From a virus, in the IMG/VR virus record IMGVR_UViG_3300016457_000282, positions 62,001 through 126,000 of that record: a stretch of DNA of 64,000 nucleotides. One strand, given 5' to 3'. The position numbers were made by a program, and so were the translations under genes. This document shows positions 1-64,000 of this stretch, piece by piece (the first letter of the stretch is position 1; each line of letters starts with the position of its first letter). The notes under the pieces were generated by a model, which had not been told where the DNA came from, did not search any database, and saw only the letters and a list, made by a program, of their open reading frames with translations.

Positions 1-795
1 AGCACGGAAAAGTGTAGTCGTGTAACCGGTATCGTGGTGTTATGTAATTTGATGTAAAAGTAAACTACTTTGACTAACTGAACATACGATGACTCATAGG
101 TGGTTAGAAGAAGGGAAGTTCCTTCTCAGATGTCTCTTAAAGAGAGATTGTTCCATTATGTGGCAAAGAATGTTGTACAGTGCAGTCAAAGAGTTTTTAC
201 GGGGCGTGAAAGCTTGGTTCAGTAGAGCAAACCAATGTTGTGTAAAGTAAAGGTATTGTATTGTTTTGCATGCGACGCACTGTCTTGGTCATAGCAATTA
301 AGTACTGAATAACTTAGATGTAAGGAGTTTTATCAAAAGTTTTCAGAGAAAACCTAGAAGTTTGTCTCTAAGGTAGTTGACTGCACTGTTTGGTAGCCTT
401 TTCAACATGCGTTGGTAGTTTTTGTTAAGAAAGTAAGGAAAAGTGGAAGAAAAGACAGCTCTGAGGAGAAGCTATTGCAAAGTCAACTAAAGTGAAGGTG
501 GTGTATCGTACTATGCTGTGGAGGCTTGAGTAAGTTTAGCGAACTCGAGTGGTGGCTTCGTAATGCTCCGTGTTGTGGGGGAGTATGGTAAAGAGAGGTA
601 CCGTATCATATTGCGAAGGTGATGTAAGGCCTGGTCCTGCACCGGTAATGTAAAGTCAACTAAAGCAGTCTGAAGTTGTGTGTGGTAACGGTTAAGTGTA
701 CTGTGGTATTTTGAAGTGCAGTAAAGTGAAAGGTGCTGTCGCGTAACGTAGTGATCTGTATTGGCGTCTTAGATTTTTTTCTTCGCTTAAACATA
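1..795. other. Gene-free, repeat-rich region
   Basis: No convincing gene. Degenerate words built around AGTAAAGTGAAAGGTG recur near 245, 488, 592 and 718. A perfect 13-bp inverted pair, ACAGTGCAGTCAA at 177-189 and TTGACTGCACTGT at 377-389, encloses 187 bases and could shape a transcript. The mirror copy is 25636-26430. Confidence 0.6.
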
Positions 796-848
796 GTCAC
801 ATGATTAGGTGCTAAAGCATCACGGTTTTCTTCACGTGATCTGCAAAG
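796..848 (+). repeat. Dispersed hairpin repeat, copy A
   Basis: Contains GTCACATGAT followed by the small stem GGTGC-TAAA-GCATC, then a TTTTCTTCACGTGAT segment ending CTGCAAAG. It belongs to a family of five unique copies (A-E) sharing the GTCACATGA and GCTAAAGCATC blocks. Confidence 0.75.
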
Positions 849-910
849 TACAGTGTCGTATTCCAATGTGTGGGTTCTGTATCGTAGCGTTTAGAGTACA
901 CTTAAACTCC

Positions 911-944
911 GTCACATGACTAGGAGCTAAAGCATCCTGGCTTG
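911..944 (+). repeat. Dispersed hairpin repeat, copy B, just upstream of the IscB leader
   Basis: Starts GTCACATGACTAGGAGC and shares GCTAAAGCATCCTGGCTT with the family, then diverges into the structured iscB leader at about 945. In known IscB loci the guide lies at the 5' end of the omega RNA, which is where this copy sits. Confidence 0.7.
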
Positions 945-1107
945 TGATCATGCCAATGGACTATGGTGATGCACCCAGGGGTGTCGTTCCAGCTCCTGGC
1001 TCTGCGAAGGAGCATTCGATTGAATGCGTTCGTACTTTCAAGCCATAGCTCAGGCCAGGGACGTATTACTGCTCCTGCCCTATAGGGGCATACACCAGGA
1101 GGAAAAT
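911..1107 (+). ncRNA. Candidate omega RNA / structured leader of iscB
   Basis: This GC-richer stretch between copy B of the dispersed repeat and iscB folds into many stems on the iscB strand. Stems seen: CTATGG 961-966 with CCATAG 1043-1048; CACC 972-975 with GGTG 980-983; CCAG 989-992 with CTGG 996-999; TGCGAA 1003-1008 with TTCGTA 1029-1034 enclosing GCATTC 1012-1017 with GAATGC 1022-1027. CTCCTG at 1072-1077 pairs with CAGGAG at 1096-1101, which covers the iscB ribosome site. Known IscB proteins use an upstream omega RNA whose scaffold runs towards the gene. The identification rests on position and structure; the true ends are not known. Confidence 0.55.
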
Positions 1108-1109
1108 CG

Positions 1110-2573
1110 ATGCAACATCAACGATTAATATTTCTTGTAGATGGAAGAAATAACATTTTACATCCAACACGAAAGTTGGATATGGTTAAACGTTGGTTGC
1201 GACAGATGAATGCTAAAGTCATTCGATTTGTCGGTAAAATTATGGTCGTACAAGTGTTCAAGACACTATCGCAGCAAAGAGATAACCCTATATACTGGAT
1301 TGGAGTAGATCCAGGAGATACGATTGGTATTTGTTTAGTCAGAATCACTATGTATAACAAAGTCAAGCAATTGCTAAGTATCGAATTTCACACAAGGTCG
1401 AAAGAAATCAAGCAATTACTTGAGATAAGACGGGGATATCGAAATATGAGACGATACTTCAGACGTAAACGTATTAAGAGAAAAGGACTCGTACCAAAGC
1501 ATAGACCAGCTAGATTCGAAAATAGAAGACGTTTAGATGGACGGTTGACTCCATCAGTTCGACATTTTCTAGAGTCACATAAAGCTGCTATACAGAAAAT
1601 AGTTGAATACGTTCCTGACGCTAACATCTCACTTGAATATGCTAAGTTTGACATCCAACGTATGATGAATTCAGATATTGAAGGTGAGCAGTATCAACAC
1701 GGAAGATTATTCGGTTACCAAAATATTCGTGCTTATGTACTACACCGTGATAAGTATGCATGTCAGCTATGCGGAAAGAAGAACGTTCAATTTCAGCTGC
1801 ATCATGTAGTACCCAGATCTCAAAACGGTAAAGATCATCCGGATAATCTTATTACACTGTGCCCAGATTGTCACGTTAAAGTACATACTGATGCTCAGTT
1901 GCTGAAAAGAGTACAAAGCAAAATCAAAACGAAAATAGCAGACTTCACATCTACATCCAGACTCAATATCATTATGCCGTTTTTAAAAGATTGGTTGTCA
2001 GATGCTTTCGGTAAAGAACATGTTTGGTTCTGTATTGGTGCTGATTCATATGTTATTCGTAGAGAGCTCAATCTTGTCAAATCTCACTGTAATGATGCTT
2101 ACTGTATTGCTATCAACAAACTGATGCGAAACAACGTTGAAATCAAACATGAACCATTCATCGATAAACATGTGGTACGTTTTGAACAGAAACGACAGCA
2201 TAATCGTAGAATGAAGAATAGCGAACGTAATCGATTGTACTATGTCATCAAAAACAAGAAGTGTATTCGTGTAGCTACGAATCGAAATGGAAATCCAGAG
2301 TCATTTCATAACGTATACAGTACGAAAATTCTACCACTGTTAAAACAGGGTTATCAAGTCAAAGTAAATCCTGGTGTCAAAGGCTATCGAAAGAAGTTCT
2401 CTGAAGTTGGATTCAAGGAAGGTGCTACAATTGAAATCGACAATCATATTGATGTGTTGAAGGGTTATAGTTTGACAGGTGGATTTGGATATACATACGA
2501 TGGAACACGATTCAAGCTTAAGGATATGAATGTAGTATATCCATATGGAGGATGGAAATGCGTAGAAACATAA
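1110..2573 (+). CDS. iscB: IscB-type RNA-guided nuclease (RuvC plus HNH)
   Basis: The 487-residue protein has the full IscB order. A PLMP-like N-terminus (about 6-50) is followed by RuvC-I at GVDPGDT with Asp67. An arginine-rich bridge at 107-150 includes RRXRR-type repeats and ARFENRRR. RuvC-II is SLEYAKFD with Glu176, next to the YQHGRLFGY block. The HNH domain has zinc cysteines 218/221 and 251/254 and the LHHVVPRSQNGKDHPDN core. RuvC-III is KSHCNDA with Asp329. All catalytic residues I can place are present, so it is probably an active nuclease, and its length fits the family. AGGAGG at 1097-1102 is seven bases from the ATG and can be masked by an upstream stem. IscB proteins are ancestors of Cas9 and work with an omega RNA; the leader here is a good candidate. 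Confidence 0.9.
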   Translation: MQHQRLIFLVDGRNNILHPTRKLDMVKRWLRQMNAKVIRFVGKIMVVQVFKTLSQQRDNPIYWIGVDPGDTIGICLVRITMYNKVKQLLSIEFHTRSKEIKQLLEIRRGYRNMRRYFRRKRIKRKGLVPKHRPARFENRRRLDGRLTPSVRHFLESHKAAIQKIVEYVPDANISLEYAKFDIQRMMNSDIEGEQYQHGRLFGYQNIRAYVLHRDKYACQLCGKKNVQFQLHHVVPRSQNGKDHPDNLITLCPDCHVKVHTDAQLLKRVQSKIKTKIADFTSTSRLNIIMPFLKDWLSDAFGKEHVWFCIGADSYVIRRELNLVKSHCNDAYCIAINKLMRNNVEIKHEPFIDKHVVRFEQKRQHNRRMKNSERNRLYYVIKNKKCIRVATNRNGNPESFHNVYSTKILPLLKQGYQVKVNPGVKGYRKKFSEVGFKEGATIEIDNHIDVLKGYSLTGGFGYTYDGTRFKLKDMNVVYPYGGWKCVET

Positions 2574-2788
2574 CACAGATTCATTCATGCGCTAAAGCAT
2601 CATGGCTTTCTCTGTATGGAGATTGTAAAGAGTATGTAACTAGTTTCTTTGAAGTTCGTTGGTGGAGTACGAAAGAAGGGCGTTATAAGAAAACGAAAGT
2701 GAGTATCAGGCGGAATGGTGGATATAAGAAAGCTCTAAGAAAGACTTTGGAAGTTCAACAGGAGAAGGAAAATGCGGAAGCAAACTAA
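2558..2788 (+). CDS. Small basic protein downstream of iscB
   Basis: A 76-residue protein overlapping the last codons of iscB. The second ATG (2558) is chosen because GGAGG at 2547-2551 is six bases away, while the ATG at 2552 touches it. It is basic and aromatic (FFEVRWWSTKEGRYKK). Its N-terminal codons run through repeat copy C, so part of the sequence may reflect the repeat. I do not recognise a family. Overlap suggests translation coupled to iscB. Confidence 0.5.
   Translation: MRRNITQIHSCAKASWLSLYGDCKEYVTSFFEVRWWSTKEGRYKKTKVSIRRNGGYKKALRKTLEVQQEKENAEAN
2585..2630 (+). repeat. Dispersed hairpin repeat, copy C, at the 3' edge of iscB
   Basis: Shares ATGCGCTAAAGCATCATGG and CTTTCTCTGTATGGAGATTG with the family and lies 12 bases after the iscB stop. 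Copies B and C thus flank the omega RNA plus iscB unit. It overlaps the next small gene. Confidence 0.7.
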
Positions 2789-3053
2789 GATCTGGACTAC
2801 TAAAGATGGCCGTAAAATCAGGATTTGTGATATGACTGATGAACATTTGTTGAACACAATTAAGCTGCTCAGAAGAGCGAAAGAGAAGGTTGTATTAGAA
2901 GGTTACAAGACTCTTTGTTTCCTAAGAGGTGAGCAAGCTACCTTCGATCTAGAGTGTGAGCTTTATCACCTCGAGGTTGGCGACATCGACGTTTTTCATC
3001 CCTTAGGTGAGGCCCTATTACAAGAGGTTCACAGAAGAGGGTTGAGAGTGTAA
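2772..3053 (+). CDS. Small phage protein of unknown function
   Basis: 93 residues, starting at an ATG behind AGGAG and overlapping the previous gene by 17 bases. The beginning, WTTKDGRKIRICDMTDEHLLN, followed by a helix (TIKLLRRAKEK), resembles a small family often seen in phages (trypto-threonine start, then IxxMxDxHLxN). The rest is mixed helix and strand with two cysteines. No activity is known to me. Confidence 0.7.
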   Translation: MRKQTKIWTTKDGRKIRICDMTDEHLLNTIKLLRRAKEKVVLEGYKTLCFLRGEQATFDLECELYHLEVGDIDVFHPLGEALLQEVHRRGLRV

Positions 3054-3062
3054 GAAGTTGTT

Positions 3063-3206
3063 ATGAGTAGAGAACGGTTGAAATTTTAACCGGTACGTAG
3101 AGAAGAAATTAACTGTGAAGTACTTTTGTGGAAGTTTGATGCTAAGAAAATTGAGTTGTACAGTTTCACTAAACATAGTGATATCTACGCTTTAGCGAAA
3201 CGTTAG
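3063..3206 (+). pseudogene. Short reading frame interrupted by an in-frame TAA
   Basis: From ATG 3063 the frame reads eight codons, meets TAA at 3087-3089, then stays open in the same frame for 38 codons to TAG 3204-3206. The downstream part (VRREEINCEVLLWKFDAKK, then YSFTKHSDIYALAKR) looks protein-like. Either the gene is nonsense-mutated, starts from an internal non-ATG codon, or is chance. There is no strong ribosome site. Confidence 0.3.
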
Positions 3207-3235
3207 TATCTCTTAGAATTCTGAAAGGAGCAAAC

Positions 3236-3610
3236 ATGATGATACATGTTACTCTAGATAATTTACTGATGACAGTTGCGAAATACTTTGAAGATTGTAG
3301 GTTCGACGACAGAGTGCACTTAGGACTAGGAGATATACGACTGACGATCGGGATGCAAGAGGAAATATTAAGGATGATAGCTGAAGCAACCGGTAAAGAG
3401 TTTGACAACATTGACTCAGTGTCGACAGAGATGAAGGAGAAAGAAAAGAGGGTCGAGCGTTACTTCTCTAACACAGCCGATGATCAGTTAGCTGTTGCTG
3501 TAGAAAAAGCAAGTTACTCATTCTACAAGAATGTTAATCCCGAGAACGACGGACTCAGGCTAGCACCTAGTCAAAAGAGTCCTACTAATAAAACCAAGGA
3601 GGTAAGGTAA
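3236..3610 (+). CDS. Unknown acidic-helical small protein
   Basis: 124 residues behind GAAAGGAG. The first half is helix-rich with a RVHLGLGDIRLTIG strand segment; the C-terminal third is polar and Lys/Asn-rich. Its stop overlaps the next ATG by one base, so the two genes are translated together. No family recognised. Confidence 0.65.
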   Translation: MMIHVTLDNLLMTVAKYFEDCRFDDRVHLGLGDIRLTIGMQEEILRMIAEATGKEFDNIDSVSTEMKEKEKRVERYFSNTADDQLAVAVEKASYSFYKNVNPENDGLRLAPSQKSPTNKTKEVR

Positions 3611-4080
3611 TGGATAGTTTAGTTCTAGTACTTAACGGTGAGAGAAACACTGAAATGGTAGAGGAGAAAGATGAGAAAGGGATCTTAAGTTATGTTTATG
3701 CTGAGAAGAGTTACTACGGAAAGATTGTAGTTGAAATAGAGGACGGTGAAGGAAGCTACTTCACCGAGGATGGGACATCATCTTGGACGATACCTAGTGA
3801 ATTGGTACAAAAGATAATCGGGCGAGAAAAAAGAATATCGGAGCTCGAATTGGAATTAGGCAAATCGCTAGGAGGTTGTGATGCTGAGATCGAGGATTAC
3901 CGACAAAAAGTTCAGGAGTTAGCATCGAAGTTGGAGGAGAAACAAGAAATGAAGGAAATAGAGGTCTTCCAGTGCAGAAGACATAACCGAGTCTTATCAG
4001 CATCGGAGCTAAGAGATCTCCGAGCCGGCGGTTTTGAGGTAGAGGATATTATCAAACTTAGAGAAGCCCAATTAATCTAA
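3610..4080 (+). CDS. Unknown protein with coiled-coil segment
   Basis: 156 residues, ATG preceded by AAGGAGGT and overlapping the previous stop. The N-terminal half is beta-like (LVLVLNGERN, YGKIVVEIEDGEG, WTIPSEL). Residues about 75-120 form a charged coiled coil (REKRISELELELGK, then QKVQELASKLEEKQE), and the end FQCRRHNRVLSASELRDL looks like a small CxxxH-containing tail. Family not recognised. Confidence 0.65.
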   Translation: MDSLVLVLNGERNTEMVEEKDEKGILSYVYAEKSYYGKIVVEIEDGEGSYFTEDGTSSWTIPSELVQKIIGREKRISELELELGKSLGGCDAEIEDYRQKVQELASKLEEKQEMKEIEVFQCRRHNRVLSASELRDLRAGGFEVEDIIKLREAQLI

Positions 4081-4110
4081 CGCATTATTTGGTTAGTTGA
4101 ACGAATACTT

Positions 4111-4158
4111 GTTACGTACTCTTTTTTTTATTTAAAAAACTTTTAATTTTTCTTGCAG
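4111..4158 (+). promoter_or_regulatory. AT-rich leader motif, copy 1
   Basis: GTTACGTACTCTTTTTTTTA runs into ATTTAAAAAACTTTTAATTT, ending just before the ribosome site of the next gene. Four similar stretches with a GTTA(C/T)-like head and long T/A tracts precede genes or remnants elsewhere (34491-34535, 39581-39630, 43413-43458, 43903-43955). It is likely a promoter or transcript-start element, by recurrence and position only. Confidence 0.45.
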
Positions 4159-4171
4159 AGGAGGTGCGTTA

Positions 4172-4414
4172 ATGAGCGTAGAAGGAGAGAAAATGCCAGA
4201 GAAGGTAGTGGTCACCTCTGATCAAGAAGTTTGGGTTAAGGAGAGGATAAGAACGGCGATTCAGATGGCAATGTCATTGAAACAAGCTAGAAAAGTTCAA
4301 GCAGACCACTATGCTTATACGTACGGTTTAGATGGCGTGATTGAGGGAACTGCGCTCGAGATAATCCACTTACTTGGTCTGGAGCCATCGTACGTGAATT
4401 TAAGGCGAAGATGA
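4172..4414 (+). CDS. Unknown small helical protein
   Basis: 80 residues behind AGAGGAGGTG and the AT-rich leader. Helix-rich throughout (VKERIRTAIQMAMSLKQARK, then TALEIIHLLGLEPSYV). No known domain seen. The start could also be the second Met, eight residues in. Confidence 0.65.
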   Translation: MSVEGEKMPEKVVVTSDQEVWVKERIRTAIQMAMSLKQARKVQADHYAYTYGLDGVIEGTALEIIHLLGLEPSYVNLRRR

Positions 4415-4478
4415 ATTTTGGGTAGTCTGTAACGTTCGAGAAGCCGCATTCTAATAGCTTACTAAAAGGAGGAAAGTT

Positions 4479-4733
4479 ATGGCATGGCTAACACTTAAAC
4501 CAGTGAAGGAGTTTTTGACAAACAAAACTATCAAAAGGATTGATACCAGTGATTGGCCCGAAGCAGTAATAGTTTTTACTGATGATACAGCTGTGAGATT
4601 GATACCTTGTGTTGATGTCAAAAATTCACTTACCTTTACAGGAGGAGATGTAAGTGTGTCTCCTTATATCCTAGCTACTCCATTGAAGCTGGAGAATGGA
4701 GAGTTTAAAGTTGTTCAATTGGAAATTCACTGA
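4479..4733 (+). CDS. Unknown small beta-rich protein
   Basis: 84 residues behind AAAGGAGGAAAG. Predominantly short beta segments (AVIVFTDDTAVRLIP, LTFTGGDVSVSPYI). Ends 12 bases before the next start, in the same operon. No family recognised. Confidence 0.65.
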   Translation: MAWLTLKPVKEFLTNKTIKRIDTSDWPEAVIVFTDDTAVRLIPCVDVKNSLTFTGGDVSVSPYILATPLKLENGEFKVVQLEIH

Positions 4734-4745
4734 GGAGGTTATACG

Positions 4746-4946
4746 GTGAAGGACCACAAAAATGAGTGGTTAGCGAAAGTGTTTCCTCTTTGGTTCAAAG
4801 TAATCAAAGGTAATCCTTATAGGTTGCCTATAGGAAAGGTATTACGAGGGCGATACAAAGATGGCGATGCTTCTCCATTTCCCGTAGAATTACAAGGCAA
4901 TCAAATGTATCAAATGAAGTTGGAAGAAGTTGAAGAAATTAAATGA
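4746..4946 (+). CDS. Unknown small protein, GTG start
   Basis: 66 residues starting at GTG 4746 behind GAGGAGGTTATACG. Contains AKVFPLWFKVIKGNPYRLP and an acidic end. Its stop lies within the ribosome site of the pentapeptide gene that follows. Function unknown. Confidence 0.55.
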   Translation: MKDHKNEWLAKVFPLWFKVIKGNPYRLPIGKVLRGRYKDGDASPFPVELQGNQMYQMKLEEVEEIK

Positions 4947-4957
4947 AGGAGAGAAAC

Positions 4958-5950
4958 ATGGATAAAGAGGAATTAGCGCAGATATTAAAGGAACACAAAA
5001 AGTGGTTGACAGGGAAGGGAGGAGGAACTAAAGCTGATTTAAGAGGAGTTGATTTAAAAGGAGTTGATTTTTCAAAGGCTAACTTGAGAAAAGCTAACTT
5101 TAAAGACGCTAATCTTACAGGAGCTAACTTTAGAGAAGCTAATCTTAGCTGGGCTAATCTTCAAAGAGCCGATCTTAGAGAAGCTAATCTCATAGGAGCT
5201 AATCTTAAGAAAGCTATTCTCGCGGAAGTTGATCTCCAAGGAGCCGATCTCACGGAAGTTGATCTCACGGGAGCTAACCTCTGGAGAGCTAATCTTAAGG
5301 AAGCTGATCTCGCGAGGGCTGATCTCAGAGGAGTTGATCTCAGGGAAGTTGATCTCTCGAGAGCTAATCTTACAGGAGCTAATCTCAGGAAAGCTATTCT
5401 CACGGAAGGTGATCTTGAGGAAGCTAATCTCACAGGAGCTGACCTTTGGAGAGCTAATCTTAAGGAAGCTGATCTCGCGAGGGCTGATCTCAGAGGAGTT
5501 GATCTCACAGGAGCTGATCTTAGGGAAGCTAATCTCACAGAGGCTGACTTTAGGGAAGCTAATCTTAAGGAAGCTATTCTCACGGAAGCTGATCTTAGAG
5601 GAGTTAATCTCAAGGATGCCAGAATAAATTATTTGACCACGGGCATCCACCCAGCACCGGAAGGAGATCTAATTGGTTGGGGAAAGAAAGACGGGTACAT
5701 CGTCAAACTCCTCATCCCTAAAGAAGCTCGCCGGTCATGTGCTACAACAAGAAAGTATAGAGCAGAATATGCTATTTGTTTAGAGGTAGAGGGAACAGAT
5801 GAGGTAATAGTAAAGAATAGTCATGCTACCGCCGTTTATCGACCTGGAGAAAAGGTGGTAGCACATGAATGGTGTGAGGATAGATGGCAAGAATGTGCGG
5901 GAGGAATTCATTTCTTTCTGACTAGAGAAGAAGCAGAAGCATGGGGTTAG
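4958..5950 (+). CDS. Pentapeptide-repeat protein with C-terminal DUF5758-like domain
   Basis: 330 residues from ATG 4958. The ATG at 4943 is in frame but lies before the AAGGAG at 4946-4951, and the paralogue starts at the equivalent MNKEELAQIL, so 4958 is preferred. Residues about 10-35 form a short helical head. About 185 residues of A(D/N)LxxA(N/D)L-type pentapeptides predict a right-handed quadrilateral beta-helix. The last 110 residues (IHPAPEGDLIGWGKK, YRAEYAICLEVEG, CAGGIHFFLTREEAEAW) match the domain often fused to such repeats in phages. Some pentapeptide proteins mimic DNA and protect gyrase; whether this one does is unknown. Confidence 0.85.
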   Translation: MDKEELAQILKEHKKWLTGKGGGTKADLRGVDLKGVDFSKANLRKANFKDANLTGANFREANLSWANLQRADLREANLIGANLKKAILAEVDLQGADLTEVDLTGANLWRANLKEADLARADLRGVDLREVDLSRANLTGANLRKAILTEGDLEEANLTGADLWRANLKEADLARADLRGVDLTGADLREANLTEADFREANLKEAILTEADLRGVNLKDARINYLTTGIHPAPEGDLIGWGKKDGYIVKLLIPKEARRSCATTRKYRAEYAICLEVEGTDEVIVKNSHATAVYRPGEKVVAHEWCEDRWQECAGGIHFFLTREEAEAWG

Positions 5951-5973
5951 ATAAATAGTAGAAGGAGGAAAAC

Positions 5974-6717
5974 ATGAATAAGGAGGAATTAGCGCAAATA
6001 TTAAAGAACCACGAAAAGTGGCTGACAGGAAAAAAGGGAACAAAAGCTAATCTGGAAGAGGTTGATTTGAGAGGAGTTGATCTCACAAGAGCTGATCTTA
6101 GGGAAGCTAATCTCAGAGGAGCCGACCTCTGGAGAGCTAATCTCTGGAGAGCTGATCTCTGGGGAGCTAACCTCAGAGAAGCTAACCTCAGAGGAGCTGA
6201 TCTCTGGGAAGCTAACCTTTGGGAAGCTAATCTCAGAGGAGCTAATCTCTGGGAAGCTAACCTCTGGAGAGCTAATCTTAAGGAAGCTGATCTCACAGGC
6301 GCTGATCTCAGAGGAGCTGATCTCACAGGCGCTGATCTCACGGGAGCTAATCTCAGGGATATCAGAATAAATTATTTAACCGTGGGTATCCACCCAGCAC
6401 CAGAAGGGGATCTAATTGGTTGGGGAAAGAAAAACGGCCACATCGTCAAACTCCTTATCCCTAAAGAAGCTCGCCGGTCATGTGCTACAACAAGAAAGTA
6501 TAGAGCAGAATATGCTATTTGTTTGGAAATCGAAGGAGCAGATGAGGTAAAAGTAGAAAATTACTATGCTACTGCGATTTACCGGTCCGGAGAAAAAGTG
6601 GTAGCACATGAGTGGTGTGAGGATAGATGGCAAGAATGTGCAGGAGGAATTCATTTCTTCCTGACTAGAGAGGAAGCAGAAAATTGGGTTGACTCAAAGG
6701 AGGTAAACCATGATTAA
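5974..6717 (+). CDS. Second pentapeptide-repeat protein with DUF5758-like domain
   Basis: 247 residues, paralogue of the preceding gene with the same head (MNKEELAQILKNHEKWLTGK) and C-terminal domain but about 17 fewer pentapeptides. Behind GAAGGAGGAAAAC. Tryptophan-rich repeats (ADLWRANLWRADLWGANL) are typical of this copy. Tandem duplication followed by repeat gain or loss is the likely origin. It overlaps the next gene by eight bases. Confidence 0.85.
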   Translation: MNKEELAQILKNHEKWLTGKKGTKANLEEVDLRGVDLTRADLREANLRGADLWRANLWRADLWGANLREANLRGADLWEANLWEANLRGANLWEANLWRANLKEADLTGADLRGADLTGADLTGANLRDIRINYLTVGIHPAPEGDLIGWGKKNGHIVKLLIPKEARRSCATTRKYRAEYAICLEIEGADEVKVENYYATAIYRSGEKVVAHEWCEDRWQECAGGIHFFLTREEAENWVDSKEVNHD

Positions 6718-7009
6718 AGAAGTGTTCCTTTTCACAAACCGGAATTTACTCGTCCTTGATGAAAAAGGTGAGCAAATAGCTGATATACAAAGAGTGATAG
6801 GATGGGGAACTGAATGGTTTGAGCATGAACGCGAAGAAGAGGCTTTAGAAAGGATTATTCAAGATAGACCTAAAATTTACTTAGCGAATTATGTTAAAGG
6901 ATGGAAGCATGAAATTACTGTTGATGAATTTTGTTCACTGCTGGGTCACGGGCCTTGGTATTGGGAAAAGTATAAGAAAAGTAAGGCTAATAAAGAGGAA
7001 GAGTATTGA
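6710..7009 (+). CDS. Small phage protein with DExGEQI-type N-terminus
   Basis: 99 residues behind AAAGGAGGT. The N-terminal LFTNRNLLVLDEKGEQIADIQ resembles a small phage family in which this segment reads FDEKGEQIPELQ. The middle is Glu/Arg-rich, the end Trp/Tyr/Lys-rich. No activity known. The stop lies inside a TATTGACATCC element. Confidence 0.65.
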   Translation: MIKEVFLFTNRNLLVLDEKGEQIADIQRVIGWGTEWFEHEREEEALERIIQDRPKIYLANYVKGWKHEITVDEFCSLLGHGPWYWEKYKKSKANKEEEY

Positions 7010-7062
7010 CATCCTCTCTTACCCAGAGGGAAGGGGCCTTGCAGGCTCAAATTAGAAAAAGA
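7007..7062 (+). repeat. TTGACATCC hairpin element, possible IS200/IS605-type end remnant
   Basis: TATTGACATCCTCTCTTACC is followed by AGAGGGAAGGGGCCTTGCAG and ends AAATTAG. The same order (TATTGACATCC, purine-rich arm, CCTTGCAG, AAATTAG) occurs on the minus strand at 55426-55480. TnpB/IS605-family right ends often carry a GACATCCTCC hairpin followed by a GGGGxxTCC arm. The assignment is by resemblance; no TnpB gene is adjacent. Confidence 0.4.
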
Positions 7063-7084
7063 AGAAAGTGCTCAGGGGGTTGAA

Positions 7085-7903
7085 ATGTTACATTTATGGC
7101 ACCGCTGGAAATATGTGTACAAATATTCAGGTACTGAATGTTTCGAAGAAGTAGAACTTCCTCAATTTAGACGCGCTTATAGAATTTGTACGCAGTGCGG
7201 CAAAGTGCAAGAACGTTTTACGCACTTTGATGGTGGCGTGTCTTGGTATAACTTACACGGAGTCAAGAAAAGAATCTTAATGCGGAGACTTGTTGATAAA
7301 GGAGACCACTATTATCTTCGGCCACGTGCACAAGTCAAAAGTACTGACGCCGCGCATAAGCGCCGATTAAAACAATTATTGATTGATTATGCTCTAATTT
7401 TCGATGATGTTAAACTTTCGTCCGGTAGTCAAAGTACCTACTATATTGATGCTAGAATGGTTACAACTTCGTCAGAAGGAGCGTCAATTATAGCTGAGAT
7501 AATGAGAGATGTAATTGAAGAGGTTGATGCAGTTGGTGGCCCTACAATTGGTGCTGATCCAATACTTGGAGCACTTGCGGGCAAAGGTTACTATCGTACT
7601 TTTATCATCAGAAAAGAGCCTAAAGAATACGGCTTGTGTAAATGGATTGAAGGTCAGCTTACAGAGAAAGACAAGAGAGTGGCTATTGTAGATGATGTGG
7701 CAACAACAGGGCGTTCTCTGGTGAAAGCAATCCAAACTGTCAAGGGCCACTTTCCTCATATCAACATAGCTAAGGTCGTGGTCCTGGTTGATCGTGAGGA
7801 AGGGGCGAAAGAAGCCTTAAGCGAGCACAATTATCAATTAGTTAGTATTTTTAAAGCAAGTGAATTGATTAAAAAGTTGAAGGAAAAACAAAAAGAGGAA
7901 TAG
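7085..7903 (+). CDS. Orotate phosphoribosyltransferase-like protein with N-terminal zinc-like extension
   Basis: 272 residues behind CAGGGGGT. Residues about 95-272 form a type I phosphoribosyltransferase of the PyrE group: DYALIFDDVKLSSGSQSTYYID, catalytic-loop region IIRKEPKEYGLCKWIEG (174-190) and PRPP loop VAIVDDVATTGRS (199-211). PyrE joins orotate to PRPP in UMP synthesis. The first 80 residues are an unusual addition with CTQCGK and HLWHRWKY motifs, perhaps a zinc-binding module like those in small phage proteins. A broken partial duplicate follows at 8814-9153. The substrate is inferred from family similarity. Confidence 0.8.
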   Translation: MLHLWHRWKYVYKYSGTECFEEVELPQFRRAYRICTQCGKVQERFTHFDGGVSWYNLHGVKKRILMRRLVDKGDHYYLRPRAQVKSTDAAHKRRLKQLLIDYALIFDDVKLSSGSQSTYYIDARMVTTSSEGASIIAEIMRDVIEEVDAVGGPTIGADPILGALAGKGYYRTFIIRKEPKEYGLCKWIEGQLTEKDKRVAIVDDVATTGRSLVKAIQTVKGHFPHINIAKVVVLVDREEGAKEALSEHNYQLVSIFKASELIKKLKEKQKEE

Positions 7904-7907
7904 GCAG

Positions 7908-8174
7908 ATGGATACATATAGAAAAAAGCCGGTTATAGTAAAAAGCAGAGCAATGGATGGGGAATTTACACCTGAGCTATTAGAGGCCTTACAATTGAGC
8001 GGGCGTCGTTTTGCTAAAGCCAGCGATGGAGATTTGCTAATTTCAACACTGAAGGGTATCATGCGAGCAACTAAAGAGGATTATATCATTTTGGTGTTAA
8101 TGGCGAGCCATACCCCCGCAAGCCCGATATTTTTGAAAGAACTTATGAAAAAGAAAGTGATAAAGGCGGTGTAA
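7908..8174 (+). CDS. YRKKPVxV-type small phage protein with probable frameshift
   Basis: Begins MDTYRKKPVIVKSRAMDGEF, like a common phage family (KPVVVEA start, TLEG, GDYII, YPCKPDIFxxTYE end). In the annotated frame the end is atypical. Shifting by one base at the TTTT run 8089-8092 restores GVNGEPYPRKPDIFERTYEKE, the expected tail, and then runs in frame into the next gene. I infer a lost T or real frameshift; the corrected product would be about 164 residues. Confidence 0.6.
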   Translation: MDTYRKKPVIVKSRAMDGEFTPELLEALQLSGRRFAKASDGDLLISTLKGIMRATKEDYIILVLMASHTPASPIFLKELMKKKVIKAV

Positions 8175-8176
8175 CT

Positions 8177-8401
8177 ATGTCAGAACAAGTATTTGCCATA
8201 CAGATGGTTATGGTAATGCGTTCAGACCTTCCTGATATTGTAGAGCGTCCTTGCGACAATTGTTTTTTCAAGGAAGGTTGCCCGTTTTCTGAGTTTTTGA
8301 TTGTGGATTGTCCTATGGTAGATAAAAAGCCAACAGAGGAAGATCAGGCCATGATTTTTGTGCCACAAGAAGGAAGACAGGTAAAGAGGAGGGATTATTG
8401 A
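8177..8401 (+). CDS. Cys-rich small protein
   Basis: 74 residues with CDNCFFKEGCPF and VDCPM, a four-cysteine cluster suggesting metal binding. The ribosome site is weak, and the corrected frame of the upstream gene continues into this one, so they may be a single protein. Family not recognised. Confidence 0.5.
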   Translation: MSEQVFAIQMVMVMRSDLPDIVERPCDNCFFKEGCPFSEFLIVDCPMVDKKPTEEDQAMIFVPQEGRQVKRRDY

Positions 8402-8416
8402 GAAAGATTTTTATTG

Positions 8417-8798
8417 ATGAAAGAGAGGTATATAATAGACCTAAATGAACGTAGAGCAAAGTTTGTTTATGAAGGGGCTAGGTTACACGCTGTTCAATTA
8501 CGGTGTCCTGTCATTCCAAAACCATGGGATGAGCGGGAAAAGGAATTTAAAGAGCAATTCAGGGATTTAACTGCGGACTTGTGTTCTGGTAAAAAGAAAT
8601 TTCAAAACTCCGAAGAGGCTCATAACTCATGGATGAAGAAATACCTTGAAAATGGGATGGAAGTATGGCGAAAAATATGATCCAGAAAACAAAATTCATC
8701 CAGACTTAGTGCCTTACAATAAACTTCCCTTAGAAGAACAAGTCAAAGATGAGGTATTTGTCCGGCTAGTTGAAATCGCACGGGACTGTATTTGGTAA
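8417..8798 (+). pseudogene. RyR-domain protein, frameshifted
   Basis: The first frame ends at 8680 with WMKKYLENGMEVWRKI. Removing one G from the GGG at 8654-8656 gives ENGWKYGEKYDPENKIHPDL, then VPYNKLPLEEQVKDE, continuing in frame to TAA 8796-8798. That is the classic RyR domain ending (GWxYGExxDxxxKxHPxL, LpxxEQxKD). RyR domains occur as small phage genes of unclear role. Either a real lesion or a homopolymer error; the same base is present in both arms. Confidence 0.7.
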
Positions 8799-8813
8799 AT
8801 AAGGACACCAACG

Positions 8814-9153
8814 ATGACAGAGAGGAAAATTGACTTCATTGACCTAATAGCAAATGACATCCTAAGCCTAGCCAAAAACTGACCCGTAAGTGGCGAGGTT
8901 GCTGCTATCCACGGAGTATGGATTGAAGGTCAGCTTACAGAGAAAGATGAAAGAGTAGCTATCATAGATGATGTAGCAACGACTGGGCGTTCTTTGGTGA
9001 AAGCAATCCAAACCGTCAAGGATCACTTTCCCCACATTTAAGTGGTTAAGATAGTAGTATTAGTTGATCGTGAAGAAGGTGTGGAACAAGTTTTGACCAA
9101 ACACGGTTTTTCAGTTGGTTAGTATTTTCAAGGTAAGTCAGTTAATTTCTAAA
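8814..9153 (+). pseudogene. Remnant of a duplicated phosphoribosyltransferase gene
   Basis: From 8919 the translation reads WIEGQLTEKDERVAIIDDVA then TTGRSLVKAIQTVKDHFPHI, nearly identical to residues 187-226 of the 7085 gene. It is broken by TAA after FPHI and by a shift before VSIFKVSQLIS. A 22-codon frame (8814-8882) precedes it. Silent changes relative to the intact copy show this is an old duplicate, not an assembly repeat. Confidence 0.75.
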
Positions 9154-9167
9154 GGAGGTAATGAAAA

Positions 9168-9557
9168 ATGATAGTTGAAACACATAAGTGTGAGTGGTGT
9201 GGAAAGATCACTCTCGATGTTCATGCGGAAAAAGGATGGGTCTTTTTTGACGACCTTGGAACGCATATTGTTAAAGGAGAAACTGGAGAAGGTTGTTCCA
9301 GTTTCATTACGTCTTTCGAATCTCTTAGGTATACGGGCAGTGGCTCTCTTGATTTCTGTTCGTTAAAGTGTTTCTTAGGTTGGTTACTATTATCTAATAG
9401 AACTAACGGAGACCGTAGTTTGCCTTCGGAAAAACGAAAGCAGCTCGTAGAAGAGTTGTTGAAAAGTAGTGGAATTATACAGACCTGTGATTCGTTTCTA
9501 ACTAAGAGACAGGAGAATGAAAGCGGTATGAACCTAAGTGAGCAGAAAGAAGATTGA
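9168..9557 (+). CDS. Treble-clef-like zinc protein
   Basis: 129 residues behind AAAGGAGGT. CEWCGK at 8-13 and LDFCSLKCFLGWL near 57-69 form a paired CxxC/CxxxC pattern seen in small phage zinc proteins. The C-terminal half is helical and polar. Nucleic-acid or protein binding is likely, but no specific role can be given. Confidence 0.65.
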   Translation: MIVETHKCEWCGKITLDVHAEKGWVFFDDLGTHIVKGETGEGCSSFITSFESLRYTGSGSLDFCSLKCFLGWLLLSNRTNGDRSLPSEKRKQLVEELLKSSGIIQTCDSFLTKRQENESGMNLSEQKED

Positions 9558-9590
9558 AAACATACTCTGTTTAGTGGGAGGTGTTTATTT

Positions 9591-10085
9591 ATGGATTTAA
9601 AAGAAATGCTCTCGGTAGCGAAGAAGAAAGCAGATTCAAAGTATGAAGAATGCCCAGAATGTGAGGAGATTGCAAAGGATCTTATGCGCAGGTTTCCTAA
9701 CCTCTTAGAACATGCTAAGGAGGCTAACATTAGGTATTTGAAGAAGTGGAGTGAGAAGTCTCGTTACTTAGGCAAATGTTCAAGAGCGACTGGAAAATGG
9801 GCTTATTTAACCGGCTACGATTACGTAATTGAAGTATGGGCTGATTGGTGGGCAGGTGCGGAGCTGCAAGAAAAGGAAGCTTTGTTACTCCACGAGCTTC
9901 GTCATATCGTGAAAAGTATAACTAGTCAAGGAAAGGTCAAGTGGGGGCTGCGTCAACATGATGTGGAAGAGTTCTTTGATGTAGTTCGTATTTATGGCGC
10001 TTGGGATAATTCTCTTATGAAGTTGAAGAAAGTGTTAGAGGAGAGTGAAAATGAAAGTTGTGCAAGGGAAGAACACACTGATTAA
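9591..10085 (+). CDS. Putative phage metallopeptidase
   Basis: 164 residues behind GGGAGGTG. Residues about 97-107 read KEALLLHELRHIV, an HExxH zinc motif, followed by HDVEEFFDVVRIYGAW. This order (HEL.HI, then HDVEEF, then YGxW) matches the putative phage metallopeptidase family. An N-terminal CPECEE pair and an ADWWAG segment precede it. Substrate unknown. Confidence 0.7.
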   Translation: MDLKEMLSVAKKKADSKYEECPECEEIAKDLMRRFPNLLEHAKEANIRYLKKWSEKSRYLGKCSRATGKWAYLTGYDYVIEVWADWWAGAELQEKEALLLHELRHIVKSITSQGKVKWGLRQHDVEEFFDVVRIYGAWDNSLMKLKKVLEESENESCAREEHTD

Positions 10086-10371
10086 TTGGCGCTTTTCGCC
10101 ATATACGGGCGAACCTGAAGTTGATTCTTGCTTAGTTGTGAGAACTTACCCGAAGAGCTTCTTGGAAGTAGCAGCTCAACTAGCACCTCCTGAAGTGCAG
10201 AAGGAACTAGAAGCTGAGGCTAGTGCTATTCGGGCCTTTTTCCTGCGACGACGTCATCATAGTGAATTACGTTTGTTGAATTTGAAGGATCTGGAACTGA
10301 CACTTGAGGGTGCAGAATTTTTGGTCAAGGAGGTTTTGCCTAAAGAGAGGTTGCTAGAATTGAGCAAATAG
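10051..10371 (+). CDS. Unknown small protein
   Basis: 106 residues. ATG 10051 is preferred over GTG 10045 because AGAGGAGAG ends four to eight bases before it; it overlaps the metallopeptidase end. Contains FLRRRHHSELRLLNLKDLEL and a helical C-terminus. No family recognised. Confidence 0.6.
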   Translation: MKVVQGKNTLINWRFSPYTGEPEVDSCLVVRTYPKSFLEVAAQLAPPEVQKELEAEASAIRAFFLRRRHHSELRLLNLKDLELTLEGAEFLVKEVLPKERLLELSK

Positions 10372-10381
10372 GAGGGTTTTC

Positions 10382-10672
10382 ATGAGCGCTGCTCAAATCA
10401 AAGAGTTGAAACAAACATGCTTTGCTTGTCCTTCTCAATGGGAGATTAAACTCGTTGACGGAAGGATGGTTTATGTTAGATATCGATGGGGCTATTTAAG
10501 TATAAAGATTTCTCCTAGTGTTACAGATGACATATTTGACGCGGTGAGAGGTAAGGAAATTCTAGGAGTACAACTAGGTTGTGGTTTAGATGGAGAGATT
10601 ACCGAAGAAGATATGATGGCGTATCTTACTAAGGCTTTGAAGGGTATTACACCCGTTGAAGAGGAGGTGTAG
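10382..10672 (+). CDS. Unknown small protein
   Basis: 96 residues behind AGGAGGGT. One CFACPS segment, a beta-rich centre (RMVYVRYRWGYLSIKI) and an acidic end. Its last codons overlap the ribosome site of the next gene, so they are co-translated. Function unknown. Confidence 0.65.
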   Translation: MSAAQIKELKQTCFACPSQWEIKLVDGRMVYVRYRWGYLSIKISPSVTDDIFDAVRGKEILGVQLGCGLDGEITEEDMMAYLTKALKGITPVEEEV

Positions 10673-10673
10673 G

Positions 10674-11588
10674 ATGGAGTTTGATGTAGTTAGAGAGTTT
10701 AGTGAAAGATGTTTTGATGTAGTGAGCCCTTTCCGCATGACACCGCAAGGACAGGTGGTTTTAGAAGGACAATTTTATCCCTTAACAGACTGGGCTAGGC
10801 AGCAAGTTTGTAAGTTAGCTGGATGTACACCTAAGTTCTTTGAGGCATTGGTTGAACATGAAGAATGTGAGGTTTTCAACAAAGTAGTTGGGGACAAGAT
10901 CCTCTTATTCAGAGGTGTCCGCGATTCTTCAGAGGATTATATTCGCGCTGTACTAAGTACACAGTACAACACTAGCATAAGTAACGTTTGGGTGATAGAC
11001 GAGATAATCAAAAAGGTCAACTTCGTAAAGGTACTAGCTAGTAAGGACGTCCAAATTAGCCTCGAGAAATTTGATGAAGACTTCTTAGGTGTTGGAGTTA
11101 GTGCTGGTGATATTGGACTTTTAGTCCTCAATGGAGAAACAGGACGTGTTGCTTTGTCTTTCTTAGTTAAAGTAGTACTTAACGGATTTCCTCTAACTAC
11201 CGTAATTCACAGAAAAATTCACACTAATTTAGACCCAACTGTTACTGAGGACATATTACTGGAAAGTGTGACAACAGTAGTTACTAAGGTAAACTCTCTA
11301 ACTGCAGATGTGTTGGAGAGAAAATTCAAAGTAAGGAAAGTTGATCTGAGACTGTTTTCTTACCCTCGAGAAGTAAAATCTGTTCTCTTTGATTTACCTC
11401 GACTTAAAGTAGATGACGTGACCGAAATTACCCTCTCGCAGTTACTTGAAAGAGCGAAGGAGATAGAAGACTTTAGGTGGAGCTTGATCTTGAGTTGTGA
11501 TCTGTATAATGTTTGTACATCATTTACGACTTACGTAAAGGAAGGGTGGATCGTAAGATGGCCGGTGAGAACGAATTGGCTAAAATGA
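10674..11588 (+). CDS. DUF932-like phage/plasmid protein
   Basis: 304 residues from ATG 10674 behind GAGGAGGTG. The pattern (TDWARQQVCKLAGCTPKFFE, then FRGVRDSSEDYIRAVLSTQYN, then a beta domain and helical end) resembles the DUF932 family found on phages and plasmids; the LRGxxxxYRAxxSxxY segment is the clearest feature. Molecular role unknown; similarity is judged by eye. Confidence 0.5.
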   Translation: MEFDVVREFSERCFDVVSPFRMTPQGQVVLEGQFYPLTDWARQQVCKLAGCTPKFFEALVEHEECEVFNKVVGDKILLFRGVRDSSEDYIRAVLSTQYNTSISNVWVIDEIIKKVNFVKVLASKDVQISLEKFDEDFLGVGVSAGDIGLLVLNGETGRVALSFLVKVVLNGFPLTTVIHRKIHTNLDPTVTEDILLESVTTVVTKVNSLTADVLERKFKVRKVDLRLFSYPREVKSVLFDLPRLKVDDVTEITLSQLLERAKEIEDFRWSLILSCDLYNVCTSFTTYVKEGWIVRWPVRTNWLK

Positions 11589-12067
11589 GATTCGATCAGA
11601 TTTTAAGTGCGGATCTGAGTTTGTACCGAGATATTATTCAATGGTCTGCTGTTTTGTTTAGCTACAATTTACCCGGAGTTCCTGATTCGGTATTGATTGA
11701 ACTGTACTACAAATGGTTAGGTAAACTACCTATCTCTAAACAGGCTCGTGCCGCGAGCGCGTTTTTCTTAGGGTTAAGTCGGGGGCAACAATACTCTTTG
11801 GGCAGCTTTTTCGAGGAACCCGTCTTCATTAAGAAACAAGATGAGCGTAACCTCGAGCTTAATCATAACAGCCCTTTTTTGAGTGAATCAGCGGGCCTTT
11901 CACAACAGGATATTACTGAAGTGTTCGATATCGATGTTAACTCTTTCTGCCTCGTTGACGTTGTTAAGAAGTGGTTTGAAGAGGGAAAGACTTTAGAACA
12001 AATTTGTGTCTTGTCTTTTCTTTGTGGTGAGAGCTACTTCAAAGCCCGGATAAAGGAGATTCAGTAA
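11558..12067 (+). CDS. Unknown helical protein
   Basis: 169 residues from ATG 11558, overlapping the previous gene by 31 bases; a start at ATG 11585 is also possible. The upstream in-frame codons lack a ribosome site. Mostly helical, with ARAASAFFLGLSRGQQYSLG and an acidic segment DITEVFDIDVNSF. No recognised domain. Confidence 0.6.
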   Translation: MAGENELAKMRFDQILSADLSLYRDIIQWSAVLFSYNLPGVPDSVLIELYYKWLGKLPISKQARAASAFFLGLSRGQQYSLGSFFEEPVFIKKQDERNLELNHNSPFLSESAGLSQQDITEVFDIDVNSFCLVDVVKKWFEEGKTLEQICVLSFLCGESYFKARIKEIQ

Positions 12068-12087
12068 AAGTTGAGGGGGTACCTATA

Positions 12088-12657
12088 GTGGGTAAAGGTG
12101 ATGATTTCGAACGTGATCAGTGCCGGTTCTTATCTCTTTGGTGGACTAAAGGGGCGCGAGATGACATTTTCTGGCGTAATAGAAGGCACCGTACTATTAA
12201 GGATCCGACTGGACGTCATCAACTTGGAGATATAACAGCTCTTCAACCGGAAGGAATCCCTTTTGTTGAGATATTCAATGTAGAACTCAAAACAGGTTAC
12301 TCAAAAACTAAGAAAGGAAAAAGGGTCAAGAACATACCTTGGGATGTACTTGACCTAATAGATCATACAGGATCAGAACCTCAAGATCCAGTGTTACTTC
12401 GTTTTTGGGAGCAGACATACAAAGACGCCTCTTTGAGTAAAAGGTTACCTCTCTTGATTTTTAAGAGAGATTATCACGTTCCTGTCGTTTGTATTGAAGA
12501 AGGTACCCTTCGTTCCTTGATTCCTCGCCTAGAAGAACCCTCCTACCCGTGGGTCCAATTCTCAAAGGATGGTGTCGCTTTGGTAATGTTCCGAGAGGAA
12601 CATTTTTTTAGTTGGTTAACTCCTGAGGTAGTGAAAGAAATTCATCGCGGTTACTGA
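12088..12657 (+). CDS. Putative PD-(D/E)XK nuclease-like phage protein
   Basis: 189 residues with a GTG start behind GAGGGGG. FERDQCRFLSLWWTKGARDD then IFWRNRRHRT, HQLGDITAL (GD) and FNVELKTGYS (ExK) fit a restriction-like fold with GD...E-x-K. Many phages carry a protein with the SLWWTxGxRDDxFWR signature. Resolvase or repair roles are possible. It is the last gene before the palindrome centre. Confidence 0.6.
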   Translation: MGKGDDFERDQCRFLSLWWTKGARDDIFWRNRRHRTIKDPTGRHQLGDITALQPEGIPFVEIFNVELKTGYSKTKKGKRVKNIPWDVLDLIDHTGSEPQDPVLLRFWEQTYKDASLSKRLPLLIFKRDYHVPVVCIEEGTLRSLIPRLEEPSYPWVQFSKDGVALVMFREEHFFSWLTPEVVKEIHRGY

Positions 12658-12899
12658 TACTGAAATACAGTACTAATTAGTCGCGCGTATTTTCGCACAA
12701 AATCATAGGAATTTGCGCAGTTCTTTGTTCAGAGTATGTCTTAGTATTGCTAGTAGGGGAACCATCACAAATTCGCGCATTTTGTGAGTTTTAGTTACTT
12801 TATGGTTCAACAAAGCCCTCAATTAGTTGCCTTAGTACGAATAGGAGAGGTTGTTACGTCCGTTTGAACCTAGGAGGGGTTCCCTTTGAACTCCCCATT
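12658..12899. other. Gene-free subterminal region
   Basis: No gene. GGAATTTGCGCAGTT (near 12710) and AAATTCGCGCATTTTG (near 12771) resemble each other and CAATTTGCGCGTTTTAG at about 41046, upstream of the ParB-like gene, which may point to a shared binding site. Confidence 0.4.
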
Positions 12900-12953
12900 G
12901 TCACATGATCAGGTGCTAAAGCATCCAGCTTTCTCTGCATGAAGTTTGTAAAG
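12900..12953 (+). repeat. Dispersed hairpin repeat, copy D
   Basis: GTCACATGATCAGGTGCTAA then AGCATCCAGCTTTCTCTGCA and TGAAGTTTGTAAAG. With copy A it is the fullest match to the family and lies about 260 bp from the palindrome axis. Confidence 0.75.
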
Positions 12954-12975
12954 TTATTACAAACCTGCGGTCCAT

Positions 12976-13035
12976 AGGAACTAATAAACTTATATAGGAA
13001 CCAATAAACTTATATAGGAACCAATAAACTTATAT
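12976..13035 (+). repeat. Three 20-bp tandem repeats near the palindrome centre
   Basis: Three head-to-tail copies of a 20-bp unit beginning AGGAACYAATAAA and ending CTTATAT. The first copy has T where the other two have C. They lie about 200 bp from the dyad axis, a typical place for subterminal repeats in linear replicons. Confidence 0.9.
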
Positions 13036-13067
13036 AAGATTATACAAATTTATGTTTTCGGAACTGA

Positions 13068-13150
13068 GTTTCGAGGGTTTTTGGAAAAGTTTCGAGGGTT
13101 TTTGGAAAAGTTTCGAGGGTTTTTGGAAAAGTTTCGAGGGTTTTGGGAAA
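13068..13150 (+). repeat. Four 21-bp tandem repeats next to the palindrome centre
   Basis: Four copies of a 21-bp unit starting GTTTCGAGGGTTTTTGG begin at 13068, 13089, 13110 and 13131; the last is slightly shortened. The G-rich strand points towards the axis, as in many telomere-proximal repeats. Function is not known. Confidence 0.9.
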
Positions 13151-13175
13151 TTTTGACGGTCTAACTCGGTGAAAT

Positions 13176-13255
13176 CCTTAGCAAATTTTGCTTAATAAGA
13201 TTTAATAAGATCTTATAAGATCTTATTAAATCTTATTAAGCAAAATTTGCTAAGG
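13176..13255. other. Centre of the palindrome, candidate hairpin telomere or resolution site
   Basis: The dyad axis falls between 13215 and 13216 inside TCTTATAAGA (13211-13220). Smaller palindromes are nested off-centre: AAGATCTT at 13207-13214 and again at 13217-13224. The core is extremely AT-rich and contains ATTAAAT/TTAATAAG words. Protelomerase targets such as N15 telRL are also perfect palindromes resolved into closed hairpins; that comparison is by analogy only, and no protelomerase gene lies in this window. Confidence 0.5.
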
Positions 13256-13280
13256 ATTTCACCGAGTTAGACCGTCAAAA

Positions 13281-13363
13281 TTTCCCAAAACCCTCGAAAC
13301 TTTTCCAAAAACCCTCGAAACTTTTCCAAAAACCCTCGAAACTTTTCCAAAAACCCTCGAAAC
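13281..13363 (-). repeat. Inverted copy of the 21-bp tandem repeats
   Basis: Reverse complement of 13068-13150 on the other side of the axis, with the same copy number and the same shortened unit. Confidence 0.9.
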
Positions 13364-13395
13364 TCAGTTCCGAAAACATAAATTTGTATAATCTT

Positions 13396-13455
13396 ATATA
13401 AGTTTATTGGTTCCTATATAAGTTTATTGGTTCCTATATAAGTTTATTAGTTCCT
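13396..13455 (-). repeat. Inverted copy of the 20-bp tandem repeats
   Basis: Reverse complement of 12976-13035; the single variant unit is preserved. Confidence 0.9.
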
Positions 13456-13477
13456 ATGGACCGCAGGTTTGTAATAA

Positions 13478-13531
13478 CTTTACAAACTTCATGCAGAGAA
13501 AGCTGGATGCTTTAGCACCTGATCATGTGAC
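13478..13531 (-). repeat. Inverted copy of dispersed repeat D
   Basis: Reverse complement of 12900-12953. Confidence 0.75.
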
Positions 13532-13773
13532 AATGGGGAGTTCAAAGGGAACCCCTCCTAGGTTCAAACGGACGTAACAACCTCTCCTATTCGTACTAAG
13601 GCAACTAATTGAGGGCTTTGTTGAACCATAAAGTAACTAAAACTCACAAAATGCGCGAATTTGTGATGGTTCCCCTACTAGCAATACTAAGACATACTCT
13701 GAACAAAGAACTGCGCAAATTCCTATGATTTTGTGCGAAAATACGCGCGACTAATTAGTACTGTATTTCAGTA

Positions 13774-14343
13774 TCAGTAACCGCGATGAATTTCTTTCAC
13801 TACCTCAGGAGTTAACCAACTAAAAAAATGTTCCTCTCGGAACATTACCAAAGCGACACCATCCTTTGAGAATTGGACCCACGGGTAGGAGGGTTCTTCT
13901 AGGCGAGGAATCAAGGAACGAAGGGTACCTTCTTCAATACAAACGACAGGAACGTGATAATCTCTCTTAAAAATCAAGAGAGGTAACCTTTTACTCAAAG
14001 AGGCGTCTTTGTATGTCTGCTCCCAAAAACGAAGTAACACTGGATCTTGAGGTTCTGATCCTGTATGATCTATTAGGTCAAGTACATCCCAAGGTATGTT
14101 CTTGACCCTTTTTCCTTTCTTAGTTTTTGAGTAACCTGTTTTGAGTTCTACATTGAATATCTCAACAAAAGGGATTCCTTCCGGTTGAAGAGCTGTTATA
14201 TCTCCAAGTTGATGACGTCCAGTCGGATCCTTAATAGTACGGTGCCTTCTATTACGCCAGAAAATGTCATCTCGCGCCCCTTTAGTCCACCAAAGAGATA
14301 AGAACCGGCACTGATCACGTTCGAAATCATCACCTTTACCCAC
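13774..14343 (-). CDS. Inverted copy of the PD-(D/E)XK-like gene
   Basis: Identical protein to 12088-12657; in this arm it reads away from the palindrome centre. Confidence 0.6.
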   Translation of the reverse strand: MGKGDDFERDQCRFLSLWWTKGARDDIFWRNRRHRTIKDPTGRHQLGDITALQPEGIPFVEIFNVELKTGYSKTKKGKRVKNIPWDVLDLIDHTGSEPQDPVLLRFWEQTYKDASLSKRLPLLIFKRDYHVPVVCIEEGTLRSLIPRLEEPSYPWVQFSKDGVALVMFREEHFFSWLTPEVVKEIHRGY

Positions 14344-14363
14344 TATAGGTACCCCCTCAACTT

Positions 14364-14873
14364 TTACTGAATCTCCTTTATCCGGGCTTTGAAGTAGCTC
14401 TCACCACAAAGAAAAGACAAGACACAAATTTGTTCTAAAGTCTTTCCCTCTTCAAACCACTTCTTAACAACGTCAACGAGGCAGAAAGAGTTAACATCGA
14501 TATCGAACACTTCAGTAATATCCTGTTGTGAAAGGCCCGCTGATTCACTCAAAAAAGGGCTGTTATGATTAAGCTCGAGGTTACGCTCATCTTGTTTCTT
14601 AATGAAGACGGGTTCCTCGAAAAAGCTGCCCAAAGAGTATTGTTGCCCCCGACTTAACCCTAAGAAAAACGCGCTCGCGGCACGAGCCTGTTTAGAGATA
14701 GGTAGTTTACCTAACCATTTGTAGTACAGTTCAATCAATACCGAATCAGGAACTCCGGGTAAATTGTAGCTAAACAAAACAGCAGACCATTGAATAATAT
14801 CTCGGTACAAACTCAGATCCGCACTTAAAATCTGATCGAATCTCATTTTAGCCAATTCGTTCTCACCGGCCAT
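14364..14873 (-). CDS. Inverted copy of the helical protein 11558
   Basis: Mirror of 11558-12067, same start ambiguity. Confidence 0.6.
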   Translation of the reverse strand: MAGENELAKMRFDQILSADLSLYRDIIQWSAVLFSYNLPGVPDSVLIELYYKWLGKLPISKQARAASAFFLGLSRGQQYSLGSFFEEPVFIKKQDERNLELNHNSPFLSESAGLSQQDITEVFDIDVNSFCLVDVVKKWFEEGKTLEQICVLSFLCGESYFKARIKEIQ

Positions 14874-15757
14874 CTTACGATCCACCCTTCCTTTACGTAA
14901 GTCGTAAATGATGTACAAACATTATACAGATCACAACTCAAGATCAAGCTCCACCTAAAGTCTTCTATCTCCTTCGCTCTTTCAAGTAACTGCGAGAGGG
15001 TAATTTCGGTCACGTCATCTACTTTAAGTCGAGGTAAATCAAAGAGAACAGATTTTACTTCTCGAGGGTAAGAAAACAGTCTCAGATCAACTTTCCTTAC
15101 TTTGAATTTTCTCTCCAACACATCTGCAGTTAGAGAGTTTACCTTAGTAACTACTGTTGTCACACTTTCCAGTAATATGTCCTCAGTAACAGTTGGGTCT
15201 AAATTAGTGTGAATTTTTCTGTGAATTACGGTAGTTAGAGGAAATCCGTTAAGTACTACTTTAACTAAGAAAGACAAAGCAACACGTCCTGTTTCTCCAT
15301 TGAGGACTAAAAGTCCAATATCACCAGCACTAACTCCAACACCTAAGAAGTCTTCATCAAATTTCTCGAGGCTAATTTGGACGTCCTTACTAGCTAGTAC
15401 CTTTACGAAGTTGACCTTTTTGATTATCTCGTCTATCACCCAAACGTTACTTATGCTAGTGTTGTACTGTGTACTTAGTACAGCGCGAATATAATCCTCT
15501 GAAGAATCGCGGACACCTCTGAATAAGAGGATCTTGTCCCCAACTACTTTGTTGAAAACCTCACATTCTTCATGTTCAACCAATGCCTCAAAGAACTTAG
15601 GTGTACATCCAGCTAACTTACAAACTTGCTGCCTAGCCCAGTCTGTTAAGGGATAAAATTGTCCTTCTAAAACCACCTGTCCTTGCGGTGTCATGCGGAA
15701 AGGGCTCACTACATCAAAACATCTTTCACTAAACTCTCTAACTACATCAAACTCCAT
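14843..15757 (-). CDS. Inverted copy of the DUF932-like gene
   Basis: Mirror of 10674-11588. Confidence 0.5.
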   Translation of the reverse strand: MEFDVVREFSERCFDVVSPFRMTPQGQVVLEGQFYPLTDWARQQVCKLAGCTPKFFEALVEHEECEVFNKVVGDKILLFRGVRDSSEDYIRAVLSTQYNTSISNVWVIDEIIKKVNFVKVLASKDVQISLEKFDEDFLGVGVSAGDIGLLVLNGETGRVALSFLVKVVLNGFPLTTVIHRKIHTNLDPTVTEDILLESVTTVVTKVNSLTADVLERKFKVRKVDLRLFSYPREVKSVLFDLPRLKVDDVTEITLSQLLERAKEIEDFRWSLILSCDLYNVCTSFTTYVKEGWIVRWPVRTNWLK

Positions 15758-15758
15758 C

Positions 15759-16049
15759 CTACACCTCCTCTTCAACGGGTGTAATACCCTTCAAAGCCTT
15801 AGTAAGATACGCCATCATATCTTCTTCGGTAATCTCTCCATCTAAACCACAACCTAGTTGTACTCCTAGAATTTCCTTACCTCTCACCGCGTCAAATATG
15901 TCATCTGTAACACTAGGAGAAATCTTTATACTTAAATAGCCCCATCGATATCTAACATAAACCATCCTTCCGTCAACGAGTTTAATCTCCCATTGAGAAG
16001 GACAAGCAAAGCATGTTTGTTTCAACTCTTTGATTTGAGCAGCGCTCAT
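15759..16049 (-). CDS. Inverted copy of the small protein 10382
   Basis: Mirror of 10382-10672. Confidence 0.65.
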   Translation of the reverse strand: MSAAQIKELKQTCFACPSQWEIKLVDGRMVYVRYRWGYLSIKISPSVTDDIFDAVRGKEILGVQLGCGLDGEITEEDMMAYLTKALKGITPVEEEV

Positions 16050-16059
16050 GAAAACCCTC

Positions 16060-16380
16060 CTATTTGCTCAATTCTAGCAACCTCTCTTTAGGCAAAACCT
16101 CCTTGACCAAAAATTCTGCACCCTCAAGTGTCAGTTCCAGATCCTTCAAATTCAACAAACGTAATTCACTATGATGACGTCGTCGCAGGAAAAAGGCCCG
16201 AATAGCACTAGCCTCAGCTTCTAGTTCCTTCTGCACTTCAGGAGGTGCTAGTTGAGCTGCTACTTCCAAGAAGCTCTTCGGGTAAGTTCTCACAACTAAG
16301 CAAGAATCAACTTCAGGTTCGCCCGTATATGGCGAAAAGCGCCAATTAATCAGTGTGTTCTTCCCTTGCACAACTTTCAT
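16060..16380 (-). CDS. Inverted copy of the small protein 10051
   Basis: Mirror of 10051-10371. Confidence 0.6.
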   Translation of the reverse strand: MKVVQGKNTLINWRFSPYTGEPEVDSCLVVRTYPKSFLEVAAQLAPPEVQKELEAEASAIRAFFLRRRHHSELRLLNLKDLELTLEGAEFLVKEVLPKERLLELSK

Positions 16381-16840
16381 TTTCACTCTCCTCTAACACT
16401 TTCTTCAACTTCATAAGAGAATTATCCCAAGCGCCATAAATACGAACTACATCAAAGAACTCTTCCACATCATGTTGACGCAGCCCCCACTTGACCTTTC
16501 CTTGACTAGTTATACTTTTCACGATATGACGAAGCTCGTGGAGTAACAAAGCTTCCTTTTCTTGCAGCTCCGCACCTGCCCACCAATCAGCCCATACTTC
16601 AATTACGTAATCGTAGCCGGTTAAATAAGCCCATTTTCCAGTCGCTCTTGAACATTTGCCTAAGTAACGAGACTTCTCACTCCACTTCTTCAAATACCTA
16701 ATGTTAGCCTCCTTAGCATGTTCTAAGAGGTTAGGAAACCTGCGCATAAGATCCTTTGCAATCTCCTCACATTCTGGGCATTCTTCATACTTTGAATCTG
16801 CTTTCTTCTTCGCTACCGAGAGCATTTCTTTTAAATCCAT
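16346..16840 (-). CDS. Inverted copy of the phage metallopeptidase
   Basis: Mirror of 9591-10085, HELRH intact. Confidence 0.7.
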   Translation of the reverse strand: MDLKEMLSVAKKKADSKYEECPECEEIAKDLMRRFPNLLEHAKEANIRYLKKWSEKSRYLGKCSRATGKWAYLTGYDYVIEVWADWWAGAELQEKEALLLHELRHIVKSITSQGKVKWGLRQHDVEEFFDVVRIYGAWDNSLMKLKKVLEESENESCAREEHTD

Positions 16841-16873
16841 AAATAAACACCTCCCACTAAACAGAGTATGTTT

Positions 16874-17263
16874 TCAATCTTCTTTCTGCTCACTTAGGTT
16901 CATACCGCTTTCATTCTCCTGTCTCTTAGTTAGAAACGAATCACAGGTCTGTATAATTCCACTACTTTTCAACAACTCTTCTACGAGCTGCTTTCGTTTT
17001 TCCGAAGGCAAACTACGGTCTCCGTTAGTTCTATTAGATAATAGTAACCAACCTAAGAAACACTTTAACGAACAGAAATCAAGAGAGCCACTGCCCGTAT
17101 ACCTAAGAGATTCGAAAGACGTAATGAAACTGGAACAACCTTCTCCAGTTTCTCCTTTAACAATATGCGTTCCAAGGTCGTCAAAAAAGACCCATCCTTT
17201 TTCCGCATGAACATCGAGAGTGATCTTTCCACACCACTCACACTTATGTGTTTCAACTATCAT
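16874..17263 (-). CDS. Inverted copy of the treble-clef-like protein
   Basis: Mirror of 9168-9557. Confidence 0.65.
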   Translation of the reverse strand: MIVETHKCEWCGKITLDVHAEKGWVFFDDLGTHIVKGETGEGCSSFITSFESLRYTGSGSLDFCSLKCFLGWLLLSNRTNGDRSLPSEKRKQLVEELLKSSGIIQTCDSFLTKRQENESGMNLSEQKED

Positions 17264-17277
17264 TTTTCATTACCTCC

Positions 17278-17617
17278 TTTAGAAATTAACTGACTTACCT
17301 TGAAAATACTAACCAACTGAAAAACCGTGTTTGGTCAAAACTTGTTCCACACCTTCTTCACGATCAACTAATACTACTATCTTAACCACTTAAATGTGGG
17401 GAAAGTGATCCTTGACGGTTTGGATTGCTTTCACCAAAGAACGCCCAGTCGTTGCTACATCATCTATGATAGCTACTCTTTCATCTTTCTCTGTAAGCTG
17501 ACCTTCAATCCATACTCCGTGGATAGCAGCAACCTCGCCACTTACGGGTCAGTTTTTGGCTAGGCTTAGGATGTCATTTGCTATTAGGTCAATGAAGTCA
17601 ATTTTCCTCTCTGTCAT
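17278..17617 (-). pseudogene. Inverted copy of the phosphoribosyltransferase remnant
   Basis: Mirror of 8814-9153 with the same stops. Confidence 0.75.
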
Positions 17618-17632
17618 CGTTGGTGTCCTTAT

Positions 17633-18014
17633 TTACCAAATACAGTCCCGTGCGATTTCAACTAGCCGGACAAATACCTCATCTTTGACTTGTTCTTCTA
17701 AGGGAAGTTTATTGTAAGGCACTAAGTCTGGATGAATTTTGTTTTCTGGATCATATTTTTCGCCATACTTCCATCCCATTTTCAAGGTATTTCTTCATCC
17801 ATGAGTTATGAGCCTCTTCGGAGTTTTGAAATTTCTTTTTACCAGAACACAAGTCCGCAGTTAAATCCCTGAATTGCTCTTTAAATTCCTTTTCCCGCTC
17901 ATCCCATGGTTTTGGAATGACAGGACACCGTAATTGAACAGCGTGTAACCTAGCCCCTTCATAAACAAACTTTGCTCTACGTTCATTTAGGTCTATTATA
18001 TACCTCTCTTTCAT
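17633..18014 (-). pseudogene. Inverted copy of the frameshifted RyR gene
   Basis: Mirror of 8417-8798; the extra G of the GGG run is present here too. Confidence 0.7.
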
Positions 18015-18029
18015 CAATAAAAATCTTTC

Positions 18030-18254
18030 TCAATAATCCCTCCTCTTTACCTGTCTTCCTTCTTGTGGCACAAAAATCATGGCCTGATCTTCCTCTGTTG
18101 GCTTTTTATCTACCATAGGACAATCCACAATCAAAAACTCAGAAAACGGGCAACCTTCCTTGAAAAAACAATTGTCGCAAGGACGCTCTACAATATCAGG
18201 AAGGTCTGAACGCATTACCATAACCATCTGTATGGCAAATACTTGTTCTGACAT
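18030..18254 (-). CDS. Inverted copy of the Cys-rich protein
   Basis: Mirror of 8177-8401. Confidence 0.5.
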   Translation of the reverse strand: MSEQVFAIQMVMVMRSDLPDIVERPCDNCFFKEGCPFSEFLIVDCPMVDKKPTEEDQAMIFVPQEGRQVKRRDY

Positions 18255-18256
18255 AG

Positions 18257-18523
18257 TTACACCGCCTTTATCACTTTCTTTTTCATAAGTTCTTTCAAAA
18301 ATATCGGGCTTGCGGGGGTATGGCTCGCCATTAACACCAAAATGATATAATCCTCTTTAGTTGCTCGCATGATACCCTTCAGTGTTGAAATTAGCAAATC
18401 TCCATCGCTGGCTTTAGCAAAACGACGCCCGCTCAATTGTAAGGCCTCTAATAGCTCAGGTGTAAATTCCCCATCCATTGCTCTGCTTTTTACTATAACC
18501 GGCTTTTTTCTATATGTATCCAT
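18257..18523 (-). CDS. Inverted copy of the YRKKPVxV-type gene
   Basis: Mirror of 7908-8174 including the suspected frameshift. Confidence 0.6.
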   Translation of the reverse strand: MDTYRKKPVIVKSRAMDGEFTPELLEALQLSGRRFAKASDGDLLISTLKGIMRATKEDYIILVLMASHTPASPIFLKELMKKKVIKAV

Positions 18524-18527
18524 CTGC

Positions 18528-19346
18528 CTATTCCTCTTTTTGTTTTTCCTTCAACTTTTTAATCAATTCACTTGCTTTAAAAATACTAACTAATTGATAA
18601 TTGTGCTCGCTTAAGGCTTCTTTCGCCCCTTCCTCACGATCAACCAGGACCACGACCTTAGCTATGTTGATATGAGGAAAGTGGCCCTTGACAGTTTGGA
18701 TTGCTTTCACCAGAGAACGCCCTGTTGTTGCCACATCATCTACAATAGCCACTCTCTTGTCTTTCTCTGTAAGCTGACCTTCAATCCATTTACACAAGCC
18801 GTATTCTTTAGGCTCTTTTCTGATGATAAAAGTACGATAGTAACCTTTGCCCGCAAGTGCTCCAAGTATTGGATCAGCACCAATTGTAGGGCCACCAACT
18901 GCATCAACCTCTTCAATTACATCTCTCATTATCTCAGCTATAATTGACGCTCCTTCTGACGAAGTTGTAACCATTCTAGCATCAATATAGTAGGTACTTT
19001 GACTACCGGACGAAAGTTTAACATCATCGAAAATTAGAGCATAATCAATCAATAATTGTTTTAATCGGCGCTTATGCGCGGCGTCAGTACTTTTGACTTG
19101 TGCACGTGGCCGAAGATAATAGTGGTCTCCTTTATCAACAAGTCTCCGCATTAAGATTCTTTTCTTGACTCCGTGTAAGTTATACCAAGACACGCCACCA
19201 TCAAAGTGCGTAAAACGTTCTTGCACTTTGCCGCACTGCGTACAAATTCTATAAGCGCGTCTAAATTGAGGAAGTTCTACTTCTTCGAAACATTCAGTAC
19301 CTGAATATTTGTACACATATTTCCAGCGGTGCCATAAATGTAACAT
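18528..19346 (-). CDS. Inverted copy of the orotate phosphoribosyltransferase-like gene
   Basis: Mirror of 7085-7903. Confidence 0.8.
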   Translation of the reverse strand: MLHLWHRWKYVYKYSGTECFEEVELPQFRRAYRICTQCGKVQERFTHFDGGVSWYNLHGVKKRILMRRLVDKGDHYYLRPRAQVKSTDAAHKRRLKQLLIDYALIFDDVKLSSGSQSTYYIDARMVTTSSEGASIIAEIMRDVIEEVDAVGGPTIGADPILGALAGKGYYRTFIIRKEPKEYGLCKWIEGQLTEKDKRVAIVDDVATTGRSLVKAIQTVKGHFPHINIAKVVVLVDREEGAKEALSEHNYQLVSIFKASELIKKLKEKQKEE

Positions 19347-19368
19347 TTCAACCCCCTGAGCACTTTCT

Positions 19369-19424
19369 TCTTTTTCTAATTTGAGCCTGCAAGGCCCCTT
19401 CCCTCTGGGTAAGAGAGGATGTCA
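19369..19424 (-). repeat. Inverted copy of the TTGACATCC hairpin element
   Basis: Mirror of 7007-7062. Confidence 0.4.
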
Positions 19425-19721
19425 ATACTCTTCCTCTTTATTAGCCTTACTTTTCTTATACTTTTCCCAATACCAAGGCCCGTGACCCAGCAGTGAACAA
19501 AATTCATCAACAGTAATTTCATGCTTCCATCCTTTAACATAATTCGCTAAGTAAATTTTAGGTCTATCTTGAATAATCCTTTCTAAAGCCTCTTCTTCGC
19601 GTTCATGCTCAAACCATTCAGTTCCCCATCCTATCACTCTTTGTATATCAGCTATTTGCTCACCTTTTTCATCAAGGACGAGTAAATTCCGGTTTGTGAA
19701 AAGGAACACTTCTTTAATCAT
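19422..19721 (-). CDS. Inverted copy of the DExGEQI-type protein
   Basis: Mirror of 6710-7009. Confidence 0.65.
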   Translation of the reverse strand: MIKEVFLFTNRNLLVLDEKGEQIADIQRVIGWGTEWFEHEREEEALERIIQDRPKIYLANYVKGWKHEITVDEFCSLLGHGPWYWEKYKKSKANKEEEY

Positions 19722-20457
19722 GGTTTACCTCCTTTGAGTCAACCCAATTTTCTGCTTCCTCTCTAGTCAGGAAGAAATGAATTCCTCCTGCACATTCTTG
19801 CCATCTATCCTCACACCACTCATGTGCTACCACTTTTTCTCCGGACCGGTAAATCGCAGTAGCATAGTAATTTTCTACTTTTACCTCATCTGCTCCTTCG
19901 ATTTCCAAACAAATAGCATATTCTGCTCTATACTTTCTTGTTGTAGCACATGACCGGCGAGCTTCTTTAGGGATAAGGAGTTTGACGATGTGGCCGTTTT
20001 TCTTTCCCCAACCAATTAGATCCCCTTCTGGTGCTGGGTGGATACCCACGGTTAAATAATTTATTCTGATATCCCTGAGATTAGCTCCCGTGAGATCAGC
20101 GCCTGTGAGATCAGCTCCTCTGAGATCAGCGCCTGTGAGATCAGCTTCCTTAAGATTAGCTCTCCAGAGGTTAGCTTCCCAGAGATTAGCTCCTCTGAGA
20201 TTAGCTTCCCAAAGGTTAGCTTCCCAGAGATCAGCTCCTCTGAGGTTAGCTTCTCTGAGGTTAGCTCCCCAGAGATCAGCTCTCCAGAGATTAGCTCTCC
20301 AGAGGTCGGCTCCTCTGAGATTAGCTTCCCTAAGATCAGCTCTTGTGAGATCAACTCCTCTCAAATCAACCTCTTCCAGATTAGCTTTTGTTCCCTTTTT
20401 TCCTGTCAGCCACTTTTCGTGGTTCTTTAATATTTGCGCTAATTCCTCCTTATTCAT
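19714..20457 (-). CDS. Inverted copy of pentapeptide-repeat protein 2
   Basis: Mirror of 5974-6717. Confidence 0.85.
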   Translation of the reverse strand: MNKEELAQILKNHEKWLTGKKGTKANLEEVDLRGVDLTRADLREANLRGADLWRANLWRADLWGANLREANLRGADLWEANLWEANLRGANLWEANLWRANLKEADLTGADLRGADLTGADLTGANLRDIRINYLTVGIHPAPEGDLIGWGKKNGHIVKLLIPKEARRSCATTRKYRAEYAICLEIEGADEVKVENYYATAIYRSGEKVVAHEWCEDRWQECAGGIHFFLTREEAENWVDSKEVNHD

Positions 20458-20480
20458 GTTTTCCTCCTTCTACTATTTAT

Positions 20481-21473
20481 CTAACCCCATGCTTCTGCTT
20501 CTTCTCTAGTCAGAAAGAAATGAATTCCTCCCGCACATTCTTGCCATCTATCCTCACACCATTCATGTGCTACCACCTTTTCTCCAGGTCGATAAACGGC
20601 GGTAGCATGACTATTCTTTACTATTACCTCATCTGTTCCCTCTACCTCTAAACAAATAGCATATTCTGCTCTATACTTTCTTGTTGTAGCACATGACCGG
20701 CGAGCTTCTTTAGGGATGAGGAGTTTGACGATGTACCCGTCTTTCTTTCCCCAACCAATTAGATCTCCTTCCGGTGCTGGGTGGATGCCCGTGGTCAAAT
20801 AATTTATTCTGGCATCCTTGAGATTAACTCCTCTAAGATCAGCTTCCGTGAGAATAGCTTCCTTAAGATTAGCTTCCCTAAAGTCAGCCTCTGTGAGATT
20901 AGCTTCCCTAAGATCAGCTCCTGTGAGATCAACTCCTCTGAGATCAGCCCTCGCGAGATCAGCTTCCTTAAGATTAGCTCTCCAAAGGTCAGCTCCTGTG
21001 AGATTAGCTTCCTCAAGATCACCTTCCGTGAGAATAGCTTTCCTGAGATTAGCTCCTGTAAGATTAGCTCTCGAGAGATCAACTTCCCTGAGATCAACTC
21101 CTCTGAGATCAGCCCTCGCGAGATCAGCTTCCTTAAGATTAGCTCTCCAGAGGTTAGCTCCCGTGAGATCAACTTCCGTGAGATCGGCTCCTTGGAGATC
21201 AACTTCCGCGAGAATAGCTTTCTTAAGATTAGCTCCTATGAGATTAGCTTCTCTAAGATCGGCTCTTTGAAGATTAGCCCAGCTAAGATTAGCTTCTCTA
21301 AAGTTAGCTCCTGTAAGATTAGCGTCTTTAAAGTTAGCTTTTCTCAAGTTAGCCTTTGAAAAATCAACTCCTTTTAAATCAACTCCTCTTAAATCAGCTT
21401 TAGTTCCTCCTCCCTTCCCTGTCAACCACTTTTTGTGTTCCTTTAATATCTGCGCTAATTCCTCTTTATCCAT
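20481..21473 (-). CDS. Inverted copy of pentapeptide-repeat protein 1
   Basis: Mirror of 4958-5950. Exact identity across a long internally repeated gene argues against independent divergence of the arms. Confidence 0.85.
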   Translation of the reverse strand: MDKEELAQILKEHKKWLTGKGGGTKADLRGVDLKGVDFSKANLRKANFKDANLTGANFREANLSWANLQRADLREANLIGANLKKAILAEVDLQGADLTEVDLTGANLWRANLKEADLARADLRGVDLREVDLSRANLTGANLRKAILTEGDLEEANLTGADLWRANLKEADLARADLRGVDLTGADLREANLTEADFREANLKEAILTEADLRGVNLKDARINYLTTGIHPAPEGDLIGWGKKDGYIVKLLIPKEARRSCATTRKYRAEYAICLEVEGTDEVIVKNSHATAVYRPGEKVVAHEWCEDRWQECAGGIHFFLTREEAEAWG

Positions 21474-21484
21474 GTTTCTCTCCT

Positions 21485-21685
21485 TCATTTAATTTCTTCA
21501 ACTTCTTCCAACTTCATTTGATACATTTGATTGCCTTGTAATTCTACGGGAAATGGAGAAGCATCGCCATCTTTGTATCGCCCTCGTAATACCTTTCCTA
21601 TAGGCAACCTATAAGGATTACCTTTGATTACTTTGAACCAAAGAGGAAACACTTTCGCTAACCACTCATTTTTGTGGTCCTTCAC
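21485..21685 (-). CDS. Inverted copy of small protein 4746
   Basis: Mirror of 4746-4946. Confidence 0.55.
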   Translation of the reverse strand: MKDHKNEWLAKVFPLWFKVIKGNPYRLPIGKVLRGRYKDGDASPFPVELQGNQMYQMKLEEVEEIK

Positions 21686-21697
21686 CGTATAACCTCC

Positions 21698-21952
21698 TCA
21701 GTGAATTTCCAATTGAACAACTTTAAACTCTCCATTCTCCAGCTTCAATGGAGTAGCTAGGATATAAGGAGACACACTTACATCTCCTCCTGTAAAGGTA
21801 AGTGAATTTTTGACATCAACACAAGGTATCAATCTCACAGCTGTATCATCAGTAAAAACTATTACTGCTTCGGGCCAATCACTGGTATCAATCCTTTTGA
21901 TAGTTTTGTTTGTCAAAAACTCCTTCACTGGTTTAAGTGTTAGCCATGCCAT
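21698..21952 (-). CDS. Inverted copy of small protein 4479
   Basis: Mirror of 4479-4733. Confidence 0.65.
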   Translation of the reverse strand: MAWLTLKPVKEFLTNKTIKRIDTSDWPEAVIVFTDDTAVRLIPCVDVKNSLTFTGGDVSVSPYILATPLKLENGEFKVVQLEIH

Positions 21953-22016
21953 AACTTTCCTCCTTTTAGTAAGCTATTAGAATGCGGCTTCTCGAACGTT
22001 ACAGACTACCCAAAAT

Positions 22017-22259
22017 TCATCTTCGCCTTAAATTCACGTACGATGGCTCCAGACCAAGTAAGTGGATTATCTCGAGCGCAGTTCCCTCAATCACGCCATC
22101 TAAACCGTACGTATAAGCATAGTGGTCTGCTTGAACTTTTCTAGCTTGTTTCAATGACATTGCCATCTGAATCGCCGTTCTTATCCTCTCCTTAACCCAA
22201 ACTTCTTGATCAGAGGTGACCACTACCTTCTCTGGCATTTTCTCTCCTTCTACGCTCAT
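22017..22259 (-). CDS. Inverted copy of small protein 4172
   Basis: Mirror of 4172-4414. Confidence 0.65.
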   Translation of the reverse strand: MSVEGEKMPEKVVVTSDQEVWVKERIRTAIQMAMSLKQARKVQADHYAYTYGLDGVIEGTALEIIHLLGLEPSYVNLRRR

Positions 22260-22272
22260 TAACGCACCTCCT

Positions 22273-22320
22273 CTGCAAGAAAAATTAAAAGTTTTTTAAA
22301 TAAAAAAAAGAGTACGTAAC
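22273..22320 (-). promoter_or_regulatory. Inverted copy of AT-rich leader motif 1
   Basis: Mirror of 4111-4158. Confidence 0.45.
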
Positions 22321-22350
22321 AAGTATTCGTTCAACTAACCAAATAATGCG

Positions 22351-22821
22351 TTAGATTAATTGGGCTTCTCTAAGTTTGATAATATCCTCTACCTCAAAAC
22401 CGCCGGCTCGGAGATCTCTTAGCTCCGATGCTGATAAGACTCGGTTATGTCTTCTGCACTGGAAGACCTCTATTTCCTTCATTTCTTGTTTCTCCTCCAA
22501 CTTCGATGCTAACTCCTGAACTTTTTGTCGGTAATCCTCGATCTCAGCATCACAACCTCCTAGCGATTTGCCTAATTCCAATTCGAGCTCCGATATTCTT
22601 TTTTCTCGCCCGATTATCTTTTGTACCAATTCACTAGGTATCGTCCAAGATGATGTCCCATCCTCGGTGAAGTAGCTTCCTTCACCGTCCTCTATTTCAA
22701 CTACAATCTTTCCGTAGTAACTCTTCTCAGCATAAACATAACTTAAGATCCCTTTCTCATCTTTCTCCTCTACCATTTCAGTGTTTCTCTCACCGTTAAG
22801 TACTAGAACTAAACTATCCAT
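22351..22821 (-). CDS. Inverted copy of coiled-coil protein 3610
   Basis: Mirror of 3610-4080. Confidence 0.65.
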   Translation of the reverse strand: MDSLVLVLNGERNTEMVEEKDEKGILSYVYAEKSYYGKIVVEIEDGEGSYFTEDGTSSWTIPSELVQKIIGREKRISELELELGKSLGGCDAEIEDYRQKVQELASKLEEKQEMKEIEVFQCRRHNRVLSASELRDLRAGGFEVEDIIKLREAQLI

Positions 22822-23195
22822 TACCTTACCTCCTTGGTTTTATTAGTAGGACTCTTTTGACTAGGTGCTAGCCTGAGTCCGTCGTTCTCGGGATTAACAT
22901 TCTTGTAGAATGAGTAACTTGCTTTTTCTACAGCAACAGCTAACTGATCATCGGCTGTGTTAGAGAAGTAACGCTCGACCCTCTTTTCTTTCTCCTTCAT
23001 CTCTGTCGACACTGAGTCAATGTTGTCAAACTCTTTACCGGTTGCTTCAGCTATCATCCTTAATATTTCCTCTTGCATCCCGATCGTCAGTCGTATATCT
23101 CCTAGTCCTAAGTGCACTCTGTCGTCGAACCTACAATCTTCAAAGTATTTCGCAACTGTCATCAGTAAATTATCTAGAGTAACATGTATCATCAT
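22821..23195 (-). CDS. Inverted copy of protein 3236
   Basis: Mirror of 3236-3610. Confidence 0.65.
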   Translation of the reverse strand: MMIHVTLDNLLMTVAKYFEDCRFDDRVHLGLGDIRLTIGMQEEILRMIAEATGKEFDNIDSVSTEMKEKEKRVERYFSNTADDQLAVAVEKASYSFYKNVNPENDGLRLAPSQKSPTNKTKEVR

Positions 23196-23224
23196 GTTTG
23201 CTCCTTTCAGAATTCTAAGAGATA

Positions 23225-23368
23225 CTAACGTTTCGCTAAAGCGTAGATATCACTATGTTTAGTGAAACTGTACAACTCAATTTTCTTAGCATCAAACTTC
23301 CACAAAAGTACTTCACAGTTAATTTCTTCTCTACGTACCGGTTAAAATTTCAACCGTTCTCTACTCAT
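23225..23368 (-). pseudogene. Inverted copy of the TAA-interrupted short frame
   Basis: Mirror of 3063-3206. Confidence 0.3.
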
Positions 23369-23377
23369 AACAACTTC

Positions 23378-23659
23378 TTACACTCTCAACCCTCTTCTGT
23401 GAACCTCTTGTAATAGGGCCTCACCTAAGGGATGAAAAACGTCGATGTCGCCAACCTCGAGGTGATAAAGCTCACACTCTAGATCGAAGGTAGCTTGCTC
23501 ACCTCTTAGGAAACAAAGAGTCTTGTAACCTTCTAATACAACCTTCTCTTTCGCTCTTCTGAGCAGCTTAATTGTGTTCAACAAATGTTCATCAGTCATA
23601 TCACAAATCCTGATTTTACGGCCATCTTTAGTAGTCCAGATCTTAGTTTGCTTCCGCAT
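23378..23659 (-). CDS. Inverted copy of small phage protein 2772
   Basis: Mirror of 2772-3053. Confidence 0.7.
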   Translation of the reverse strand: MRKQTKIWTTKDGRKIRICDMTDEHLLNTIKLLRRAKEKVVLEGYKTLCFLRGEQATFDLECELYHLEVGDIDVFHPLGEALLQEVHRRGLRV

Positions 23660-23873
23660 TTTCCTTCTCCTGTTGAACTTCCAAAGTCTTTCTTAGAGCT
23701 TTCTTATATCCACCATTCCGCCTGATACTCACTTTCGTTTTCTTATAACGCCCTTCTTTCGTACTCCACCAACGAACTTCAAAGAAACTAGTTACATACT
23801 CTTTACAATCTCCATACAGAGAAAGCCATGATGCTTTAGCGCATGAATGAATCTGTGTTATGTTTCTACGCAT
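23643..23873 (-). CDS. Inverted copy of the small basic protein 2558
   Basis: Mirror of 2558-2788. Confidence 0.5.
   Translation of the reverse strand: MRRNITQIHSCAKASWLSLYGDCKEYVTSFFEVRWWSTKEGRYKKTKVSIRRNGGYKKALRKTLEVQQEKENAEAN
23801..23846 (-). repeat. Inverted copy of dispersed repeat C
   Basis: Mirror of 2585-2630. Confidence 0.7.
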
Positions 23874-25321
23874 TTCCATCCTCCATATGGATATACTACA
23901 TTCATATCCTTAAGCTTGAATCGTGTTCCATCGTATGTATATCCAAATCCACCTGTCAAACTATAACCCTTCAACACATCAATATGATTGTCGATTTCAA
24001 TTGTAGCACCTTCCTTGAATCCAACTTCAGAGAACTTCTTTCGATAGCCTTTGACACCAGGATTTACTTTGACTTGATAACCCTGTTTTAACAGTGGTAG
24101 AATTTTCGTACTGTATACGTTATGAAATGACTCTGGATTTCCATTTCGATTCGTAGCTACACGAATACACTTCTTGTTTTTGATGACATAGTACAATCGA
24201 TTACGTTCGCTATTCTTCATTCTACGATTATGCTGTCGTTTCTGTTCAAAACGTACCACATGTTTATCGATGAATGGTTCATGTTTGATTTCAACGTTGT
24301 TTCGCATCAGTTTGTTGATAGCAATACAGTAAGCATCATTACAGTGAGATTTGACAAGATTGAGCTCTCTACGAATAACATATGAATCAGCACCAATACA
24401 GAACCAAACATGTTCTTTACCGAAAGCATCTGACAACCAATCTTTTAAAAACGGCATAATGATATTGAGTCTGGATGTAGATGTGAAGTCTGCTATTTTC
24501 GTTTTGATTTTGCTTTGTACTCTTTTCAGCAACTGAGCATCAGTATGTACTTTAACGTGACAATCTGGGCACAGTGTAATAAGATTATCCGGATGATCTT
24601 TACCGTTTTGAGATCTGGGTACTACATGATGCAGCTGAAATTGAACGTTCTTCTTTCCGCATAGCTGACATGCATACTTATCACGGTGTAGTACATAAGC
24701 ACGAATATTTTGGTAACCGAATAATCTTCCGTGTTGATACTGCTCACCTTCAATATCTGAATTCATCATACGTTGGATGTCAAACTTAGCATATTCAAGT
24801 GAGATGTTAGCGTCAGGAACGTATTCAACTATTTTCTGTATAGCAGCTTTATGTGACTCTAGAAAATGTCGAACTGATGGAGTCAACCGTCCATCTAAAC
24901 GTCTTCTATTTTCGAATCTAGCTGGTCTATGCTTTGGTACGAGTCCTTTTCTCTTAATACGTTTACGTCTGAAGTATCGTCTCATATTTCGATATCCCCG
25001 TCTTATCTCAAGTAATTGCTTGATTTCTTTCGACCTTGTGTGAAATTCGATACTTAGCAATTGCTTGACTTTGTTATACATAGTGATTCTGACTAAACAA
25101 ATACCAATCGTATCTCCTGGATCTACTCCAATCCAGTATATAGGGTTATCTCTTTGCTGCGATAGTGTCTTGAACACTTGTACGACCATAATTTTACCGA
25201 CAAATCGAATGACTTTAGCATTCATCTGTCGCAACCAACGTTTAACCATATCCAACTTTCGTGTTGGATGTAAAATGTTATTTCTTCCATCTACAAGAAA
25301 TATTAATCGTTGATGTTGCAT
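23858..25321 (-). CDS. iscB: Inverted copy of IscB-type nuclease
   Basis: Mirror of 1110-2573. This is the copy contiguous with the unique sequence, so it is the better reference copy if the palindrome is a read-through. Confidence 0.9.
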   Translation of the reverse strand: MQHQRLIFLVDGRNNILHPTRKLDMVKRWLRQMNAKVIRFVGKIMVVQVFKTLSQQRDNPIYWIGVDPGDTIGICLVRITMYNKVKQLLSIEFHTRSKEIKQLLEIRRGYRNMRRYFRRKRIKRKGLVPKHRPARFENRRRLDGRLTPSVRHFLESHKAAIQKIVEYVPDANISLEYAKFDIQRMMNSDIEGEQYQHGRLFGYQNIRAYVLHRDKYACQLCGKKNVQFQLHHVVPRSQNGKDHPDNLITLCPDCHVKVHTDAQLLKRVQSKIKTKIADFTSTSRLNIIMPFLKDWLSDAFGKEHVWFCIGADSYVIRRELNLVKSHCNDAYCIAINKLMRNNVEIKHEPFIDKHVVRFEQKRQHNRRMKNSERNRLYYVIKNKKCIRVATNRNGNPESFHNVYSTKILPLLKQGYQVKVNPGVKGYRKKFSEVGFKEGATIEIDNHIDVLKGYSLTGGFGYTYDGTRFKLKDMNVVYPYGGWKCVET

Positions 25322-25323
25322 CG

Positions 25324-25520
25324 ATTTTCCTCCTGGTGTATGCCCCTATAGGGCAGGAGCAGTAATACGTCCCTGGCCTGAGCTATGGCTTGAAAGTACG
25401 AACGCATTCAATCGAATGCTCCTTCGCAGAGCCAGGAGCTGGAACGACACCCCTGGGTGCATCACCATAGTCCATTGGCATGATCACAAGCCAGGATGCT
25501 TTAGCTCCTAGTCATGTGAC
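25324..25520 (-). ncRNA. Inverted copy of the candidate omega RNA leader
   Basis: Mirror of 911-1107, with the same stems. Confidence 0.55.
25487..25520 (-). repeat. Inverted copy of dispersed repeat B
   Basis: Mirror of 911-944. Confidence 0.7.
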
Positions 25521-25582
25521 GGAGTTTAAGTGTACTCTAAACGCTACGATACAGAACCCACACATTGGAATACGACACTGTA

Positions 25583-25635
25583 CTTTGCAGATCACGTGAA
25601 GAAAACCGTGATGCTTTAGCACCTAATCATGTGAC
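25583..25635 (-). repeat. Inverted copy of dispersed repeat A
   Basis: Mirror of 796-848. Confidence 0.75.
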
Positions 25636-26430
25636 TATGTTTAAGCGAAGAAAAAAATCTAAGACGCCAATACAGATCACTACGTTACGCGACAGCACCT
25701 TTCACTTTACTGCACTTCAAAATACCACAGTACACTTAACCGTTACCACACACAACTTCAGACTGCTTTAGTTGACTTTACATTACCGGTGCAGGACCAG
25801 GCCTTACATCACCTTCGCAATATGATACGGTACCTCTCTTTACCATACTCCCCCACAACACGGAGCATTACGAAGCCACCACTCGAGTTCGCTAAACTTA
25901 CTCAAGCCTCCACAGCATAGTACGATACACCACCTTCACTTTAGTTGACTTTGCAATAGCTTCTCCTCAGAGCTGTCTTTTCTTCCACTTTTCCTTACTT
26001 TCTTAACAAAAACTACCAACGCATGTTGAAAAGGCTACCAAACAGTGCAGTCAACTACCTTAGAGACAAACTTCTAGGTTTTCTCTGAAAACTTTTGATA
26101 AAACTCCTTACATCTAAGTTATTCAGTACTTAATTGCTATGACCAAGACAGTGCGTCGCATGCAAAACAATACAATACCTTTACTTTACACAACATTGGT
26201 TTGCTCTACTGAACCAAGCTTTCACGCCCCGTAAAAACTCTTTGACTGCACTGTACAACATTCTTTGCCACATAATGGAACAATCTCTCTTTAAGAGACA
26301 TCTGAGAAGGAACTTCCCTTCTTCTAACCACCTATGAGTCATCGTATGTTCAGTTAGTCAAAGTAGTTTACTTTTACATCAAATTACATAACACCACGAT
26401 ACCGGTTACACGACTACACTTTTCCGTGCT
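25636..26430. other. Inverted copy of the gene-free region
   Basis: Mirror of 1-795. Beyond 26430 the sequence continues without a visible change in character to 26637, still gene-free. Confidence 0.6.
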
Positions 26431-26570
26431 AATACTACCTTTCCCCATTCTACCTACGATGGCTCTGTAATCTTCTGGTTTGCAAACTGATTTTCCGCTC
26501 ACGGAACTGAGCATCACTGTGCTCATGCTTAGCTCTATAAAGACAAACCTTCACGCTTCGTTACAGTGCA

Positions 26571-26623
26571 TTACAAACGCCATACAGAGAAAGTCATGAT
26601 GTTTTAACACAGGATCATATGAC
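26571..26623 (-). repeat. Dispersed hairpin repeat, copy E (outside the visible palindrome)
   Basis: On the minus strand it carries GTCATATGATCCTGTGTTAA, then AACATCATGACTTTCTCTGT and ATGGCGTTTGTAA. It is more diverged than A-D; the only family member in sequence not duplicated in the window. Confidence 0.6.
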
Positions 26624-26637
26624 CACTACTACATACT

Positions 26638-27252
26638 TCAAGGTGACACTTCTACTATTTCGAAACGACCATAACCACCGGAGCCTCTCCACTGTCCTAA
26701 CCCAACGTATTTACCATAATCAAGCATTTGCTCAATAGCGTCACGATTAATCCCAACTTTATTCTTCAGAATTCTCACTGTAAACTGAATTTCAGTCCCT
26801 GCATCTACATAATCACTTCTGCAAACAGTCACTCGAGGACCTTTCGCTGTTAACGTTCTCAAAGGTCGCTCTAAGCAACCATCTGGTTCCTTCTTTCCTA
26901 ACGGTATCTGCCGTGGGTCAATAAAAACTACCAGATCGATCCACTTCTTATAAGCAACGATCTTAGACAAGGCTCCTGCGGACATGCACACTTCGCATGC
27001 GCTTTTAAGGAAGCCTTTGATCATGTAGTTGTAGATGAAAATACCTTGCTCGTTCTTATGAAATCCGGTCCAACCTCTCTCCTCTACTTCTTCGACGGTT
27101 TCCGTTTCTTCCTCTTCCAGTTCAGGTTCTGGTGCCTTACTTGCTACAAAACGAGTATAGACTTCTGGATCTTTTGGCACAGTACCTAAAAGTTTCTCCA
27201 ACAAGCGGATTTTTACGTCAAACCTTTCTTCCAACTCCGAGAGCTTCTTCAT
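26638..27252 (-). CDS. Unknown protein with Gly-rich C-terminus
   Basis: 204 residues behind GGAGGGTTAAAAAC. An acidic linker (about 42-58) separates a short N-terminal helix from a beta-rich domain. The end, KYVGLGQWRGSGGYGRFEI, resembles the glycine-rich loop of RAMP/ferredoxin-like proteins, and CEVCMSAG holds a cysteine pair. The resemblance is too weak to assign a function. First gene of the unique right side. Confidence 0.65.
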   Translation of the reverse strand: MKKLSELEERFDVKIRLLEKLLGTVPKDPEVYTRFVASKAPEPELEEEETETVEEVEERGWTGFHKNEQGIFIYNYMIKGFLKSACEVCMSAGALSKIVAYKKWIDLVVFIDPRQIPLGKKEPDGCLERPLRTLTAKGPRVTVCRSDYVDAGTEIQFTVRILKNKVGINRDAIEQMLDYGKYVGLGQWRGSGGYGRFEIVEVSP

Positions 27253-27529
27253 GTTTTTAACCCTCCTTATTTGATATTGAGTTAAATCGAGCTACTACTA
27301 CAAAACTCTCTTTCTCAAGCTTACAGTGAACCTTCTAAAGAGAGTCTCGTGCCTTGAATAACATTGTTACTCTTGCTACAAATACGCTCGTCCTCGCTAT
27401 AACATATAAGACGACCGGCATAAGCGTCACAAAAAATCTTCACTACACTTAGGCAAGGCTTTGCCGCAAGCTAAGTATTTGTCTTTCGTGCCATAGATGT
27501 AACATTTCATAGCTTACTCTGCTACTTTT
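27253..27529. other. Intergenic region
   Basis: No convincing gene. A 27-codon minus-strand frame (27427-27510, MKCYIYGTKDKYLACGKALP...) begins with a word like the start of the 7085 gene (GAAATGTTACAT.TATGGCAC), perhaps a small relic of that duplication. Confidence 0.35.
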
Positions 27530-28389
27530 TTAGTCTAATCTTCCTAACATAGGCCAATGAACCATAATAAAAGATCCTCTTACAGTCACTGTATTAGAGC
27601 CACCTTCAACTAAGTCTTTGACACTCAAAGTGGCTTTTCCGTAAGTTCGGAATAAAGCCTGGGCTCGCTCGTGTCCATAGTAGTCTTCAGAGTAGGCTCT
27701 CCAAATATAGAGAGCTCCTTCAACTATTTTGATTTCGTGATGACCCATGTTAAAAGAATCGCCTTGAACCAACGTGTCAAACCCATCACTTTTTTCACAA
27801 GAAGGATAAACAAACAGTTTCAGTCGACTAAAAGAAATTGAAGAAGCTACAAAGAAAGCTCTCTGCCGCAGCCCTGGTATCACGCTACCTTTTAGTTTTA
27901 TTTTACCGTTACACTGCCCGAGTCGAGGTAATTTGTATATGTATTCAGAGTCATTTAGAATTTCTACAATATCTTCTACTCCTAAATCAGGAGCAGACAA
28001 CCAATTCTGAGATAAAGGAGGTTCAGGACAAAAACGCCCTGGAACTTTACGAGCAAGTTCTTGGACCCCTTTGGAAATTAAATCTCTCAGCTCACTTTCT
28101 TTAGGAGGCGGGTAATAACAGTTAATTAATTTAATGTCAGCGGCCTGTAATGGTTCGGATTCAAATTCCCGGGGAGTTGTACCTCCTGCAGGATTTATAC
28201 TGCCCGGCATTTGTACTCTCACTACAGGAGTATCAGGCTCAATATACCAATGATACCTTTCGTTCAAATAACCTTTTAGTTTTCGTAAGCTACAGTAGGA
28301 CAAACTCCCCAATTATCTTCTTGATATGCTAAAGAGAACTGTACATTGAAAGTCTTAGTATTGCTAGCTCCTGTATTTAACAGTTTCAC
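27530..28389 (-). pseudogene. Unknown protein with frameshift near its N-terminus
   Basis: A GTG at 28387-28389 behind AGGAGGTTAAGTT opens a frame reading KLLNTGASNTKTFNVQFSL then AYQEDNWGVCPTVAYEN, which stops at TAA. One missing base in the run at 28272-28284 would join it to the downstream frame KGYLNERYHWYIEPDTPVV (up to 28270). The downstream 250 residues are open from a TTG without a good ribosome site. The joined protein would be about 285 residues and beta-rich. Family not recognised. Confidence 0.6.
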
Positions 28390-28669
28390 AACTTAACCTC
28401 CTAAGAGTAAGCTGGCTAACCAAAGCCAGAAGTTCTTCATCAGAAAATTCCTTATGGACTATTCTAATGAATCCGTTAAGGGTAAGAGTATCAATTCTGA
28501 ATAAGACTTCTTCCCCAGAACTAGTCTTACCTACAATAAAAACTTCATTCTGGTCAGAGTCATATACATAAATGTAGTCACCAATTTTAACTCTCAGTCC
28601 TGACATAAGGGCTTCTATTACAACTGTGCAAGCATCTCTTGACTTCGTCCTTAATCCTTCACTGGACAT
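28364..28669 (-). CDS. Unknown small protein
   Basis: 101 residues behind AAGGAGTTAAGTT. Beta-rich middle (VKIGDYIYVYDSDQNEVFIV), helical end. Overlaps the next gene by 26 bases. No family recognised. Confidence 0.6.
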   Translation of the reverse strand: MSSEGLRTKSRDACTVVIEALMSGLRVKIGDYIYVYDSDQNEVFIVGKTSSGEEVLFRIDTLTLNGFIRIVHKEFSDEELLALVSQLTLRRLSCETVKYRS

Positions 28670-28687
28670 AACTTAACTCCTTATAAG

Positions 28688-29098
28688 TTAGTCATTTATG
28701 TTAAGCCATTTCCCTACTTTAGCTGCAGAACCCCAACAGTCGGCCGGAGCTTCGTTATACAAATAGTAAACATAAGCAGGTAAATTTCGAATGTTAACAT
28801 CATCTGCGCACAGCACTGCTCCTGTAAGATCATTACTCAACACAGCTCTTAGAAAGTCTCCTATTGGTACTCTCTTCTCGATGTATAACCGTAAACCACG
28901 AAACATGCGCTGAGGGATGTAAAACTCTCCTACTTCGTATGCTACATCTGTACAGTCAATAGCATCGAAAGTCACTCCCCCTTTAAAAGACTCTCCGAAG
29001 AGGTAGACTAAAGAGTCCTCAATCTCTTGTGCTCCGTTGATGAGCTTCGCGCACGGATCGGTATCATTCACTAAAAATGTAATCGTAACTTTCTTCAT
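28688..29098 (-). CDS. Unknown acidic protein
   Basis: 136 residues; ATG overlaps the upstream stop (ATGA), so it is coupled to 29095-29766. Contains VTITFLVNDTDPCAKLING and YIPQRMFRGLRLYIEKRV. The composition is acidic. No recognised domain. Confidence 0.6.
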   Translation of the reverse strand: MKKVTITFLVNDTDPCAKLINGAQEIEDSLVYLFGESFKGGVTFDAIDCTDVAYEVGEFYIPQRMFRGLRLYIEKRVPIGDFLRAVLSNDLTGAVLCADDVNIRNLPAYVYYLYNEAPADCWGSAAKVGKWLNIND

Positions 29099-29766
29099 GA
29101 TACCTCCTTACTACTACCTGTGATTAGTTGGTCTAGAGTTAACAATCTCAAACGGTCCTTAATTATTCTTGAGGCATACGTGTTGCTGCTTAAGACCACT
29201 GAGATTTTTTCATTTGAGAAGAACGAGCTTTTAAGATCAAACGATGTCTTAGTAGGCACTAGTACGCCCAGCTTTTCGAGGATCACGCTTACCACGTCGG
29301 CAGGTAAGTCCTTATTAGCTTGGAAGTATAACGCTTCTGAAAACTTACGGTCAACTGAGCCGTGACCCATTACTAAGAAGGAAATAGGTGGTATACTAAT
29401 CCGTCCGCGTACTGCTACATAACGGAGAAATTCCTTTGGCGATGCCGCAGACGAGGTAAATTTCTCATACTCCAATTCATCGAGTAACTGCTTAAGCGTC
29501 TGATCTAGCTCCTTTTCGGACGCCATCTCAATAAAAAAGCGCATTCTGCCTGTATAAAGGCGCTCGCAATACCAACTAGAGAAGTCGACGAGATCTGAAT
29601 AAGTCATATCAGGATCTTTCTTTAGTTTTTTGAGTATTGTACTTTGTGTATACATAGGCGCAAAACGAATAGTAATCGTTTTCTTGAAGAATTGAAATTC
29701 TAAGCTTGCTCGCGAATTAGGTAATCGCGCAGTTAGAATTTTTACACTAGACGGTATAAAGTGCAT
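29095..29766 (-). CDS. Unknown protein
   Basis: 223 residues. Mixed alpha/beta, with KKTITIRFAPMYTQS and ISIPPISFLVMGHGSVDRKF. Ends in the ATGA junction with the following gene. The two probably form one translational unit. No family recognised. Confidence 0.6.
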   Translation of the reverse strand: MHFIPSSVKILTARLPNSRASLEFQFFKKTITIRFAPMYTQSTILKKLKKDPDMTYSDLVDFSSWYCERLYTGRMRFFIEMASEKELDQTLKQLLDELEYEKFTSSAASPKEFLRYVAVRGRISIPPISFLVMGHGSVDRKFSEALYFQANKDLPADVVSVILEKLGVLVPTKTSFDLKSSFFSNEKISVVLSSNTYASRIIKDRLRLLTLDQLITGSSKEVS

Positions 29767-29783
29767 AACCTCTACCTCCGTAC

Positions 29784-29972
29784 TTATACTCTTCGTCCTG
29801 GCCCTTTTATCGGATCCTCGATTTGAAGAACTACGTCAAGGAACCCTTTATTCTCAACAACTGCTCTAACGTAAGTCCTCAAGACAGTAGCCCGCGAGAG
29901 ATGGTATTGTGTACAAATCTCGTCGAACTGATCTAGAAGATCGTCAGGGATAGATAAACAAATCACTTTCAC
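29784..29972 (-). CDS. Ribbon-helix-helix regulator
   Basis: 62 residues behind GAGGAGGTTGTCG. VICLSIPDDLLDQFDEICTQ then YHLSRATVLRTYVRAVVEN is a compact ribbon-helix-helix (Arc/CopG-like): a beta strand, helix A, SRATVLR turn and helix B. Such proteins dimerise and bind operators. Targets are unknown; the neighbouring promoter of its own operon is a natural candidate. Confidence 0.75.
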   Translation of the reverse strand: MKVICLSIPDDLLDQFDEICTQYHLSRATVLRTYVRAVVENKGFLDVVLQIEDPIKGPGRRV

Positions 29973-30095
29973 GACAACCTCCTCATTTCTAAAGTTTGAG
30001 AACAGTAAGAGATTTTTCGCCGAGTTGCGCTACTGTCTAACTCCTTGTCGTTTGATGGCACGAACGAGAGTAAACTTTTCCTATATTAATGAGTA

Positions 30096-30602
30096 TTACA
30101 ACGAGTCTTGCATTAAGAAAACATATCTCTTGGACTTACCGAACTTAAGAGCGTCTTCTTTACGCCACATGAATACATCAACGTGTGGTCCTTTTACTTT
30201 TGGAGACATTAGATCTCCAATGATTTTGACTCCAATTCCTTCAATATAAACTTTTCGACCCGGCGACCAACCTTGGCGCAGTAAGTCTCGAGAAATAGCA
30301 ACGTACTTAGGATGAACTCTTTTGAGAAAAGCAGTGGTATAGGGAGTAGAGTCGCATTCACGAATGGAGGGCGAATATGCAGTAACAGTAGCGATGACAT
30401 AGTTCTTGTACTTCAGGGATTTGAGCTCTACTGTGAGGGAACTTACTTGCTTGGTTAAATCAGAGATGATCTCTTGTTGTCGAGCAATGATATAGTCGTA
30501 CTGAGAAAATTTGTCGCTAATGTATTTACCTGCTGTAAATGAAGTAAGAGCAGCAAGACAGATAGTACTACCTGCAAAGAGTTGAGCTAATCTTCTGTTC
30601 AT
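30096..30602 (-). CDS. Membrane-anchored 3D-domain protein
   Basis: 168 residues. An N-terminal membrane segment (LAQLFAGSTICLAALTSFTA) is followed by a short coiled coil and, from about residue 70, a double-psi barrel 3D-domain: ATVTAYSPS, KYVAISRDLL, GVKIIGDLM, GPHVDVFMW, EDALKFGKSKRYV. 3D domains occur in cell-wall-active proteins such as lytic transglycosylases and germination factors. A role in lysis or wall remodelling is plausible; not all three family aspartates are obvious. Confidence 0.7.
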   Translation of the reverse strand: MNRRLAQLFAGSTICLAALTSFTAGKYISDKFSQYDYIIARQQEIISDLTKQVSSLTVELKSLKYKNYVIATVTAYSPSIRECDSTPYTTAFLKRVHPKYVAISRDLLRQGWSPGRKVYIEGIGVKIIGDLMSPKVKGPHVDVFMWRKEDALKFGKSKRYVFLMQDSL

Positions 30603-30811
30603 GAAGCCTCTGCTAGTAAATACTTTAACGGACGACCTGTCTTATACTCAACGATCTGGTCCGGAGAAGCAAATTTGAAATAAGGACACTTTATACACGT
30701 CCAGCCCAATGCGTTGAGCTGGGCCGCTTTCGTTAGACATTTATCGTAAAGCGGACAACTTATCCACTTCTTACAAACTGCCTTGGGTTTATTTATCATT
30801 TTAGGGTTCAT
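30599..30811 (-). CDS. Small Cys-rich protein
   Basis: 70 residues. CKKWISCPLYDKC and CIKCPYF form a paired cysteine cluster, related in style to the CPLYxxRTG protein at 55669. Start at ATG 30811; a GTG six bases upstream is the alternative. Overlaps neighbours on both sides by a few bases. Confidence 0.65.
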   Translation of the reverse strand: MNPKMINKPKAVCKKWISCPLYDKCLTKAAQLNALGWTCIKCPYFKFASPDQIVEYKTGRPLKYLLAEAS

Positions 30812-31232
30812 AATCACTAATCAGTATAGTTGTTAAGATAAGTAGACAGACATTCCACAAGATAGTTTGAGTCGCTAAGTATTCACGAGGTAGAATACTC
30901 AATACTTCTACTTCCTCAGAAGGCCGCATTGAATAAGGTTCAGGAGCACCGCTAGCTCCTTGTGCCAGAGCTCCTAGTACGTTAGATAACCGATTAACAG
31001 GTTCAGACATTAATGAACACACTTGCGCCGTTTGTCTACGAGCTGTCATTAACAGCGTAGCAACCAAAACTCTCGGTTTTTCACAGAGATACTCGACCGT
31101 CTGTTCAAACCTAGCCAAGTCTCCTTCTAGAAATGACATTATTCGTCGCTGCAAATCTATAAACTCTTGAAAGAGTACTGTCTTCTCAATCCCTACTGCT
31201 TCAGCTAAACTATCACGTTCGTGATCAAACAT
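30801..31232 (-). CDS. Unknown protein with C-terminal membrane segment
   Basis: 143 residues from ATG 31232 behind AAGGAGGTC; the upstream in-frame codons lack a site. The helical body (EFIDLQRRIMSFLEGDLARF) is followed by a Gly/Ala linker and a terminal hydrophobic stretch (ILWNVCLLILTTILI). Tail-anchored arrangement; function unknown. Confidence 0.65.
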   Translation of the reverse strand: MFDHERDSLAEAVGIEKTVLFQEFIDLQRRIMSFLEGDLARFEQTVEYLCEKPRVLVATLLMTARRQTAQVCSLMSEPVNRLSNVLGALAQGASGAPEPYSMRPSEEVEVLSILPREYLATQTILWNVCLLILTTILISDYEP

Positions 31233-31257
31233 CGTTTTGACCTCCTTACACAAAAGG

Positions 31258-31509
31258 TTACTGAGCGTCTATACGTTGTCTTACTTGATCCAAAATGTTC
31301 TCTATTACTCGTTCTACTTCAACATAGTCTCCTTCATCTAAAGAGATGAGATCCTCTTTAGTCAGAGTAATTTTGTACTCGTCTTCTAAAGGAAGATCTC
31401 GCAAACTTAACTCACACAAACAATCTGACGCTGGCGAGCTAACTATACTGCCGTTACTATTACGATACATTCGAGCGCCGCACTTACGGCAAGTTCCTAG
31501 AAATTTCAC
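31258..31509 (-). CDS. Small zinc-ribbon-like protein
   Basis: 83 residues. CRKCGARMYRNSNG and later CLC give a likely zinc knuckle, then an acidic helical tail with DEGDYVEVERVIE. Behind GAAAGGAGGAATC. Binding partner unknown. Confidence 0.65.
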   Translation of the reverse strand: MKFLGTCRKCGARMYRNSNGSIVSSPASDCLCELSLRDLPLEDEYKITLTKEDLISLDEGDYVEVERVIENILDQVRQRIDAQ

Positions 31510-31529
31510 TTCTTGATTCCTCCTTTCAC

Positions 31530-32675
31530 TTAATCAATATAGTAAACAGTACCAAAAGGTACTCGTATGTCTAACGTTTGGAAAGTTCTAACTACAATCC
31601 AAATCACAGAGTAAGTAGGTGTCTTTTGAGGAAAGGTACCAAAAGTGTCTGTAAAGTATACGAACAAGTCAGGTTTCAGTTTTCTCTTCTCAACATCTTC
31701 AAAAGGCGGTGCTAGACTAGTACCTCCACCTCCTCTCAAGTTCGCAACCAGCTCGTCATACGACGGGTTATGTAATACAGCGTGAATATCAGCATCTATC
31801 ACATAAACCCAATGTTCTGAAACTAACTTCTCAACTCGTTGATATTCAGCACAGAATTTCGAAAGTTCTTGTTGCGAAATACTACCTGAGGTATCAAAAG
31901 CCGTAACGAGATTAAACTCCTTCTTGTAGTTACCAGCTAAACGAACGTCGCAAGCGATTTGGTAGTACGGTAACTTCGTATAGGTTGGTGTAGCAACTTT
32001 CTTTCCTATGAAAGACAAAATCCTAGCCGCGATTACTCGCTCCCAAGGAACTTGAGACTTATAACCTTGGTCAATCTCACGCAGCACGTCGGCAGAAACA
32101 CTACCTTGGGACTTGAGATGATTCCCAAACTCATATAATGATCCAGTACTTATCGGCAGAGGTTCAGTAAAGTGCTTAGGGGGTCTGATACCATCTACAG
32201 TAAGCGGTACTAATCGTATTGTCTTGCCGCCAAACTTAAACTCGGTTTTTCCTTCCTTTTTAGTCTTATCTACTAAGCGTTGTAACTCTCGATAAATCAA
32301 CTCGGCAGGCCCATCAGGAATATCTCGAAACAGTATAAACCTATGTTGTTCAACCCAATTCACAGACTCAAGCTCGAGGACAGTAGTTAATAAGTTGTTT
32401 ACAACATGGTCAATAGCTAGTCCCCAAAGGACTCGATCTTTTCCAGCACCTCTTCTAATGTGGTTGAATATGTAGTGTAGCAGTTCGTGACAGTACACAA
32501 ACAACTGAGTTTGATAATCTTCTTCTTCAGATATTACAATGTGACTATCTCGAACCAGACAACCGCCTATTTCACTAGGCAACTTATCGAAGTAGATCGG
32601 AATTTGTAATGCAGCAGATGTTCCTACCTTTCGATAAGCATCAATTCTTAGTTTTGTATCCTTTTGTTTCTTCAT
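31530..32675 (-). CDS. VWA-domain protein with putative metallopeptidase domain (DUF2201-like)
   Basis: 381 residues. The N-terminal domain carries HELLH at 63-67 and LAIDHVVNNLL at 87-97, the pattern of the putative metallopeptidase that precedes VWA-like domains. The C-terminal VWA domain has the metal-site motif DTSGS (261-265) and GGGGTSLAPPF (316-324). Such proteins pair with MoxR-type ATPases, and one is encoded directly upstream. They probably act together as a chaperone or protein-remodelling unit. Confidence 0.85.
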   Translation of the reverse strand: MKKQKDTKLRIDAYRKVGTSAALQIPIYFDKLPSEIGGCLVRDSHIVISEEEDYQTQLFVYCHELLHYIFNHIRRGAGKDRVLWGLAIDHVVNNLLTTVLELESVNWVEQHRFILFRDIPDGPAELIYRELQRLVDKTKKEGKTEFKFGGKTIRLVPLTVDGIRPPKHFTEPLPISTGSLYEFGNHLKSQGSVSADVLREIDQGYKSQVPWERVIAARILSFIGKKVATPTYTKLPYYQIACDVRLAGNYKKEFNLVTAFDTSGSISQQELSKFCAEYQRVEKLVSEHWVYVIDADIHAVLHNPSYDELVANLRGGGGTSLAPPFEDVEKRKLKPDLFVYFTDTFGTFPQKTPTYSVIWIVVRTFQTLDIRVPFGTVYYID

Positions 32676-32676
32676 T

Positions 32677-33666
32677 TTACTCTCCTAAAATAGCTGCTAG
32701 TTCATCTACAATTTCTTTCATGTGTCTATTACGATACAGGAACTTGACCTGATCGGGAAATCGAGTGAGAACTAGTCTGAAGTAACAAGCTCGAGCGTCC
32801 GGAGTCAACTTCTTAATTGTCACAAGTATGCGGTCTGTGGGCTTGTATGACGATAGAAAGGCTGCCGCGGCTACTTGATCTTTCAAATCAGCGTCAGTGA
32901 AATCTTTCGACAAAAGATCATTGAGAGACTGATTCAGAAAAGGCCAAGCATCTACTATTTTGGATCCAGCATCGATTCCTACTACACCTGGAGCCACTTC
33001 AATTGAGAATCCTGCCTTAAGTGCCTTATCTAAAGAAAACCAAGCTCGAGGCGATGGAAACTTCTGACTCGTTCCTGGATCAGGCGTATATAAGTAGTCT
33101 GTTCCATAAGAAGACAAGAATGTAATAATTCTATTATCAAGACCTTGAGAAATCGCATACTTTACGAAGTCTTCTAGAGTAGGAGTGTACCCGACGAAAA
33201 GGTCGAACCTATCCATAATAGGCGCCATTATCTCAGAGGCGCTAGCTGACGCCAGACCAATATTTCCAGCTGCAACGAACCTGGTCGACTCTGGAACTGT
33301 ATGTCCATGCAGTCTTCTGCACAATAGTAACTCATATAAAGGGCTTTGATTGTATTCACGAACTAAATGAATGTCGTCGAAAAACAGAGCCGTGTTTTCC
33401 TTTTCTGGTAGCCAATCAGGCCGAGACCAAACAGTCCTTCTCTCAACTAGCCAAGGAATGCCTTTAGCCTCACCTGGCTCCATTAAATAGAGTCGTACCT
33501 CAGTCGGTGTCAGTACAGCAAACGATTCTGAGACTTCACTTATAGCTTGGAAGAAAATTTCGCTCTTCCCAATACCTGGCGCCCCTGAGGCCAAAACAGA
33601 TAAATTGTTTCGCAGACACTTTACTAGTACTTCTTTTAACGCGTAACTTCCTTCGATTCTATACAT
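32677..33666 (-). CDS. MoxR-type AAA+ ATPase
   Basis: 329 residues. Walker A GAPGIGKS (28-35), Walker B TALFFDDIH (92-100), and sensor-like FVAAGN (130-135), as in MoxR ATPases. One base separates it from the VWA partner gene. These ATPases are thought to load or remodel metal-binding and complex-forming proteins. Phage-borne pairs are known; their target is not. Confidence 0.85.
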   Translation of the reverse strand: MYRIEGSYALKEVLVKCLRNNLSVLASGAPGIGKSEIFFQAISEVSESFAVLTPTEVRLYLMEPGEAKGIPWLVERRTVWSRPDWLPEKENTALFFDDIHLVREYNQSPLYELLLCRRLHGHTVPESTRFVAAGNIGLASASASEIMAPIMDRFDLFVGYTPTLEDFVKYAISQGLDNRIITFLSSYGTDYLYTPDPGTSQKFPSPRAWFSLDKALKAGFSIEVAPGVVGIDAGSKIVDAWPFLNQSLNDLLSKDFTDADLKDQVAAAAFLSSYKPTDRILVTIKKLTPDARACYFRLVLTRFPDQVKFLYRNRHMKEIVDELAAILGE

Positions 33667-33682
33667 AATAGCACACTCCTCC

Positions 33683-34018
33683 TTAATCTTGTTTAACTAT
33701 CGGTGTTTCACGTAACCAAGCAATTAGATCAGCTTCAGACGCAAACCAATAAAACTGGTCTCCAACTAACATTCTCTCTTGAATGAACCTGATCAACTCT
33801 TCTGGACTAGAAGCACCCATACTTTCACGGTCCATGCCTCTATCGAGATAGGCCGAAAACCAACTGTACGCTCGTTCTCTACCAGCAGCGTCGTAAGGTC
33901 CTTTGAGGATTCTGTAGGACGGCGAGTAGAAACAAACCCACAACAACACACCTTTGTTTTCTTCTAAAACAGTTCGTAACTTATCTAATGTAATAACCTC
34001 TGAACGAACTACTTGCAT
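33683..34018 (-). CDS. Unknown small protein upstream of the MoxR gene
   Basis: 111 residues from ATG 34018 behind AGGAGGCTCGCG. Aromatic alpha/beta protein (GVLLWVCFYSPSYRIL; FYWFASEADLIAWLRE). Same operon as MoxR/VWA; could be a cofactor of that unit. No family recognised. Confidence 0.6.
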   Translation of the reverse strand: MQVVRSEVITLDKLRTVLEENKGVLLWVCFYSPSYRILKGPYDAAGRERAYSWFSAYLDRGMDRESMGASSPEELIRFIQERMLVGDQFYWFASEADLIAWLRETPIVKQD

Positions 34019-34049
34019 CGCGAGCCTCCTGTACAAAAAGTTGTAGTTC

Positions 34050-34367
34050 TTAATAACTTCGACCGTATGTATTGTTTTTCACATCTGTAGTGTCGTACGC
34101 TAATCGTACTTCCCAACCTCGTTTGTCGTATAGCTCAATTACTTTTCTGCAACATTCAACTAGAGTTCGACCAATACAGTAGAGAGTAGAAGGATCTAAC
34201 CACAACAACTTACGATGAGGGTCAATCGCCATGAAATACTCTTGATCGTACTTCCTTTCTTCATTGTACTCTACAGCACCGGTACCAATGTCGTCAACGT
34301 CAAGTAGTACTAGTTCTCCAGTCTCGATCAGATTATCAACTACACGACGAGCGGCGTCGGTTAACAT
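34050..34367 (-). CDS. Unknown small protein
   Basis: 105 residues. ARRVVDNLIETGELVLLDVD and an ending with EVRLAYDTTDVKNN. First gene of the minus-strand operon leading to MoxR/VWA. Function unknown. Confidence 0.6.
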   Translation of the reverse strand: MLTDAARRVVDNLIETGELVLLDVDDIGTGAVEYNEERKYDQEYFMAIDPHRKLLWLDPSTLYCIGRTLVECCRKVIELYDKRGWEVRLAYDTTDVKNNTYGRSY

Positions 34368-34467
34368 CGCTCCATCGAAAGTCCTCTCAACTTCCTAAAT
34401 CCCTATAGGCTGAATTATTGCCATCGCCGAACGAGTTCCCATATTCCTACTACCTTATTTACTAGGA

Positions 34468-34782
34468 CTATGAACAAGTAACATTTTTTCTAAAAAATTT
34501 TTCTAAAAAATAAAAAAAAGAGCACATAACAAACGCACATTCTGTCAAAACCAACAAACTGTATACTACACATACAAATATCAGTAAATTCACTTTTTTG
34601 TCTAAACAACACAACAGTCCTACGGTATAAGCCAACAGCACTTTCACTACAATCAACAGTCTAGGTGAATTCTCTAACAACGGTCTCACAAGCGGATTAG
34701 CTTCCCCACATCCTAAGTACATAGTTAATACTACATCGAGTACCTGAAGCAGCATTAACAACATTGTTAATTGCAAGTACAT
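34468..34782 (-). CDS. DUF5658-like membrane protein
   Basis: 104 residues from ATG 34782. Three hydrophobic helices; the first carries LDVVLTMYLGCGEANPLVRP, the hallmark (D..TxxxLxxGxxExNP) of a small membrane family called DUF5658. Its last codons fall inside the AT-rich leader motif 2. The start abuts the promoter of the divergent mini-gene, so the two cannot be transcribed independently. Confidence 0.7.
   Translation of the reverse strand: MYLQLTMLLMLLQVLDVVLTMYLGCGEANPLVRPLLENSPRLLIVVKVLLAYTVGLLCCLDKKVNLLIFVCVVYSLLVLTECAFVMCSFFYFLEKFFRKNVTCS
34491..34535 (-). promoter_or_regulatory. AT-rich leader motif, copy 2
   Basis: On the minus strand: GTTATGTGCTCTTTTTTTTA then TTTTTTAGAAAAATTTTTT, nearly the same head as copy 1. 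It overlaps the 3' end of the membrane-protein gene and lies upstream of 34050-34367. Confidence 0.4.
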
Positions 34783-34783
34783 G

Positions 34784-34812
34784 TTGACAATCCGTTGATC
34801 AGCATCTATACT
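34784..34812 (+). promoter_or_regulatory. Near-consensus sigma-70-type promoter
   Basis: TTGACA at 34784-34789, a 17-bp spacer, TATACT at 34807-34812. It points at the Arg/Gly-rich mini-gene, leaving a leader of about 20 bases with AGAGG before ATG 34839. It is the best textbook promoter I see in the window. Confidence 0.8.
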
Positions 34813-34838
34813 TAGGAAAAAACAAAAAGAGGTAAATA

Positions 34839-35000
34839 ATGGCACTAAGACAACCACCAAGACCGCGTGATGGTAGAGGCCGAGGTAGAGGCGTTTCGGG
34901 AGGACAACGACAAGGTCGTAATAGAGGTCCTTGTAAATTTGGAGGACCTGGTTTCGGAATGGGAGGCGGTCGCGGGAAAGGTGCTGGTAGAACTCGCTAG
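34839..35000 (+). CDS. Arg/Gly-rich mini-protein (RGG-like)
   Basis: 53 residues, 18 Gly and 12 Arg, net charge strongly positive, one Cys. It contains DGRGRGRGVSGG, QGRNRGPCKFGG and GMGGGRGKGAGRTR. AGAGG precedes the ATG at a good distance and the promoter at 34784-34812 is in position. It is the only plus-strand gene in this minus-strand block and converges on 34997-35179, their stops sharing CTAG. Arg/Gly repeats bind RNA or DNA in other proteins, so a nucleic-acid-binding role is likely. The Gly-rich middle is also faintly like small DUF5320-type proteins. Confidence 0.7.
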   Translation: MALRQPPRPRDGRGRGRGVSGGQRQGRNRGPCKFGGPGFGMGGGRGKGAGRTR

Positions 35001-35179
35001 TCGTATTTACTCAACGACGCTGCACACTCTTCACAGTATTCGCCGATCCAAAACTCGTTCAATGCCTTAGAGTAGCTAAAGTCAGAGTAGTCACAAGACA
35101 CTACCTCGAACTCTCTACAAGCGATCAGAGCAAGCTCTCTGCCGCACTTTCTACAACAAATTGTAATGTAGTCCTTCAC
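34997..35179 (-). CDS. Small zinc-ribbon-like protein
   Basis: 60 residues. CCRKCGRELALIAC and YCEECAAS give two CxxC knuckles, spacing typical of a zinc ribbon. Convergent with the mini-gene. Function unknown. Confidence 0.65.
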   Translation of the reverse strand: MKDYITICCRKCGRELALIACREFEVVSCDYSDFSYSKALNEFWIGEYCEECAASLSKYD

Positions 35180-35188
35180 GACTTACTC

Positions 35189-35677
35189 CTAAAGTGTTTT
35201 GATTGAGGACAACTCCTCAGTCAAAGCATCTTCAGTGTTAACAGGCAGCATCAAGCTGTAAGCGCCCCAAGAACGCTCAGTTTCATACAGAGTCGTGCAC
35301 AAAGACGCAATAGCCTCAAAAGTAGGCTGTGAGAGAGTATTCTTTAACGCAAAGTACATCTTAACGGTACTAAGATAGGTTAAGTATTCAACTGTAGGAT
35401 CTATAGGTAGTATTACCGTTCCTTTTTTATCAGTACTAGCATCACTTGTCAAGAACTTGTGATCGAAAAAGTCCTCAACTTCTCTTTTGAGGAGTTGTTT
35501 TAACACTGAAAAATCAACGAGCATTCCTCTAAATTCGTGCGGCTCTTGAGTAGTTGTAATCGAAAATTCACCTTTGTACGTGTGTCCATGAACTCGAGAA
35601 CACGGATGTCCTTCTGGTACAGTCTCGCTCAATCGATGAGCGGCATTAAACGAGAACTTTCTTGCGATTGTTAACAT
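35189..35677 (-). CDS. queD: 6-carboxytetrahydropterin synthase-like protein
   Basis: 162 residues from ATG 35677 behind AGGAGGTATGAC. Zinc residues His14 (NAAHRL), and His30/His32 in CSRVHGHTY, plus VDFSVLKQLL, FDHKFL and PTFEAIA, are the QueD signature; Cys26 is the catalytic cysteine. QueD converts dihydroneopterin triphosphate to 6-carboxytetrahydropterin on the way to preQ0. Phages with queD often make 7-deazaguanine bases for DNA or tRNA. QueE and QueC were not seen in the window. Confidence 0.85.
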   Translation of the reverse strand: MLTIARKFSFNAAHRLSETVPEGHPCSRVHGHTYKGEFSITTTQEPHEFRGMLVDFSVLKQLLKREVEDFFDHKFLTSDASTDKKGTVILPIDPTVEYLTYLSTVKMYFALKNTLSQPTFEAIASLCTTLYETERSWGAYSLMLPVNTEDALTEELSSIKTL

Positions 35678-35678
35678 G

Positions 35679-36056
35679 TCATACCTCCTGATCAATATTT
35701 TCGCCTACTAAGATCCTTACATTAGGATCGCCGTTCCAGCGATAAGGAATGTGATAAGCATCGAGTTTTTCGCATAATTTCTTTCCTACTTCTTTAGTTG
35801 ACAATCCTATTGTACCATATTTTTGAGTAACACAAGGTCCATAAGCAATGTACATTCGACTATGATTTCTAAGACTCTCCTCATCTTGCCGAGTCCAAAA
35901 GATAGCTCCTTTAACTTCCTTTCCTTTCTCATAAAGTTTTTCAGCTCTACAAGCAAGCTCTGATCCTGCGCAATTTCGACAACACATAAAATTGGCTCGA
36001 GCGAGGAATCCTTCTTTACGCAACTCTTTGAAAACTTCGATCAAACGACTTCTCAT
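35679..36056 (-). CDS. Small CCxxC protein, DUF6891-like
   Basis: 125 residues. FLARANFMCCRNCAGSEL, GAIFWTRQDEESL, YIAYGP and IPYRWNGDPNVRI follow the order of a small bacterial family (CCxxC, then QDxE, then WNG) I recall as DUF6891. Operon partner of queD, overlapping its ribosome site. Function unknown. Confidence 0.6.
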   Translation of the reverse strand: MRSRLIEVFKELRKEGFLARANFMCCRNCAGSELACRAEKLYEKGKEVKGAIFWTRQDEESLRNHSRMYIAYGPCVTQKYGTIGLSTKEVGKKLCEKLDAYHIPYRWNGDPNVRILVGENIDQEV

Positions 36057-36120
36057 ACTTCTATCTCCTTTTTCTACAAGTTACTAATCTTCTTACACAA
36101 CTCTTGAAATTGACTTTGGG

Positions 36121-36285
36121 TCAACAAAATCCCGCATAGTCCAAATTAACGTAGTCAAAGGCTTTAGTTTGTGCGTCGTTGAAACTCTTAGCGGTAATCT
36201 CAAACACATCAACTCTGTGATTGTCACCAGGTAGGTAACGAATCACAACATAGACTTCTTCTTTTCTCTTAAACTCAGTCATCAT
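36121..36285 (-). CDS. Short protein of 54 residues
   Basis: MMTEFKRKEEVYVVIRYLPG then DNHRVDVFEITAKSFNDAQT, ending VNLDYAGFC. Two ATGs behind AAAGGAG; the first is used here. Beta-alpha pattern with a YVVIRYLPG strand. Its start overlaps the previous gene's stop region. No family recognised. Confidence 0.6.
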   Translation of the reverse strand: MMTEFKRKEEVYVVIRYLPGDNHRVDVFEITAKSFNDAQTKAFDYVNLDYAGFC

Positions 36286-36420
36286 TTACTCCTTTACTAA
36301 GTACTTAACAGTTACACATAAAATCAATAAACCTATAAAGTTCGCTACAGGAAACCATGAACCATCACTACTAATCAAACATATACTACCGCCAAATATT
36401 AATCCTTTTAGGAAGTTCAT
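36286..36420 (-). CDS. Short membrane protein of 44 residues
   Basis: Behind AAAGGAGTGTATT. MNFLKGLIFGGSICLISSDG and FIGLLILCVTVKYLVKE give two short hydrophobic segments. It ends directly against the next start. Could be a membrane microprotein; no family known. Confidence 0.55.
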   Translation of the reverse strand: MNFLKGLIFGGSICLISSDGSWFPVANFIGLLILCVTVKYLVKE

Positions 36421-36434
36421 AATACACTCCTTTC

Positions 36435-37064
36435 TTAACACCAATCCTTACGTAATTCTTCGTACTCACGATGTAAAATTTGTAGAATCTGTTTTGGTCC
36501 TTTAGACGGAACTTTCTTTTGCCAGTACAAGTACATATCGCAACTAAACTTCTTTACGAGATACCTTCCATTTCTTGTAACATAATTGGATATGTACAAC
36601 TCATTTCCAGTCTCTTCAGACACAATTGAAAGATAGTAGTGAACATACTTTCTGCCAAATGCCAGCACGGGGTCTGAGCGACGGAATATAAGTCCAGGAA
36701 TGACAGAAGGTTTAGTAACAGGCGACTGTTTGATACGCTCGTATTTTGCTTTAGCTTCACGACGTTTTTCTTCCTCAAGCTTCTTTCGTTTTTCTTCTTC
36801 GGCTCTGAGGTAAGCATCGATTTCCTGAATGTCTTTTGTTATTACTTCTTCTACTTTCTCAGGACACTTGAGAACGTAATCACTAATACTGGCTCCTGTG
36901 CTGCTCGAAGAGAAGTAAGAAGTAACAATAGACAAGTCGTCTGAGACGTAACGCAGAACAGGCTTGTCTTGATGTTCTATTTTCACTAGAGCTAATGAGA
37001 GATCAACTACTTTCTTGTCTAACCATACCTTCGCCGCAATTACAGAACCTTGTCTTAGTTGCAT
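36435..37064 (-). CDS. Unknown protein with charged coiled coil
   Basis: 209 residues. Beta-rich N-terminal third, then a highly charged helix (RAEEEKRKKLEEEKRREAKA, about 86-110), then a beta-rich C-terminal half (RKYVHYYLSIVSEETGN). No family recognised. Confidence 0.65.
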   Translation of the reverse strand: MQLRQGSVIAAKVWLDKKVVDLSLALVKIEHQDKPVLRYVSDDLSIVTSYFSSSSTGASISDYVLKCPEKVEEVITKDIQEIDAYLRAEEEKRKKLEEEKRREAKAKYERIKQSPVTKPSVIPGLIFRRSDPVLAFGRKYVHYYLSIVSEETGNELYISNYVTRNGRYLVKKFSCDMYLYWQKKVPSKGPKQILQILHREYEELRKDWC

Positions 37065-37076
37065 ATCCAGTCTCCT

Positions 37077-37442
37077 TTACTCAATTTTTACTTCAGGATA
37101 AAGTACTACTTTCTGTGTCAATTCCCGTAAGTGAGCGTTGCCGTCTACAAACCGAATTTCGTACTCGTAGTCTGTACAGCCGAGTTCTTCTTCTAATGGC
37201 ACTAAGTACACATTACCTGACTCTCCTTTCTTCAAATACCAAACAAGCTGAGCCGCAAGGTCTGTCATTCCGTTGTAGACATTTGTCGCTCCTACAGGAA
37301 TTCCGTTAACATAGCGACGTACTTTTAGAAACTCTTGTAGCTGCTTTCCTACACCGCTCAAATATCCATCAAACAGTATGTAGATTAAACAGATAGGACG
37401 GTCGTCTTCATCGTATACAGTAACAGTAGCTTGTGTTCCCAT
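37077..37442 (-). CDS. Widespread small phage protein (FDGYxSGxG type)
   Basis: 121 residues behind AAGAGGAGGTAAAAT. TVTVYDEDDRPICLIYILFD, GYLSGVGKQLQEFL, NGMTDLAAQLVWYLK and YEYEIRF match a family found in many phages and prophages. Function is unknown to me. It is the gene after the reverse transcriptase in the operon. Confidence 0.7.
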   Translation of the reverse strand: MGTQATVTVYDEDDRPICLIYILFDGYLSGVGKQLQEFLKVRRYVNGIPVGATNVYNGMTDLAAQLVWYLKKGESGNVYLVPLEEELGCTDYEYEIRFVDGNAHLRELTQKVVLYPEVKIE

Positions 37443-37466
37443 ATTTTACCTCCTCTTAATTTAGTA

Positions 37467-37560
37467 GTTCCGGCTGAGACCTTGTACCTTTACGACTGCG
37501 AAGTGACTAAGTAGCAAGTGAGCGTAACACTCACTATGAGATAGGTCCTATAGCCGGAAC
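37467..37560 (-). ncRNA. Candidate structured RNA at the 3' end of the reverse-transcriptase gene
   Basis: GTTCCGGCT (37467-37475) pairs with AGCCGGAAC (37552-37560), extended by GACCT/AGGTC, and encloses AGTGAG-N7-CTCACT. The fold is about 94 bases and includes the RT stop. It is not a tRNA (no T-loop). It could be a terminator-like end, a stability element, or part of the retroelement. Confidence 0.45.
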
Positions 37561-38496
37561 CGTTTCACTTCGGTACACCATATTTAACCAACCTTTGATA
37601 CCGTTGATTTTATGTTTACTTAATGAGATCTTACCTGTCTTATTGTTGTGAAGCATAGCTCGGTACAATCTTCTAACCTTACGCGATATCGTAACTTTGT
37701 CAGAATGAACTACACAACCCAAAACTCGTAGCTTGCCTCTTCCGACTCTTAACTTAGAAGGATGAAGCTCAAGACTGATTTTGTTTAGGTAACGGTTAAT
37801 GACCTGACTCGTTTTTGAGATGGAGATTTTAGCGTCTTTAGGAAAGGACACTAGTATATCATCTGCGTAACGAGTGTATACACCGTGTAGTCTCGCAATT
37901 ACTTCTGCAATTACTAAATCAGTCTGAGAAAGCACGATATTGAACAACCGGCCCGAAGTAGGAGCTCCTTGAGGTAAACCTTTAAAGTAACAATCTCTTA
38001 TCAACATTTGTCTAACAGAAAGCGGCACATCGTGCTTTACCAGTACTGAGTCGAGAACTTTTTTTCTGATCGAAGGATAAGCATCCTTTATGTCCAGTCT
38101 TAGGAACAAGTAGTTACCTACATGCTTTTCAAGAGCATCTCGTAAAGATCTGCGTTTCTCGAACGCATAAGCGTGCGTCACTTTAGGAACCAAAATGTAG
38201 GTTAGCTTTAACCACGCTCGCTGTCTCTCCTTGAGTTGATCTGAAGGAATGTACAGAGTTCTAAAACCACCAGACCTTTTAGGGATCCTAACAGGAGTAT
38301 ACTCAACTTTAACGTCTTCGCTTAACACATTATGGTACTGTTCATACCAATCTCTCAAAGCGTGCTTACGCACTCCTAACCAAAAAGCAGAAGTGCCTTT
38401 CTCTACCAACTGTGAGTAAACAAAAGCAAAGGAAGGAGACATCTCAACTTCTTCAACATCGTTAAAGATCGACAACAGTTCGTCCAAGCTGAACAT
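37534..38496 (-). CDS. Retron-like reverse transcriptase
   Basis: 320 residues behind AGAGGAATAGT. RT motifs are present: first catalytic Asp in RLDIKDAYPSI (133-143), KGLPQGAPTSG (172-182), and YTRYADDILVSF with YADD at 210-213. The end of the palm, RVLGCVVHSDKVTISRKVRR (257-276), and the following thumb resemble the VTGxxVN...V..R..R region of retron RTs. QGAPTS rather than LGNxTSQ argues against a diversity-generating element. It has no obvious fused effector. The upstream 400 bases carry no gene and several stems, as expected of a retron ncRNA. Confidence 0.75.
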   Translation of the reverse strand: MFSLDELLSIFNDVEEVEMSPSFAFVYSQLVEKGTSAFWLGVRKHALRDWYEQYHNVLSEDVKVEYTPVRIPKRSGGFRTLYIPSDQLKERQRAWLKLTYILVPKVTHAYAFEKRRSLRDALEKHVGNYLFLRLDIKDAYPSIRKKVLDSVLVKHDVPLSVRQMLIRDCYFKGLPQGAPTSGRLFNIVLSQTDLVIAEVIARLHGVYTRYADDILVSFPKDAKISISKTSQVINRYLNKISLELHPSKLRVGRGKLRVLGCVVHSDKVTISRKVRRLYRAMLHNNKTGKISLSKHKINGIKGWLNMVYRSETVPAIGPIS

Positions 38497-38585
38497 ACTA
38501 TTCCTCTTTAATAGGCGTTATATGGTTTATAGTTAGAGTGAGACAGTCCAACCAGTCGTGAGGGTTTACAACCAAACTAAGAGTA

Positions 38586-38820
38586 CCTATGAAGAACTCG
38601 GCGAACTCTCGTCTTTTTCTCTTCTGAAAGTTCTTTTCACAATTTGAGAGTACAAACTTAAAGGATTCACGACAGCGACCTCTTTTGTGAAAGTTGGAGA
38701 GGTTCTATCTTGCGCAGCTTTGCCGAGACGAAGCGAGGCGAACCTGCTCAAGACTACGCACAATGGTAAGTAAATTAGTCTTGGCGTAACACCAAGCTCG
38801 CGCTTCAACCTCTCCTTAAC
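38586..38820 (-). ncRNA. Candidate retron-type ncRNA (msr-msd) upstream of RT
   Basis: Gene-free interval of about 400 bases on the RT strand. Inverted pairs: AACCTCTCC 38807-38815 with GGAGAGGTT 38696-38704 enclosing 102 bases; TAGTCTT 38776-38782 with AAGACTA 38750-38756; a hairpin CTTGG-N7-CCAAG at 38780-38796; AGTTCTT 38629-38635 with AAGAACT 38592-38598. Some stems compete. Position fits an msr-msd, but its ends and branch G cannot be fixed from one sequence. Confidence 0.45.
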
Positions 38821-38899
38821 ACTAACGGAGAAACAAATATTACAGCTTTCTAATAACATAATGAATCACTAATAGCAACTTCAATGCCTGTCTGATCTG

Positions 38900-39085
38900 T
38901 TAGAATTGTTTCTGTACAATTCCTTCTTCCTCAGTTAGAGGTACAAGTGTAATTTGGTATTGTTTCACCTTAGCAGCTCCTTTTGTAAGATAAATCGTAC
39001 CTACTATCTCTTCTCCTTCCACTAAGTATCTATGATATCGTTTTGAGTCTCGATCGTACACTATCTTACCTACTATTTTTTCCAT
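38900..39085 (-). CDS. Small beta-rich protein
   Basis: 61 residues behind AAGGAGGCTATC. KIVGKIVYDRDSKRYHRYLV then EGEEIVGTIYLTKGAAKVKQ. The fold could be a small beta barrel (a domain of unknown binding role). Family not recognised. Confidence 0.6.
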   Translation of the reverse strand: MEKIVGKIVYDRDSKRYHRYLVEGEEIVGTIYLTKGAAKVKQYQITLVPLTEEEGIVQKQF

Positions 39086-39103
39086 GATAGCCTCCTTTCT
39101 ACA

Positions 39104-39574
39104 TTAATCTATCAATCTCGCTAAATCATTCAAATCTCCTTGAGGAATCTCTCTAGGATTTCCAAGAGAGTCGTTCCAATAGTACAGATTGACGAGTACT
39201 TCTCTTCTAATTCAAACAACTTCAACTCATACTCGGTTTGGACTTTAGGATCTCTAACTAACTCAGATTTCTTTCTCCTCAGTCGTCCTCTCTTAACTTC
39301 ACTCTTTGCTGTCAACAACAAATCTGTCAGTGCACTATTCTTCTTTATCTTCTCTCTTTTTTCTGATTACTTTCTGCTGACCACTCTGTCATCCGCGCTG
39401 ATAGAGAACGATAAGGTAACCATTCCCATTCATACCGAGTCAACTTCGTACTTAGTAAAGCTTTAGGTTTACTAGCTTTGTTAGTACTAATATACGAAGT
39501 ATACCTCTTTCCTTTCTTTTTCTCTGTTGCTCTCGCTTCACTTTTTCTAACAAATCCTTTAACTCGCTCAGCAT
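39104..39574 (-). pseudogene. Broken paralogue of the 44180 gene
   Basis: Starting at ATG 39574, the three minus frames in turn give MLSELKDLLEKVKREQQRKR; KASKPKALLSTKLTRYEWEW and LPYRSLSARMTEWSA; KSEVKRGRLRRKKSELVRDP; and YYWNDSLGNPREIPQGDLND to TAA 39104. These match residues of the intact 167-residue protein in order, with at least three frame changes. Not all lesions are in homopolymers, so real decay is likely. Confidence 0.75.
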
Positions 39575-39580
39575 AGTACT

Positions 39581-39630
39581 TCGAAAAAAAAATTAAAAAA
39601 TTTTTAAAAATTAAAAAAATGTTACTTTAC
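39581..39630 (-). promoter_or_regulatory. AT-rich leader motif, copy 3
   Basis: On the minus strand GTAAAGTAACATTTTTTTAA then TTTTTAAAAATTTTTTAATT, ending seven bases before the pseudogene ATG. Same position as in other copies. Confidence 0.4.
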
Positions 39631-39664
39631 AGTTAGTCATATTTTGCGAGAAAATCTGTTCAGC

Positions 39665-40075
39665 TCACACTAATTCATAACCCTGAACCATTAAGTTAAC
39701 TTGTTTGTCACTTAATTGATCCGACCAGTGCTCCATTGTCAACTGATTCGCTCGACAGATTTCCACAAACTTGCGCAACTTAGTACGATCACTAACCTCA
39801 GAAAAGTTACTCTTTACATACTCTCTTGCTTTAGAGAAAATAACAGTAGCTGAAGGAACTTTTCGATTGCCTTGTACTTTACCTTCCAAATTGAACCAAC
39901 AACCACATACTAAACAATGTGACCAATTATCAACTTTAAAAGGTCGTATCTGCCATCGCCACTTTTCCGCAGATAGTACATCTTTAAATTGGCAATTAAG
40001 CAACTCATGTGCTCCGCAATTCGGACATACAATACAACCACACTTACCTGATCCTGCATGTACTTTAACAATCAT
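39665..40075 (-). CDS. Zinc-finger protein
   Basis: 136 residues. CGCIVCPNCGAHELLNC (about 12-28) and HCLVCGCWF (about 53-61) give two knuckles of a zinc ribbon, then a helical tail. Likely nucleic-acid binding, by metal-site type only. Confidence 0.6.
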   Translation of the reverse strand: MIVKVHAGSGKCGCIVCPNCGAHELLNCQFKDVLSAEKWRWQIRPFKVDNWSHCLVCGCWFNLEGKVQGNRKVPSATVIFSKAREYVKSNFSEVSDRTKLRKFVEICRANQLTMEHWSDQLSDKQVNLMVQGYELV

Positions 40076-40101
40076 AATTACTAACCCTTCTAACTTAACT
40101 G

Positions 40102-40446
40102 TTACTCAAACATAAGTGAAAGTTCGTACACATGAAACTCGTCTTCACTCTTCATTCTCGCAAGAAGCGCACACGAAGTACTATCATCCAATTCAGTCTC
40201 CTCACGTAAACCTAACTTAACAAGCATTCTCAACGGTACAATCAACAACTCAATCTCTCCAGTCAGAGAAGGAATGCAACAAAACGAACTTTCCTCTAGT
40301 TGCTTCAACGTGCACAGATCTACAACGCCCAGTTCCTCAATTGCACACAAACCTTGTCCTTCTACTGTTACCAAAATCTCCTTAGCTTCAACTTCTGTTA
40401 CATCTCGATCTGAACCTTCGCCGAATCGGCGTAGACCTATTAACAT
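40102..40446 (-). CDS. Unknown acidic protein
   Basis: 114 residues behind AAGAGGCGATATATC. Beta-alpha pattern (EILVTVEGQGLCAIEELGVV; GEIELLIVPLRMLVKLGL). First minus-strand gene beside the iteron region, so probably driven from it. No family recognised. Confidence 0.6.
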   Translation of the reverse strand: MLIGLRRFGEGSDRDVTEVEAKEILVTVEGQGLCAIEELGVVDLCTLKQLEESSFCCIPSLTGEIELLIVPLRMLVKLGLREETELDDSTSCALLARMKSEDEFHVYELSLMFE

Positions 40447-40570
40447 GATATATCGCCTCTTTTCTTGTTCTAACTAATCTCTCTTATGATTTACTTTTTT
40501 AAATACAGAGTACTAGGTTCGTTTTCGTTTTTTCAAAATTAAGAGTATCGGATTCACTCTTCAAATTTTT

Positions 40571-40745
40571 AAATGAGAGAGTACTAAAAGTCATTCTCCG
40601 ATTTTAAATGAGAGAGTACTAAAAGTCATTCTCCGATTTTTATAAATGAGAGTGTACTAAAGTCATTCTCCTCTTTTAATGAGAGTGTACTAAAGTCATT
40701 CTCCTCTTTTAATGAGAGTGTACTAAAAGTCATTCTCCGATTTTT
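40571..40745. repeat. Five iteron-like direct repeats
   Basis: Five units of about 35 bp start near 40571, 40606, 40643, 40677 and 40710. The unit is AAATGAGAG(A/T)GTACTAA, then AAGTCATTCTCC and a T-rich linker. Within the unit, GAGA and TCTC form an imperfect dyad. The divergent position between 40102-40446 and the ParB-like gene suggests an origin, centromere or operator array. No spacers of unique sequence are present, so it is not CRISPR. Confidence 0.85.
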
Positions 40746-40851
40746 AAATTTTTTAGATATGGGGTACTTACTCCTGTTATTGTAACTCAACCGCCCCGGG
40801 TTCAGTTCCTAAGGGGGTGTTTTGTGAGGTACTTAACGTAGTTTAGTTCCT

Positions 40852-40869
40852 TGAGACAACCCCCGGCAG
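40852..40869 (+). repeat. 18-bp repeat TGAGACAACCCCCGGCAG, copy 1
   Basis: Identical to 44059-44076. Here it may pair loosely with GGGGGTGTT at about 40813, forming an attenuator-like hairpin. Confidence 0.7.
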
Positions 40870-40937
40870 TAAGAGTCTGTCATTTAGATTATTATTTGCT
40901 ATTCTACGCTTTGTTTTGCTGGAAATTTTTTCCTTAG

Positions 40938-40956
40938 ACGGGCCATGATGGCCCGT
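40938..40956. promoter_or_regulatory. GGGCCAT palindrome, site 1
   Basis: ACGGGCCATGATGGCCCGT, a perfect 19-bp palindrome with one central base. On the minus strand it is preceded by TTGAAATCATTACAACTC, the box also seen at sites 3, 4 and 5. Confidence 0.8.
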
Positions 40957-41028
40957 TCCTGAGTTGTAATGATTTCAATAAGTTAGCTGAGAAAATACAG
41001 AATTTTTTGTAGACAAAAATGAATGCAG

Positions 41029-41043
41029 GTATCTGTCAGATAC
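41029..41043. promoter_or_regulatory. Operator-like dyad upstream of the ParB-like gene
   Basis: GTATCTG-T-CAGATAC, 7-bp perfect arms, 80 bp before the start codon; a repressor-type site by shape only. Confidence 0.55.
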
Positions 41044-41068
41044 GACAATTTGCGCGTTTTAGTAGTGT

Positions 41069-41102
41069 TTTTGTCAAGTTTGAAGTATAATTACTGACAA
41101 AA
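41069..41102 (+). promoter_or_regulatory. Promoter -10 and operator of the ParB-like gene
   Basis: TATAAT at 41086-41091 is framed by the inverted pair TTTTGTCA (41069-41076) and TGACAAAA (41095-41102). No good -35 hexamer is seen at 17 bp, so the promoter is probably regulated. The dyad overlapping -10 suggests autorepression. Confidence 0.6.
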
Positions 41103-41123
41103 CTAACAAAAAAGGAGGTTATC

Positions 41124-41816
41124 ATGTTAGAAGTTGATCGAAAACAACTCAAACGGATCACAAAGGTTAGTGATAAAGTGTTCTATGCTTACAAACCTCT
41201 ACAAAGACTACTACCTAACCTTACCAAAGCAGATATTGAGGACCTCAGAGAAGTTCTTAAGATGGAAGGATTAACAAAACCTTTGAGAGTAGTACTGTTC
41301 AGTGACAAGAAAGTCAAAAGGTATGTAGTGTTAGATGGTGTACATAGAGTTCAGATCGCAGTGGAGTTAGGTTTGGATTTGGAATTAGAAGAGGTTCAAG
41401 TGAGGAATGAGGAAGAGTTAGTAGAATTAGGATTGAAGCTCAATTTGCAGGAAAAGAGAGGTCGACAGATAAGTAAGAGACAGTTGGTAAAAAGATTACG
41501 AAAAGTACACTCTGATCTGTCTTTTGAAGAGTTCTGTGTGGTGTTGAAAGAGAAGTATGGTCTGCAGTTAAGTAAAGAGACAATCTCTAAGTATGTGTAC
41601 TTGAAACAGAGAGGACAGGTTAAGTCAAGTGAACAGAAGTGTCGTATTAAAAGACTTGCACAGGAACTTGGTTGTAAACCTAAAGAACTGGCAGAGACAG
41701 TGTGTACTTTGGTTAGGACAGTTCATCAAGTTGCTGGACCTCAATGGAAGACAATGTTGATGCAACTGTCAAATCCTGAACTAATAAGAGTTGTATCTAC
41801 TGTAGTACAGTCATAG
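41124..41816 (+). CDS. ParB-like protein
   Basis: 230 residues behind AAGGAGGTTATC. Residues 20-110 form a ParB/Srx-type N-terminal domain: PLRVVLFSDKKVKRYVVLDG then VHRVQIAVELG and ELGLKLNLQEKRGRQIS. The family motif GHRR is GVHR here. A helix-turn-helix follows (FEEFCVVLKEKYGLQLSKET, 134-153). Flanking palindromes and iterons suit a DNA-partition or regulatory protein. No ParA ATPase is encoded in the window. The gene is alone on the plus strand with its own operator. Confidence 0.7.
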   Translation: MLEVDRKQLKRITKVSDKVFYAYKPLQRLLPNLTKADIEDLREVLKMEGLTKPLRVVLFSDKKVKRYVVLDGVHRVQIAVELGLDLELEEVQVRNEEELVELGLKLNLQEKRGRQISKRQLVKRLRKVHSDLSFEEFCVVLKEKYGLQLSKETISKYVYLKQRGQVKSSEQKCRIKRLAQELGCKPKELAETVCTLVRTVHQVAGPQWKTMLMQLSNPELIRVVSTVVQS

Positions 41817-41825
41817 TAACTCAAC

Positions 41826-41850
41826 CAAACGGGCCATGATGGCCCGTTTG
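41826..41850. promoter_or_regulatory. GGGCCAT palindrome, site 2
   Basis: CAAACGGGCCAT-G-ATGGCCCGTTTG, a 25-bp palindrome, ten bases after the ParB-like stop. It lacks the ATCATTACAAC box. It could also act as a transcript end, but no T-run follows. Confidence 0.75.
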
Positions 41851-41851
41851 A

Positions 41852-41928
41852 AAAATCTCAATTTTACTATGCAAAACCGCGTGAAAAAGTCAAAAATGTT
41901 AGGTTTTACATAGTAAAATTGAGATTTT
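41852..41928. other. 27-bp inverted repeat, hairpin after the ParB-like gene
   Basis: AAAATCTCAATTTTACTATG plus CAAAACC (41852-41878) pairs with GGTTTTACATAGTAAAATTG plus AGATTTT (41902-41928), with one mismatch and a 23-base loop. Related words (ACATAGATAAAAT, ACTATGTAAAAC) recur to about 42060. Terminator, small RNA or protein site are all possible. Confidence 0.7.
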
Positions 41929-42145
41929 ATTTTTCGGTACTTGTGAAAAAATTAAAGAAGCTCGGTTGTACATAGATAAAATTTCCTCAGTTTCTTATAC
42001 AAAAACTTGCTGTTTTGTCTTTTTTGTAAGGTTCTACTATGTAAAACTATAAATTTTAGTAGACTGTTGCGAACCGTACTTCATTTTTGTCCTCAAAAAT
42101 TCCTACTTTTCTAAGCTAACTCGTTGAAATTATTACAACTCAGAC

Positions 42146-42164
42146 ACGGGCCATCATGGCCCGT
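42146..42164. promoter_or_regulatory. GGGCCAT palindrome, site 3
   Basis: ACGGGCCATCATGGCCCGT behind TTGAAATTATTACAACTC and TTCCTACTTTTCTAAG, the extended repeat shared with site 4. Confidence 0.8.
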
Positions 42165-42314
42165 TTGGCTCAAAAAATGTATGTTTGTTATTCAAACCGA
42201 ACCAATTTTGACTAAATACTTACTTGTCTGATTAGTACCTTTCTCAGAGTATATGACAAGTACAATCGGTACCTAACTAATGTAAGAGTAAGTACTTACT
42301 CAAAATCAGTTCGG

Positions 42315-42794
42315 TTACTCACTTAACAAATGAGCTACCCATCTATGAAGCACTTCCCATCGTACCTTCATTGTCTTAGCACCACATAGTACCAATCCGT
42401 TACCTTCTCTAATCGCGTTCCAGTCTAGCTCGAACAGATCGTACTTAGGATTGTACTCTCCTGTACGGTCACTGAACTCTGTGATTAGTACTTTCTTATG
42501 TTCTGCAGTGAACCCTAGAGCTTCTAGTATTGTATCCCACACATCATATGGTTGTCCTTGTACTTCGTTGGACAGTCCTTCCGCAGCAATTCTAAGGAAC
42601 CCTTTAGCAATATCTAACCTTATCTTTTCCTTGTGTGTCTTTGGTTGTATTTCCTCTAACTTCTCTCTCAAAGATTGGGCATATACTTTAGGACGGCACC
42701 ATCTGAACTGGTCCGTCCAATCCCAATCCCAGTACTTATTGAACTGTCTCTTTCTTTTCTCGTTTAGTATCCTAACCGCGCCTCTCTTGGCCAT
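42315..42794 (-). CDS. Unknown basic N-terminal protein
   Basis: 159 residues behind AAAGGAGGTAGT. Lys/Arg-rich start (KRGAVRILNEKRKRQFNK), Trp-rich YWDWDWTDQFRWCRPK, then a helical C-terminal half. No family recognised. Confidence 0.65.
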   Translation of the reverse strand: MAKRGAVRILNEKRKRQFNKYWDWDWTDQFRWCRPKVYAQSLREKLEEIQPKTHKEKIRLDIAKGFLRIAAEGLSNEVQGQPYDVWDTILEALGFTAEHKKVLITEFSDRTGEYNPKYDLFELDWNAIREGNGLVLCGAKTMKVRWEVLHRWVAHLLSE

Positions 42795-43000
42795 ACTACC
42801 TCCTTTCTTGTCTCAGTGAACCACTCTTCGTTTCGGTCACAAAGACGGTTTTGATTGTGTTGAAGTCGAGAGAACAGGACCAATTATTGAGTTCTGAAAC
42901 TGTATTCCAGTTATGTATGGTATGCCATTCCTTACACGTGTTACACTATACCTGTACTTCTCTCATTACTCTACCTCCTTTTCCTAAGTGGTTATTAACA

Positions 43001-43028
43001 TAAGGGACCCTAACAAAAGGGTCCCTTA
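43001..43028. terminator. 10-bp hairpin after the 43044 gene
   Basis: TAAGGGACCC-N8-GGGTCCCTTA. Placed at the 3' side of the minus-strand gene 43044-43382. No clear T-run follows on that strand, so it may end or protect the transcript. Confidence 0.5.
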
Positions 43029-43043
43029 TCAACTTAAGGTTCG

Positions 43044-43382
43044 CTATTTCTCATCTCTTACTCTGTAGTATAATTGACCGACTTCCGACCTATACAATGT
43101 CTTTCCAACTTGGGACATTACCTTCTTGTACAGATCGGGCTTCTTCTGTTCCATTAGCTTACATACCACATAGAAGGCCGCTCCTGGTCCTAATGTCTCA
43201 TACTCTTCTTGACCTACTTCCTTCTTAATTGTCCGTAAGGTTTCCCTGGCAAAGGATATGTGTCCTAGGCCGGCCGATTGTCCTTTCTTCCTCTGACGGG
43301 CTTGGGTCAATAAGTCCCTCAAGGATACCTGTTCCTCTCTTTTCTGAAGATCGGGATTGTGGATAACTGTCACTTTTTCCAT
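43044..43382 (-). CDS. Small paralogue 1 (LGHxSxxR...GxxExxTLGP family)
   Basis: 112 residues, paralogue of 45005-45316: YNPDL/HNPDLQ, RDLLTQARQRKK, LGHISFARETLRTIKKEVG, EEYETLGPG, EVGQLYYR. Behind GAAAGGAGGAG and AT-rich leader 4. The family is not known to me. Basic N-terminal helix suggests DNA or RNA binding. Confidence 0.65.
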   Translation of the reverse strand: MEKVTVIHNPDLQKREEQVSLRDLLTQARQRKKGQSAGLGHISFARETLRTIKKEVGQEEYETLGPGAAFYVVCKLMEQKKPDLYKKVMSQVGKTLYRSEVGQLYYRVRDEK

Positions 43383-43412
43383 TTTTTCTCCTCCTTTCTT
43401 CTTTTTTACCGG

Positions 43413-43458
43413 TTAACGTTTAAAATTATAAAAATTTTATTTATAAATAAGAAAATGT
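43413..43458 (-). promoter_or_regulatory. AT-rich leader motif, copy 4
   Basis: On the minus strand AGTTACATTTTCTTATTTAT then AAATAAAATTTTTATAATTT. Contains TATAAT and lies 30 bases before the gene start. Confidence 0.45.
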
Positions 43459-43483
43459 AACTCGACCATCACCTCCTTTTCTC

Positions 43484-43858
43484 TTAAAAGGCCACAATCC
43501 ACCCTTCATGCTTGAAGACAGCTTTCTTCTCAACTGTACCATCTTCAAGCACCTTTTCTTCAACCATTCTCTTTGTGAAAGAGAAAAGCGGTGTTACTCC
43601 TCTACACCGCAATATTGCCGCCAACGGAGTCATGAAGAACAAGGCTCCTCCAATCATCGCTTTTGTAACTCCGTGTTCAACGGCAATGTCGGCTAGAGCC
43701 TGTGCTTTAGACATCACTTCTTCATAAGACGGGAGTTCATTAAACGTTAGCAACTCTCTTACCTTCTCTTTATCCTTCGGTTCAATTACTCCTGCTTCAA
43801 TCTGATCCGACGTGGCTGGATGTTGTGTTAGGTTCAAAATTTTCTCCTTTTTTTCCAT
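43484..43858 (-). CDS. LNLTQHxAT-type phage protein
   Basis: 124 residues from ATG 43858 behind AGGGGGCAGAAAA. ILNLTQHPATSDQIEAGVIE, then ELLTFNELPSYEEV, AMIGGALFFMTPLAAILRCR and KAVFKHEGWIV match a family in many phages that is sometimes labelled CRISPR-associated; there is no array here. Function unknown; a nucleotide or base-sensing role has not been shown. Confidence 0.7.
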   Translation of the reverse strand: MEKKEKILNLTQHPATSDQIEAGVIEPKDKEKVRELLTFNELPSYEEVMSKAQALADIAVEHGVTKAMIGGALFFMTPLAAILRCRGVTPLFSFTKRMVEEKVLEDGTVEKKAVFKHEGWIVAF

Positions 43859-43902
43859 TTTTCTGCCCCCTTTTCTCTTTTTTACAGGATTCACGCAAAA
43901 TT

Positions 43903-43955
43903 TTAAAAAAATTTTAGATAAAATTATATGTAAATAAAAAAATATGACCTAACCT
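43903..43955 (-). promoter_or_regulatory. AT-rich leader motif, copy 5
   Basis: On the minus strand GGTTAGGTCATATTTTTTTA then TTTACATATAATTTTATCTA; includes TATAAT, just upstream of 43484-43858. Confidence 0.45.
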
Positions 43956-44026
43956 GTCCTCATTTTTTGCCTCAAAAAATTCCTACTTTTCTAAGTTAAC
44001 CTATTGAAATCATTACAACTCCTGAC

Positions 44027-44043
44027 CGGGCCATGGTGGCCCG
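44027..44043. promoter_or_regulatory. GGGCCAT palindrome, site 4
   Basis: CGGGCCATGGTGGCCCG with the box TTGAAATCATTACAACTC immediately before it. One of two arms is changed at the centre only. Confidence 0.75.
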
Positions 44044-44058
44044 TCTGTCACTACTTTC

Positions 44059-44076
44059 TGAGACAACCCCCGGCAG
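44059..44076 (+). repeat. 18-bp repeat TGAGACAACCCCCGGCAG, copy 2
   Basis: Exact match to 40852-40869; both copies lie near a GGGCCAT palindrome. Confidence 0.7.
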
Positions 44077-44179
44077 ATGAACCAAACTAACCTTCCCTTT
44101 CCTTTAACAAAGCAGACGGAGGGATCCCAAGGTCCCTTTTAAGAACCCGGTTCTTGTTACCTGACCTAAACCCGTGGTA

Positions 44180-44683
44180 CTACAGTAACTTATCTACCAA
44201 CCGGGCCAGGTCATCCAAATCTCCCCAAGGAATCTCTCTAGGATCACCTGGAGAATCGTTCCAATAATACGGATTAACCGGGTATTTCTCCTCTAACTCG
44301 AGGAGTTTTAATCCGTATCCGGTCTGAATCTCCGGGTCCCTAACCAACTCCGGCCTCTGCTTACGAGGTCTCCCTCTCTTAACCGAGGCCTTCGCTTTAG
44401 TTAGGAGATCCCTTAAGGAGCCTTCTGGAGCAGGAGTGGTCTTCTCTTCTAACCTACGTACCTCTTCTTGATACTGTAGGTTAGCTGACCACTCCGCCAT
44501 CCATGCTGATGGAGAGTGGTACGGAAGCCATTCCCACTCATTCCTCTTAAGTTTCGTGCCCAACAGAGCCTTAGGTTTGGAGGCCTTACGGTCACTTATC
44601 ACAGGACGGTGACCACGACCTCTCTTCCGTCGACTCTGAGCACGAGCCTGTTGAAGGAGCTCCTTAATATTCACTTTTCTCAC
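44180..44683 (-). CDS. AT-hook-like basic protein
   Basis: 167 residues behind AAGGAGGTGAG. KRGRPRKQRPE is an AT-hook-type core; the N-terminus is also basic (ARAQSRRKRGRGHRP). The C-terminal half (YYWNDSPGDPREIPWGDLDD) is acidic. It has a decayed paralogue at 39104-39574 and shares RDLLTKAKASVKRGR-type blocks with 43044. DNA-minor-groove binding is likely by motif. Confidence 0.65.
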   Translation of the reverse strand: MRKVNIKELLQQARAQSRRKRGRGHRPVISDRKASKPKALLGTKLKRNEWEWLPYHSPSAWMAEWSANLQYQEEVRRLEEKTTPAPEGSLRDLLTKAKASVKRGRPRKQRPELVRDPEIQTGYGLKLLELEEKYPVNPYYWNDSPGDPREIPWGDLDDLARLVDKLL

Positions 44684-44785
44684 CTCCTTTCTGGGCCGGT
44701 TGCCCTAAATACCTCAACGACTTTTTTGCCCCCGAAATTTACGAGTTTTTCAGGGTAATCTACTGAAATCATTACAATTCCTGAC

Positions 44786-44802
44786 CGGGCCATCATGGCC
44801 CG
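44786..44802. promoter_or_regulatory. GGGCCAT palindrome, site 5
   Basis: CGGGCCATCATGGCCCG with ACTGAAATCATTACAATTC just before. In the leader of 44180-44683. Confidence 0.75.
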
Positions 44803-44823
44803 TGTCGTTAAGGTATTTAGGAC

Positions 44824-44854
44824 GGTCACAAAGGATGTTCAGTCCTTTGTGACC
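44824..44854. other. 12-bp perfect hairpin
   Basis: GGTCACAAAGGA-TGTTCAG-TCCTTTGTGACC. In the 320-bp gene-free interval 44684-45004. No T-run on either side; likely a transcript end or binding site. Confidence 0.6.
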
Positions 44855-44993
44855 TTGTAACCTCATTACAGTAGGTTCGGGTTGGTTTTGAAGGTCCGTC
44901 AGTGTAGCTCCCGACCGTCCGTACCCGTTACGGATCGGGCCTTAACGGACCTTTGTGTGTAAAGAGGGTTTACAGGACTCTCCTTACCTTACC

Positions 44994-45031
44994 TTCAACC
45001 TCTACTACTTTTCCCTGTAGTAGAGGTTGAA
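44994..45031 (-). terminator. 15-bp hairpin containing a stop codon
   Basis: TTCAACCTCTACTAC (44994-45008) pairs with GTAGTAGAGGTTGAA (45017-45031). It encodes the last residues and the stop of 45005-45316 and probably ends or protects that transcript. Confidence 0.55.
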
Positions 45032-45316
45032 TACCTCCCTTTTAAACCTTTCTTCCCCTACCTCTTCTTTAATCCGGGGAAGAAGGTCAGGTTTTCTCTG
45101 TTTTATCAGTTCCACCACCACTTTGTACACAGTGGTGGGTCCGAGAGTCCCGAACTCTTCGGTCCCAACCTCTCTCTTTATTTCCCGAATGTATGTTCGG
45201 GAGAGGGACACGTGTCCCAAGGTACGTTGTGGTTTCTGGGTTTTTACCTGGGAGATCAGGGTTTTGATGGTGACCTGGGGTTTAAGGTCAGGGTTGTAAA
45301 TTTTCAAGTTCTTCAT
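45005..45316 (-). CDS. Small paralogue 2 (LGHxSxxR...GTxExxTLGP family)
   Basis: 103 residues, paralogue of 43044-43382 with IYNPDL, LGHVSLSRTYIREIKREVGT, EEFGTLGPTTVYK and VFNLYYREK. Behind AAAGGAGGAGG. Its GC and codon use differ from the neighbour (more G/C at third positions), perhaps an older or transferred copy. Confidence 0.65.
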   Translation of the reverse strand: MKNLKIYNPDLKPQVTIKTLISQVKTQKPQRTLGHVSLSRTYIREIKREVGTEEFGTLGPTTVYKVVVELIKQRKPDLLPRIKEEVGEERFKREVFNLYYREK

Positions 45317-45401
45317 AATTTACCTCCTCCTTTCTTAAGTTTAAGTGATGTTTTAATTTTAGGTAAATTATAATAGGGGAGGCGAATTTAACTCGTATGG
45401 G

Positions 45402-45640
45402 TCCTTACTATATAACCCTCTTCCTCTGTTGTACAGACCCTCTGTAATATAAACCTCACTATATGAACCTTTGTTATGTAAACTCCTATTACATAGACCT
45501 TGTTATATAGAGTCCTTACTATATAACCCTCTTCCTCTCCTGTTGTACAAACCCTCTGTAATATAAACCTCACTAATATGAACCTCGTTAATATATGAAG
45601 TCCTTACTATATGAATCCCCAGTTAAATGAACCTTCATTA
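45402..45640. repeat. Degenerate AT-rich repeats between divergent genes
   Basis: A unit of about 70 bp (TCCTTACTATATAACCCTC, then TTGTACA, ACCCTCTGTAATATAAACCT, then ATATGAACC) starts at 45402 and 45512, with a partial third at 45601. Many TATATRAACC words recur. It fills the 45317-45913 interval between divergent operons. Promoter array or origin are possible. Confidence 0.7.
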
Positions 45641-45913
45641 TATAGGTCCCTATCGTGTAGGTTCTTACTAAGTACTGTTTAAGTTCTATTTAGGTTCCCA
45701 TCTAGGTCCTATTCCTATTTTAGGTTCCTCACTAAGGTACCAATTTAAGCGCCTTTTACCTTGAGTTCCTATTCACTGTTAATACCCTTCTTTTCTCAAT
45801 CTCAGTTCTTATCTACTTCTTCTTAGATAAGTGTCGTATATCACGAACTCTTGAAAAAGGGAACAGATCGGAGGTAAACTCTAAAAAACTTGTATCAGAA
45901 GGAGTAATTAATT

Positions 45914-46657
45914 ATGTGGTATGTCAATACTATTGGAAGTAAGTACAAGTATATCAAAGCTATAGAAGAAGTTATTGATAAGGAAGTTAAAGGAACAAGA
46001 AGGGTTATAGAACCTTTTGCAGGTACTTATACTATTAGTCATTTAATGGTTAGGAAAGGTTTGCATGTAATTAGTAATGATATAGGATGGTGGTCGTATA
46101 GTATAGGGCGGGCGTTGGTTGGAGATGGGAAGTGGTTTGGCACCGCAGTGAGAGTGGTAAGTGTACTAGAAAGTGTTAGAAGGGTACCTAGTGAAGGGTA
46201 CGATAGGAAGTTGAAGAAGGATAAGATGGAAGAGATAGCAAGGAGGTTAAGAGAGAATAGGGTTAGAGGAGGAAGGTTAGTAGTTAGTAGAGGGAGTTAT
46301 GATGAGTTTTTGAGGAAAGTTAAGAGAGTGGGAAGAGGTAGTGTTGTATATATAGATACTCCTAAAGTATTTAGGTCGGCGAAGGAGAGTGTTTTTAAGA
46401 ATTTTCCTAAGTTGGACAGTTGGTTAATAGGTAAAGAAGTAGAGTATGAATTGTGGAATGAGAGTAATGTAAGAGAACATCATGAGAGGTTATTTAAGTT
46501 AGTGAGCGCGGTGGGGGTTAGGAAGGTGATTGTGGAATGCTACAAGAAGGCGGTACCTAAAGTGGATGAGATTGAGAGGATGATGAGGAAGTATTGGAAG
46601 GTAAGAAGAGCACATGAATTTAAGAATGACATTACTTTAGTAGGAGAGGAAAAATGA
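45914..46657 (+). CDS. D12-class DNA methyltransferase-like protein lacking DPPY
   Basis: 247 residues behind AGAAGGAGTAATT. N-terminal GSKYKYIKAIEEVI, SAM-loop region VIEPFAGTYTISHL (31-44), and SNDIGWW (54-60) follow Dam/D12-type enzymes. The catalytic DPPY is replaced by YIDTPKVF (DTPK at 148-151), so ordinary adenine methylation is doubtful. It may bind DNA or SAM only, or act on another base. It overlaps the next start by four bases. The coding strand is strikingly G-rich and C-poor. Confidence 0.65.
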   Translation: MWYVNTIGSKYKYIKAIEEVIDKEVKGTRRVIEPFAGTYTISHLMVRKGLHVISNDIGWWSYSIGRALVGDGKWFGTAVRVVSVLESVRRVPSEGYDRKLKKDKMEEIARRLRENRVRGGRLVVSRGSYDEFLRKVKRVGRGSVVYIDTPKVFRSAKESVFKNFPKLDSWLIGKEVEYELWNESNVREHHERLFKLVSAVGVRKVIVECYKKAVPKVDEIERMMRKYWKVRRAHEFKNDITLVGEEK

Positions 46658-47922
46658 AGGCGGTAGGTTTGGTAACTAAGAAAATTGGGGAAGTGTGCTT
46701 GGTCAAAATACCAGGAGTAAAAAGGGTTTTGGTTAGAGGAAATTGGAGGTTAGGAGAGAAGGTAGAGTTGGATGTTGACTTGCTCAAGGGGAAAGAAGAG
46801 GTAATAGTGTTGAGAGTGAAGAGTGTTAAAAAGGGAGAAGGAGAGTTGGGTGTTGAGATGGTTAGGAAGAGTGGAGCTGAGATAGGTAAGAGAGAAGTTT
46901 TAACGGGAACTTTATGTTCGCAAAGCAAGCGTAAAGTGGTGAAAGCAACTCCTGAGGTACTTTGGGATAGTAGGAGGATTCAAAAATACCTAGAGTTTTG
47001 TGATCAGTATAAATTACCTGCGAGTATTGTTAGTTGGAAGTATGGTATAGTCCCAAGGGAAGCAGAAGTGTTCAATTACGATGAGTTCGAGACTAAGAGG
47101 GTTGAGCATTGGGTGAAAGTGCTGAAAGAGGCTAGAGATAGATATGGTATAAGAGAATTGTATATGTGGTTTGACCCTAGTAAAAGAACTATGAGTAGTA
47201 CTATTTTGGAAGCGGCAAGGAGGGTGTTTGAGAAGAGTGGAGGAACGAGGCACCTGTATAACCTAAATAGATATCTAAATGGAAGGAGAGACCTCGAGGA
47301 TGTAGTTAGTTCTTGGATACCCGTGAGATCACGAGTGATTGTAATCAATTCAGGTGATTTCTCTCTGTTGTATCACCTAACAAACGAGAAGTATTGTAGG
47401 TGTGTTGTGTATGATGATAGACCATGGGCGAAGGAGGTTCAGAAGGCAGTAATTAAGAGGGAGAGGATCCCAAAGAGGTTGCCAGAGGAACTACCTGAGT
47501 TACTTAAGCATAAGAACCTAACCGTCCGTGCAGCTGCAATTCTGTATTTCCTCCGACATAAAGAGATAGGAAATGTCGATCTGTCTGAGTTGAGAGAAAT
47601 TGGAGAGATCCTCTTAAAAACTGGAAGGTATAGGAGAGTCGAAGTACGACATGTCTTTCCTAAGATACTGAAGAACGATATTGTACTGGTCAAAGAACCT
47701 ACCTCACATTCCTTCCTTGAAAAGTACTTCGGCGAGACAAAAAAAGATTTTGACTGGGATAAGGTAATGTTCAAGTTGGGAGAGGAACTCCCTTCTAGTG
47801 TACTGATAATTCGAGAAGGTAAACTGAAAGAAGTGAACAGTTTCTACCAAAAAACTGGGAAGTACTTTAGTGATAGATCGGTTTTGACTCTTAACGATAA
47901 TGTTGTGTATAGGTGCGCTTAA
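46654..47922 (+). CDS. Protein with N-terminal OB/TRAM-like domain and DUF6884/ArcS-like core
   Basis: 422 residues, translationally coupled to the methyltransferase-like gene. Residues 1-70 look like a TRAM/OB barrel (VGLVTKKIGEVCLVKIPGV; LGEKVELDVDLL). Residues about 87-170 read CSQSKRKVVKATPEVLWDSR then SIVSWKYGIVPREAEVFNYD, like DUF6884/YaaA-type and the DUF5591 core of archaeosine synthase. The remainder is mixed alpha/beta. With queD elsewhere, a 7-deazaguanine link is possible but unproven. Confidence 0.5.
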   Translation: MKAVGLVTKKIGEVCLVKIPGVKRVLVRGNWRLGEKVELDVDLLKGKEEVIVLRVKSVKKGEGELGVEMVRKSGAEIGKREVLTGTLCSQSKRKVVKATPEVLWDSRRIQKYLEFCDQYKLPASIVSWKYGIVPREAEVFNYDEFETKRVEHWVKVLKEARDRYGIRELYMWFDPSKRTMSSTILEAARRVFEKSGGTRHLYNLNRYLNGRRDLEDVVSSWIPVRSRVIVINSGDFSLLYHLTNEKYCRCVVYDDRPWAKEVQKAVIKRERIPKRLPEELPELLKHKNLTVRAAAILYFLRHKEIGNVDLSELREIGEILLKTGRYRRVEVRHVFPKILKNDIVLVKEPTSHSFLEKYFGETKKDFDWDKVMFKLGEELPSSVLIIREGKLKEVNSFYQKTGKYFSDRSVLTLNDNVVYRCA

Positions 47923-47930
47923 AGAGAAGG

Positions 47931-48782
47931 TTATTTACTTAGGAAGTTCCAAGATCTCTCAAGTGTTTCGAAGTAGAGGGTAATAGCGTTGGTTGAGCAT
48001 TTACCTGTTTTAATGTAGAGAAGGAACTCCTCTGCAAACCCTTCAGAGGGATTGGAGCGGCCGTAGGTTGATTGGATCCTGTTTCGTTGCCTCTCGTAGA
48101 TTATGTTCCAAGCTTCGAATTCTTTATTGGAAATCTTTCCCATAAGAAGGTGCCCGAATTCGTGAATCCACACGTCTTTTTCTGTCTTTACGTAACTAGA
48201 AGGGTTCCTTGTAGGTAAGGCAGGGTTCATAAAGAGGTAGTTTCGGTCACCTAGTAGTTTTTTGTTTTGGTAGTAAGACCTAAGGGACCTTTTTAAGTCG
48301 TGTTCTACCAATTCTTGAAGGAAGTTTACAAAGTTTTCGTCTAATTCCTTCACACCATAGGGAATTAAATGGAATTTCTTTGCTGTTGCGATGAACTTCT
48401 CTTGGGAAGTTTTGGATTTCTCTAGCTCAGAGATTATCTGACGGTAATAGGCTATCTTGCGCTTTCCGACATCTGTACTAAGAGCAAACCCCTTTAGTTT
48501 CCTTTTCTCTGTATCAGAAAAGAAGTGGACCTCTACGTTCTCGAGTAGTCCCGGGAATTTTTTGTCGGTGTCCTTGCACGCGGCGGCGAGCCATTTCCAG
48601 TCGATTTTCCCCTTATATGGAACTAACCCTTTGAAGGTATGAGGTGAGGAGTGTGAAAGTCTCTTAAGTAGAGATTCCGTGTCTGCTCTACGAACAAACT
48701 TAATTCCCTTAAAAAGGCTCTCTCGGATGGGGATCCTTTTTCCTTTGTAGGTAATCCACGTTATGATCCTTTCATAAGTCAT
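47931..48782 (-). CDS. Zincin-like metallopeptidase, paralogue 1
   Basis: 283 residues. WIHEFGHLLMGK holds HEFGH at 207-211, with a glutamate-rich third-ligand region SEGFAEEF (246-253). The N-terminus carries ITWITYKGKRIPI. Paralogue of the next gene. Secreted or virion-packaged peptidase toxins often have this layout; target unknown. Convergent with 46654-47922. Confidence 0.75.
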   Translation of the reverse strand: MTYERIITWITYKGKRIPIRESLFKGIKFVRRADTESLLKRLSHSSPHTFKGLVPYKGKIDWKWLAAACKDTDKKFPGLLENVEVHFFSDTEKRKLKGFALSTDVGKRKIAYYRQIISELEKSKTSQEKFIATAKKFHLIPYGVKELDENFVNFLQELVEHDLKRSLRSYYQNKKLLGDRNYLFMNPALPTRNPSSYVKTEKDVWIHEFGHLLMGKISNKEFEAWNIIYERQRNRIQSTYGRSNPSEGFAEEFLLYIKTGKCSTNAITLYFETLERSWNFLSK

Positions 48783-48807
48783 TACTTACTTGTTAACTAG
48801 CGTCATT

Positions 48808-49659
48808 CTAAAGTAAGTTCCACTCTTTGTGAAGGCTTCTAAAATACTCGTTAAGTTCTTTTGTCGAGTTATTTCCTCTTGAAATGAACAACCAAAATTC
48901 CTCTGCAAACCCTTCAGTGGGGCTAGTTCTTCCGTACTCCGAACGTAACTTTAGCTGGTTGGGATAGTAAACATCAACCCAACGTTTCCACTGAGAAGGT
49001 TGAAGCTTAGCAGTTAGGACGTGCCCGAACTCGTGAATCCACGCGTGTCTTTGTGTTAGTGGATCTCGTTTATTCAAAACGGAAGGTTGAAAGCAAATGA
49101 TTATATCGTCCGGAGTAATAGCGCTCTTTTGAGGTCTTCCTCCCCTGAGAGGAAGTATTACCAAGGGTTTCAGCTTCTCTATTTGAGTAAGATAGTAGTT
49201 TTTAAGATGAGTCAGGGTGTCGTACGTCAAGTTTGGGTTGGAGGTACCCAAACCGTATTTCGCGGCGATCTTTCGAAGTTCAGTGCGTGAGGTTGCACTA
49301 CGTAATTCCTTACTGATGATGGTAAGTACCTGTAAATCTCTTCGCCCCAGAGTATCATTAACGACAAAACTCAGTACTGACGTTCCTCTACTTGTCTTGA
49401 TTGGGATTATCTTGGTGCCGTGTAGGATTCCCGGGAACTTTTCGTCTACGGCTCGAACTGAAATCCCCAAGCTCTTCAGGTCGTACTTCGTGAAATGAGG
49501 TTCGATGTCGCCGTACCTTCTCCAATACCTTCGATCAAGCTCTTCAGCTATTGGTATAGCTTCTTTTTTCGAGAGAAAGCGGGCTCCTCTTAGGATTCTC
49601 TCCGTGATTGGAATCCTCCTGCCCTTATACGTTATCCACTTGAGGATCCTGAGCCTCAT
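48808..49659 (-). CDS. Zincin-like metallopeptidase, paralogue 2
   Basis: 283 residues, same length and plan as 47931-48782: WITYKGRRIPITERILRGA at the start, AWIHEFGHVLTAK and TEGFAEEFWLF near the end. Identity outside the motifs is low, so the duplication is old. Probably a tandem effector pair. Confidence 0.75.
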   Translation of the reverse strand: MRLRILKWITYKGRRIPITERILRGARFLSKKEAIPIAEELDRRYWRRYGDIEPHFTKYDLKSLGISVRAVDEKFPGILHGTKIIPIKTSRGTSVLSFVVNDTLGRRDLQVLTIISKELRSATSRTELRKIAAKYGLGTSNPNLTYDTLTHLKNYYLTQIEKLKPLVILPLRGGRPQKSAITPDDIIICFQPSVLNKRDPLTQRHAWIHEFGHVLTAKLQPSQWKRWVDVYYPNQLKLRSEYGRTSPTEGFAEEFWLFISRGNNSTKELNEYFRSLHKEWNLL

Positions 49660-49920
49660 TTATACCCTCGGCTCGAAAATGTAGTCACCTTGCTGTTGTG
49701 GAAGAAGGGCGATATGCCAGTACGGACTTAACAGGAGCTTTCGAGGTATTCCTTTAGGGAAGGCTTTGCATTTGTCGTTCTTGAGGTAGTGTTTACACTG
49801 ATAACATGTTGGAGAGAGCGCGTTTGCTAGGGGATATAAGGGAAGATCCTTGATTGCGTTAACTTTGGGAATCTCCACGATTTTACTCTCCTCTCTAATC
49901 AGTCGTTGACTATGTATATC
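49660..49920 (-). CDS. Small zinc-knuckle phage protein
   Basis: 86 residues from ATG 49920; an extended frame to 49995 overlaps the upstream gene and lacks a start signal. CYQCKHYLKNDKCKAFPKGI then PRKLL matches a common small phage family (CxxCKHY...CKAFPxGIP). Function unknown. Confidence 0.6.
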   Translation of the reverse strand, partial: DIHSQRLIREESKIVEIPKVNAIKDLPLYPLANALSPTCYQCKHYLKNDKCKAFPKGIPRKLLLSPYWHIALLPQQQGDYIFEPRV

Positions 49921-49951
49921 CATTAATCTGCTAAGAGAGGCAAGGGAACTC

Positions 49952-52087
49952 CTACTCCTCAACTGTAATAATCCTACACTTGTTCTTATCACCACTCCAA
50001 CGAATTTCCGGGATTATCTTTTCACGTATTATTCTGTGTTTGTATTTGATTAGGTTGGTTAAGATGTTTTTGATCACTACAGCGGGGTTTGCTGTAGGTT
50101 TGTAGCCAAGTCTAGGTAAGTTGTTCCTATCAGGGTTGTAGTAGTGATCTTCCGCTTCAACTCGTGGATTTTCATAGTGAGCGAGTTTGACAGTGAACCC
50201 CAGCTTTTCTGCCTCCCTCTTTACCAACCGAGCCAGCCAGATGATTTCGTATACATCCTCGAATTGGTTAAACACTCTATATTCTCCTTCCTTGGGAGGG
50301 TTCTCAATAGCAATACGGAAGCATTGCATGGAGTCTTGAATGGGAAGGAACCCTCTCTTCTGCTTCCCTTTTCCATAAACCGTTAGTGGAATTCCTACAA
50401 TAGCCTGAGCGCAAGTACGATTTACGAGAGTGCCGAAGCAGTTATGCACCTGGACGTTGTTTGCGACGTACGTGTGATCTTCTTCAACATGGAGGTTGTA
50501 TACCTTCCCTTTGTACATCTTACTTGAAACTGATTTTACTCGCACCAGGTTGTCAAACCCTCCTGAATGTAAATAGATAGGACAGCTCAAATCCATTACG
50601 CTTATGATCGAAGTCCCGTTTGCGACTAACCTGTTAAACCTCTCATACTTCTCAAGGAACGGATTAGTTTGAACTTGGAGCCATTCTTTTAGTTCTCGCG
50701 CTGTCATCCACCGTGTCGTCTCTTTACCGTGCGCTGAAGAGAGCGTCGTTACTAAGATGGGATGACCTGGCGTACAAACAATTTTTCCAAAAGCGCGCTC
50801 AAGTTCTATCTCTATCACTTCCCCAACGTATTCTCGTTCAAACTTCTTAAGCACCTTTCGAAACCGACCCTTATGAGTTAAGACTTTGTCTCCTACCTGA
50901 ACGTCTTTTATAGGTTTTACGCCCTCTAAGCATGTAATTCTGGTGTTAGGAGGAAAACATTCATCTACATCATAGCGAGTAATTAATCTCTCATCTCCTT
51001 TCATTTCGGGGATCTGAATCCCATAAACCACTCCTTGCATGATATCAGTAGATCTAAGCCCCCAAACGTCGCAAGCAAATCTAATGTTGACAGAATCGTG
51101 TACCTTCGTACAATGATAAAAACTAGGAGGTTGACAAGGAAAAGGAAGAGTATCTTTACGCCCTCTATATTCAACTTCAAAGAATCCCTCAGGAATGTCG
51201 AGGTTTGTGACGCCATACTCTCCCATTGTGTTTCCTGACCAAGCCGCTTTTCCGTTCCGGCGTACATATATGATTCCTGTAGGAACGGTGCAACAGTACA
51301 CCTTTCCTGCATAAGGAACCCATTCCATATCAGAAGGAGTTACTTTAGTTTGGCTATCTATCTGTGGAATTATGAAGCTAGATTTCTTTGCCACGTGATC
51401 AGCCCTCTTTATCTGCACAACTCCCGAAGGAGATTCTCTAAAGACCACTCTATGATTGGGAGTAATCACGAAATCGACATCGTCGTTCACAATTCTCAGC
51501 ATCTCTCCCGCATACGGATACTCAACTATATGGTTTGGACAGTTGAACGATACTTCTCCTGTTTCTCCGTTGAGACAGCATACTTTGTCAGAGTAATCTA
51601 GGTCCTTGAACAACTTCCATCCTTTACTTGTTAGCACCTCTGTTTTGTCGTCATAACATCCTAATTTAACTAAGTGGATATCCTTACTCACAGCTTTGAT
51701 GGCGTACAAAAGGTTTAAGGTCCCCACTAGGTTGTTGACTTGGGTGAAAGTAGTGTGATGTACATCGATCATTGAGTAAGGTGCAGAAGGCATTTCACCT
51801 AGGTGGACAATTGCATCTGGTTTGAACTCTTTAATGGAGTTCAACACAAATTTGGGGTTCCTTAAGTCCCCGAAATAGAAAATAGGTTTCCTACCAAACA
51901 CTTCCTCACAAGCACGTATCCTCTCTTCCATACTCGCGATGGGTGTCACGGATTGAGATCCCATCTCCTCAACCCACTCTCTTCTCAACATCAAATCACA
52001 GCCACCTACTACGTAACCCCTAGCAAGTAAGTAAACAGTTAAAGTCCAACCCAAGTAACCATCCATTCCTGCAATATACACTCTCAT
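49952..52087 (-). CDS. sqdB: UDP-sulfoquinovose synthase-like enzyme interrupted by two inteins
   Basis: 711 residues from ATG 52087 behind GGGAGGTTGCAG (a TTG six bases upstream is rejected). The exteins join into about 395 residues matching SQD1/SqdB: Rossmann start MRVYIAGMDGYLGWTL, HLGEMPSAPYSMID, VKLG-TMGEYG, SFYHCTKVHD, GVVYG, VFNQFEDVY, RVEAEDHYYN. In plant SQD1 the catalytic residues are Thr, Tyr and Lys; here Thr287, Tyr324 and Lys328 are present. Intein 1 is residues 144-286, intein 2 is 377-549. The enzyme makes UDP-sulfoquinovose from UDP-glucose and sulfite. In a phage it could decorate a surface glycan or reroute host sulfolipid, which is inference. Confidence 0.85.
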   Translation of the reverse strand: MRVYIAGMDGYLGWTLTVYLLARGYVVGGCDLMLRREWVEEMGSQSVTPIASMEERIRACEEVFGRKPIFYFGDLRNPKFVLNSIKEFKPDAIVHLGEMPSAPYSMIDVHHTTFTQVNNLVGTLNLLYAIKAVSKDIHLVKLGCYDDKTEVLTSKGWKLFKDLDYSDKVCCLNGETGEVSFNCPNHIVEYPYAGEMLRIVNDDVDFVITPNHRVVFRESPSGVVQIKRADHVAKKSSFIIPQIDSQTKVTPSDMEWVPYAGKVYCCTVPTGIIYVRRNGKAAWSGNTMGEYGVTNLDIPEGFFEVEYRGRKDTLPFPCQPPSFYHCTKVHDSVNIRFACDVWGLRSTDIMQGVVYGIQIPEMKGDERLITRYDVDECFPPNTRITCLEGVKPIKDVQVGDKVLTHKGRFRKVLKKFEREYVGEVIEIELERAFGKIVCTPGHPILVTTLSSAHGKETTRWMTARELKEWLQVQTNPFLEKYERFNRLVANGTSIISVMDLSCPIYLHSGGFDNLVRVKSVSSKMYKGKVYNLHVEEDHTYVANNVQVHNCFGTLVNRTCAQAIVGIPLTVYGKGKQKRGFLPIQDSMQCFRIAIENPPKEGEYRVFNQFEDVYEIIWLARLVKREAEKLGFTVKLAHYENPRVEAEDHYYNPDRNNLPRLGYKPTANPAVVIKNILTNLIKYKHRIIREKIIPEIRWSGDKNKCRIITVEE
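50441..50959 (-). other. Mini-intein 2 (173 residues) in the sqdB-like gene
   Basis: Starts CFPPNTRITCLEGVKPIKDV (Cys1) and ends HVEEDHTYVANNVQVHN before Cys550. Block B is CTPGHPILV; the terminal HN and +1 Cys are intact. Insertion is between YDVDE and CFGTLVNR of the extein. No homing endonuclease domain. Confidence 0.85.
51230..51658 (-). other. Mini-intein 1 (143 residues) in the sqdB-like gene
   Basis: Starts CYDDKTEVLTSKGWKLFKDL (block A, Cys1) and ends YVRRNGKAAWSGN before Thr. Block B is VITPNHRVVF with TPNH; block F is VYCCTVPTGIIYVRRNG. No LAGLIDADG or HNH homing domain. The +1 residue is Thr287, the catalytic threonine, so the enzyme is dead until splicing. Confidence 0.85.
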
Positions 52088-52112
52088 CTGCAACCTCCCA
52101 CTACAATGTAAC

Positions 52113-52139
52113 TAAAAAGGGCACGTGAGGGTGCCCTTT
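52113..52139 (-). terminator. Intrinsic terminator after 52165-53160
   Basis: On the minus strand AAAGGGCAC-CCTCAC-GTGCCCTTT is followed by a T-run (TTTTT). It ends the transcript of the 52165 gene just before the sqdB-like gene, making that gene need its own promoter. Confidence 0.75.
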
Positions 52140-52164
52140 CAATTGCGAGTTTGTGCTCTCTAAG

Positions 52165-53160
52165 TTATCTTTCCTTCTTGAGAATGCGCGCTGCGGCGCG
52201 TGCATTAGCAGCCCAAAGTCTCATCCCCCATTGTATCGCTCTGGCAATTATGTGAGTTAGGAATCCTCCCACAACCCCAATAGCGCTAATGGCAGCGACC
52301 TTAAGCGTAGTCTTCTCCGCAATTTTTTTAATGGCAGATTGAATTGACTTGAGAGCTGCCTTTTTCGCAGGATCCTTAACAGCTAGGGAAGCTACTTTGG
52401 TAAGACCTGCTGTGAGTATAGGAACACTCATTATTCCCGCAGTCGTGAAAAGGCCTAGCGTTCCCATCACCGCAGCAAAAGCTCCTACCCCCTCTACAGC
52501 CTTCCAATTATGGTATTGCTTTTGATATTTTTCGGGAATGAAGATCTTTCTACCATTTTTTAGAGTCACCCAGTATCCTCTTTCGCCTTTCCACGTAGTT
52601 AGTTTGGAAACTTTGGAAACCGGGTCTTCCTTTGCAGCTCTCTGAAGGAGAGCCGTTCCTTTCTTGAGGTTCTCTCTAGGTGTGAGTACAATCTCGAGAA
52701 CGATATACCCATTCTTATCAACCACTGAAGTGAGCTCAAACTGAACTTTTCCTTTATCTCGAGTAGGACGGAACCTAGAGGATAGTGGTGTCTTAAACAC
52801 TCTTATTGGTGTCTTAGGTATGTAATCGGCGGGCTTTTCCTTTTTAATTCGAGAAATAAACTCCTCAAAGAGCTTCTCTGTTTTCGGTTTACCAATATCC
52901 TTCTCCTGTGCTTTGAGAGATAGATACTCGCCGAAGTTAGACTGATGAAATGCTTTGGACCCAAGTACTCTATGTGCTTGAGATATCGGAGTGACCGCTC
53001 CTTCCTCTTTATACACTTCCTCAAATCGGGGAAGGAATTCCTCGAAGATCTCTCTAAACAAGGGGATAGTAGAAACGCCAGCCTCCCTCCAACCCCACTT
53101 CACTGAAATCCTGGGATTGACTTTCGCTGGCGCCGCTGCAAGAGCGAGTTTCCGCGGCAT
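52165..53160 (-). CDS. Membrane protein with KNGRKIFIP motif
   Basis: 331 residues from ATG 53160 behind AAGGAGGAATTAAG. The N-terminal half is soluble. YWVTLKNGRKIFIPEKY (about 201-217) resembles the KGRRIPI motif of the neighbours. Three hydrophobic segments follow (GAFAAVMGTLGLFTTAGIM; AAISAIGVVGGFLTHIIAR), ending in a basic tail. Could be a pore-forming or membrane-anchored virion effector. Family not recognised. Confidence 0.6.
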   Translation of the reverse strand: MPRKLALAAAPAKVNPRISVKWGWREAGVSTIPLFREIFEEFLPRFEEVYKEEGAVTPISQAHRVLGSKAFHQSNFGEYLSLKAQEKDIGKPKTEKLFEEFISRIKKEKPADYIPKTPIRVFKTPLSSRFRPTRDKGKVQFELTSVVDKNGYIVLEIVLTPRENLKKGTALLQRAAKEDPVSKVSKLTTWKGERGYWVTLKNGRKIFIPEKYQKQYHNWKAVEGVGAFAAVMGTLGLFTTAGIMSVPILTAGLTKVASLAVKDPAKKAALKSIQSAIKKIAEKTTLKVAAISAIGVVGGFLTHIIARAIQWGMRLWAANARAAARILKKER

Positions 53161-53237
53161 TCTTAATTCCTCCTTCTTAACCAAGTGCTAACCTTATTCT
53201 AGTAGGTTAAACTCTTAAGTCAAGGGGATGCCCACTT

Positions 53238-53837
53238 ATGAGAGTACCAAAGAAAACTTGGAAGAACAAATCTCAGTACAGGCTCTCCCTTGAGGAGAGA
53301 GAATACGTAGTCTCCTTACGGAGGACGGACTTCCCTCTGTACTACACTCCCTTAAACCTTTCCGAACTTGTTGTAACTAATTGGCTAGATCTTCGCAGAA
53401 GGTGCTCCCATACGTTCCAACGCGTCCTGTTCGTCTGGCCTTCGGATAACGAGAGTAAGAGCTACCGTATACCTCTCGATCTAATCTACCGACTTACCTT
53501 AAGAAAGACCTTACACATAGCCGTCTTCAAACCACTACGTTGGTACGTGAATAGATTGTTTGACGTACGTGTCCTCCCTACTGTCCTTTGGCTGGGATGG
53601 GATGCACGTTGGATCGAGCTGGGCCGCTTCGAGGGAGGTAACTTCACCGTACAGGAACTTCTAGTTATAGAAAGGAGTATTTCCTGGAATGGAGTAAAGG
53701 TATCAAACTTTGGCCTCGGAGGGTTCAAGGAAGAGGTCGAGCTCGATAGATGGGAAAAGCGAATTCAGTGGCTCTCTAAGAAACAGTTGTTGACCCGAGG
53801 CAGTTACGTTGCCTATGGAAGTAAACAGGGTCGATAG
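53238..53837 (+). CDS. Unknown plus-strand protein
   Basis: 199 residues. Basic and Trp-rich (WKNKSQYRLSLEEREYV; VLPTVLWLGWDARWIELGRF). The SD is weak (AAGGGG). Opposite strand to its neighbours. No domain recognised. Confidence 0.6.
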   Translation: MRVPKKTWKNKSQYRLSLEEREYVVSLRRTDFPLYYTPLNLSELVVTNWLDLRRRCSHTFQRVLFVWPSDNESKSYRIPLDLIYRLTLRKTLHIAVFKPLRWYVNRLFDVRVLPTVLWLGWDARWIELGRFEGGNFTVQELLVIERSISWNGVKVSNFGLGGFKEEVELDRWEKRIQWLSKKQLLTRGSYVAYGSKQGR

Positions 53838-53901
53838 TAACTCAAATAAATTTAAACACTTAGTAAAATTGAACTCAGTTCCCTTTTGTGGGATTACTAT
53901 T

Positions 53902-55221
53902 TTAGAAGGGTTTGAGTATATCCCTTGAGGCGAAGTAAAAAGCGTGCGTCGTGTCTTTGGTAGTACTAAATGGAGACGTGAGCAGACTCTTAGGAGTAGT
54001 TGGAATTGCAAAATACCACTCTAAGTCGTAGTTTTTCGTAACTCGATCAATTACTTTGGGGATGTTGGAAACAAGATCACGGCTACGGCCGCGAGTCAGT
54101 TGATCACAGAAAGTTGAGTAGAGTTCGAGGGCGTCGTCTCGATTCTTAACGTAAAACACCCATTCCCTGTTTAAGACTTGCATGGATTCTAAAAACGTTT
54201 TTGTTCGGTCATAGAACGCGCTGTTAAATTGAAGTGTTACGTAGTGAATGCGGTGGGAGCCCGCTACGTAATCAGTGTCACCCGCGTGTGTTACTAGGCG
54301 AATTTCGCGAAAAGCGAAGTTCCTCCGAAAAGGTACTTCAGAGAACACTTCTCTATTAAACCTGTAAACTCTAGTAGCGGTCTCCGGGAGTGGGGAATAC
54401 TGTATGTCCGGCCACTTCTTCGCGCTCTTTAAACTCGAACTTGCCCGTGTTATTAACTCAGGAACTCTCCTGTACGATGTACGGACGATAAATTCCTTCT
54501 CTCTTGTTGAACCAAAACCAATCCTATAGTGCCCAACAATACGGGAGACAGGGATTTTGGCGTGATCGACCATTCCAAACTTCTGAGCCTGACTTTGAAG
54601 GGTTGAAAAAGATGCGAACGGGAAGTCCTTGAGAATGTACTTCTGTGGGTTGAGTTGCATCTCTTTTAAGTCTGCAAAAAACTGGATCATATGGTGCGCG
54701 TAGGTTGGCGAATAAGGGGTTGAAACCCACACACCTCTGTACAAAGTAATACGAGGTAGTTCCTTAGACTCTTTTAGCAAAAGTGCCCTGTTCAGTGCGG
54801 ATACTTCATCCCAAAAAGGGTTCTTAAGTTCCCCAGAAACTAGCTTCTGTAGAGTATCCCTAGCTCTAGAACGGTTCCAATGCCAGTTCTCGATCAACTT
54901 CCTATACCACAACTTATCCTGTTTGTTTGGCCAAGTACGATATAGTTCTGAGAAGAGAGGATGTACATATTTTCCTGTGTTCCCTAAGAAGGTTTTAAAG
55001 TTACGATCCTTTACCAGCTTGTATAGTCCTACTTCGTCAATTCTATCCATCCAGTATTTAACACGTTGCTCGTTGACGCGAGCTCCCTTGGACTTTAACT
55101 TTAGGAATATCCTCCGACCTCCCTTTGTAATGAAGACACCCTCTTCTCCACTTCCATTCAAGTAGATCCTGAAAAGTTTGTTGCGAATCTTGTGGAAAAA
55201 AGAAGTGCGAAAGTAGTTCAT
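53902..55221 (-). CDS. ADP-ribosyltransferase-like protein
   Basis: 439 residues. The C-terminal half has the R-S-E layout of mono-ADP-ribosyltransferases: ITLYRGV with Arg162, FASFSTLQSQA (202-212, STS-like) and TREKEFIVRT with Glu241-x-Glu243. The N-terminus carries GVFITKGGRRIFLKLKS, like the KGRRIPI motif of the two zincins. Such enzymes attach ADP-ribose to host proteins or RNA; phages inject some. The substrate cannot be told; activity is inferred from the intact triad. Confidence 0.75.
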   Translation of the reverse strand: MNYFRTSFFHKIRNKLFRIYLNGSGEEGVFITKGGRRIFLKLKSKGARVNEQRVKYWMDRIDEVGLYKLVKDRNFKTFLGNTGKYVHPLFSELYRTWPNKQDKLWYRKLIENWHWNRSRARDTLQKLVSGELKNPFWDEVSALNRALLLKESKELPRITLYRGVWVSTPYSPTYAHHMIQFFADLKEMQLNPQKYILKDFPFASFSTLQSQAQKFGMVDHAKIPVSRIVGHYRIGFGSTREKEFIVRTSYRRVPELITRASSSLKSAKKWPDIQYSPLPETATRVYRFNREVFSEVPFRRNFAFREIRLVTHAGDTDYVAGSHRIHYVTLQFNSAFYDRTKTFLESMQVLNREWVFYVKNRDDALELYSTFCDQLTRGRSRDLVSNIPKVIDRVTKNYDLEWYFAIPTTPKSLLTSPFSTTKDTTHAFYFASRDILKPF

Positions 55222-55403
55222 TTCCTCCTCTCCCTTCTCTTGAGTTTACGACGTAGCAGACGCGCTTCTGAGATAGGAGTCAGCGAAATAGCGTCGCCTA
55301 TCAACGTAGTAAAGGGAACTCCTTCATGTGGAGCCTTGTGAATCCACTCGTCGTCGATCAACCTCGAGAGATCAAATACCTTGACTTTTCGTGTTTGTTT
55401 CAC
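55218..55403 (-). CDS. Small basic-tailed protein
   Basis: 61 residues; stop overlaps the ADP-ribosyltransferase start (ATGA), so the pair is coupled. MKQTRKVKVFDLSRLIDDEW, then L-rich helix and an Arg/Lys tail (RLLRRKLKRRERRK). Possible partner or antitoxin-like companion; no family recognised. Confidence 0.55.
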   Translation of the reverse strand: MKQTRKVKVFDLSRLIDDEWIHKAPHEGVPFTTLIGDAISLTPISEARLLRRKLKRRERRK

Positions 55404-55668
55404 AAGCTTCCTCCTAAGTTTTTACCTAATTTCAAGTCTGCAAGGTTTCTCCCTTTCTAAGCAAAGAGGGATGTCAATAGTGATTATTACGTTAACGTGT
55501 CGTAAAAGCAAGGGGGAGACGTGATCTTCAGTTGCTTGTAAAAATCGATTTTTAGCCCAGAAGTGCGCATACCTTTGGCACTTAAATCGCAGGTAACGCT
55601 CAACCTATACTTAGTTATACCCGAGGGTGTGGGGTAAGTTCGTTGTAGTGGAAAAAGAAAATTTTATA
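55404..55668. other. Gene-free interval with the second TTGACATCC element
   Basis: 55426-55480 on the minus strand reads TATTGACATCC, CTCTTTGC, AAAGGGAGA, CCTTGCAG, then AAATTAG, in the same order as 7007-7062. Otherwise no gene or strong signal. Confidence 0.5.
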
Positions 55669-56040
55669 CTAGTCGTTCATGTTCTTACTGAAGCGAAACT
55701 CTCGGGGACTCTTGACCCTCTCCAGGACTACATTGTTATCAATACGACCTGTTCTGTACACATATAAAGGGCACAATCTCGCAGTGCAATCTTTAGGTGT
55801 TCTGCTATTTGAACACCATTGACAATATCTAACTATTGCTTTATTTCTCTCAGCGGATCTACCTCGTACACCTTTACCAGTTCGGAAAGGGTACAGAGGG
55901 CAGTCTGTAAAGGTACACTGTGAAACTGCGTAAGCATTCCACGCGGAACAGTTCAAGCACCTTTCATGTACCGCTTTGGTACGAGTGAGGTTTACCACTT
56001 TAGTACCACCATCTTTAGCAAGAACTTCAACTTTGATCAT
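55669..56040 (-). CDS. Duplicated CPLY zinc-knuckle protein
   Basis: 123 residues behind AAAGGAGGTTAAC. Two repeats of a C-x2-C...C-x4-CPLYxxRTG unit: CLNCSAWNAYAVSQC/CPLYPFRTG and CQWCSNSRTPKDC/CPLYVYRTG. Common in Gram-positive phages. Zinc binding is likely; role unknown. Confidence 0.7.
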   Translation of the reverse strand: MIKVEVLAKDGGTKVVNLTRTKAVHERCLNCSAWNAYAVSQCTFTDCPLYPFRTGKGVRGRSAERNKAIVRYCQWCSNSRTPKDCTARLCPLYVYRTGRIDNNVVLERVKSPREFRFSKNMND

Positions 56041-56052
56041 GTTAACCTCCTT

Positions 56053-56490
56053 TTACTTCTTCATCTTCTTTTTGATCAACTCTTTAACACGGGGATCTGT
56101 AATCCCGGCTCTTTCAAACTGCTTGTCAATATCAGTAGTTTTCTTCAACCCTTTAACTACAACCTTTCCTGAACCCTGGATATTTACTGGGGCGACACGA
56201 GCTTTAACTACAGGTTTAACTACAAATGTATCCTCCCAAACACACAAACAGAATTCAGGGCTTACTATCTCCAACTTAACTGGTACCTTCAATTCCTTCT
56301 CGAAAGAGACCTTAACAAAGCTCTCAAAAGGTGGGATAGAAACGTCGATCGAGTTCTTTCGAATTGTAGCAGGAACTCCATATTCAATGCCATTGATGGA
56401 CATTCTCAGGAATCCCTTTAAGTTGGACGTATCAACTCCCGTGATTTCGGATTCGAAGGAGAGGTTGTAAGGTTTGTTAGGAGCGAGTTT
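56053..56490 (-). CDS. Small structural-type protein, paralogue 1
   Basis: 145 residues from ATG 56490 behind GGAGGTCAGT. Beta-rich (LKGFLRMSINGIEYGVPATI; VKLEIVSPEFCLCVWEDTFV). Paralogue of the next gene by the shared order G-x-EYG/GFP, R-x-I-V, WEDxxVxKP. C-terminal helical tail extra. No family named. Confidence 0.65.
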   Translation of the reverse strand, partial: KLAPNKPYNLSFESEITGVDTSNLKGFLRMSINGIEYGVPATIRKNSIDVSIPPFESFVKVSFEKELKVPVKLEIVSPEFCLCVWEDTFVVKPVVKARVAPVNIQGSGKVVVKGLKKTTDIDKQFERAGITDPRVKELIKKKMKK

Positions 56491-56843
56491 CATACTGACC
56501 TCCTTTTCAAAACTATACACGGCGTCTTCTCATTTACTACCTCAACGTTCTTGACTGCAATCGAAGGTTTAAACACAATGCTATCTTCCCAAGGAACCAA
56601 ATAGAAACCGCCGCCAATCACTTCTAATCTTACTTTATAAGTCCTATCAAGCGCAAGACTCACGAACTTCTGTAATGCGGGAATGGTAACAACGATCTTG
56701 TCTCGTAGGACTTCACCAGGAAACCCCAGCTCAATTTTACCGACTTGCACTCTTAAATAAGCTGTTAGTACGGAGTAGTGGACCCCTTCAATGGTAACTC
56801 TGAATTCGAACGTTTTTGCAGATTGTAAATATGCCTCAATCAT
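56490..56843 (-). CDS. Small structural-type protein, paralogue 2
   Basis: 117 residues from ATG 56843 behind GTGGAGTCGGTAC; ends in the ATGA start of paralogue 1. Shares LRVQVGKIELGFPGEVLRDK and LVPWEDSIVFKP with it. Likely beta sandwich. Function unknown. Confidence 0.65.
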   Translation of the reverse strand: MIEAYLQSAKTFEFRVTIEGVHYSVLTAYLRVQVGKIELGFPGEVLRDKIVVTIPALQKFVSLALDRTYKVRLEVIGGGFYLVPWEDSIVFKPSIAVKNVEVVNEKTPCIVLKRRSV

Positions 56844-57021
56844 GTACCGACTCCACAATCACCTTCAAGAGCTGACTTGTGTCAGGAGCATCTTTGGTAA
56901 CTAACCTATCAATATAAATTCGGGGTTTTTCCTGAGTAATCACTTCACCCCCACTTACTACTACAGGTTGAGCTTCACCTTTACATTTTCCAAAACCTCT
57001 TGTGATAATCAAACTCGTCAT
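56836..57021 (-). CDS. Small ITRGFG-type phage protein
   Basis: 61 residues. TSLIITRGFGKCKGEAQPVV is a short motif seen in small phage genes near tail or lysis genes. Overlaps the next gene by eight bases. Confidence 0.6.
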   Translation of the reverse strand: MTSLIITRGFGKCKGEAQPVVVSGGEVITQEKPRIYIDRLVTKDAPDTSQLLKVIVESVHD

Positions 57022-57029
57022 AACATCAC

Positions 57030-57434
57030 CTACACTCCCATACTGTAGTTCTCGGAAACTTTAATACGTTTAGGAGGTACAGGGGCGCCGGCAGTGGCTT
57101 TAGCATGAGCCACTGCCAGTTCTATCGTCCCTAGTTGGTCAGCAGGAATTCTCAGTTTTCTCTCAATCTGCTCTTTCAGAAACTTGAGTTTACGCAGCTC
57201 CTCCTTCACAGATTGGGGCATATTTTGGGGAATTGGGTAACGATCTTGAAGCTGCCAAATTCTCTGCTGTATTTGGTAATACCTATCAGACCATATCTTC
57301 TGGTCCAAGCGCTGCTCTATTTTCTCCACGTACACCTGTTTAGCATAACGGGAGTCCACTGCCGCTACAGCTCCTATCAGAGAGCAAAGCCCCACCAGCA
57401 CCCCTAATAAGGTACTCACTCTTCCTACCGACAA
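57030..57434 (-). CDS. Membrane-anchored coiled-coil protein
   Basis: 134 residues, TTG start behind GGAGGTTGAGCC. N-terminal membrane helix (LLGVLVGLCSLIGAVAAV), then heptad-like helices rich in Gln/Arg (YQIQQRIWQLQDR; LKFLKEQIERKL). Spanin- or Rz-like arrangement is possible, but no lysis role is shown. Confidence 0.6.
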   Translation of the reverse strand: MSVGRVSTLLGVLVGLCSLIGAVAAVDSRYAKQVYVEKIEQRLDQKIWSDRYYQIQQRIWQLQDRYPIPQNMPQSVKEELRKLKFLKEQIERKLRIPADQLGTIELAVAHAKATAGAPVPPKRIKVSENYSMGV

Positions 57435-57456
57435 GGCTCAACCTCCAAGTAGTAGA

Positions 57457-57795
57457 TCATTCTGTCGATATAGAGAAGCCCGAAGGAAGAGCGGGTAGTG
57501 TTTTTGTAAAGTCGAAAGGGACCGGATCACTCACCCCCCAAATGTTCTTCGCTCTTACTTCAACATGATGCTCCCCTTCTGTTACACTAGCTAGATCGAA
57601 ATGGAGACGTACAGTACCATTACCCAAATCTTGAGCAGGTACTTCGGTCTCAGTTCCATCTAGGGTAACTATGTAAGAGGTTACGTTAGTTTGGGGGTCG
57701 CAAACTAGATAAGGAGCGGCAAATGCACTCCCTGCCATGAAAATACAAAAAGCCAGAAGAAAAATTCCTGTCAATACTTTCGACATCCTAATCAT
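57457..57795 (-). CDS. Secreted Ig/Fn3-like protein
   Basis: 112 residues from ATG 57795 behind AAGGAGGGATTAGG; longer in-frame starts lack a site. Signal peptide ILxxFLLAFCIFMAGSAFA then YLVCDPQTNVTSYIVTLDG and NIWGVSDPVPFDF, a beta sandwich seen in several phages near tail genes. Confidence 0.65.
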   Translation of the reverse strand: MIRMSKVLTGIFLLAFCIFMAGSAFAAPYLVCDPQTNVTSYIVTLDGTETEVPAQDLGNGTVRLHFDLASVTEGEHHVEVRAKNIWGVSDPVPFDFTKTLPALPSGFSISTE

Positions 57796-57817
57796 CCTAA
57801 TCCCTCCTTCTCTTTTT

Positions 57818-58564
57818 TTAAACTCGACGCCTTTCATAGGCGTCATCTTCTTCACTAATCAATGCCCCGTCTTTATTGTAGAGATCAAATCGAGCAACTT
57901 CCGTAGTGTTATCTTCTTTATAAAACACCATTTGATGTCCGTCAAGCACCCAACGACCACCTTCAATGTCCTTAATAAAAGACACATCTAACTGAATAGT
58001 GGGAATCTTATCCGTTTGCTCTTTTACTGAGTCTATCTGGTCAGAAAGGGTTTTGAGAGAGTCGCTGTCAACACCTCTTATGTTCGCTTCAGCTTGATCC
58101 AACTCAGTTTTGGTTGCGTGACTTTGAACTTCCTCACCAAATGATCCAGAAGTAGTATGATCAGAGGTTGTCTCATCCCATACAACATCGGCAATCTCAT
58201 CTGCTGTAGGAATGGCATCAACAGACTCTTGGGAAGCCCTGGAGCTGATAGTTATATCTATCTTAGGTTCTACCATATTACGGTGGTTTTGAATCTCGTC
58301 AGCAGTATCATCCATCCACCCGCTTAACACTATCTTCCCATACTTGCTATATTCTCCATTGTTCATTACCCACAAGTATTCTTCTTTCTGCGAAATCGTC
58401 TGACTAAAAAGATACTTAAATATCCCTGTTTCTGCCACTTCAGAGCAAGAAGCACCATCCACCACCTTCGTATTGTCTGACAACCTGTACACATTAATCG
58501 TTACAGTATCTCCGCTATTAAATAACGCTAAAATGTTTGTGGACTCTGATTTGGCATACCTCAT
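57818..58564 (-). CDS. Tail-associated protein with vWDE-type segment
   Basis: 248 residues. N-terminal beta domain, middle ADEIADVVWDETTSDHTTSG then SFGEEVQSHATKTELDQAE, an element frequent in phage tail-tip and baseplate-associated proteins, and a beta-rich end. Start overlaps the previous stop (ATGA). Confidence 0.65.
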   Translation of the reverse strand: MRYAKSESTNILALFNSGDTVTINVYRLSDNTKVVDGASCSEVAETGIFKYLFSQTISQKEEYLWVMNNGEYSKYGKIVLSGWMDDTADEIQNHRNMVEPKIDITISSRASQESVDAIPTADEIADVVWDETTSDHTTSGSFGEEVQSHATKTELDQAEANIRGVDSDSLKTLSDQIDSVKEQTDKIPTIQLDVSFIKDIEGGRWVLDGHQMVFYKEDNTTEVARFDLYNKDGALISEEDDAYERRRV

Positions 58565-59700
58565 ACTAAGGCCTCTTGGTCAACATTAATATTCTCTTTC
58601 TTAAGAACTACTGGAAAGTCCGCCAGTTTTTTAGTTAGTTCGATCTTTGTTTCATACTTTTGGTACCCTTGTTTTGTAACAACAAGGGTATGAGGAGTTG
58701 ATGGATACTCAATACAATTACTACTGTCGTCGAGAGCATAATATCCCCAGTCGAGGACTTGAATGGGACTCCTTCCTGACTCATCTGACGTTTCAGAATA
58801 AACAGTATTACCGTTATTATCTTTCAAAATAACCGATGCGTTTGATATGGGATTATTTCTTTCATCTTGAACTCTAACGTTAAAAGAATACTGCCGCCAA
58901 AGTTTATTAAGACCTTCATATGCGGTTCCCTCAAGAACGGCCATATTCCAATCAACATCCCAATCAATCGCAAAAGATTCACTTCTAGCAAACCTGCACA
59001 AAACAAGAGCATTCCTGATATTTCTCCCAACAAGATTTTTGATAGCAAATCCAGCGTACATAAAAATAATAGCTGTATATGAACAATTAACAACAGTGAT
59101 TTTTTCCATATTTCCAGAGCCAACACTAAAATACAAAAAAGGTGAAACAAAGCTATCTTGGGGAAAATTACCAAGTTCCACATTGTATATATCTAAATTT
59201 GCAGCACTCCCTCTTAATACAAAAAGATGCAATTCACTATTCCAAATCTTTCCGATACAGTTATCAACTGCCAAGATACTATAGTTATCAGCATTTCTTG
59301 AAACAACTTTTATATCAAGCAAATCAATTTCTTGAATATTACCATCAATAAAATAATTTCCATAACACTCTATATAGCATCCATTCTTTGCAGTTTTTTC
59401 TTATTCATTTTCAATTTCTCCCAAAATTAAATGCCCCGTCCGAACAGAATTTTTAAAAGCACAATCAGCAAAGAAAAATAGTTGTTTATTCTTATCAACC
59501 AGCCAAGCATCATGGTCACTATCACCAAGCTGGATAATAGCATGTATGAAATATGCAGTCTCCTTCTTTTCTACAACTCCCCATCCATTTGACACGTCAG
59601 TTTGATAAATATCTTCAAAAGTACAAGGACTTTCCAGTGTAAAATCCGTAATGATAATTGTACTGTTTTCTGAATCATATGTTATCGACATAAGAACCAC
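58561..59700 (-). pseudogene. Tail-fibre-like beta-helix gene interrupted by one TAA
   Basis: From 59700 a frame reads 99 residues and stops at TAA 59401-59403. The same frame then continues (EKTAKNGCYIECYGNYFIDG, NIQEIDLLDIKVVSRNADNY) without another stop to 58561, 279 more codons. The joined 379-residue protein is a right-handed beta-helix with a carboxypeptidase-regulatory-like domain at the end (FNVRVQDERNNPISNASVIL). One nonsense codon thus splits a receptor-binding-type protein. Other genes here use TAA, TAG and TGA as stops, so reassignment is unlikely. Confidence 0.75.
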
Positions 59701-59827
59701 CTTCCTAACAGATGTAGACTACCACTGTTACGCCCTCAGCTCTTCATCAGTAGGTACACCCTCCAATTTTTCAATAGGTCAGCTATAGTTAGCCTAGACC
59801 ACTATAGAAAATTAATAAGCCATCCCG

Positions 59828-59995
59828 TCATCGTCTAAAATTAAAATCCTCTTTTCTCCGAAGACTTTTGATGAAACGTTTCCACTTAGGCTTAGAACTT
59901 GGATAACTTCCTACGTGATACTCAAACGGCGCTACCAATCTCCAACGTCTAGTACTTATAGGTTCTACTATCAAAGGTGTTGTGAACGGACTCAT
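59828..59995 (-). CDS. Short, possibly truncated DUF1353-like protein
   Basis: 55 residues from ATG 59995 behind CAGGTGTTAAC. MSPFTTPLIVEPISTRRWRL then VAPFEYHVGSYPSS resembles the start of DUF1353 phage proteins; the rest (KPKWKRFIKSLRRKEDF) is basic and unlike the family, perhaps a truncation. Confidence 0.45.
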   Translation of the reverse strand: MSPFTTPLIVEPISTRRWRLVAPFEYHVGSYPSSKPKWKRFIKSLRRKEDFNFRR

Positions 59996-60018
59996 GTTAA
60001 CACCTGAGGATGAATCCC

Positions 60019-60324
60019 TTAGATTAAAGCACGTACTCCAACGAAGTAGCAACCTTCCTCAGATAGTGTAATTGTATACTGTGCCTCAGAAATGAGATCT
60101 GTAGTCACTTCTTGAACTTGGACATCAGAGGCATCTCGCTTGACGTAAACACGATACTTAAGTGAATTGTCCCTGGGGACAGGATTACCGTTTGCTAGAA
60201 TTGTAGGTCCCATGTAACTGTAACTTGATTAACTACGTGCCAATTTACTTGTTGAGCAAGCACAATCACTGAGAAAAGAAAGGCACCAATTAAGATTGAA
60301 AGAGAGGTTGTCTTTTTTCGTCAA
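60019..60324 (-). pseudogene. Secreted Fn3-like protein with two probable frameshifts
   Basis: A frame upstream encodes a signal peptide and VNWHVVNQVTVTWD, then stops. One extra base at 60206-60207 would give TWDPTILANGNPVP, joining it to the open frame SLKYRVYVKRDASDVQVQEV ending 60019. A second shift at the T6 run 60312-60317 would give a better N-terminus (KKTTSLSILIGAFLFSVIVL). Fn3-type VTWD..., YRVYV... order is common in phage proteins. Start uncertain. Confidence 0.5.
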
Positions 60325-60341
60325 ACCTCCTAAGTCCTTCC

Positions 60342-60659
60342 CTAATCACGAATATAAAGCACAAACTCACCCCACACAATACCATGTGGGTGAGATGGGT
60401 CGTAAACGATTAATCGAGCAATAAATCTACCCGTTGGCAACGTACCAGTGTACCTATTTAGGTCAATCACAACCCTTCCCCTTTCCAGTGAACCCGCCCA
60501 CTGTATCAGTCCGGGATAATCTTCAGTTGAAAGAGTAGTAACCCCCTTGATCTCCAGTTCCATCTTCGTAACTGGGGAAAGGTCAACAACTGAGTTATTA
60601 GACTTCAGAAGCAAATCTATGCTATTGTCATGCCCTAAGTAGAAGACTTCGACTATCAT
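60342..60659 (-). CDS. Small Ig-like virion protein
   Basis: 105 residues from ATG 60659 (TTG six bases upstream possible). VTKMELEIKGVTTLSTEDYP then RFIARLIVYDPSHPHGIVWG, a beta sandwich like adapters in tail modules. No family named. Confidence 0.55.
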   Translation of the reverse strand: MIVEVFYLGHDNSIDLLLKSNNSVVDLSPVTKMELEIKGVTTLSTEDYPGLIQWAGSLERGRVVIDLNRYTGTLPTGRFIARLIVYDPSHPHGIVWGEFVLYIRD

Positions 60660-60713
60660 CTTCAAAAAGTCTCGTATCGCAAATTAATTTAAAAAATGTG
60701 AAAGCGCGTACTA

Positions 60714-61520
60714 TTAGTCCATACTTATGTTGAAATCTCCAGCGGGGAACCGGTAAGTATCTCCATCGCCGACTTCCTGATCTGTTACTCCGTTATCGTA
60801 GAACAACACGTTACCTGCACTCGAAGCGTCTACCAAGGCAGTGGCTACTATAGTACCCCAAGAACCCCCTGAAGCAGGGCCCACATCAATGTTATCCGCG
60901 TTCTCAATAGCCCCATTCGAAACTGTTCCCCAAGCAGGAGAGCTACCTCCATTGGGATTCACTAACACTCTAGAGTAGCCATTTCCTGGCGGTTCAGAAA
61001 TAGTTGACCCTGTGTCACTATCACTAATAGTAGCAGTAGTTAGAGCTACGTAAGTAGAAGGCGGTGTGTAGGTTTGGTTACGAAATACAAAATCAAGTAA
61101 TGCGTTGGCAAGGTAGCTGGAAATGTACCCTGCAGTGAATTCTATATACACTTCACCTGACGCTATCGAAGGAGTGTTGCCTTCATAAACTGTCTTAGCA
61201 GACGCCAATTCGCCATACGCTAACATATTACCACCTGTACTAGCATCAAAAAGAGCCCAGTGAGTAATAGTACCCCAATCAGCGGTGGCCTGAGGAAACT
61301 CAACATCCGTGTTTTGAACCACTCTCCTATTAGAAGCTGCTCCAAATGTAATAGGTTGCCTAGCATAACCACCTCCAGATGGTTCACTCACTCCAGAACC
61401 ATCATCTTGAGGATCTGCAGTAGACAAAGCTATGTAAATAGTAGTAGGTGGTGTGTACGTATTCTGATTAAGAACATGATCTAGTAATGCATTCTCTAAA
61501 TAATTTGATAGTGATCCCAT
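60714..61520 (-). CDS. Tail-fibre-like protein with tandem domain
   Basis: 268 residues. Two copies of about 130 residues: YLENALLDHVLNQNTYTPPT then IYIALSTADPQDDGSG and WGTITHWALFDASTGGN; and YLANALLDFVFRNQTYTPPS, YVALTTATISDSDTG, WGTIVATALVDASSAGN. The unit is common in phage minor tail and fibre proteins. Internal duplication is clear. Confidence 0.75.
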   Translation of the reverse strand: MGSLSNYLENALLDHVLNQNTYTPPTTIYIALSTADPQDDGSGVSEPSGGGYARQPITFGAASNRRVVQNTDVEFPQATADWGTITHWALFDASTGGNMLAYGELASAKTVYEGNTPSIASGEVYIEFTAGYISSYLANALLDFVFRNQTYTPPSTYVALTTATISDSDTGSTISEPPGNGYSRVLVNPNGGSSPAWGTVSNGAIENADNIDVGPASGGSWGTIVATALVDASSAGNVLFYDNGVTDQEVGDGDTYRFPAGDFNISMD

Positions 61521-61522
61521 TT

Positions 61523-64000
61523 TTAAACCTCCTCTATGGTTCGCCTCGGCGTAAGCGATTCTATAGTTGTGTCTACAATCAAACCTAACATGGTAGTGAT
61601 CAACTCAACCGCTCCAGTTAAGGTCGTACTATCTACTCCCAAAGATGTCGATCTTAGTACCCTGAGCAACACATCCGCAGTAATGGTGTTAGAGGTAATA
61701 TCTATAGCAAGTGCCTTTAGAATCGCGAGAGCTGCTTGAGCAACCTGAGCAGTGACTACAATCTCTACTTGCCCAACTTTAACGATTATTAGCCCGACGC
61801 TGTTCGACGACGTAACAGCGGCCTGAATAGCAGAAGTAACAGAGCGAATCAGCTCGAGTACCACAGCGTGCGAAGCGGTTTGAGTTTGAACTTCAGTTGA
61901 AATCAGTCTTAATATCGAGAACTTCGCATTACCAGTAAGAACTTGTGAAACAACATCAGCGGCTGCTTTTATGAGCGCGGCAATAGAAAGTTCAACAGAA
62001 TCTGAAGAGGTAGTCTTAACTTCGGTTAGTGTTAACAACTCGCGTAGTACATTCGAACTAACTTCACTGGTAGTAACAGTAGTTACAACGTTGGCCGCAG
62101 CAATAAGCACTTCGACTAACAACAAGACAACGTCATCAGCAGCCAGTGTTTGGACTGAGGTAGCACTCGAAACAGGTCTTAGCACTCGTAGCGGAGCTGT
62201 TGAACCACTTGCTTGACTTAAAATATTAACGAGCACTTCTCTCAATAACTCAAGAGGTACATCGCCCGTGCCAGTAGTCGTTTGAATATGTGATACGAGA
62301 GCTCGTTTTATTGCCAGAGAAGTAGTTGAAGGTATAACTAGCGCAAGAATGTTTGAGACTGCTGTGATCAACTGCGCTAGGAGAAGTTCGGCGTCGTCGG
62401 GAGTTGACGATTGTGCGGTGATCGAGTTTAAAGCAATCCGTAGAACGTTCAATGTCGTAGGTGACGTAACAGTGTGACTCAAAACGTAGGTAAACACCCT
62501 TTTCAGTAGTCGAAGTACTACACTGTTGGAGTCCGTCAACACAGAAGCGCTCGTTACAAGTGACCGGAGTACCAAGAGACGTGGCGTGTTAGTACTTGTT
62601 CCAGTGACAATGTTCGCGATCGCTGTAAACAGCTCGGCCAGCGAAAGTATGACTTCGTCAGAGGCGTCGGATTGCAAGGGTATATTTGCCAGCAACTCCC
62701 TAACTACGTGTAAGTGAATCAGAGCTGATGTAAAAGACTGCGCTTGTAGCGAGCTTGTGAGATTCCTCAAAACTCTGAGGGCAGTAGTGCTTGCGTACGA
62801 CTGAATTGGCTCAGAACTAGTTACACGGCGTAGTACTGAGAGAGCACCACTCGGAGTAAACGTACCAACCTGAGATTGTGTTAAAGCGTTCCTCAGTATA
62901 TCTAAATGAAAGATGCTAGAGTCAGAGACTGGGAGTACGTTACTTAACAGCGACCGTAAGATGACTAAATCCGAATCGGCAGTAGTTGATTGACTACTTA
63001 CACCGACCATCGCTAGTTTAGTTAAAGAGAGGATAATCTCGTCAGTAGAGGAACTAGGTTGAATGTTTGAAGTAAGGGTAAGGAGCAGTCCTAAGTGGGA
63101 AAGAGAAGTAGTGCTTAGAGAACTGAGGGAAGCTGATATACTCCTGAGTACGCTAAACGACGTGGCCGGAGTGAGAGACGCTAATAGTATATCAGCTATA
63201 GCTGTAAGTACTCCTCCACCTCCGCTCACATATTCATCCACTCCAATATCCCAAGGAGCAGAGCGAGTTTCACCATCGATGTCGTCAGTGAAAGCTAAAT
63301 AAGGATCAGATGAAAGGTCTGTACCTGCGTCTCTAGCTACTGTATCAGAAGCATCAAGGTGAAAGTCGCCATTAGCTGCGTCTACAAAAGTGACCGTAGC
63401 ATTATGGATTGAATTTGGTCCTGGAGCTGTATCATCTGACGAGATGTTGAAATCTGAATCAGAGTCGAAAACTCCAACAAAACAAGTAGTACAGTCAACA
63501 ATGTTGTTGATAGCTCTGCAATACCCTGATGATCCACCATCTACACCAGTACCACAGTTGATAATAGTATTGTTGTATAAGTAGTAATAGTCGTTTCCAC
63601 GAATGGCATATTGAGGTATGTCATAAAAAAGATTATTGACCAAATAAATTTGTACAGCAGAATTATCACAACTAATTCCAGTATTTACTGTTCCACCAGC
63701 ATTCTCTCTACAGAGGATACATTTTTCGACCCGCAGATAACGGCTTGTGTAATATGTATGTATCAACAACTGAGACCCTGTCGATCTCGTTCCTTTCATC
63801 TGTAAGCCAATAAGTCTCACATACTCTTCTTGTATGTCAAAAATAGTTCCTTCGGAGAGCACAAGCCTGTACTTTGTGTCATCCCATTTCCCTGGGTGTC
63901 TGTACCCCTGATCTGGATCGGTCCAAATCCTAATGTAGTGATCCGAGTCTACAGAAGTCCATCCATCAATAGTAACTGCACTATCATCCTCATCCCCAGT
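61523..64000 (-). CDS. Large tail fibre: beta-helix plus repeated LRxL helices, 5' end outside window
   Basis: The frame is open from 64000 (TGDEDDSAVTIDGWTSVDSD ...) to TAA/TAG before 61523, 825 codons in view. The first 250 residues form a right-handed beta-helix (RVEKCILCRENAGGTVNTGI; NNIVDCTTC; WDIGVDE). The rest is 18 or so units of about 30 residues built on VLR-x2-x-S, then Q-x-S/T-rich linkers, probably an elongated shaft. No ATG can be assigned in the window. Confidence 0.75.
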   Translation of the reverse strand, partial: TGDEDDSAVTIDGWTSVDSDHYIRIWTDPDQGYRHPGKWDDTKYRLVLSEGTIFDIQEEYVRLIGLQMKGTRSTGSQLLIHTYYTSRYLRVEKCILCRENAGGTVNTGISCDNSAVQIYLVNNLFYDIPQYAIRGNDYYYLYNNTIINCGTGVDGGSSGYCRAINNIVDCTTCFVGVFDSDSDFNISSDDTAPGPNSIHNATVTFVDAANGDFHLDASDTVARDAGTDLSSDPYLAFTDDIDGETRSAPWDIGVDEYVSGGGGVLTAIADILLASLTPATSFSVLRSISASLSSLSTTSLSHLGLLLTLTSNIQPSSSTDEIILSLTKLAMVGVSSQSTTADSDLVILRSLLSNVLPVSDSSIFHLDILRNALTQSQVGTFTPSGALSVLRRVTSSEPIQSYASTTALRVLRNLTSSLQAQSFTSALIHLHVVRELLANIPLQSDASDEVILSLAELFTAIANIVTGTSTNTPRLLVLRSLVTSASVLTDSNSVVLRLLKRVFTYVLSHTVTSPTTLNVLRIALNSITAQSSTPDDAELLLAQLITAVSNILALVIPSTTSLAIKRALVSHIQTTTGTGDVPLELLREVLVNILSQASGSTAPLRVLRPVSSATSVQTLAADDVVLLLVEVLIAAANVVTTVTTSEVSSNVLRELLTLTEVKTTSSDSVELSIAALIKAAADVVSQVLTGNAKFSILRLISTEVQTQTASHAVVLELIRSVTSAIQAAVTSSNSVGLIIVKVGQVEIVVTAQVAQAALAILKALAIDITSNTITADVLLRVLRSTSLGVDSTTLTGAVELITTMLGLIVDTTIESLTPRRTIEEV

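What the first reader, a model, noticed from the sequence alone, without database searches (positions are those of the whole stretch)
911..2573. A phage-borne IscB locus with an upstream structured RNA
All IscB catalytic residues are intact (Asp67, Glu176, HNH core, Asp329), and about 160 bases of dense stems precede the gene where an omega RNA should lie. IscB in a phage accessory arm is unusual and could serve homing, superinfection exclusion or element maintenance.
Basis: partly seen in the sequence, partly recalled or inferred. Interest (0 to 1): 0.87.

Follow-up and report, generated by a model that had tools for sequence, protein, structure and literature searches.

The report
Phage IscB nuclease with divergent omega RNA
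A phage carries a genuine, apparently intact RNA-guided DNA-cutting enzyme of the Cas9-ancestor family IscB with its guide-RNA gene beside it; phages carry such genes often, and sequenced relatives suggest that they serve to copy themselves into matching sites in other phages.

Summary
Window 1110-2573 encodes a full-length IscB (NCBIfam guided_IscB 223 bits; top Foldseek hit OgeuIscB, E 6e-24) with D67, E176, HNH and D329 intact. The Rfam omega-RNA model (HEARO) hits 911-1069 directly upstream. The hit is weak (28 bits, gathering 83; E 0.003), but two further features support it: a guide-adaptor hairpin (911-948, z -3.7) and a nexus pseudoknot CGUUCC/GGGACG, kept with changed sequence in 20 of 21 loci compared. 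The scaffold probably ends near 1069, not 1107. "Unusual in a phage" is wrong: 392 stretches in IMG/VR encode relatives, and over 16% of HEARO-encoding fragments are reported as viral. The homing idea gains indirect support. In Silviavirus phages such an element is present in 7 records and absent from at least 30; the sequence just 5' of the omega RNA matches the empty site, and the right flank carries a synonymously recoded copy. No empty site was found for the window's own copy. Unexpected: the 150,430-base record is a perfect 2 x 75,215 palindrome, so the "second IscB" (23858-25321) is a mirror image. Repeats resembling the element's ends lie at three other places in the phage. No Y1 transposase was found.

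The parts
895..910 (+). Putative guide segment (AGTACACTTAAACTCC), immediately 5' of the omega-RNA scaffold
   Evidence: Position by analogy with OgeuIscB (PMC9640706) and with the empty-site pairs in Staphylococcus phages. No second match with up to 3 mismatches in its own 75 kb genome; the 17-mer has no exact match in IMG/VR.
911..1069 (+). Omega-RNA scaffold (HEARO, RF02033), divergent and compact (159 nt)
   Evidence: cmscan 28.3 bits, E 0.003, same in an independent contig; homology between the two element copies of a related phage begins just at the HEARO start.
911..948 (+). Guide-adaptor hairpin: GUCACA(911-916)/UGUGAU(943-948) enclosing CUAGGA-GCUAAAGC-AUCCUGG
   Evidence: MFE fold z -3.7, 1 of 200 shuffles as good; counterpart of HEARO P1 and of stem loop 1 in OgeuIscB.
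961..1048 (+). Central region: stem CUAUGGU(961-967)/GCCAUAG(1042-1048) closing over the nexus hairpin and hairpin GCAUUC(1012-1017)/GAAUGC(1022-1027)
   Evidence: MFE and HEARO alignment.
985..1063 (+). Nexus pseudoknot: CGUUCC(985-990) pairs with GGGACG(1058-1063)
   Evidence: 20 of 21 loci can form at least 5 pairs here with locus-specific sequence, against 22% of mismatched loop/tail combinations.
1072..1101 (+). Hairpin CUCCUG(1072-1077)/CAGGAG(1096-1101) that would cover the ribosome-binding site of iscB
   Evidence: Sequence and fold of 944-1109; function inferred.
1110..2573 (+). iscB, 487 aa RNA-guided nuclease (PLMP, RuvC-I/II/III, HNH, C-terminal TAM-interacting region)
2569..2640 (+). 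Right-end-like repeat (R copy c): TTCATGCGCTAAAGCATCATGGCTTTCTCTGTAT, overlapping the iscB stop; right end of the element probably near 2617
   Evidence: nhmmer on the repeat; leave-one-out E 2.6e-9; homology to viral contig L022 stops at ..CTGTAT.
904..943 (+). Half copy of the repeat (R copy b) = left end of the element and 5' part of the omega RNA
   Evidence: nhmmer E 2.1e-5 with a model not trained on it.
788..858 (+). R copy a: second left-end-like sequence 115 nt upstream
   Evidence: Left half matches copy b (z 7.2), right half does not match copy c.
12892..12962 (+). R copy d: hybrid, left half like the left end, right half like the right end, nothing between (candidate solo remnant)
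   Evidence: z 3.0 and 5.6.
26560..26630 (-). R copy e: right-end-like solo copy
   Evidence: Right half matches copy c z 7.4; left half does not match copy b; coordinates converted from record 61801-61871.
23858..25321 (-). Mirror copy of iscB produced by the palindromic record; not a second gene

Best explanation
The locus is a stand-alone IscB-omegaRNA mobile element in a phage. Shown by sequence: a complete IscB, an omega-RNA scaffold just upstream, and end-like repeats on both sides. Inferred: the RNA is made with the ~16 nt 5' of position 911 as its guide, loads onto IscB, and the complex cuts DNA carrying that sequence next to a target-adjacent motif. Because the guide is copied from the element's own left flank, the targets are alleles that lack the element, in co-infecting related phages or in sister copies from which it was lost; repair from the occupied copy installs or restores it. 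It thus works as an RNA-guided homing or retention device.
For: Protein identity and catalytic residues. Omega RNA at the canonical place: HEARO 911-1069; relatives carry HEARO upstream of iscB, most at 45-144 bits; pseudoknot conserved by covariation; guide-adaptor hairpin z -3.7. Mobility of the nearest relatives: one 238 kb viral record has two copies (83% identical) with sharp ends at the HEARO start and ..GATAAAAA. Homing logic in Staphylococcus phages: Silviavirus, 7 records occupied, 30 of the listed ones empty; guide-position sequence ACAAATAGTAAAAAAAA equals the empty site, the right flank holds the recoded ACAAATTCGAAGAAAAA, 4 mismatches within the 14 TAM-proximal bases that OgeuIscB needs. 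In Baoshanvirus a 92%-identical element sits at two different sites with different flanks, one with a matching empty site. The window's guide has no other target in its own genome.
Against: No empty allele of the window's own site was found: three phages sharing the upstream gene have neither the element nor the flanks. No expression or cutting data. The omega-RNA score is far below the gathering score. The guide has no exact match in IMG/VR. No Y1 transposase in the record, so how the element reached this site is unexplained. The Staphylococcus phage elements are only distantly related (26% protein identity for L021).
Confidence: 0.68

Rival explanations
1. Superinfection exclusion or inter-phage warfare: the guide targets essential sequence of competing phages without copying the element into them.
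For: An IscB without a transposase could be kept for cutting alone; any homing nuclease also harms element-free competitors (inference; no transposase found).
Against: The guide-position sequence matches nothing in IMG/VR exactly. In the Staphylococcus phages with empty sites the target is the insertion site itself, the pattern of homing.
Confidence: 0.12
2. Passive IS200/IS605-type cargo: the element is moved by a Y1 transposase supplied in trans, and IscB mainly restores it after excision.
For: End-like hairpins with CTAAAG on both sides and further end-like repeats at three other places; HEARO/IscB originally linked to IS200/IS605 (PMC9755519); one Y1 transposase in the MAG that carries the same phage contig.
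Against: No Y1 transposase in this record; the literature reports that only a few HEARO nucleases lie near TnpA; host assignment of that MAG contig is uncertain.
Confidence: 0.15
3. A decaying relic: protein ORF intact, omega RNA already degenerate and non-functional.
For: Low HEARO score (28 against 72-144 bits in several relatives).
Against: Essential pseudoknot and adaptor hairpin kept; full-length ORF with all catalytic residues; low scores also occur in the Silviavirus element (32.5 bits).
Confidence: 0.08
4. The repeat R is a phage sequence that served as insertion target; the omega RNA starts at about 944 and its guide is R itself (924-943), with the right flank holding a second copy.
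For: Copies b and c share an 18-base core directly flanking the element, formally like the flank duplication in Silviavirus.
Against: R's CTAAAG..GGCTT hairpin matches the canonical HEARO 5' hairpin; copy b alone folds strongly; the guide would then match copy c with one mismatch in 16 and risk self-cutting.
Confidence: 0.1

Closest known systems
OgeuIscB-omegaRNA (PDB 8CSZ, 7XHT; PMC9640706)
   Same: Domain order, RuvC/HNH residues, overall fold match (Foldseek E 6e-24); adaptor hairpin, central stem, nexus hairpin and nexus pseudoknot have counterparts.
   Different: About 23% identity in the structural alignment; scaffold 159 against 206 nt; guide source and target-adjacent motif here unknown.
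HEARO RNA, RF02033 / HEARO nucleases (PMC9755519)
   Same: RNA immediately upstream of the nuclease; conserved pseudoknot and 3' end; viral members already reported (over 16% of fragments).
   Different: Scores 28 bits (gathering 83); second hairpin of the 5' domain missing.
IscB elements of Staphylococcus Silviavirus and Baoshanvirus phages (L021, L127, L128, L130)
   Same: Phage-borne omegaRNA+iscB unit, divergent omega RNA (32.5 bits in L021); in Silviavirus the downstream gene start overlaps the iscB end, as here.
   Different: Protein 26% identical (L021); empty sites and guide matches known there, not here; no CTAAAG end hairpins seen.
IscB elements L023/L112 of the 238 kb viral record IMGVR_UViG_3300028364_000014
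   Same: Closest relatives found by length and N-terminal motif (32% identity; 495-496 aa); CTAAAG hairpins downstream of the stop.
   Different: Two copies at different sites in one genome; omega RNA longer with the full 5' domain (45 bits).

Membership tests
IscB (OMEGA RNA-guided nuclease) | PLMP + split RuvC with inserted HNH, intact D/E/D and HNH residues | tested here: met
   NF040563 223 bits over cut-off 175; invariant D67, E176, H232, D329.
IscB (OMEGA RNA-guided nuclease) | IscB fold | tested here: met
   Foldseek top hits are IscB structures; model only medium confidence, pLDDT 66.8.
HEARO / omega RNA (RF02033) | Covariance match at or above the family's gathering score | tested here: not met
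   28.3 bits, gathering 83.
HEARO / omega RNA (RF02033) | Best match immediately upstream of iscB on the same strand, better than chance | tested here: met
   911-1069, E 0.003 across 4227 families and 3 kb.
HEARO / omega RNA (RF02033) | Nexus pseudoknot | tested here: met
   6 pairs, locus-specific sequence; the window's tail pairs at most 5 with any of the 20 other loops.
HEARO / omega RNA (RF02033) | RNA expressed and bound by IscB | not testable with these tools
   Needs RNA sequencing or pull-down.
IS200/IS605 (ISC) transposon | Y1 (HUH) transposase encoded in the element or phage | tested here: not met
   PF01797: no match in the 150,430-base record; the record may be incomplete.
IS200/IS605 (ISC) transposon | Subterminal hairpins at both ends | tested here: inconclusive
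   Left-end hairpin strong (z -3.7); right-end copy z -1.3; end homology clear.
RNA-guided homing endonuclease | Guide-position sequence equals the uninterrupted insertion site of relatives | tested here: inconclusive
   Met in Silviavirus and one Baoshanvirus pair; no empty relative for the window.

The most novel reading that the evidence does not exclude
Stand-alone phage IscBs, this one included, form a class of RNA-guided homing endonucleases that spread without a transposase. The guide is taken from whatever sequence lies 5' of the element at each new site, and genes hit by the insertion are kept alive by a new start and a synonymously recoded copy that is also immune to the element's own guide. 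This phage keeps one intact element and several end-only remnants of earlier insertions.
Probability: 0.4. Interest if true: 0.75.

Novelty: new member of a known kind. Interest (0 to 1): 0.5.

Why it matters
It adds a phage member with a short, divergent omega RNA that the standard Rfam threshold misses; a pseudoknot check recovers it, which suggests phage omega RNAs are under-annotated. The comparison it prompted gives ready-made natural tests of RNA-guided homing: occupied and empty alleles of IscB elements in sequenced Staphylococcus phages, with guide matches and a recoded flank.

Tried and rejected
'Two IscB copies in one phage': rejected, the record is its own reverse complement. Close relatives of the protein in IMG/VR by single-sequence search: none; in GTDB genomes only the same phage contig in a MAG. 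Repeat R as a widespread phage element: only one other viral contig, L022, has it, and none of 287 genomes of the MAG's phylum apart from the MAG itself. Right-end hairpins as a general IscB feature: 13% of loci against 6% in shuffles, weak. Guide targets: none with up to 3 mismatches in its own genome, none exact in IMG/VR, only its own locus in the MAG. Empty site through the upstream gene's relatives: no shared flanks. Homologues of the downstream ORF in phages: none. Promoter scan: at chance level. Template/variable-repeat search around the reverse transcriptase: none found.

Full report
CHECK OF THE OBSERVATION. The ORF at 1110-2573 is real: 487 aa, ATG start, AGGAGG at 1097-1102. It passes NCBIfam's guided_IscB cut-off (223 against 175 bits), matches Pfam RRXRR and HNH and solved IscB chains (E ~1e-39). 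An AlphaFold model of medium confidence (pLDDT 66.8) has OgeuIscB as its best Foldseek match (E 6e-24). TM-scores are modest (0.44), as may be expected for a model of this confidence built without RNA.

THE RNA. The Rfam HEARO (omega RNA) model matches 911-1069 with 28.3 bits, E 0.003 in a search of 3 kb against all 4227 families. The other matches there are unrelated and weaker. Several relatives score 72-144 bits, but the Silviavirus element scores 32.5 and the closest relative L023 45. Overall folding energy is not informative. Two features are. First, 911-949 folds into a strong hairpin (z -3.7), the counterpart of the guide-adaptor hairpin of OgeuIscB (PMC9640706) and of the HEARO 5' domain with its CUAAAG..GGCUUG signature. 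Second, the nexus pseudoknot, whose disruption abolished editing by OgeuIscB (PMC9640706), is present as CGUUCC(985-990)/GGGACG(1058-1063). I extracted loop and tail by hand from 21 loci: 20 can form at least 5 consecutive pairs with locus-specific sequence, against 22% of mismatched combinations, and the window's tail pairs worse with all 20 other loops than with its own. The loop and tail stretches were chosen by eye at the expected places, so this is supporting rather than blind evidence. The scaffold's 3' end is near 1069. Between it and the start codon lies a hairpin that would cover the ribosome-binding site.

IS IT UNUSUAL IN A PHAGE? No. An alignment search of IMG/VR found 392 stretches encoding relatives, 22 GenBank phage records match, one GenBank record already annotates 'HEARO' at such a locus, and Goltsman et al. 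2022 report that over 16% of HEARO-encoding fragments are viral or prophage-derived (PMC9755519).

THE RECORD ITSELF. The window lies in a 150,430-base virus record that equals its own reverse complement exactly, with the centre at window 13215/13216. The second IscB found by search is therefore a mirror image. A separate 21 kb contig in a MAG (JAGGSE010000227.1) carries the same locus and stops inside the tandem repeat near the end of the unit, short of the palindrome centre. The doubling is an assembly artefact or reads through a hairpin-like genome end; I cannot tell which.

ENDS AND REPEATS. A ~75-base repeat R occurs in full at record positions 61801, 62788, 64569 and 74892 and as a half copy at 62904-62943 (window 904-943), which is the 5' part of the omega RNA. 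The copy at window 2569-2640 overlaps the iscB stop. Left and right halves were compared separately: copy d combines a left-end-like and a right-end-like half, copy a resembles only the left end, copy e only the right end. The simplest reading is that R represents element ends and that the other copies are remnants of earlier insertions, but this is inference. One copy sits in an otherwise unrelated tail-gene contig. No Y1 transposase is present.

RELATIVES SHOW MOBILITY AND HOMING LOGIC. A 238 kb viral record has two copies of the closest relative (83% identical) with sharp borders: homology starts at ATAGTCAATTACCC, where HEARO begins, and stops at GATAAAAA. In Staphylococcus Silviavirus phages 7 records carry an IscB element and 30 of the 40 listed records have both flanks without it. 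In occupied L021 the 17 bases before the element are ACAAATAGTAAAAAAAA, identical to the empty site; after the element comes ACAAATTCGAAGAAAAA, which encodes the same TNSKKK residues of the interrupted resolvase with four changes, all within the 14 TAM-proximal positions. The resolvase now starts at an ATG overlapping the iscB stop. Because of the A run, the exact border is ambiguous by a base or more. In a second occupied lineage (L128) the guide-position sequence has one mismatch to the empty site. In Baoshanvirus, Golestan101-M carries the element where PSU4 has an uninterrupted site, and JDF86 carries a 92% identical element elsewhere with a different flank. Only two empty Silviavirus sites and one empty Baoshanvirus site were read base by base.

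THE WINDOW'S OWN SITE. Three phages sharing the gene upstream lack the element and share no adjacent flank, so guide, target-adjacent motif and right border cannot be proved here. The putative guide (895-910) has no second match in its own genome with up to 3 mismatches; a 17-base version has no exact match in IMG/VR, and in the MAG only its own locus matches.

JUDGEMENT. A genuine IscB with a genuine, divergent omega RNA (identity about 0.95). Its role as a homing or retention device is the best-supported reading, by analogy with relatives (combined confidence 0.68). It is a new member of a known kind.

Noticed in passing
window 1-26430 (centre 13215/13216); whole record: The 150,430-base record is a perfect palindrome of a 75,215-base unit with no spacer; gene counts and copy numbers from it are doubled.
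   Followed up: yes
window 12970-13215; L132 end: The unit ends in tandem repeats (AAAGTTTCGAGGGTTTTTGG and a 20-base AT-rich repeat) followed by a short palindrome; a separate contig stops inside an array of the first repeat. Possible linear genome end.
   Followed up: partly
record 49935-50897 (window 37534-38496, -): Reverse transcriptase (RVT_1, 84 bits); no template/variable repeat pair found within the criteria used.
   Followed up: partly
record 159-1244 (L003:159-1244) and 36338-38479: A LAGLIDADG homing endonuclease and an epimerase-like gene with an intein: other selfish elements in the same phage.
   Followed up: no
window 1-900: About 900 bases without a convincing ORF upstream of the element, bounded by R copies; no Rfam family matches.
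   Followed up: partly
window 4943-6717: Two adjacent genes of long pentapeptide-like repeats (A[DN]LxxA) with nearly identical C-termini.
   Followed up: no
window 2552-2788: The downstream ORF starts inside the iscB end and reads through the right-end repeat, similar to the resolvase start in Silviavirus.
   Followed up: partly
L021, L125, L126, L128: Silviavirus IscB element with recoded flank restoring the interrupted resolvase gene: a candidate RNA-guided homing case in culturable phages.
   Followed up: partly
L022:6250-6411 (-): Copy of R next to a further CTAAAAG hairpin in an IscB-free tail-gene contig: perhaps a small non-autonomous element.
   Followed up: no
G001 (MAG AUK014): The MAG holding the same phage contig is ~1.2 Mb and its phylum sample consists of 0.4-2 Mb genomes, which suggests a small-genome host lineage; binning of a phage contig is weak evidence.
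   Followed up: no

Follow-up and report, generated by a model that had tools for sequence, protein, structure and literature searches.

A family of small Gly/Arg-rich proteins under protein-level selection in uncultivated phages

Low-complexity peptides rich in glycine and arginine are commonly dismissed as disordered filler, and both gene finders and the low-complexity filter of BLAST can overlook them. The described systems closest to the protein reported here are the RG/RGG proteins, the DUF5320 family (PF17253) and the protamine-like viral DNA condensers. In the definition quoted in PMC9957100, a tri-RG motif is RG(X0-4)RG(X0-4)RG, and the 53-residue protein encoded by the virus studied here contains such a stretch, RGRGRG, at residues 13–18. 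Like the RG/RGG proteins it is basic, Gly-rich and predicted to be disordered, but it contains no RGG (the median in its family is one) and so has no di- or tri-RGG repeats; moreover, the whole protein constitutes the motif, and it comes from a phage. It differs from an ordinary RGG tail in its fixed spacing, its residue-by-residue conservation and its invariant Asp, Asn and Cys. The term ‘RGG-like’, used in an earlier note on this DNA, thus suits the tri-RG stretch and does not suit a protein lacking RGG in which invariant Asp, Asn and Cys are held at fixed spacing.

DUF5320 proteins are likewise small and Gly/Arg-rich, and they too carry an Asp near the start, then GR..G.C, and end in a GRG tail. 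However, their D-to-C spacing and TGPxGxGPxTGR signature are absent from the present family, and DUF5320 occurs in cellular genomes. The protamine-like condensers, such as baculovirus P6.9, are also small, Arg-rich and viral, as described in PMC6669607 and PMC6163548; the present family, which resembles them in these general features, is much richer in Gly, has a conserved Asp and Cys, and comes from viruses of bacteria or archaea. The literature on ‘disruptin’ offered nothing usable on a comparable peptide.

The window analysed is a stretch of 64,000 nucleotides (positions 62,001–126,000) of the 150,430-bp IMG/VR record IMGVR_UViG_3300016457_000282. The gene, on the plus strand at 34839–35000 (ATG at 34839, TAG at 34998–35000, read from the sequence), encodes a member of a family of Gly/Arg-rich small phage proteins (MALRQPPRPRDGRGRGRGVSGGQRQGRNRGPCKFGGPGFGMGGGRGKGAGRTR). 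Recounting agreed with the 53 residues, 18 Gly and 12 Arg given earlier; the protein also has two Lys, one Asp and one Cys, and with a net charge of +13 is small and highly basic. A Shine-Dalgarno stretch, AAAAAGAGGT, lies at 34824–34833 (+), 5 nt ahead of the start codon. The first conserved block, R-D-G-x-G-x-G-x-G-x-x-G-G-x-R-x-G-R-N, spans residues 10–28 (34866–34922, +), and the core common to all subfamilies, G-R-N-x3-C-x3-(G-x)n-G-R-G-x-G, spans residues 26–49 (34914–34985, +). The gene does run against the strand of its neighbours, as had been noted. Upstream is a divergent minus-strand gene for a DUF5658 membrane protein (34468–34782, or to 34860; PF18902, E = 1.9e-9), and downstream a convergent minus-strand gene which, from a reading of the sequence, encodes a 60-aa protein with a Cys pair (CxxC; 34997–35179). 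The palindromic stop CTAG (34997–35000) is common to the family gene and the CxxC gene.

The same virus is found at 100% identity in the metagenome-assembled genome (MAG) ‘bacterium isolate AUK014’ (~1.2 Mb; the related genomes listed are 0.4–0.9 Mb), where it occupies three contigs, C1 of 96.9 kb (96,904 bp), C33 of 9.0 kb and C5 of 21.3 kb. Contig C1 (L108–L112) runs 52 kb past the IMG/VR record, and the virus is at least ~127 kb long. Since the gene sequence is 100% identical in this independently assembled MAG, an assembly error is ruled out; the family gene sits on a viral genome that has been assembled twice. The part of C1 outside the record carries ORFs that by eye are terminase-, portal-, protease- and capsid-like.

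Positions 1–26430 of the window are their own exact reverse complement (axis at 13215/13216), and the entire 150,430-bp record is presumably self-complementary too. A perfect hairpin lies at the axis, between tandem arrays (21-bp × 4 and 20-bp × 3), and contig C5 ends within the axis array. The palindrome could be either read-through of an unusual genome terminus, hairpin-like or of another kind, or an assembler fold-back; a search for a ResT/TelK-type protelomerase (PF16684) found none. An HNH endonuclease gene with an IscB/RuvC-HNH look is present at 1110–2573 and in its mirror copy at 23858–25321 (best PHROG E = 1.3e-28), and Rfam had no match for an omega-RNA. Elsewhere in the window are an AAA-ATPase-like gene (weak match) adjoining a DUF2201 VWA/metallopeptidase gene, a MoxR-VWA-like pair (31530–33666); a reverse transcriptase gene (37534–38496; RVT_1, E = 1.8e-23); a 33–35 bp tandem repeat of 5.2 copies with 89% matches (40567–40749); and a nucleotide-sugar epimerase ORF (49952–52093) that two intein-like insertions appear to interrupt, given its PHROG matches to proteins with inteins. 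A gene for a QueD homologue (PF01242) at 35189–35680, together with QueC and QueE homologues on C1 (L108:990–1754 and L109:2358–3044), belongs to the 7-deazaguanine pathway and suggests a modified guanine in the viral DNA or in tRNA. A DpdA-like gene is suspected by eye alone at L108:262–960, where there was no PDB match.

Searching with the 53-aa query gave one relative (L003), and the resulting two-row alignment gave a second (L004). Two degenerate-pattern DNA scans were then run over 2.9 million viral contigs, selecting on almost non-overlapping parts of the protein. The pattern for residues 10–28 was found on 28 contigs, in nearly all of them as part of a short ORF whose start codon and Shine-Dalgarno-like stretch are correctly placed, and that for residues 26–49 on 60 contigs, 36 of them new, giving 64 contigs with relatives. 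Of the 28 loci that the N-terminal scan had picked out, 25 also match the C-terminal pattern, for which they had not been selected; conversely, 26 of the 36 loci added by the C-terminal scan have the upstream motif [RQKH][DN]GxG. With the window and one further locus (L033) there are 54 distinct proteins, and the family is common to no fewer than 50 separate loci of uncultivated phages. Because member lengths vary so widely, the shortest probably being 36 aa (L076, read from an internal ATG) and the longest 77 aa, the GRN-to-GRG-x-G core is the common denominator, and the window protein matches it exactly. The family consensus is NPRGxxRPRDGRGxGxGMPGGxRxGRNTGGCxxGGPGxGxGGGRGxGxGR. The nearest relative of the window protein is L028 (81% identical). 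Net charge across the family is +7 to +18, and a single Cys is present in 51 of the 54 proteins.

An alignment of 25 diverse members has 18 invariant columns: Gly and Arg residues are fixed, as are Asp, Asn and Cys at one position each, and an alternating Gly register is kept over 14–20 residues. At the invariant Gly and Arg columns every synonymous codon is used, CGN and AGR codons encoding the same Arg. Divergence is 0.68–0.71 at the third codon position and 0.15–0.31 at positions 1–2, and between the window gene and L028, 22 codons differ silently and 10 with a change of residue. Third positions are free while residues are fixed, and a purine-rich Shine-Dalgarno-like stretch precedes the gene in all 25 representative members; the protein is therefore under selection. 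These signatures show 34839–35000 to be a genuine gene of a previously unmodelled family, selected at the protein level, and the view that a very basic Gly/Arg-rich mini-protein is encoded here is borne out by the family, the codon-level selection and the Shine-Dalgarno-like stretches alike. We infer translation of the frame from its codon, start and Shine-Dalgarno-like signatures. One family gene (L012:2561–2710) has an in-frame TAG exactly where L023, L026 and L033 have Gln, so that TAG is probably a Gln codon in this phage.

The word ‘hidden’, applied to the gene in the earlier note, is apt in that no curated family model covers it. Pfam, NCBIfam and PHROGs gave no match for the window protein, nor did Pfam and PHROGs for 25 relatives; the two members run against NCBIfam had none there. 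Likewise, tblastn against phage and plasmid records gave no match, a result that the low-complexity filter leaves uninformative, and blastn of the gene against phage records returned two short chance-like matches only. In cellular genome contigs, tblastn with the family alignment confirmed no relative. When 84,980 species of bacteria and archaea were scanned with the pattern, two loci came up: this virus as binned in its MAG, and L033, which lies on a contig of a Thermoplasmata MAG and is possibly viral. The family profile had no match in ~290 further archaeal relatives, nor among 195 relatives of the window's MAG apart from that MAG itself and one hit in another small genome (G174, E = 7e-4), which was dismissed as a member since it contains an internal stop. 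The accepted cellular matches all lie on viral or possibly viral contigs, and the family appears to be phage-restricted. The kind of protein is known, namely a small basic phage protein of unassigned role; the family itself, with its fixed Gly-X register and invariant D, N and C, is absent from the libraries searched, and catalogues of small phage genes elsewhere may list it unnamed.

After deduplication 51 loci have 101 adjacent genes between them; 88 of these lie on the same strand as the family gene, and in none of the 51 loci are both neighbours opposed, an arrangement seen only in this virus. The adjacent genes include those for terminase, portal, major head protein, head protease, tape measure, baseplate-region proteins, dUTPase and a regulator, and no partner gene is conserved across the loci. 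Terminase or portal genes make up ~8 of 101 neighbours vs 2 of 81 control genes (Fisher p ~0.10), and the distance to head/packaging genes gives p ~0.02–0.17 depending on the statistic; proximity to these genes is suggestive only. Three contigs (L013, L022 and L027) share the replication operon of this virus, with ~40–53% identity over the main genes, and hence belong to its relatives. In these the family gene directly follows the dUTPase gene within the operon, whereas in this virus a polymerase gene comes 27 bp after the dUTPase gene and the lone family gene, with its own promoter match, stands roughly 90 kb away. The gene therefore relocates or is re-acquired. The family is spread over otherwise unrelated tailed-phage genomes with no fixed genomic position.

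For the function of the protein, nucleic-acid binding or condensation, as proposed earlier, is what its composition most readily suggests. AlphaFold2 with 25 relatives gave a pLDDT of 51 and no secondary structure, a low confidence that is consistent with disorder. We hypothesize, with a probability of roughly 0.4, that the family is a disordered polycationic nucleic-acid-binding accessory protein for genome replication or packaging. The chain alone would be unfolded and would extend along nucleic acid, with its Arg and Lys contacting phosphates and its alternating Gly-X backbone fitting a groove; its invariant Asp, Asn and Cys could supply a defined turn, contact a partner or join two chains by a disulphide. 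In this way it would act as an accessory DNA or RNA binder in replication or packaging, a role that would fit the terminase, portal, major head protein and dUTPase genes among its neighbours. Because these three residues are invariant, some specific contact or disulphide is expected on top of charge, and their fixed spacing would seem more than a generic polycation needs, which speaks against a plain nucleic-acid binder.

The sigma-70-like promoter TTGACA-N17-TATACT reported earlier is present upstream of the gene (34784–34812, +; TTGACA at 34784–34789, 17 nt, TATACT at 34807–34812), identified by a consensus match alone at 11 of 12 bases. In the non-repeated part of the window it shares its rank as the best with a second 11/12 match at 51087 (spacer 16). 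Two such matches compare with 0.98 expected there under a dinucleotide model, and the mean best sigma-70 score upstream of this virus's genes is 7.9 vs 7.7 expected, so there is no general enrichment ahead of them. The chance of so good a match just 5' of the validated gene is estimated at ~3e-4 for this gene alone, uncorrected for the 73 called genes. The number of matches is thus at chance level; the exact position before a validated gene keeps the promoter credible. A strong ‘early-type’ promoter with high expression is unsupported, given this chance-level count and relatives that usually stand in co-directional gene runs.

The promoter match also bears on a host-takeover peptide, whose invariant D...GRN...C motif would bind some conserved machine of the host, be it the ribosome, RNA polymerase, a nuclease or a defence protein. 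Phage restriction, a mobile gene position, precise residue conservation and the promoter match in this virus would all fit, but elsewhere the gene is usually co-directional with its neighbours, terminase, portal, capsid and tail genes among them, in no known early region, and the 11/12 promoter count is at chance level. This reading is doubtful, and the earlier suggestion of host takeover finds no support beyond these points; many of the other loci fall within clusters of replication or head/packaging genes.

Doubtful, too, is a phage-wide peptide that takes up one precise extended Gly-X conformation and has an invariant Asp/Asn/Cys clasp directed at a universal nucleic-acid or ribonucleoprotein target. 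If true, it would be a new mode of recognition by a low-complexity protein of 36–60 residues, and a portable function shuffled among phage genomes.

A structural or internal peptide of the virion, its (Gly-X)n chain in an extended or polyglycine-II-like assembly in or on the particle, would agree with the fixed Gly register and the frequent virion-gene neighbours. It is unlikely, however, since AlphaFold2 gave no confident fold, the PDB profile search returned composition-type matches alone (E 0.2) and no meaningful solved structure, and the gene has no fixed position in head or tail modules.

Were the protein a generic low-complexity RG tail, conserved in composition alone and with no specific partner, the tri-RG motif and low predicted order would be accounted for. 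However, a profile built without the window protein and L028 scored the window protein at 62.6 bits, whereas 2000 shuffles of the same residues averaged -10.6 and reached 8.5 at most; conservation therefore exceeds composition alone. Together with the 18 invariant columns, this makes such a tail improbable. Distant membership of DUF5320 is highly improbable: the style is similar (a D-x-x-G start, GR-x-x-G-x-C and a GRG-rich tail) and hhalign aligns GxxxGRxxGxC, but with a probability of 10.6% over 28 columns, while the Pfam model matches 0 of 25 members at E ≤ 1 and the family profile (A3) 0 of 68 archaeal genomes carrying DUF5320. A cationic membrane-active lysis peptide would likewise be small and cationic with a single Cys, but a hydrophobic fraction of ~0.13 across the family and the lack of a predicted amphipathic helix leave it barely plausible. 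Finally, although Gly/Arg codons do yield repetitive G-rich DNA and Rfam, with no match for the locus, is silent either way, a structured RNA or spurious ORF is refuted by the codon-level selection and by family-wide start codons and Shine-Dalgarno-like stretches.

The defined consensus can now be synthesised and tested for nucleic-acid binding, virion location and host targets, and the search pattern is available for annotating the gene. What the family represents is a low-complexity sequence whose individual alignment columns are conserved among uncultivated phages that are unrelated to one another, one of them probably with TAG as a Gln codon.
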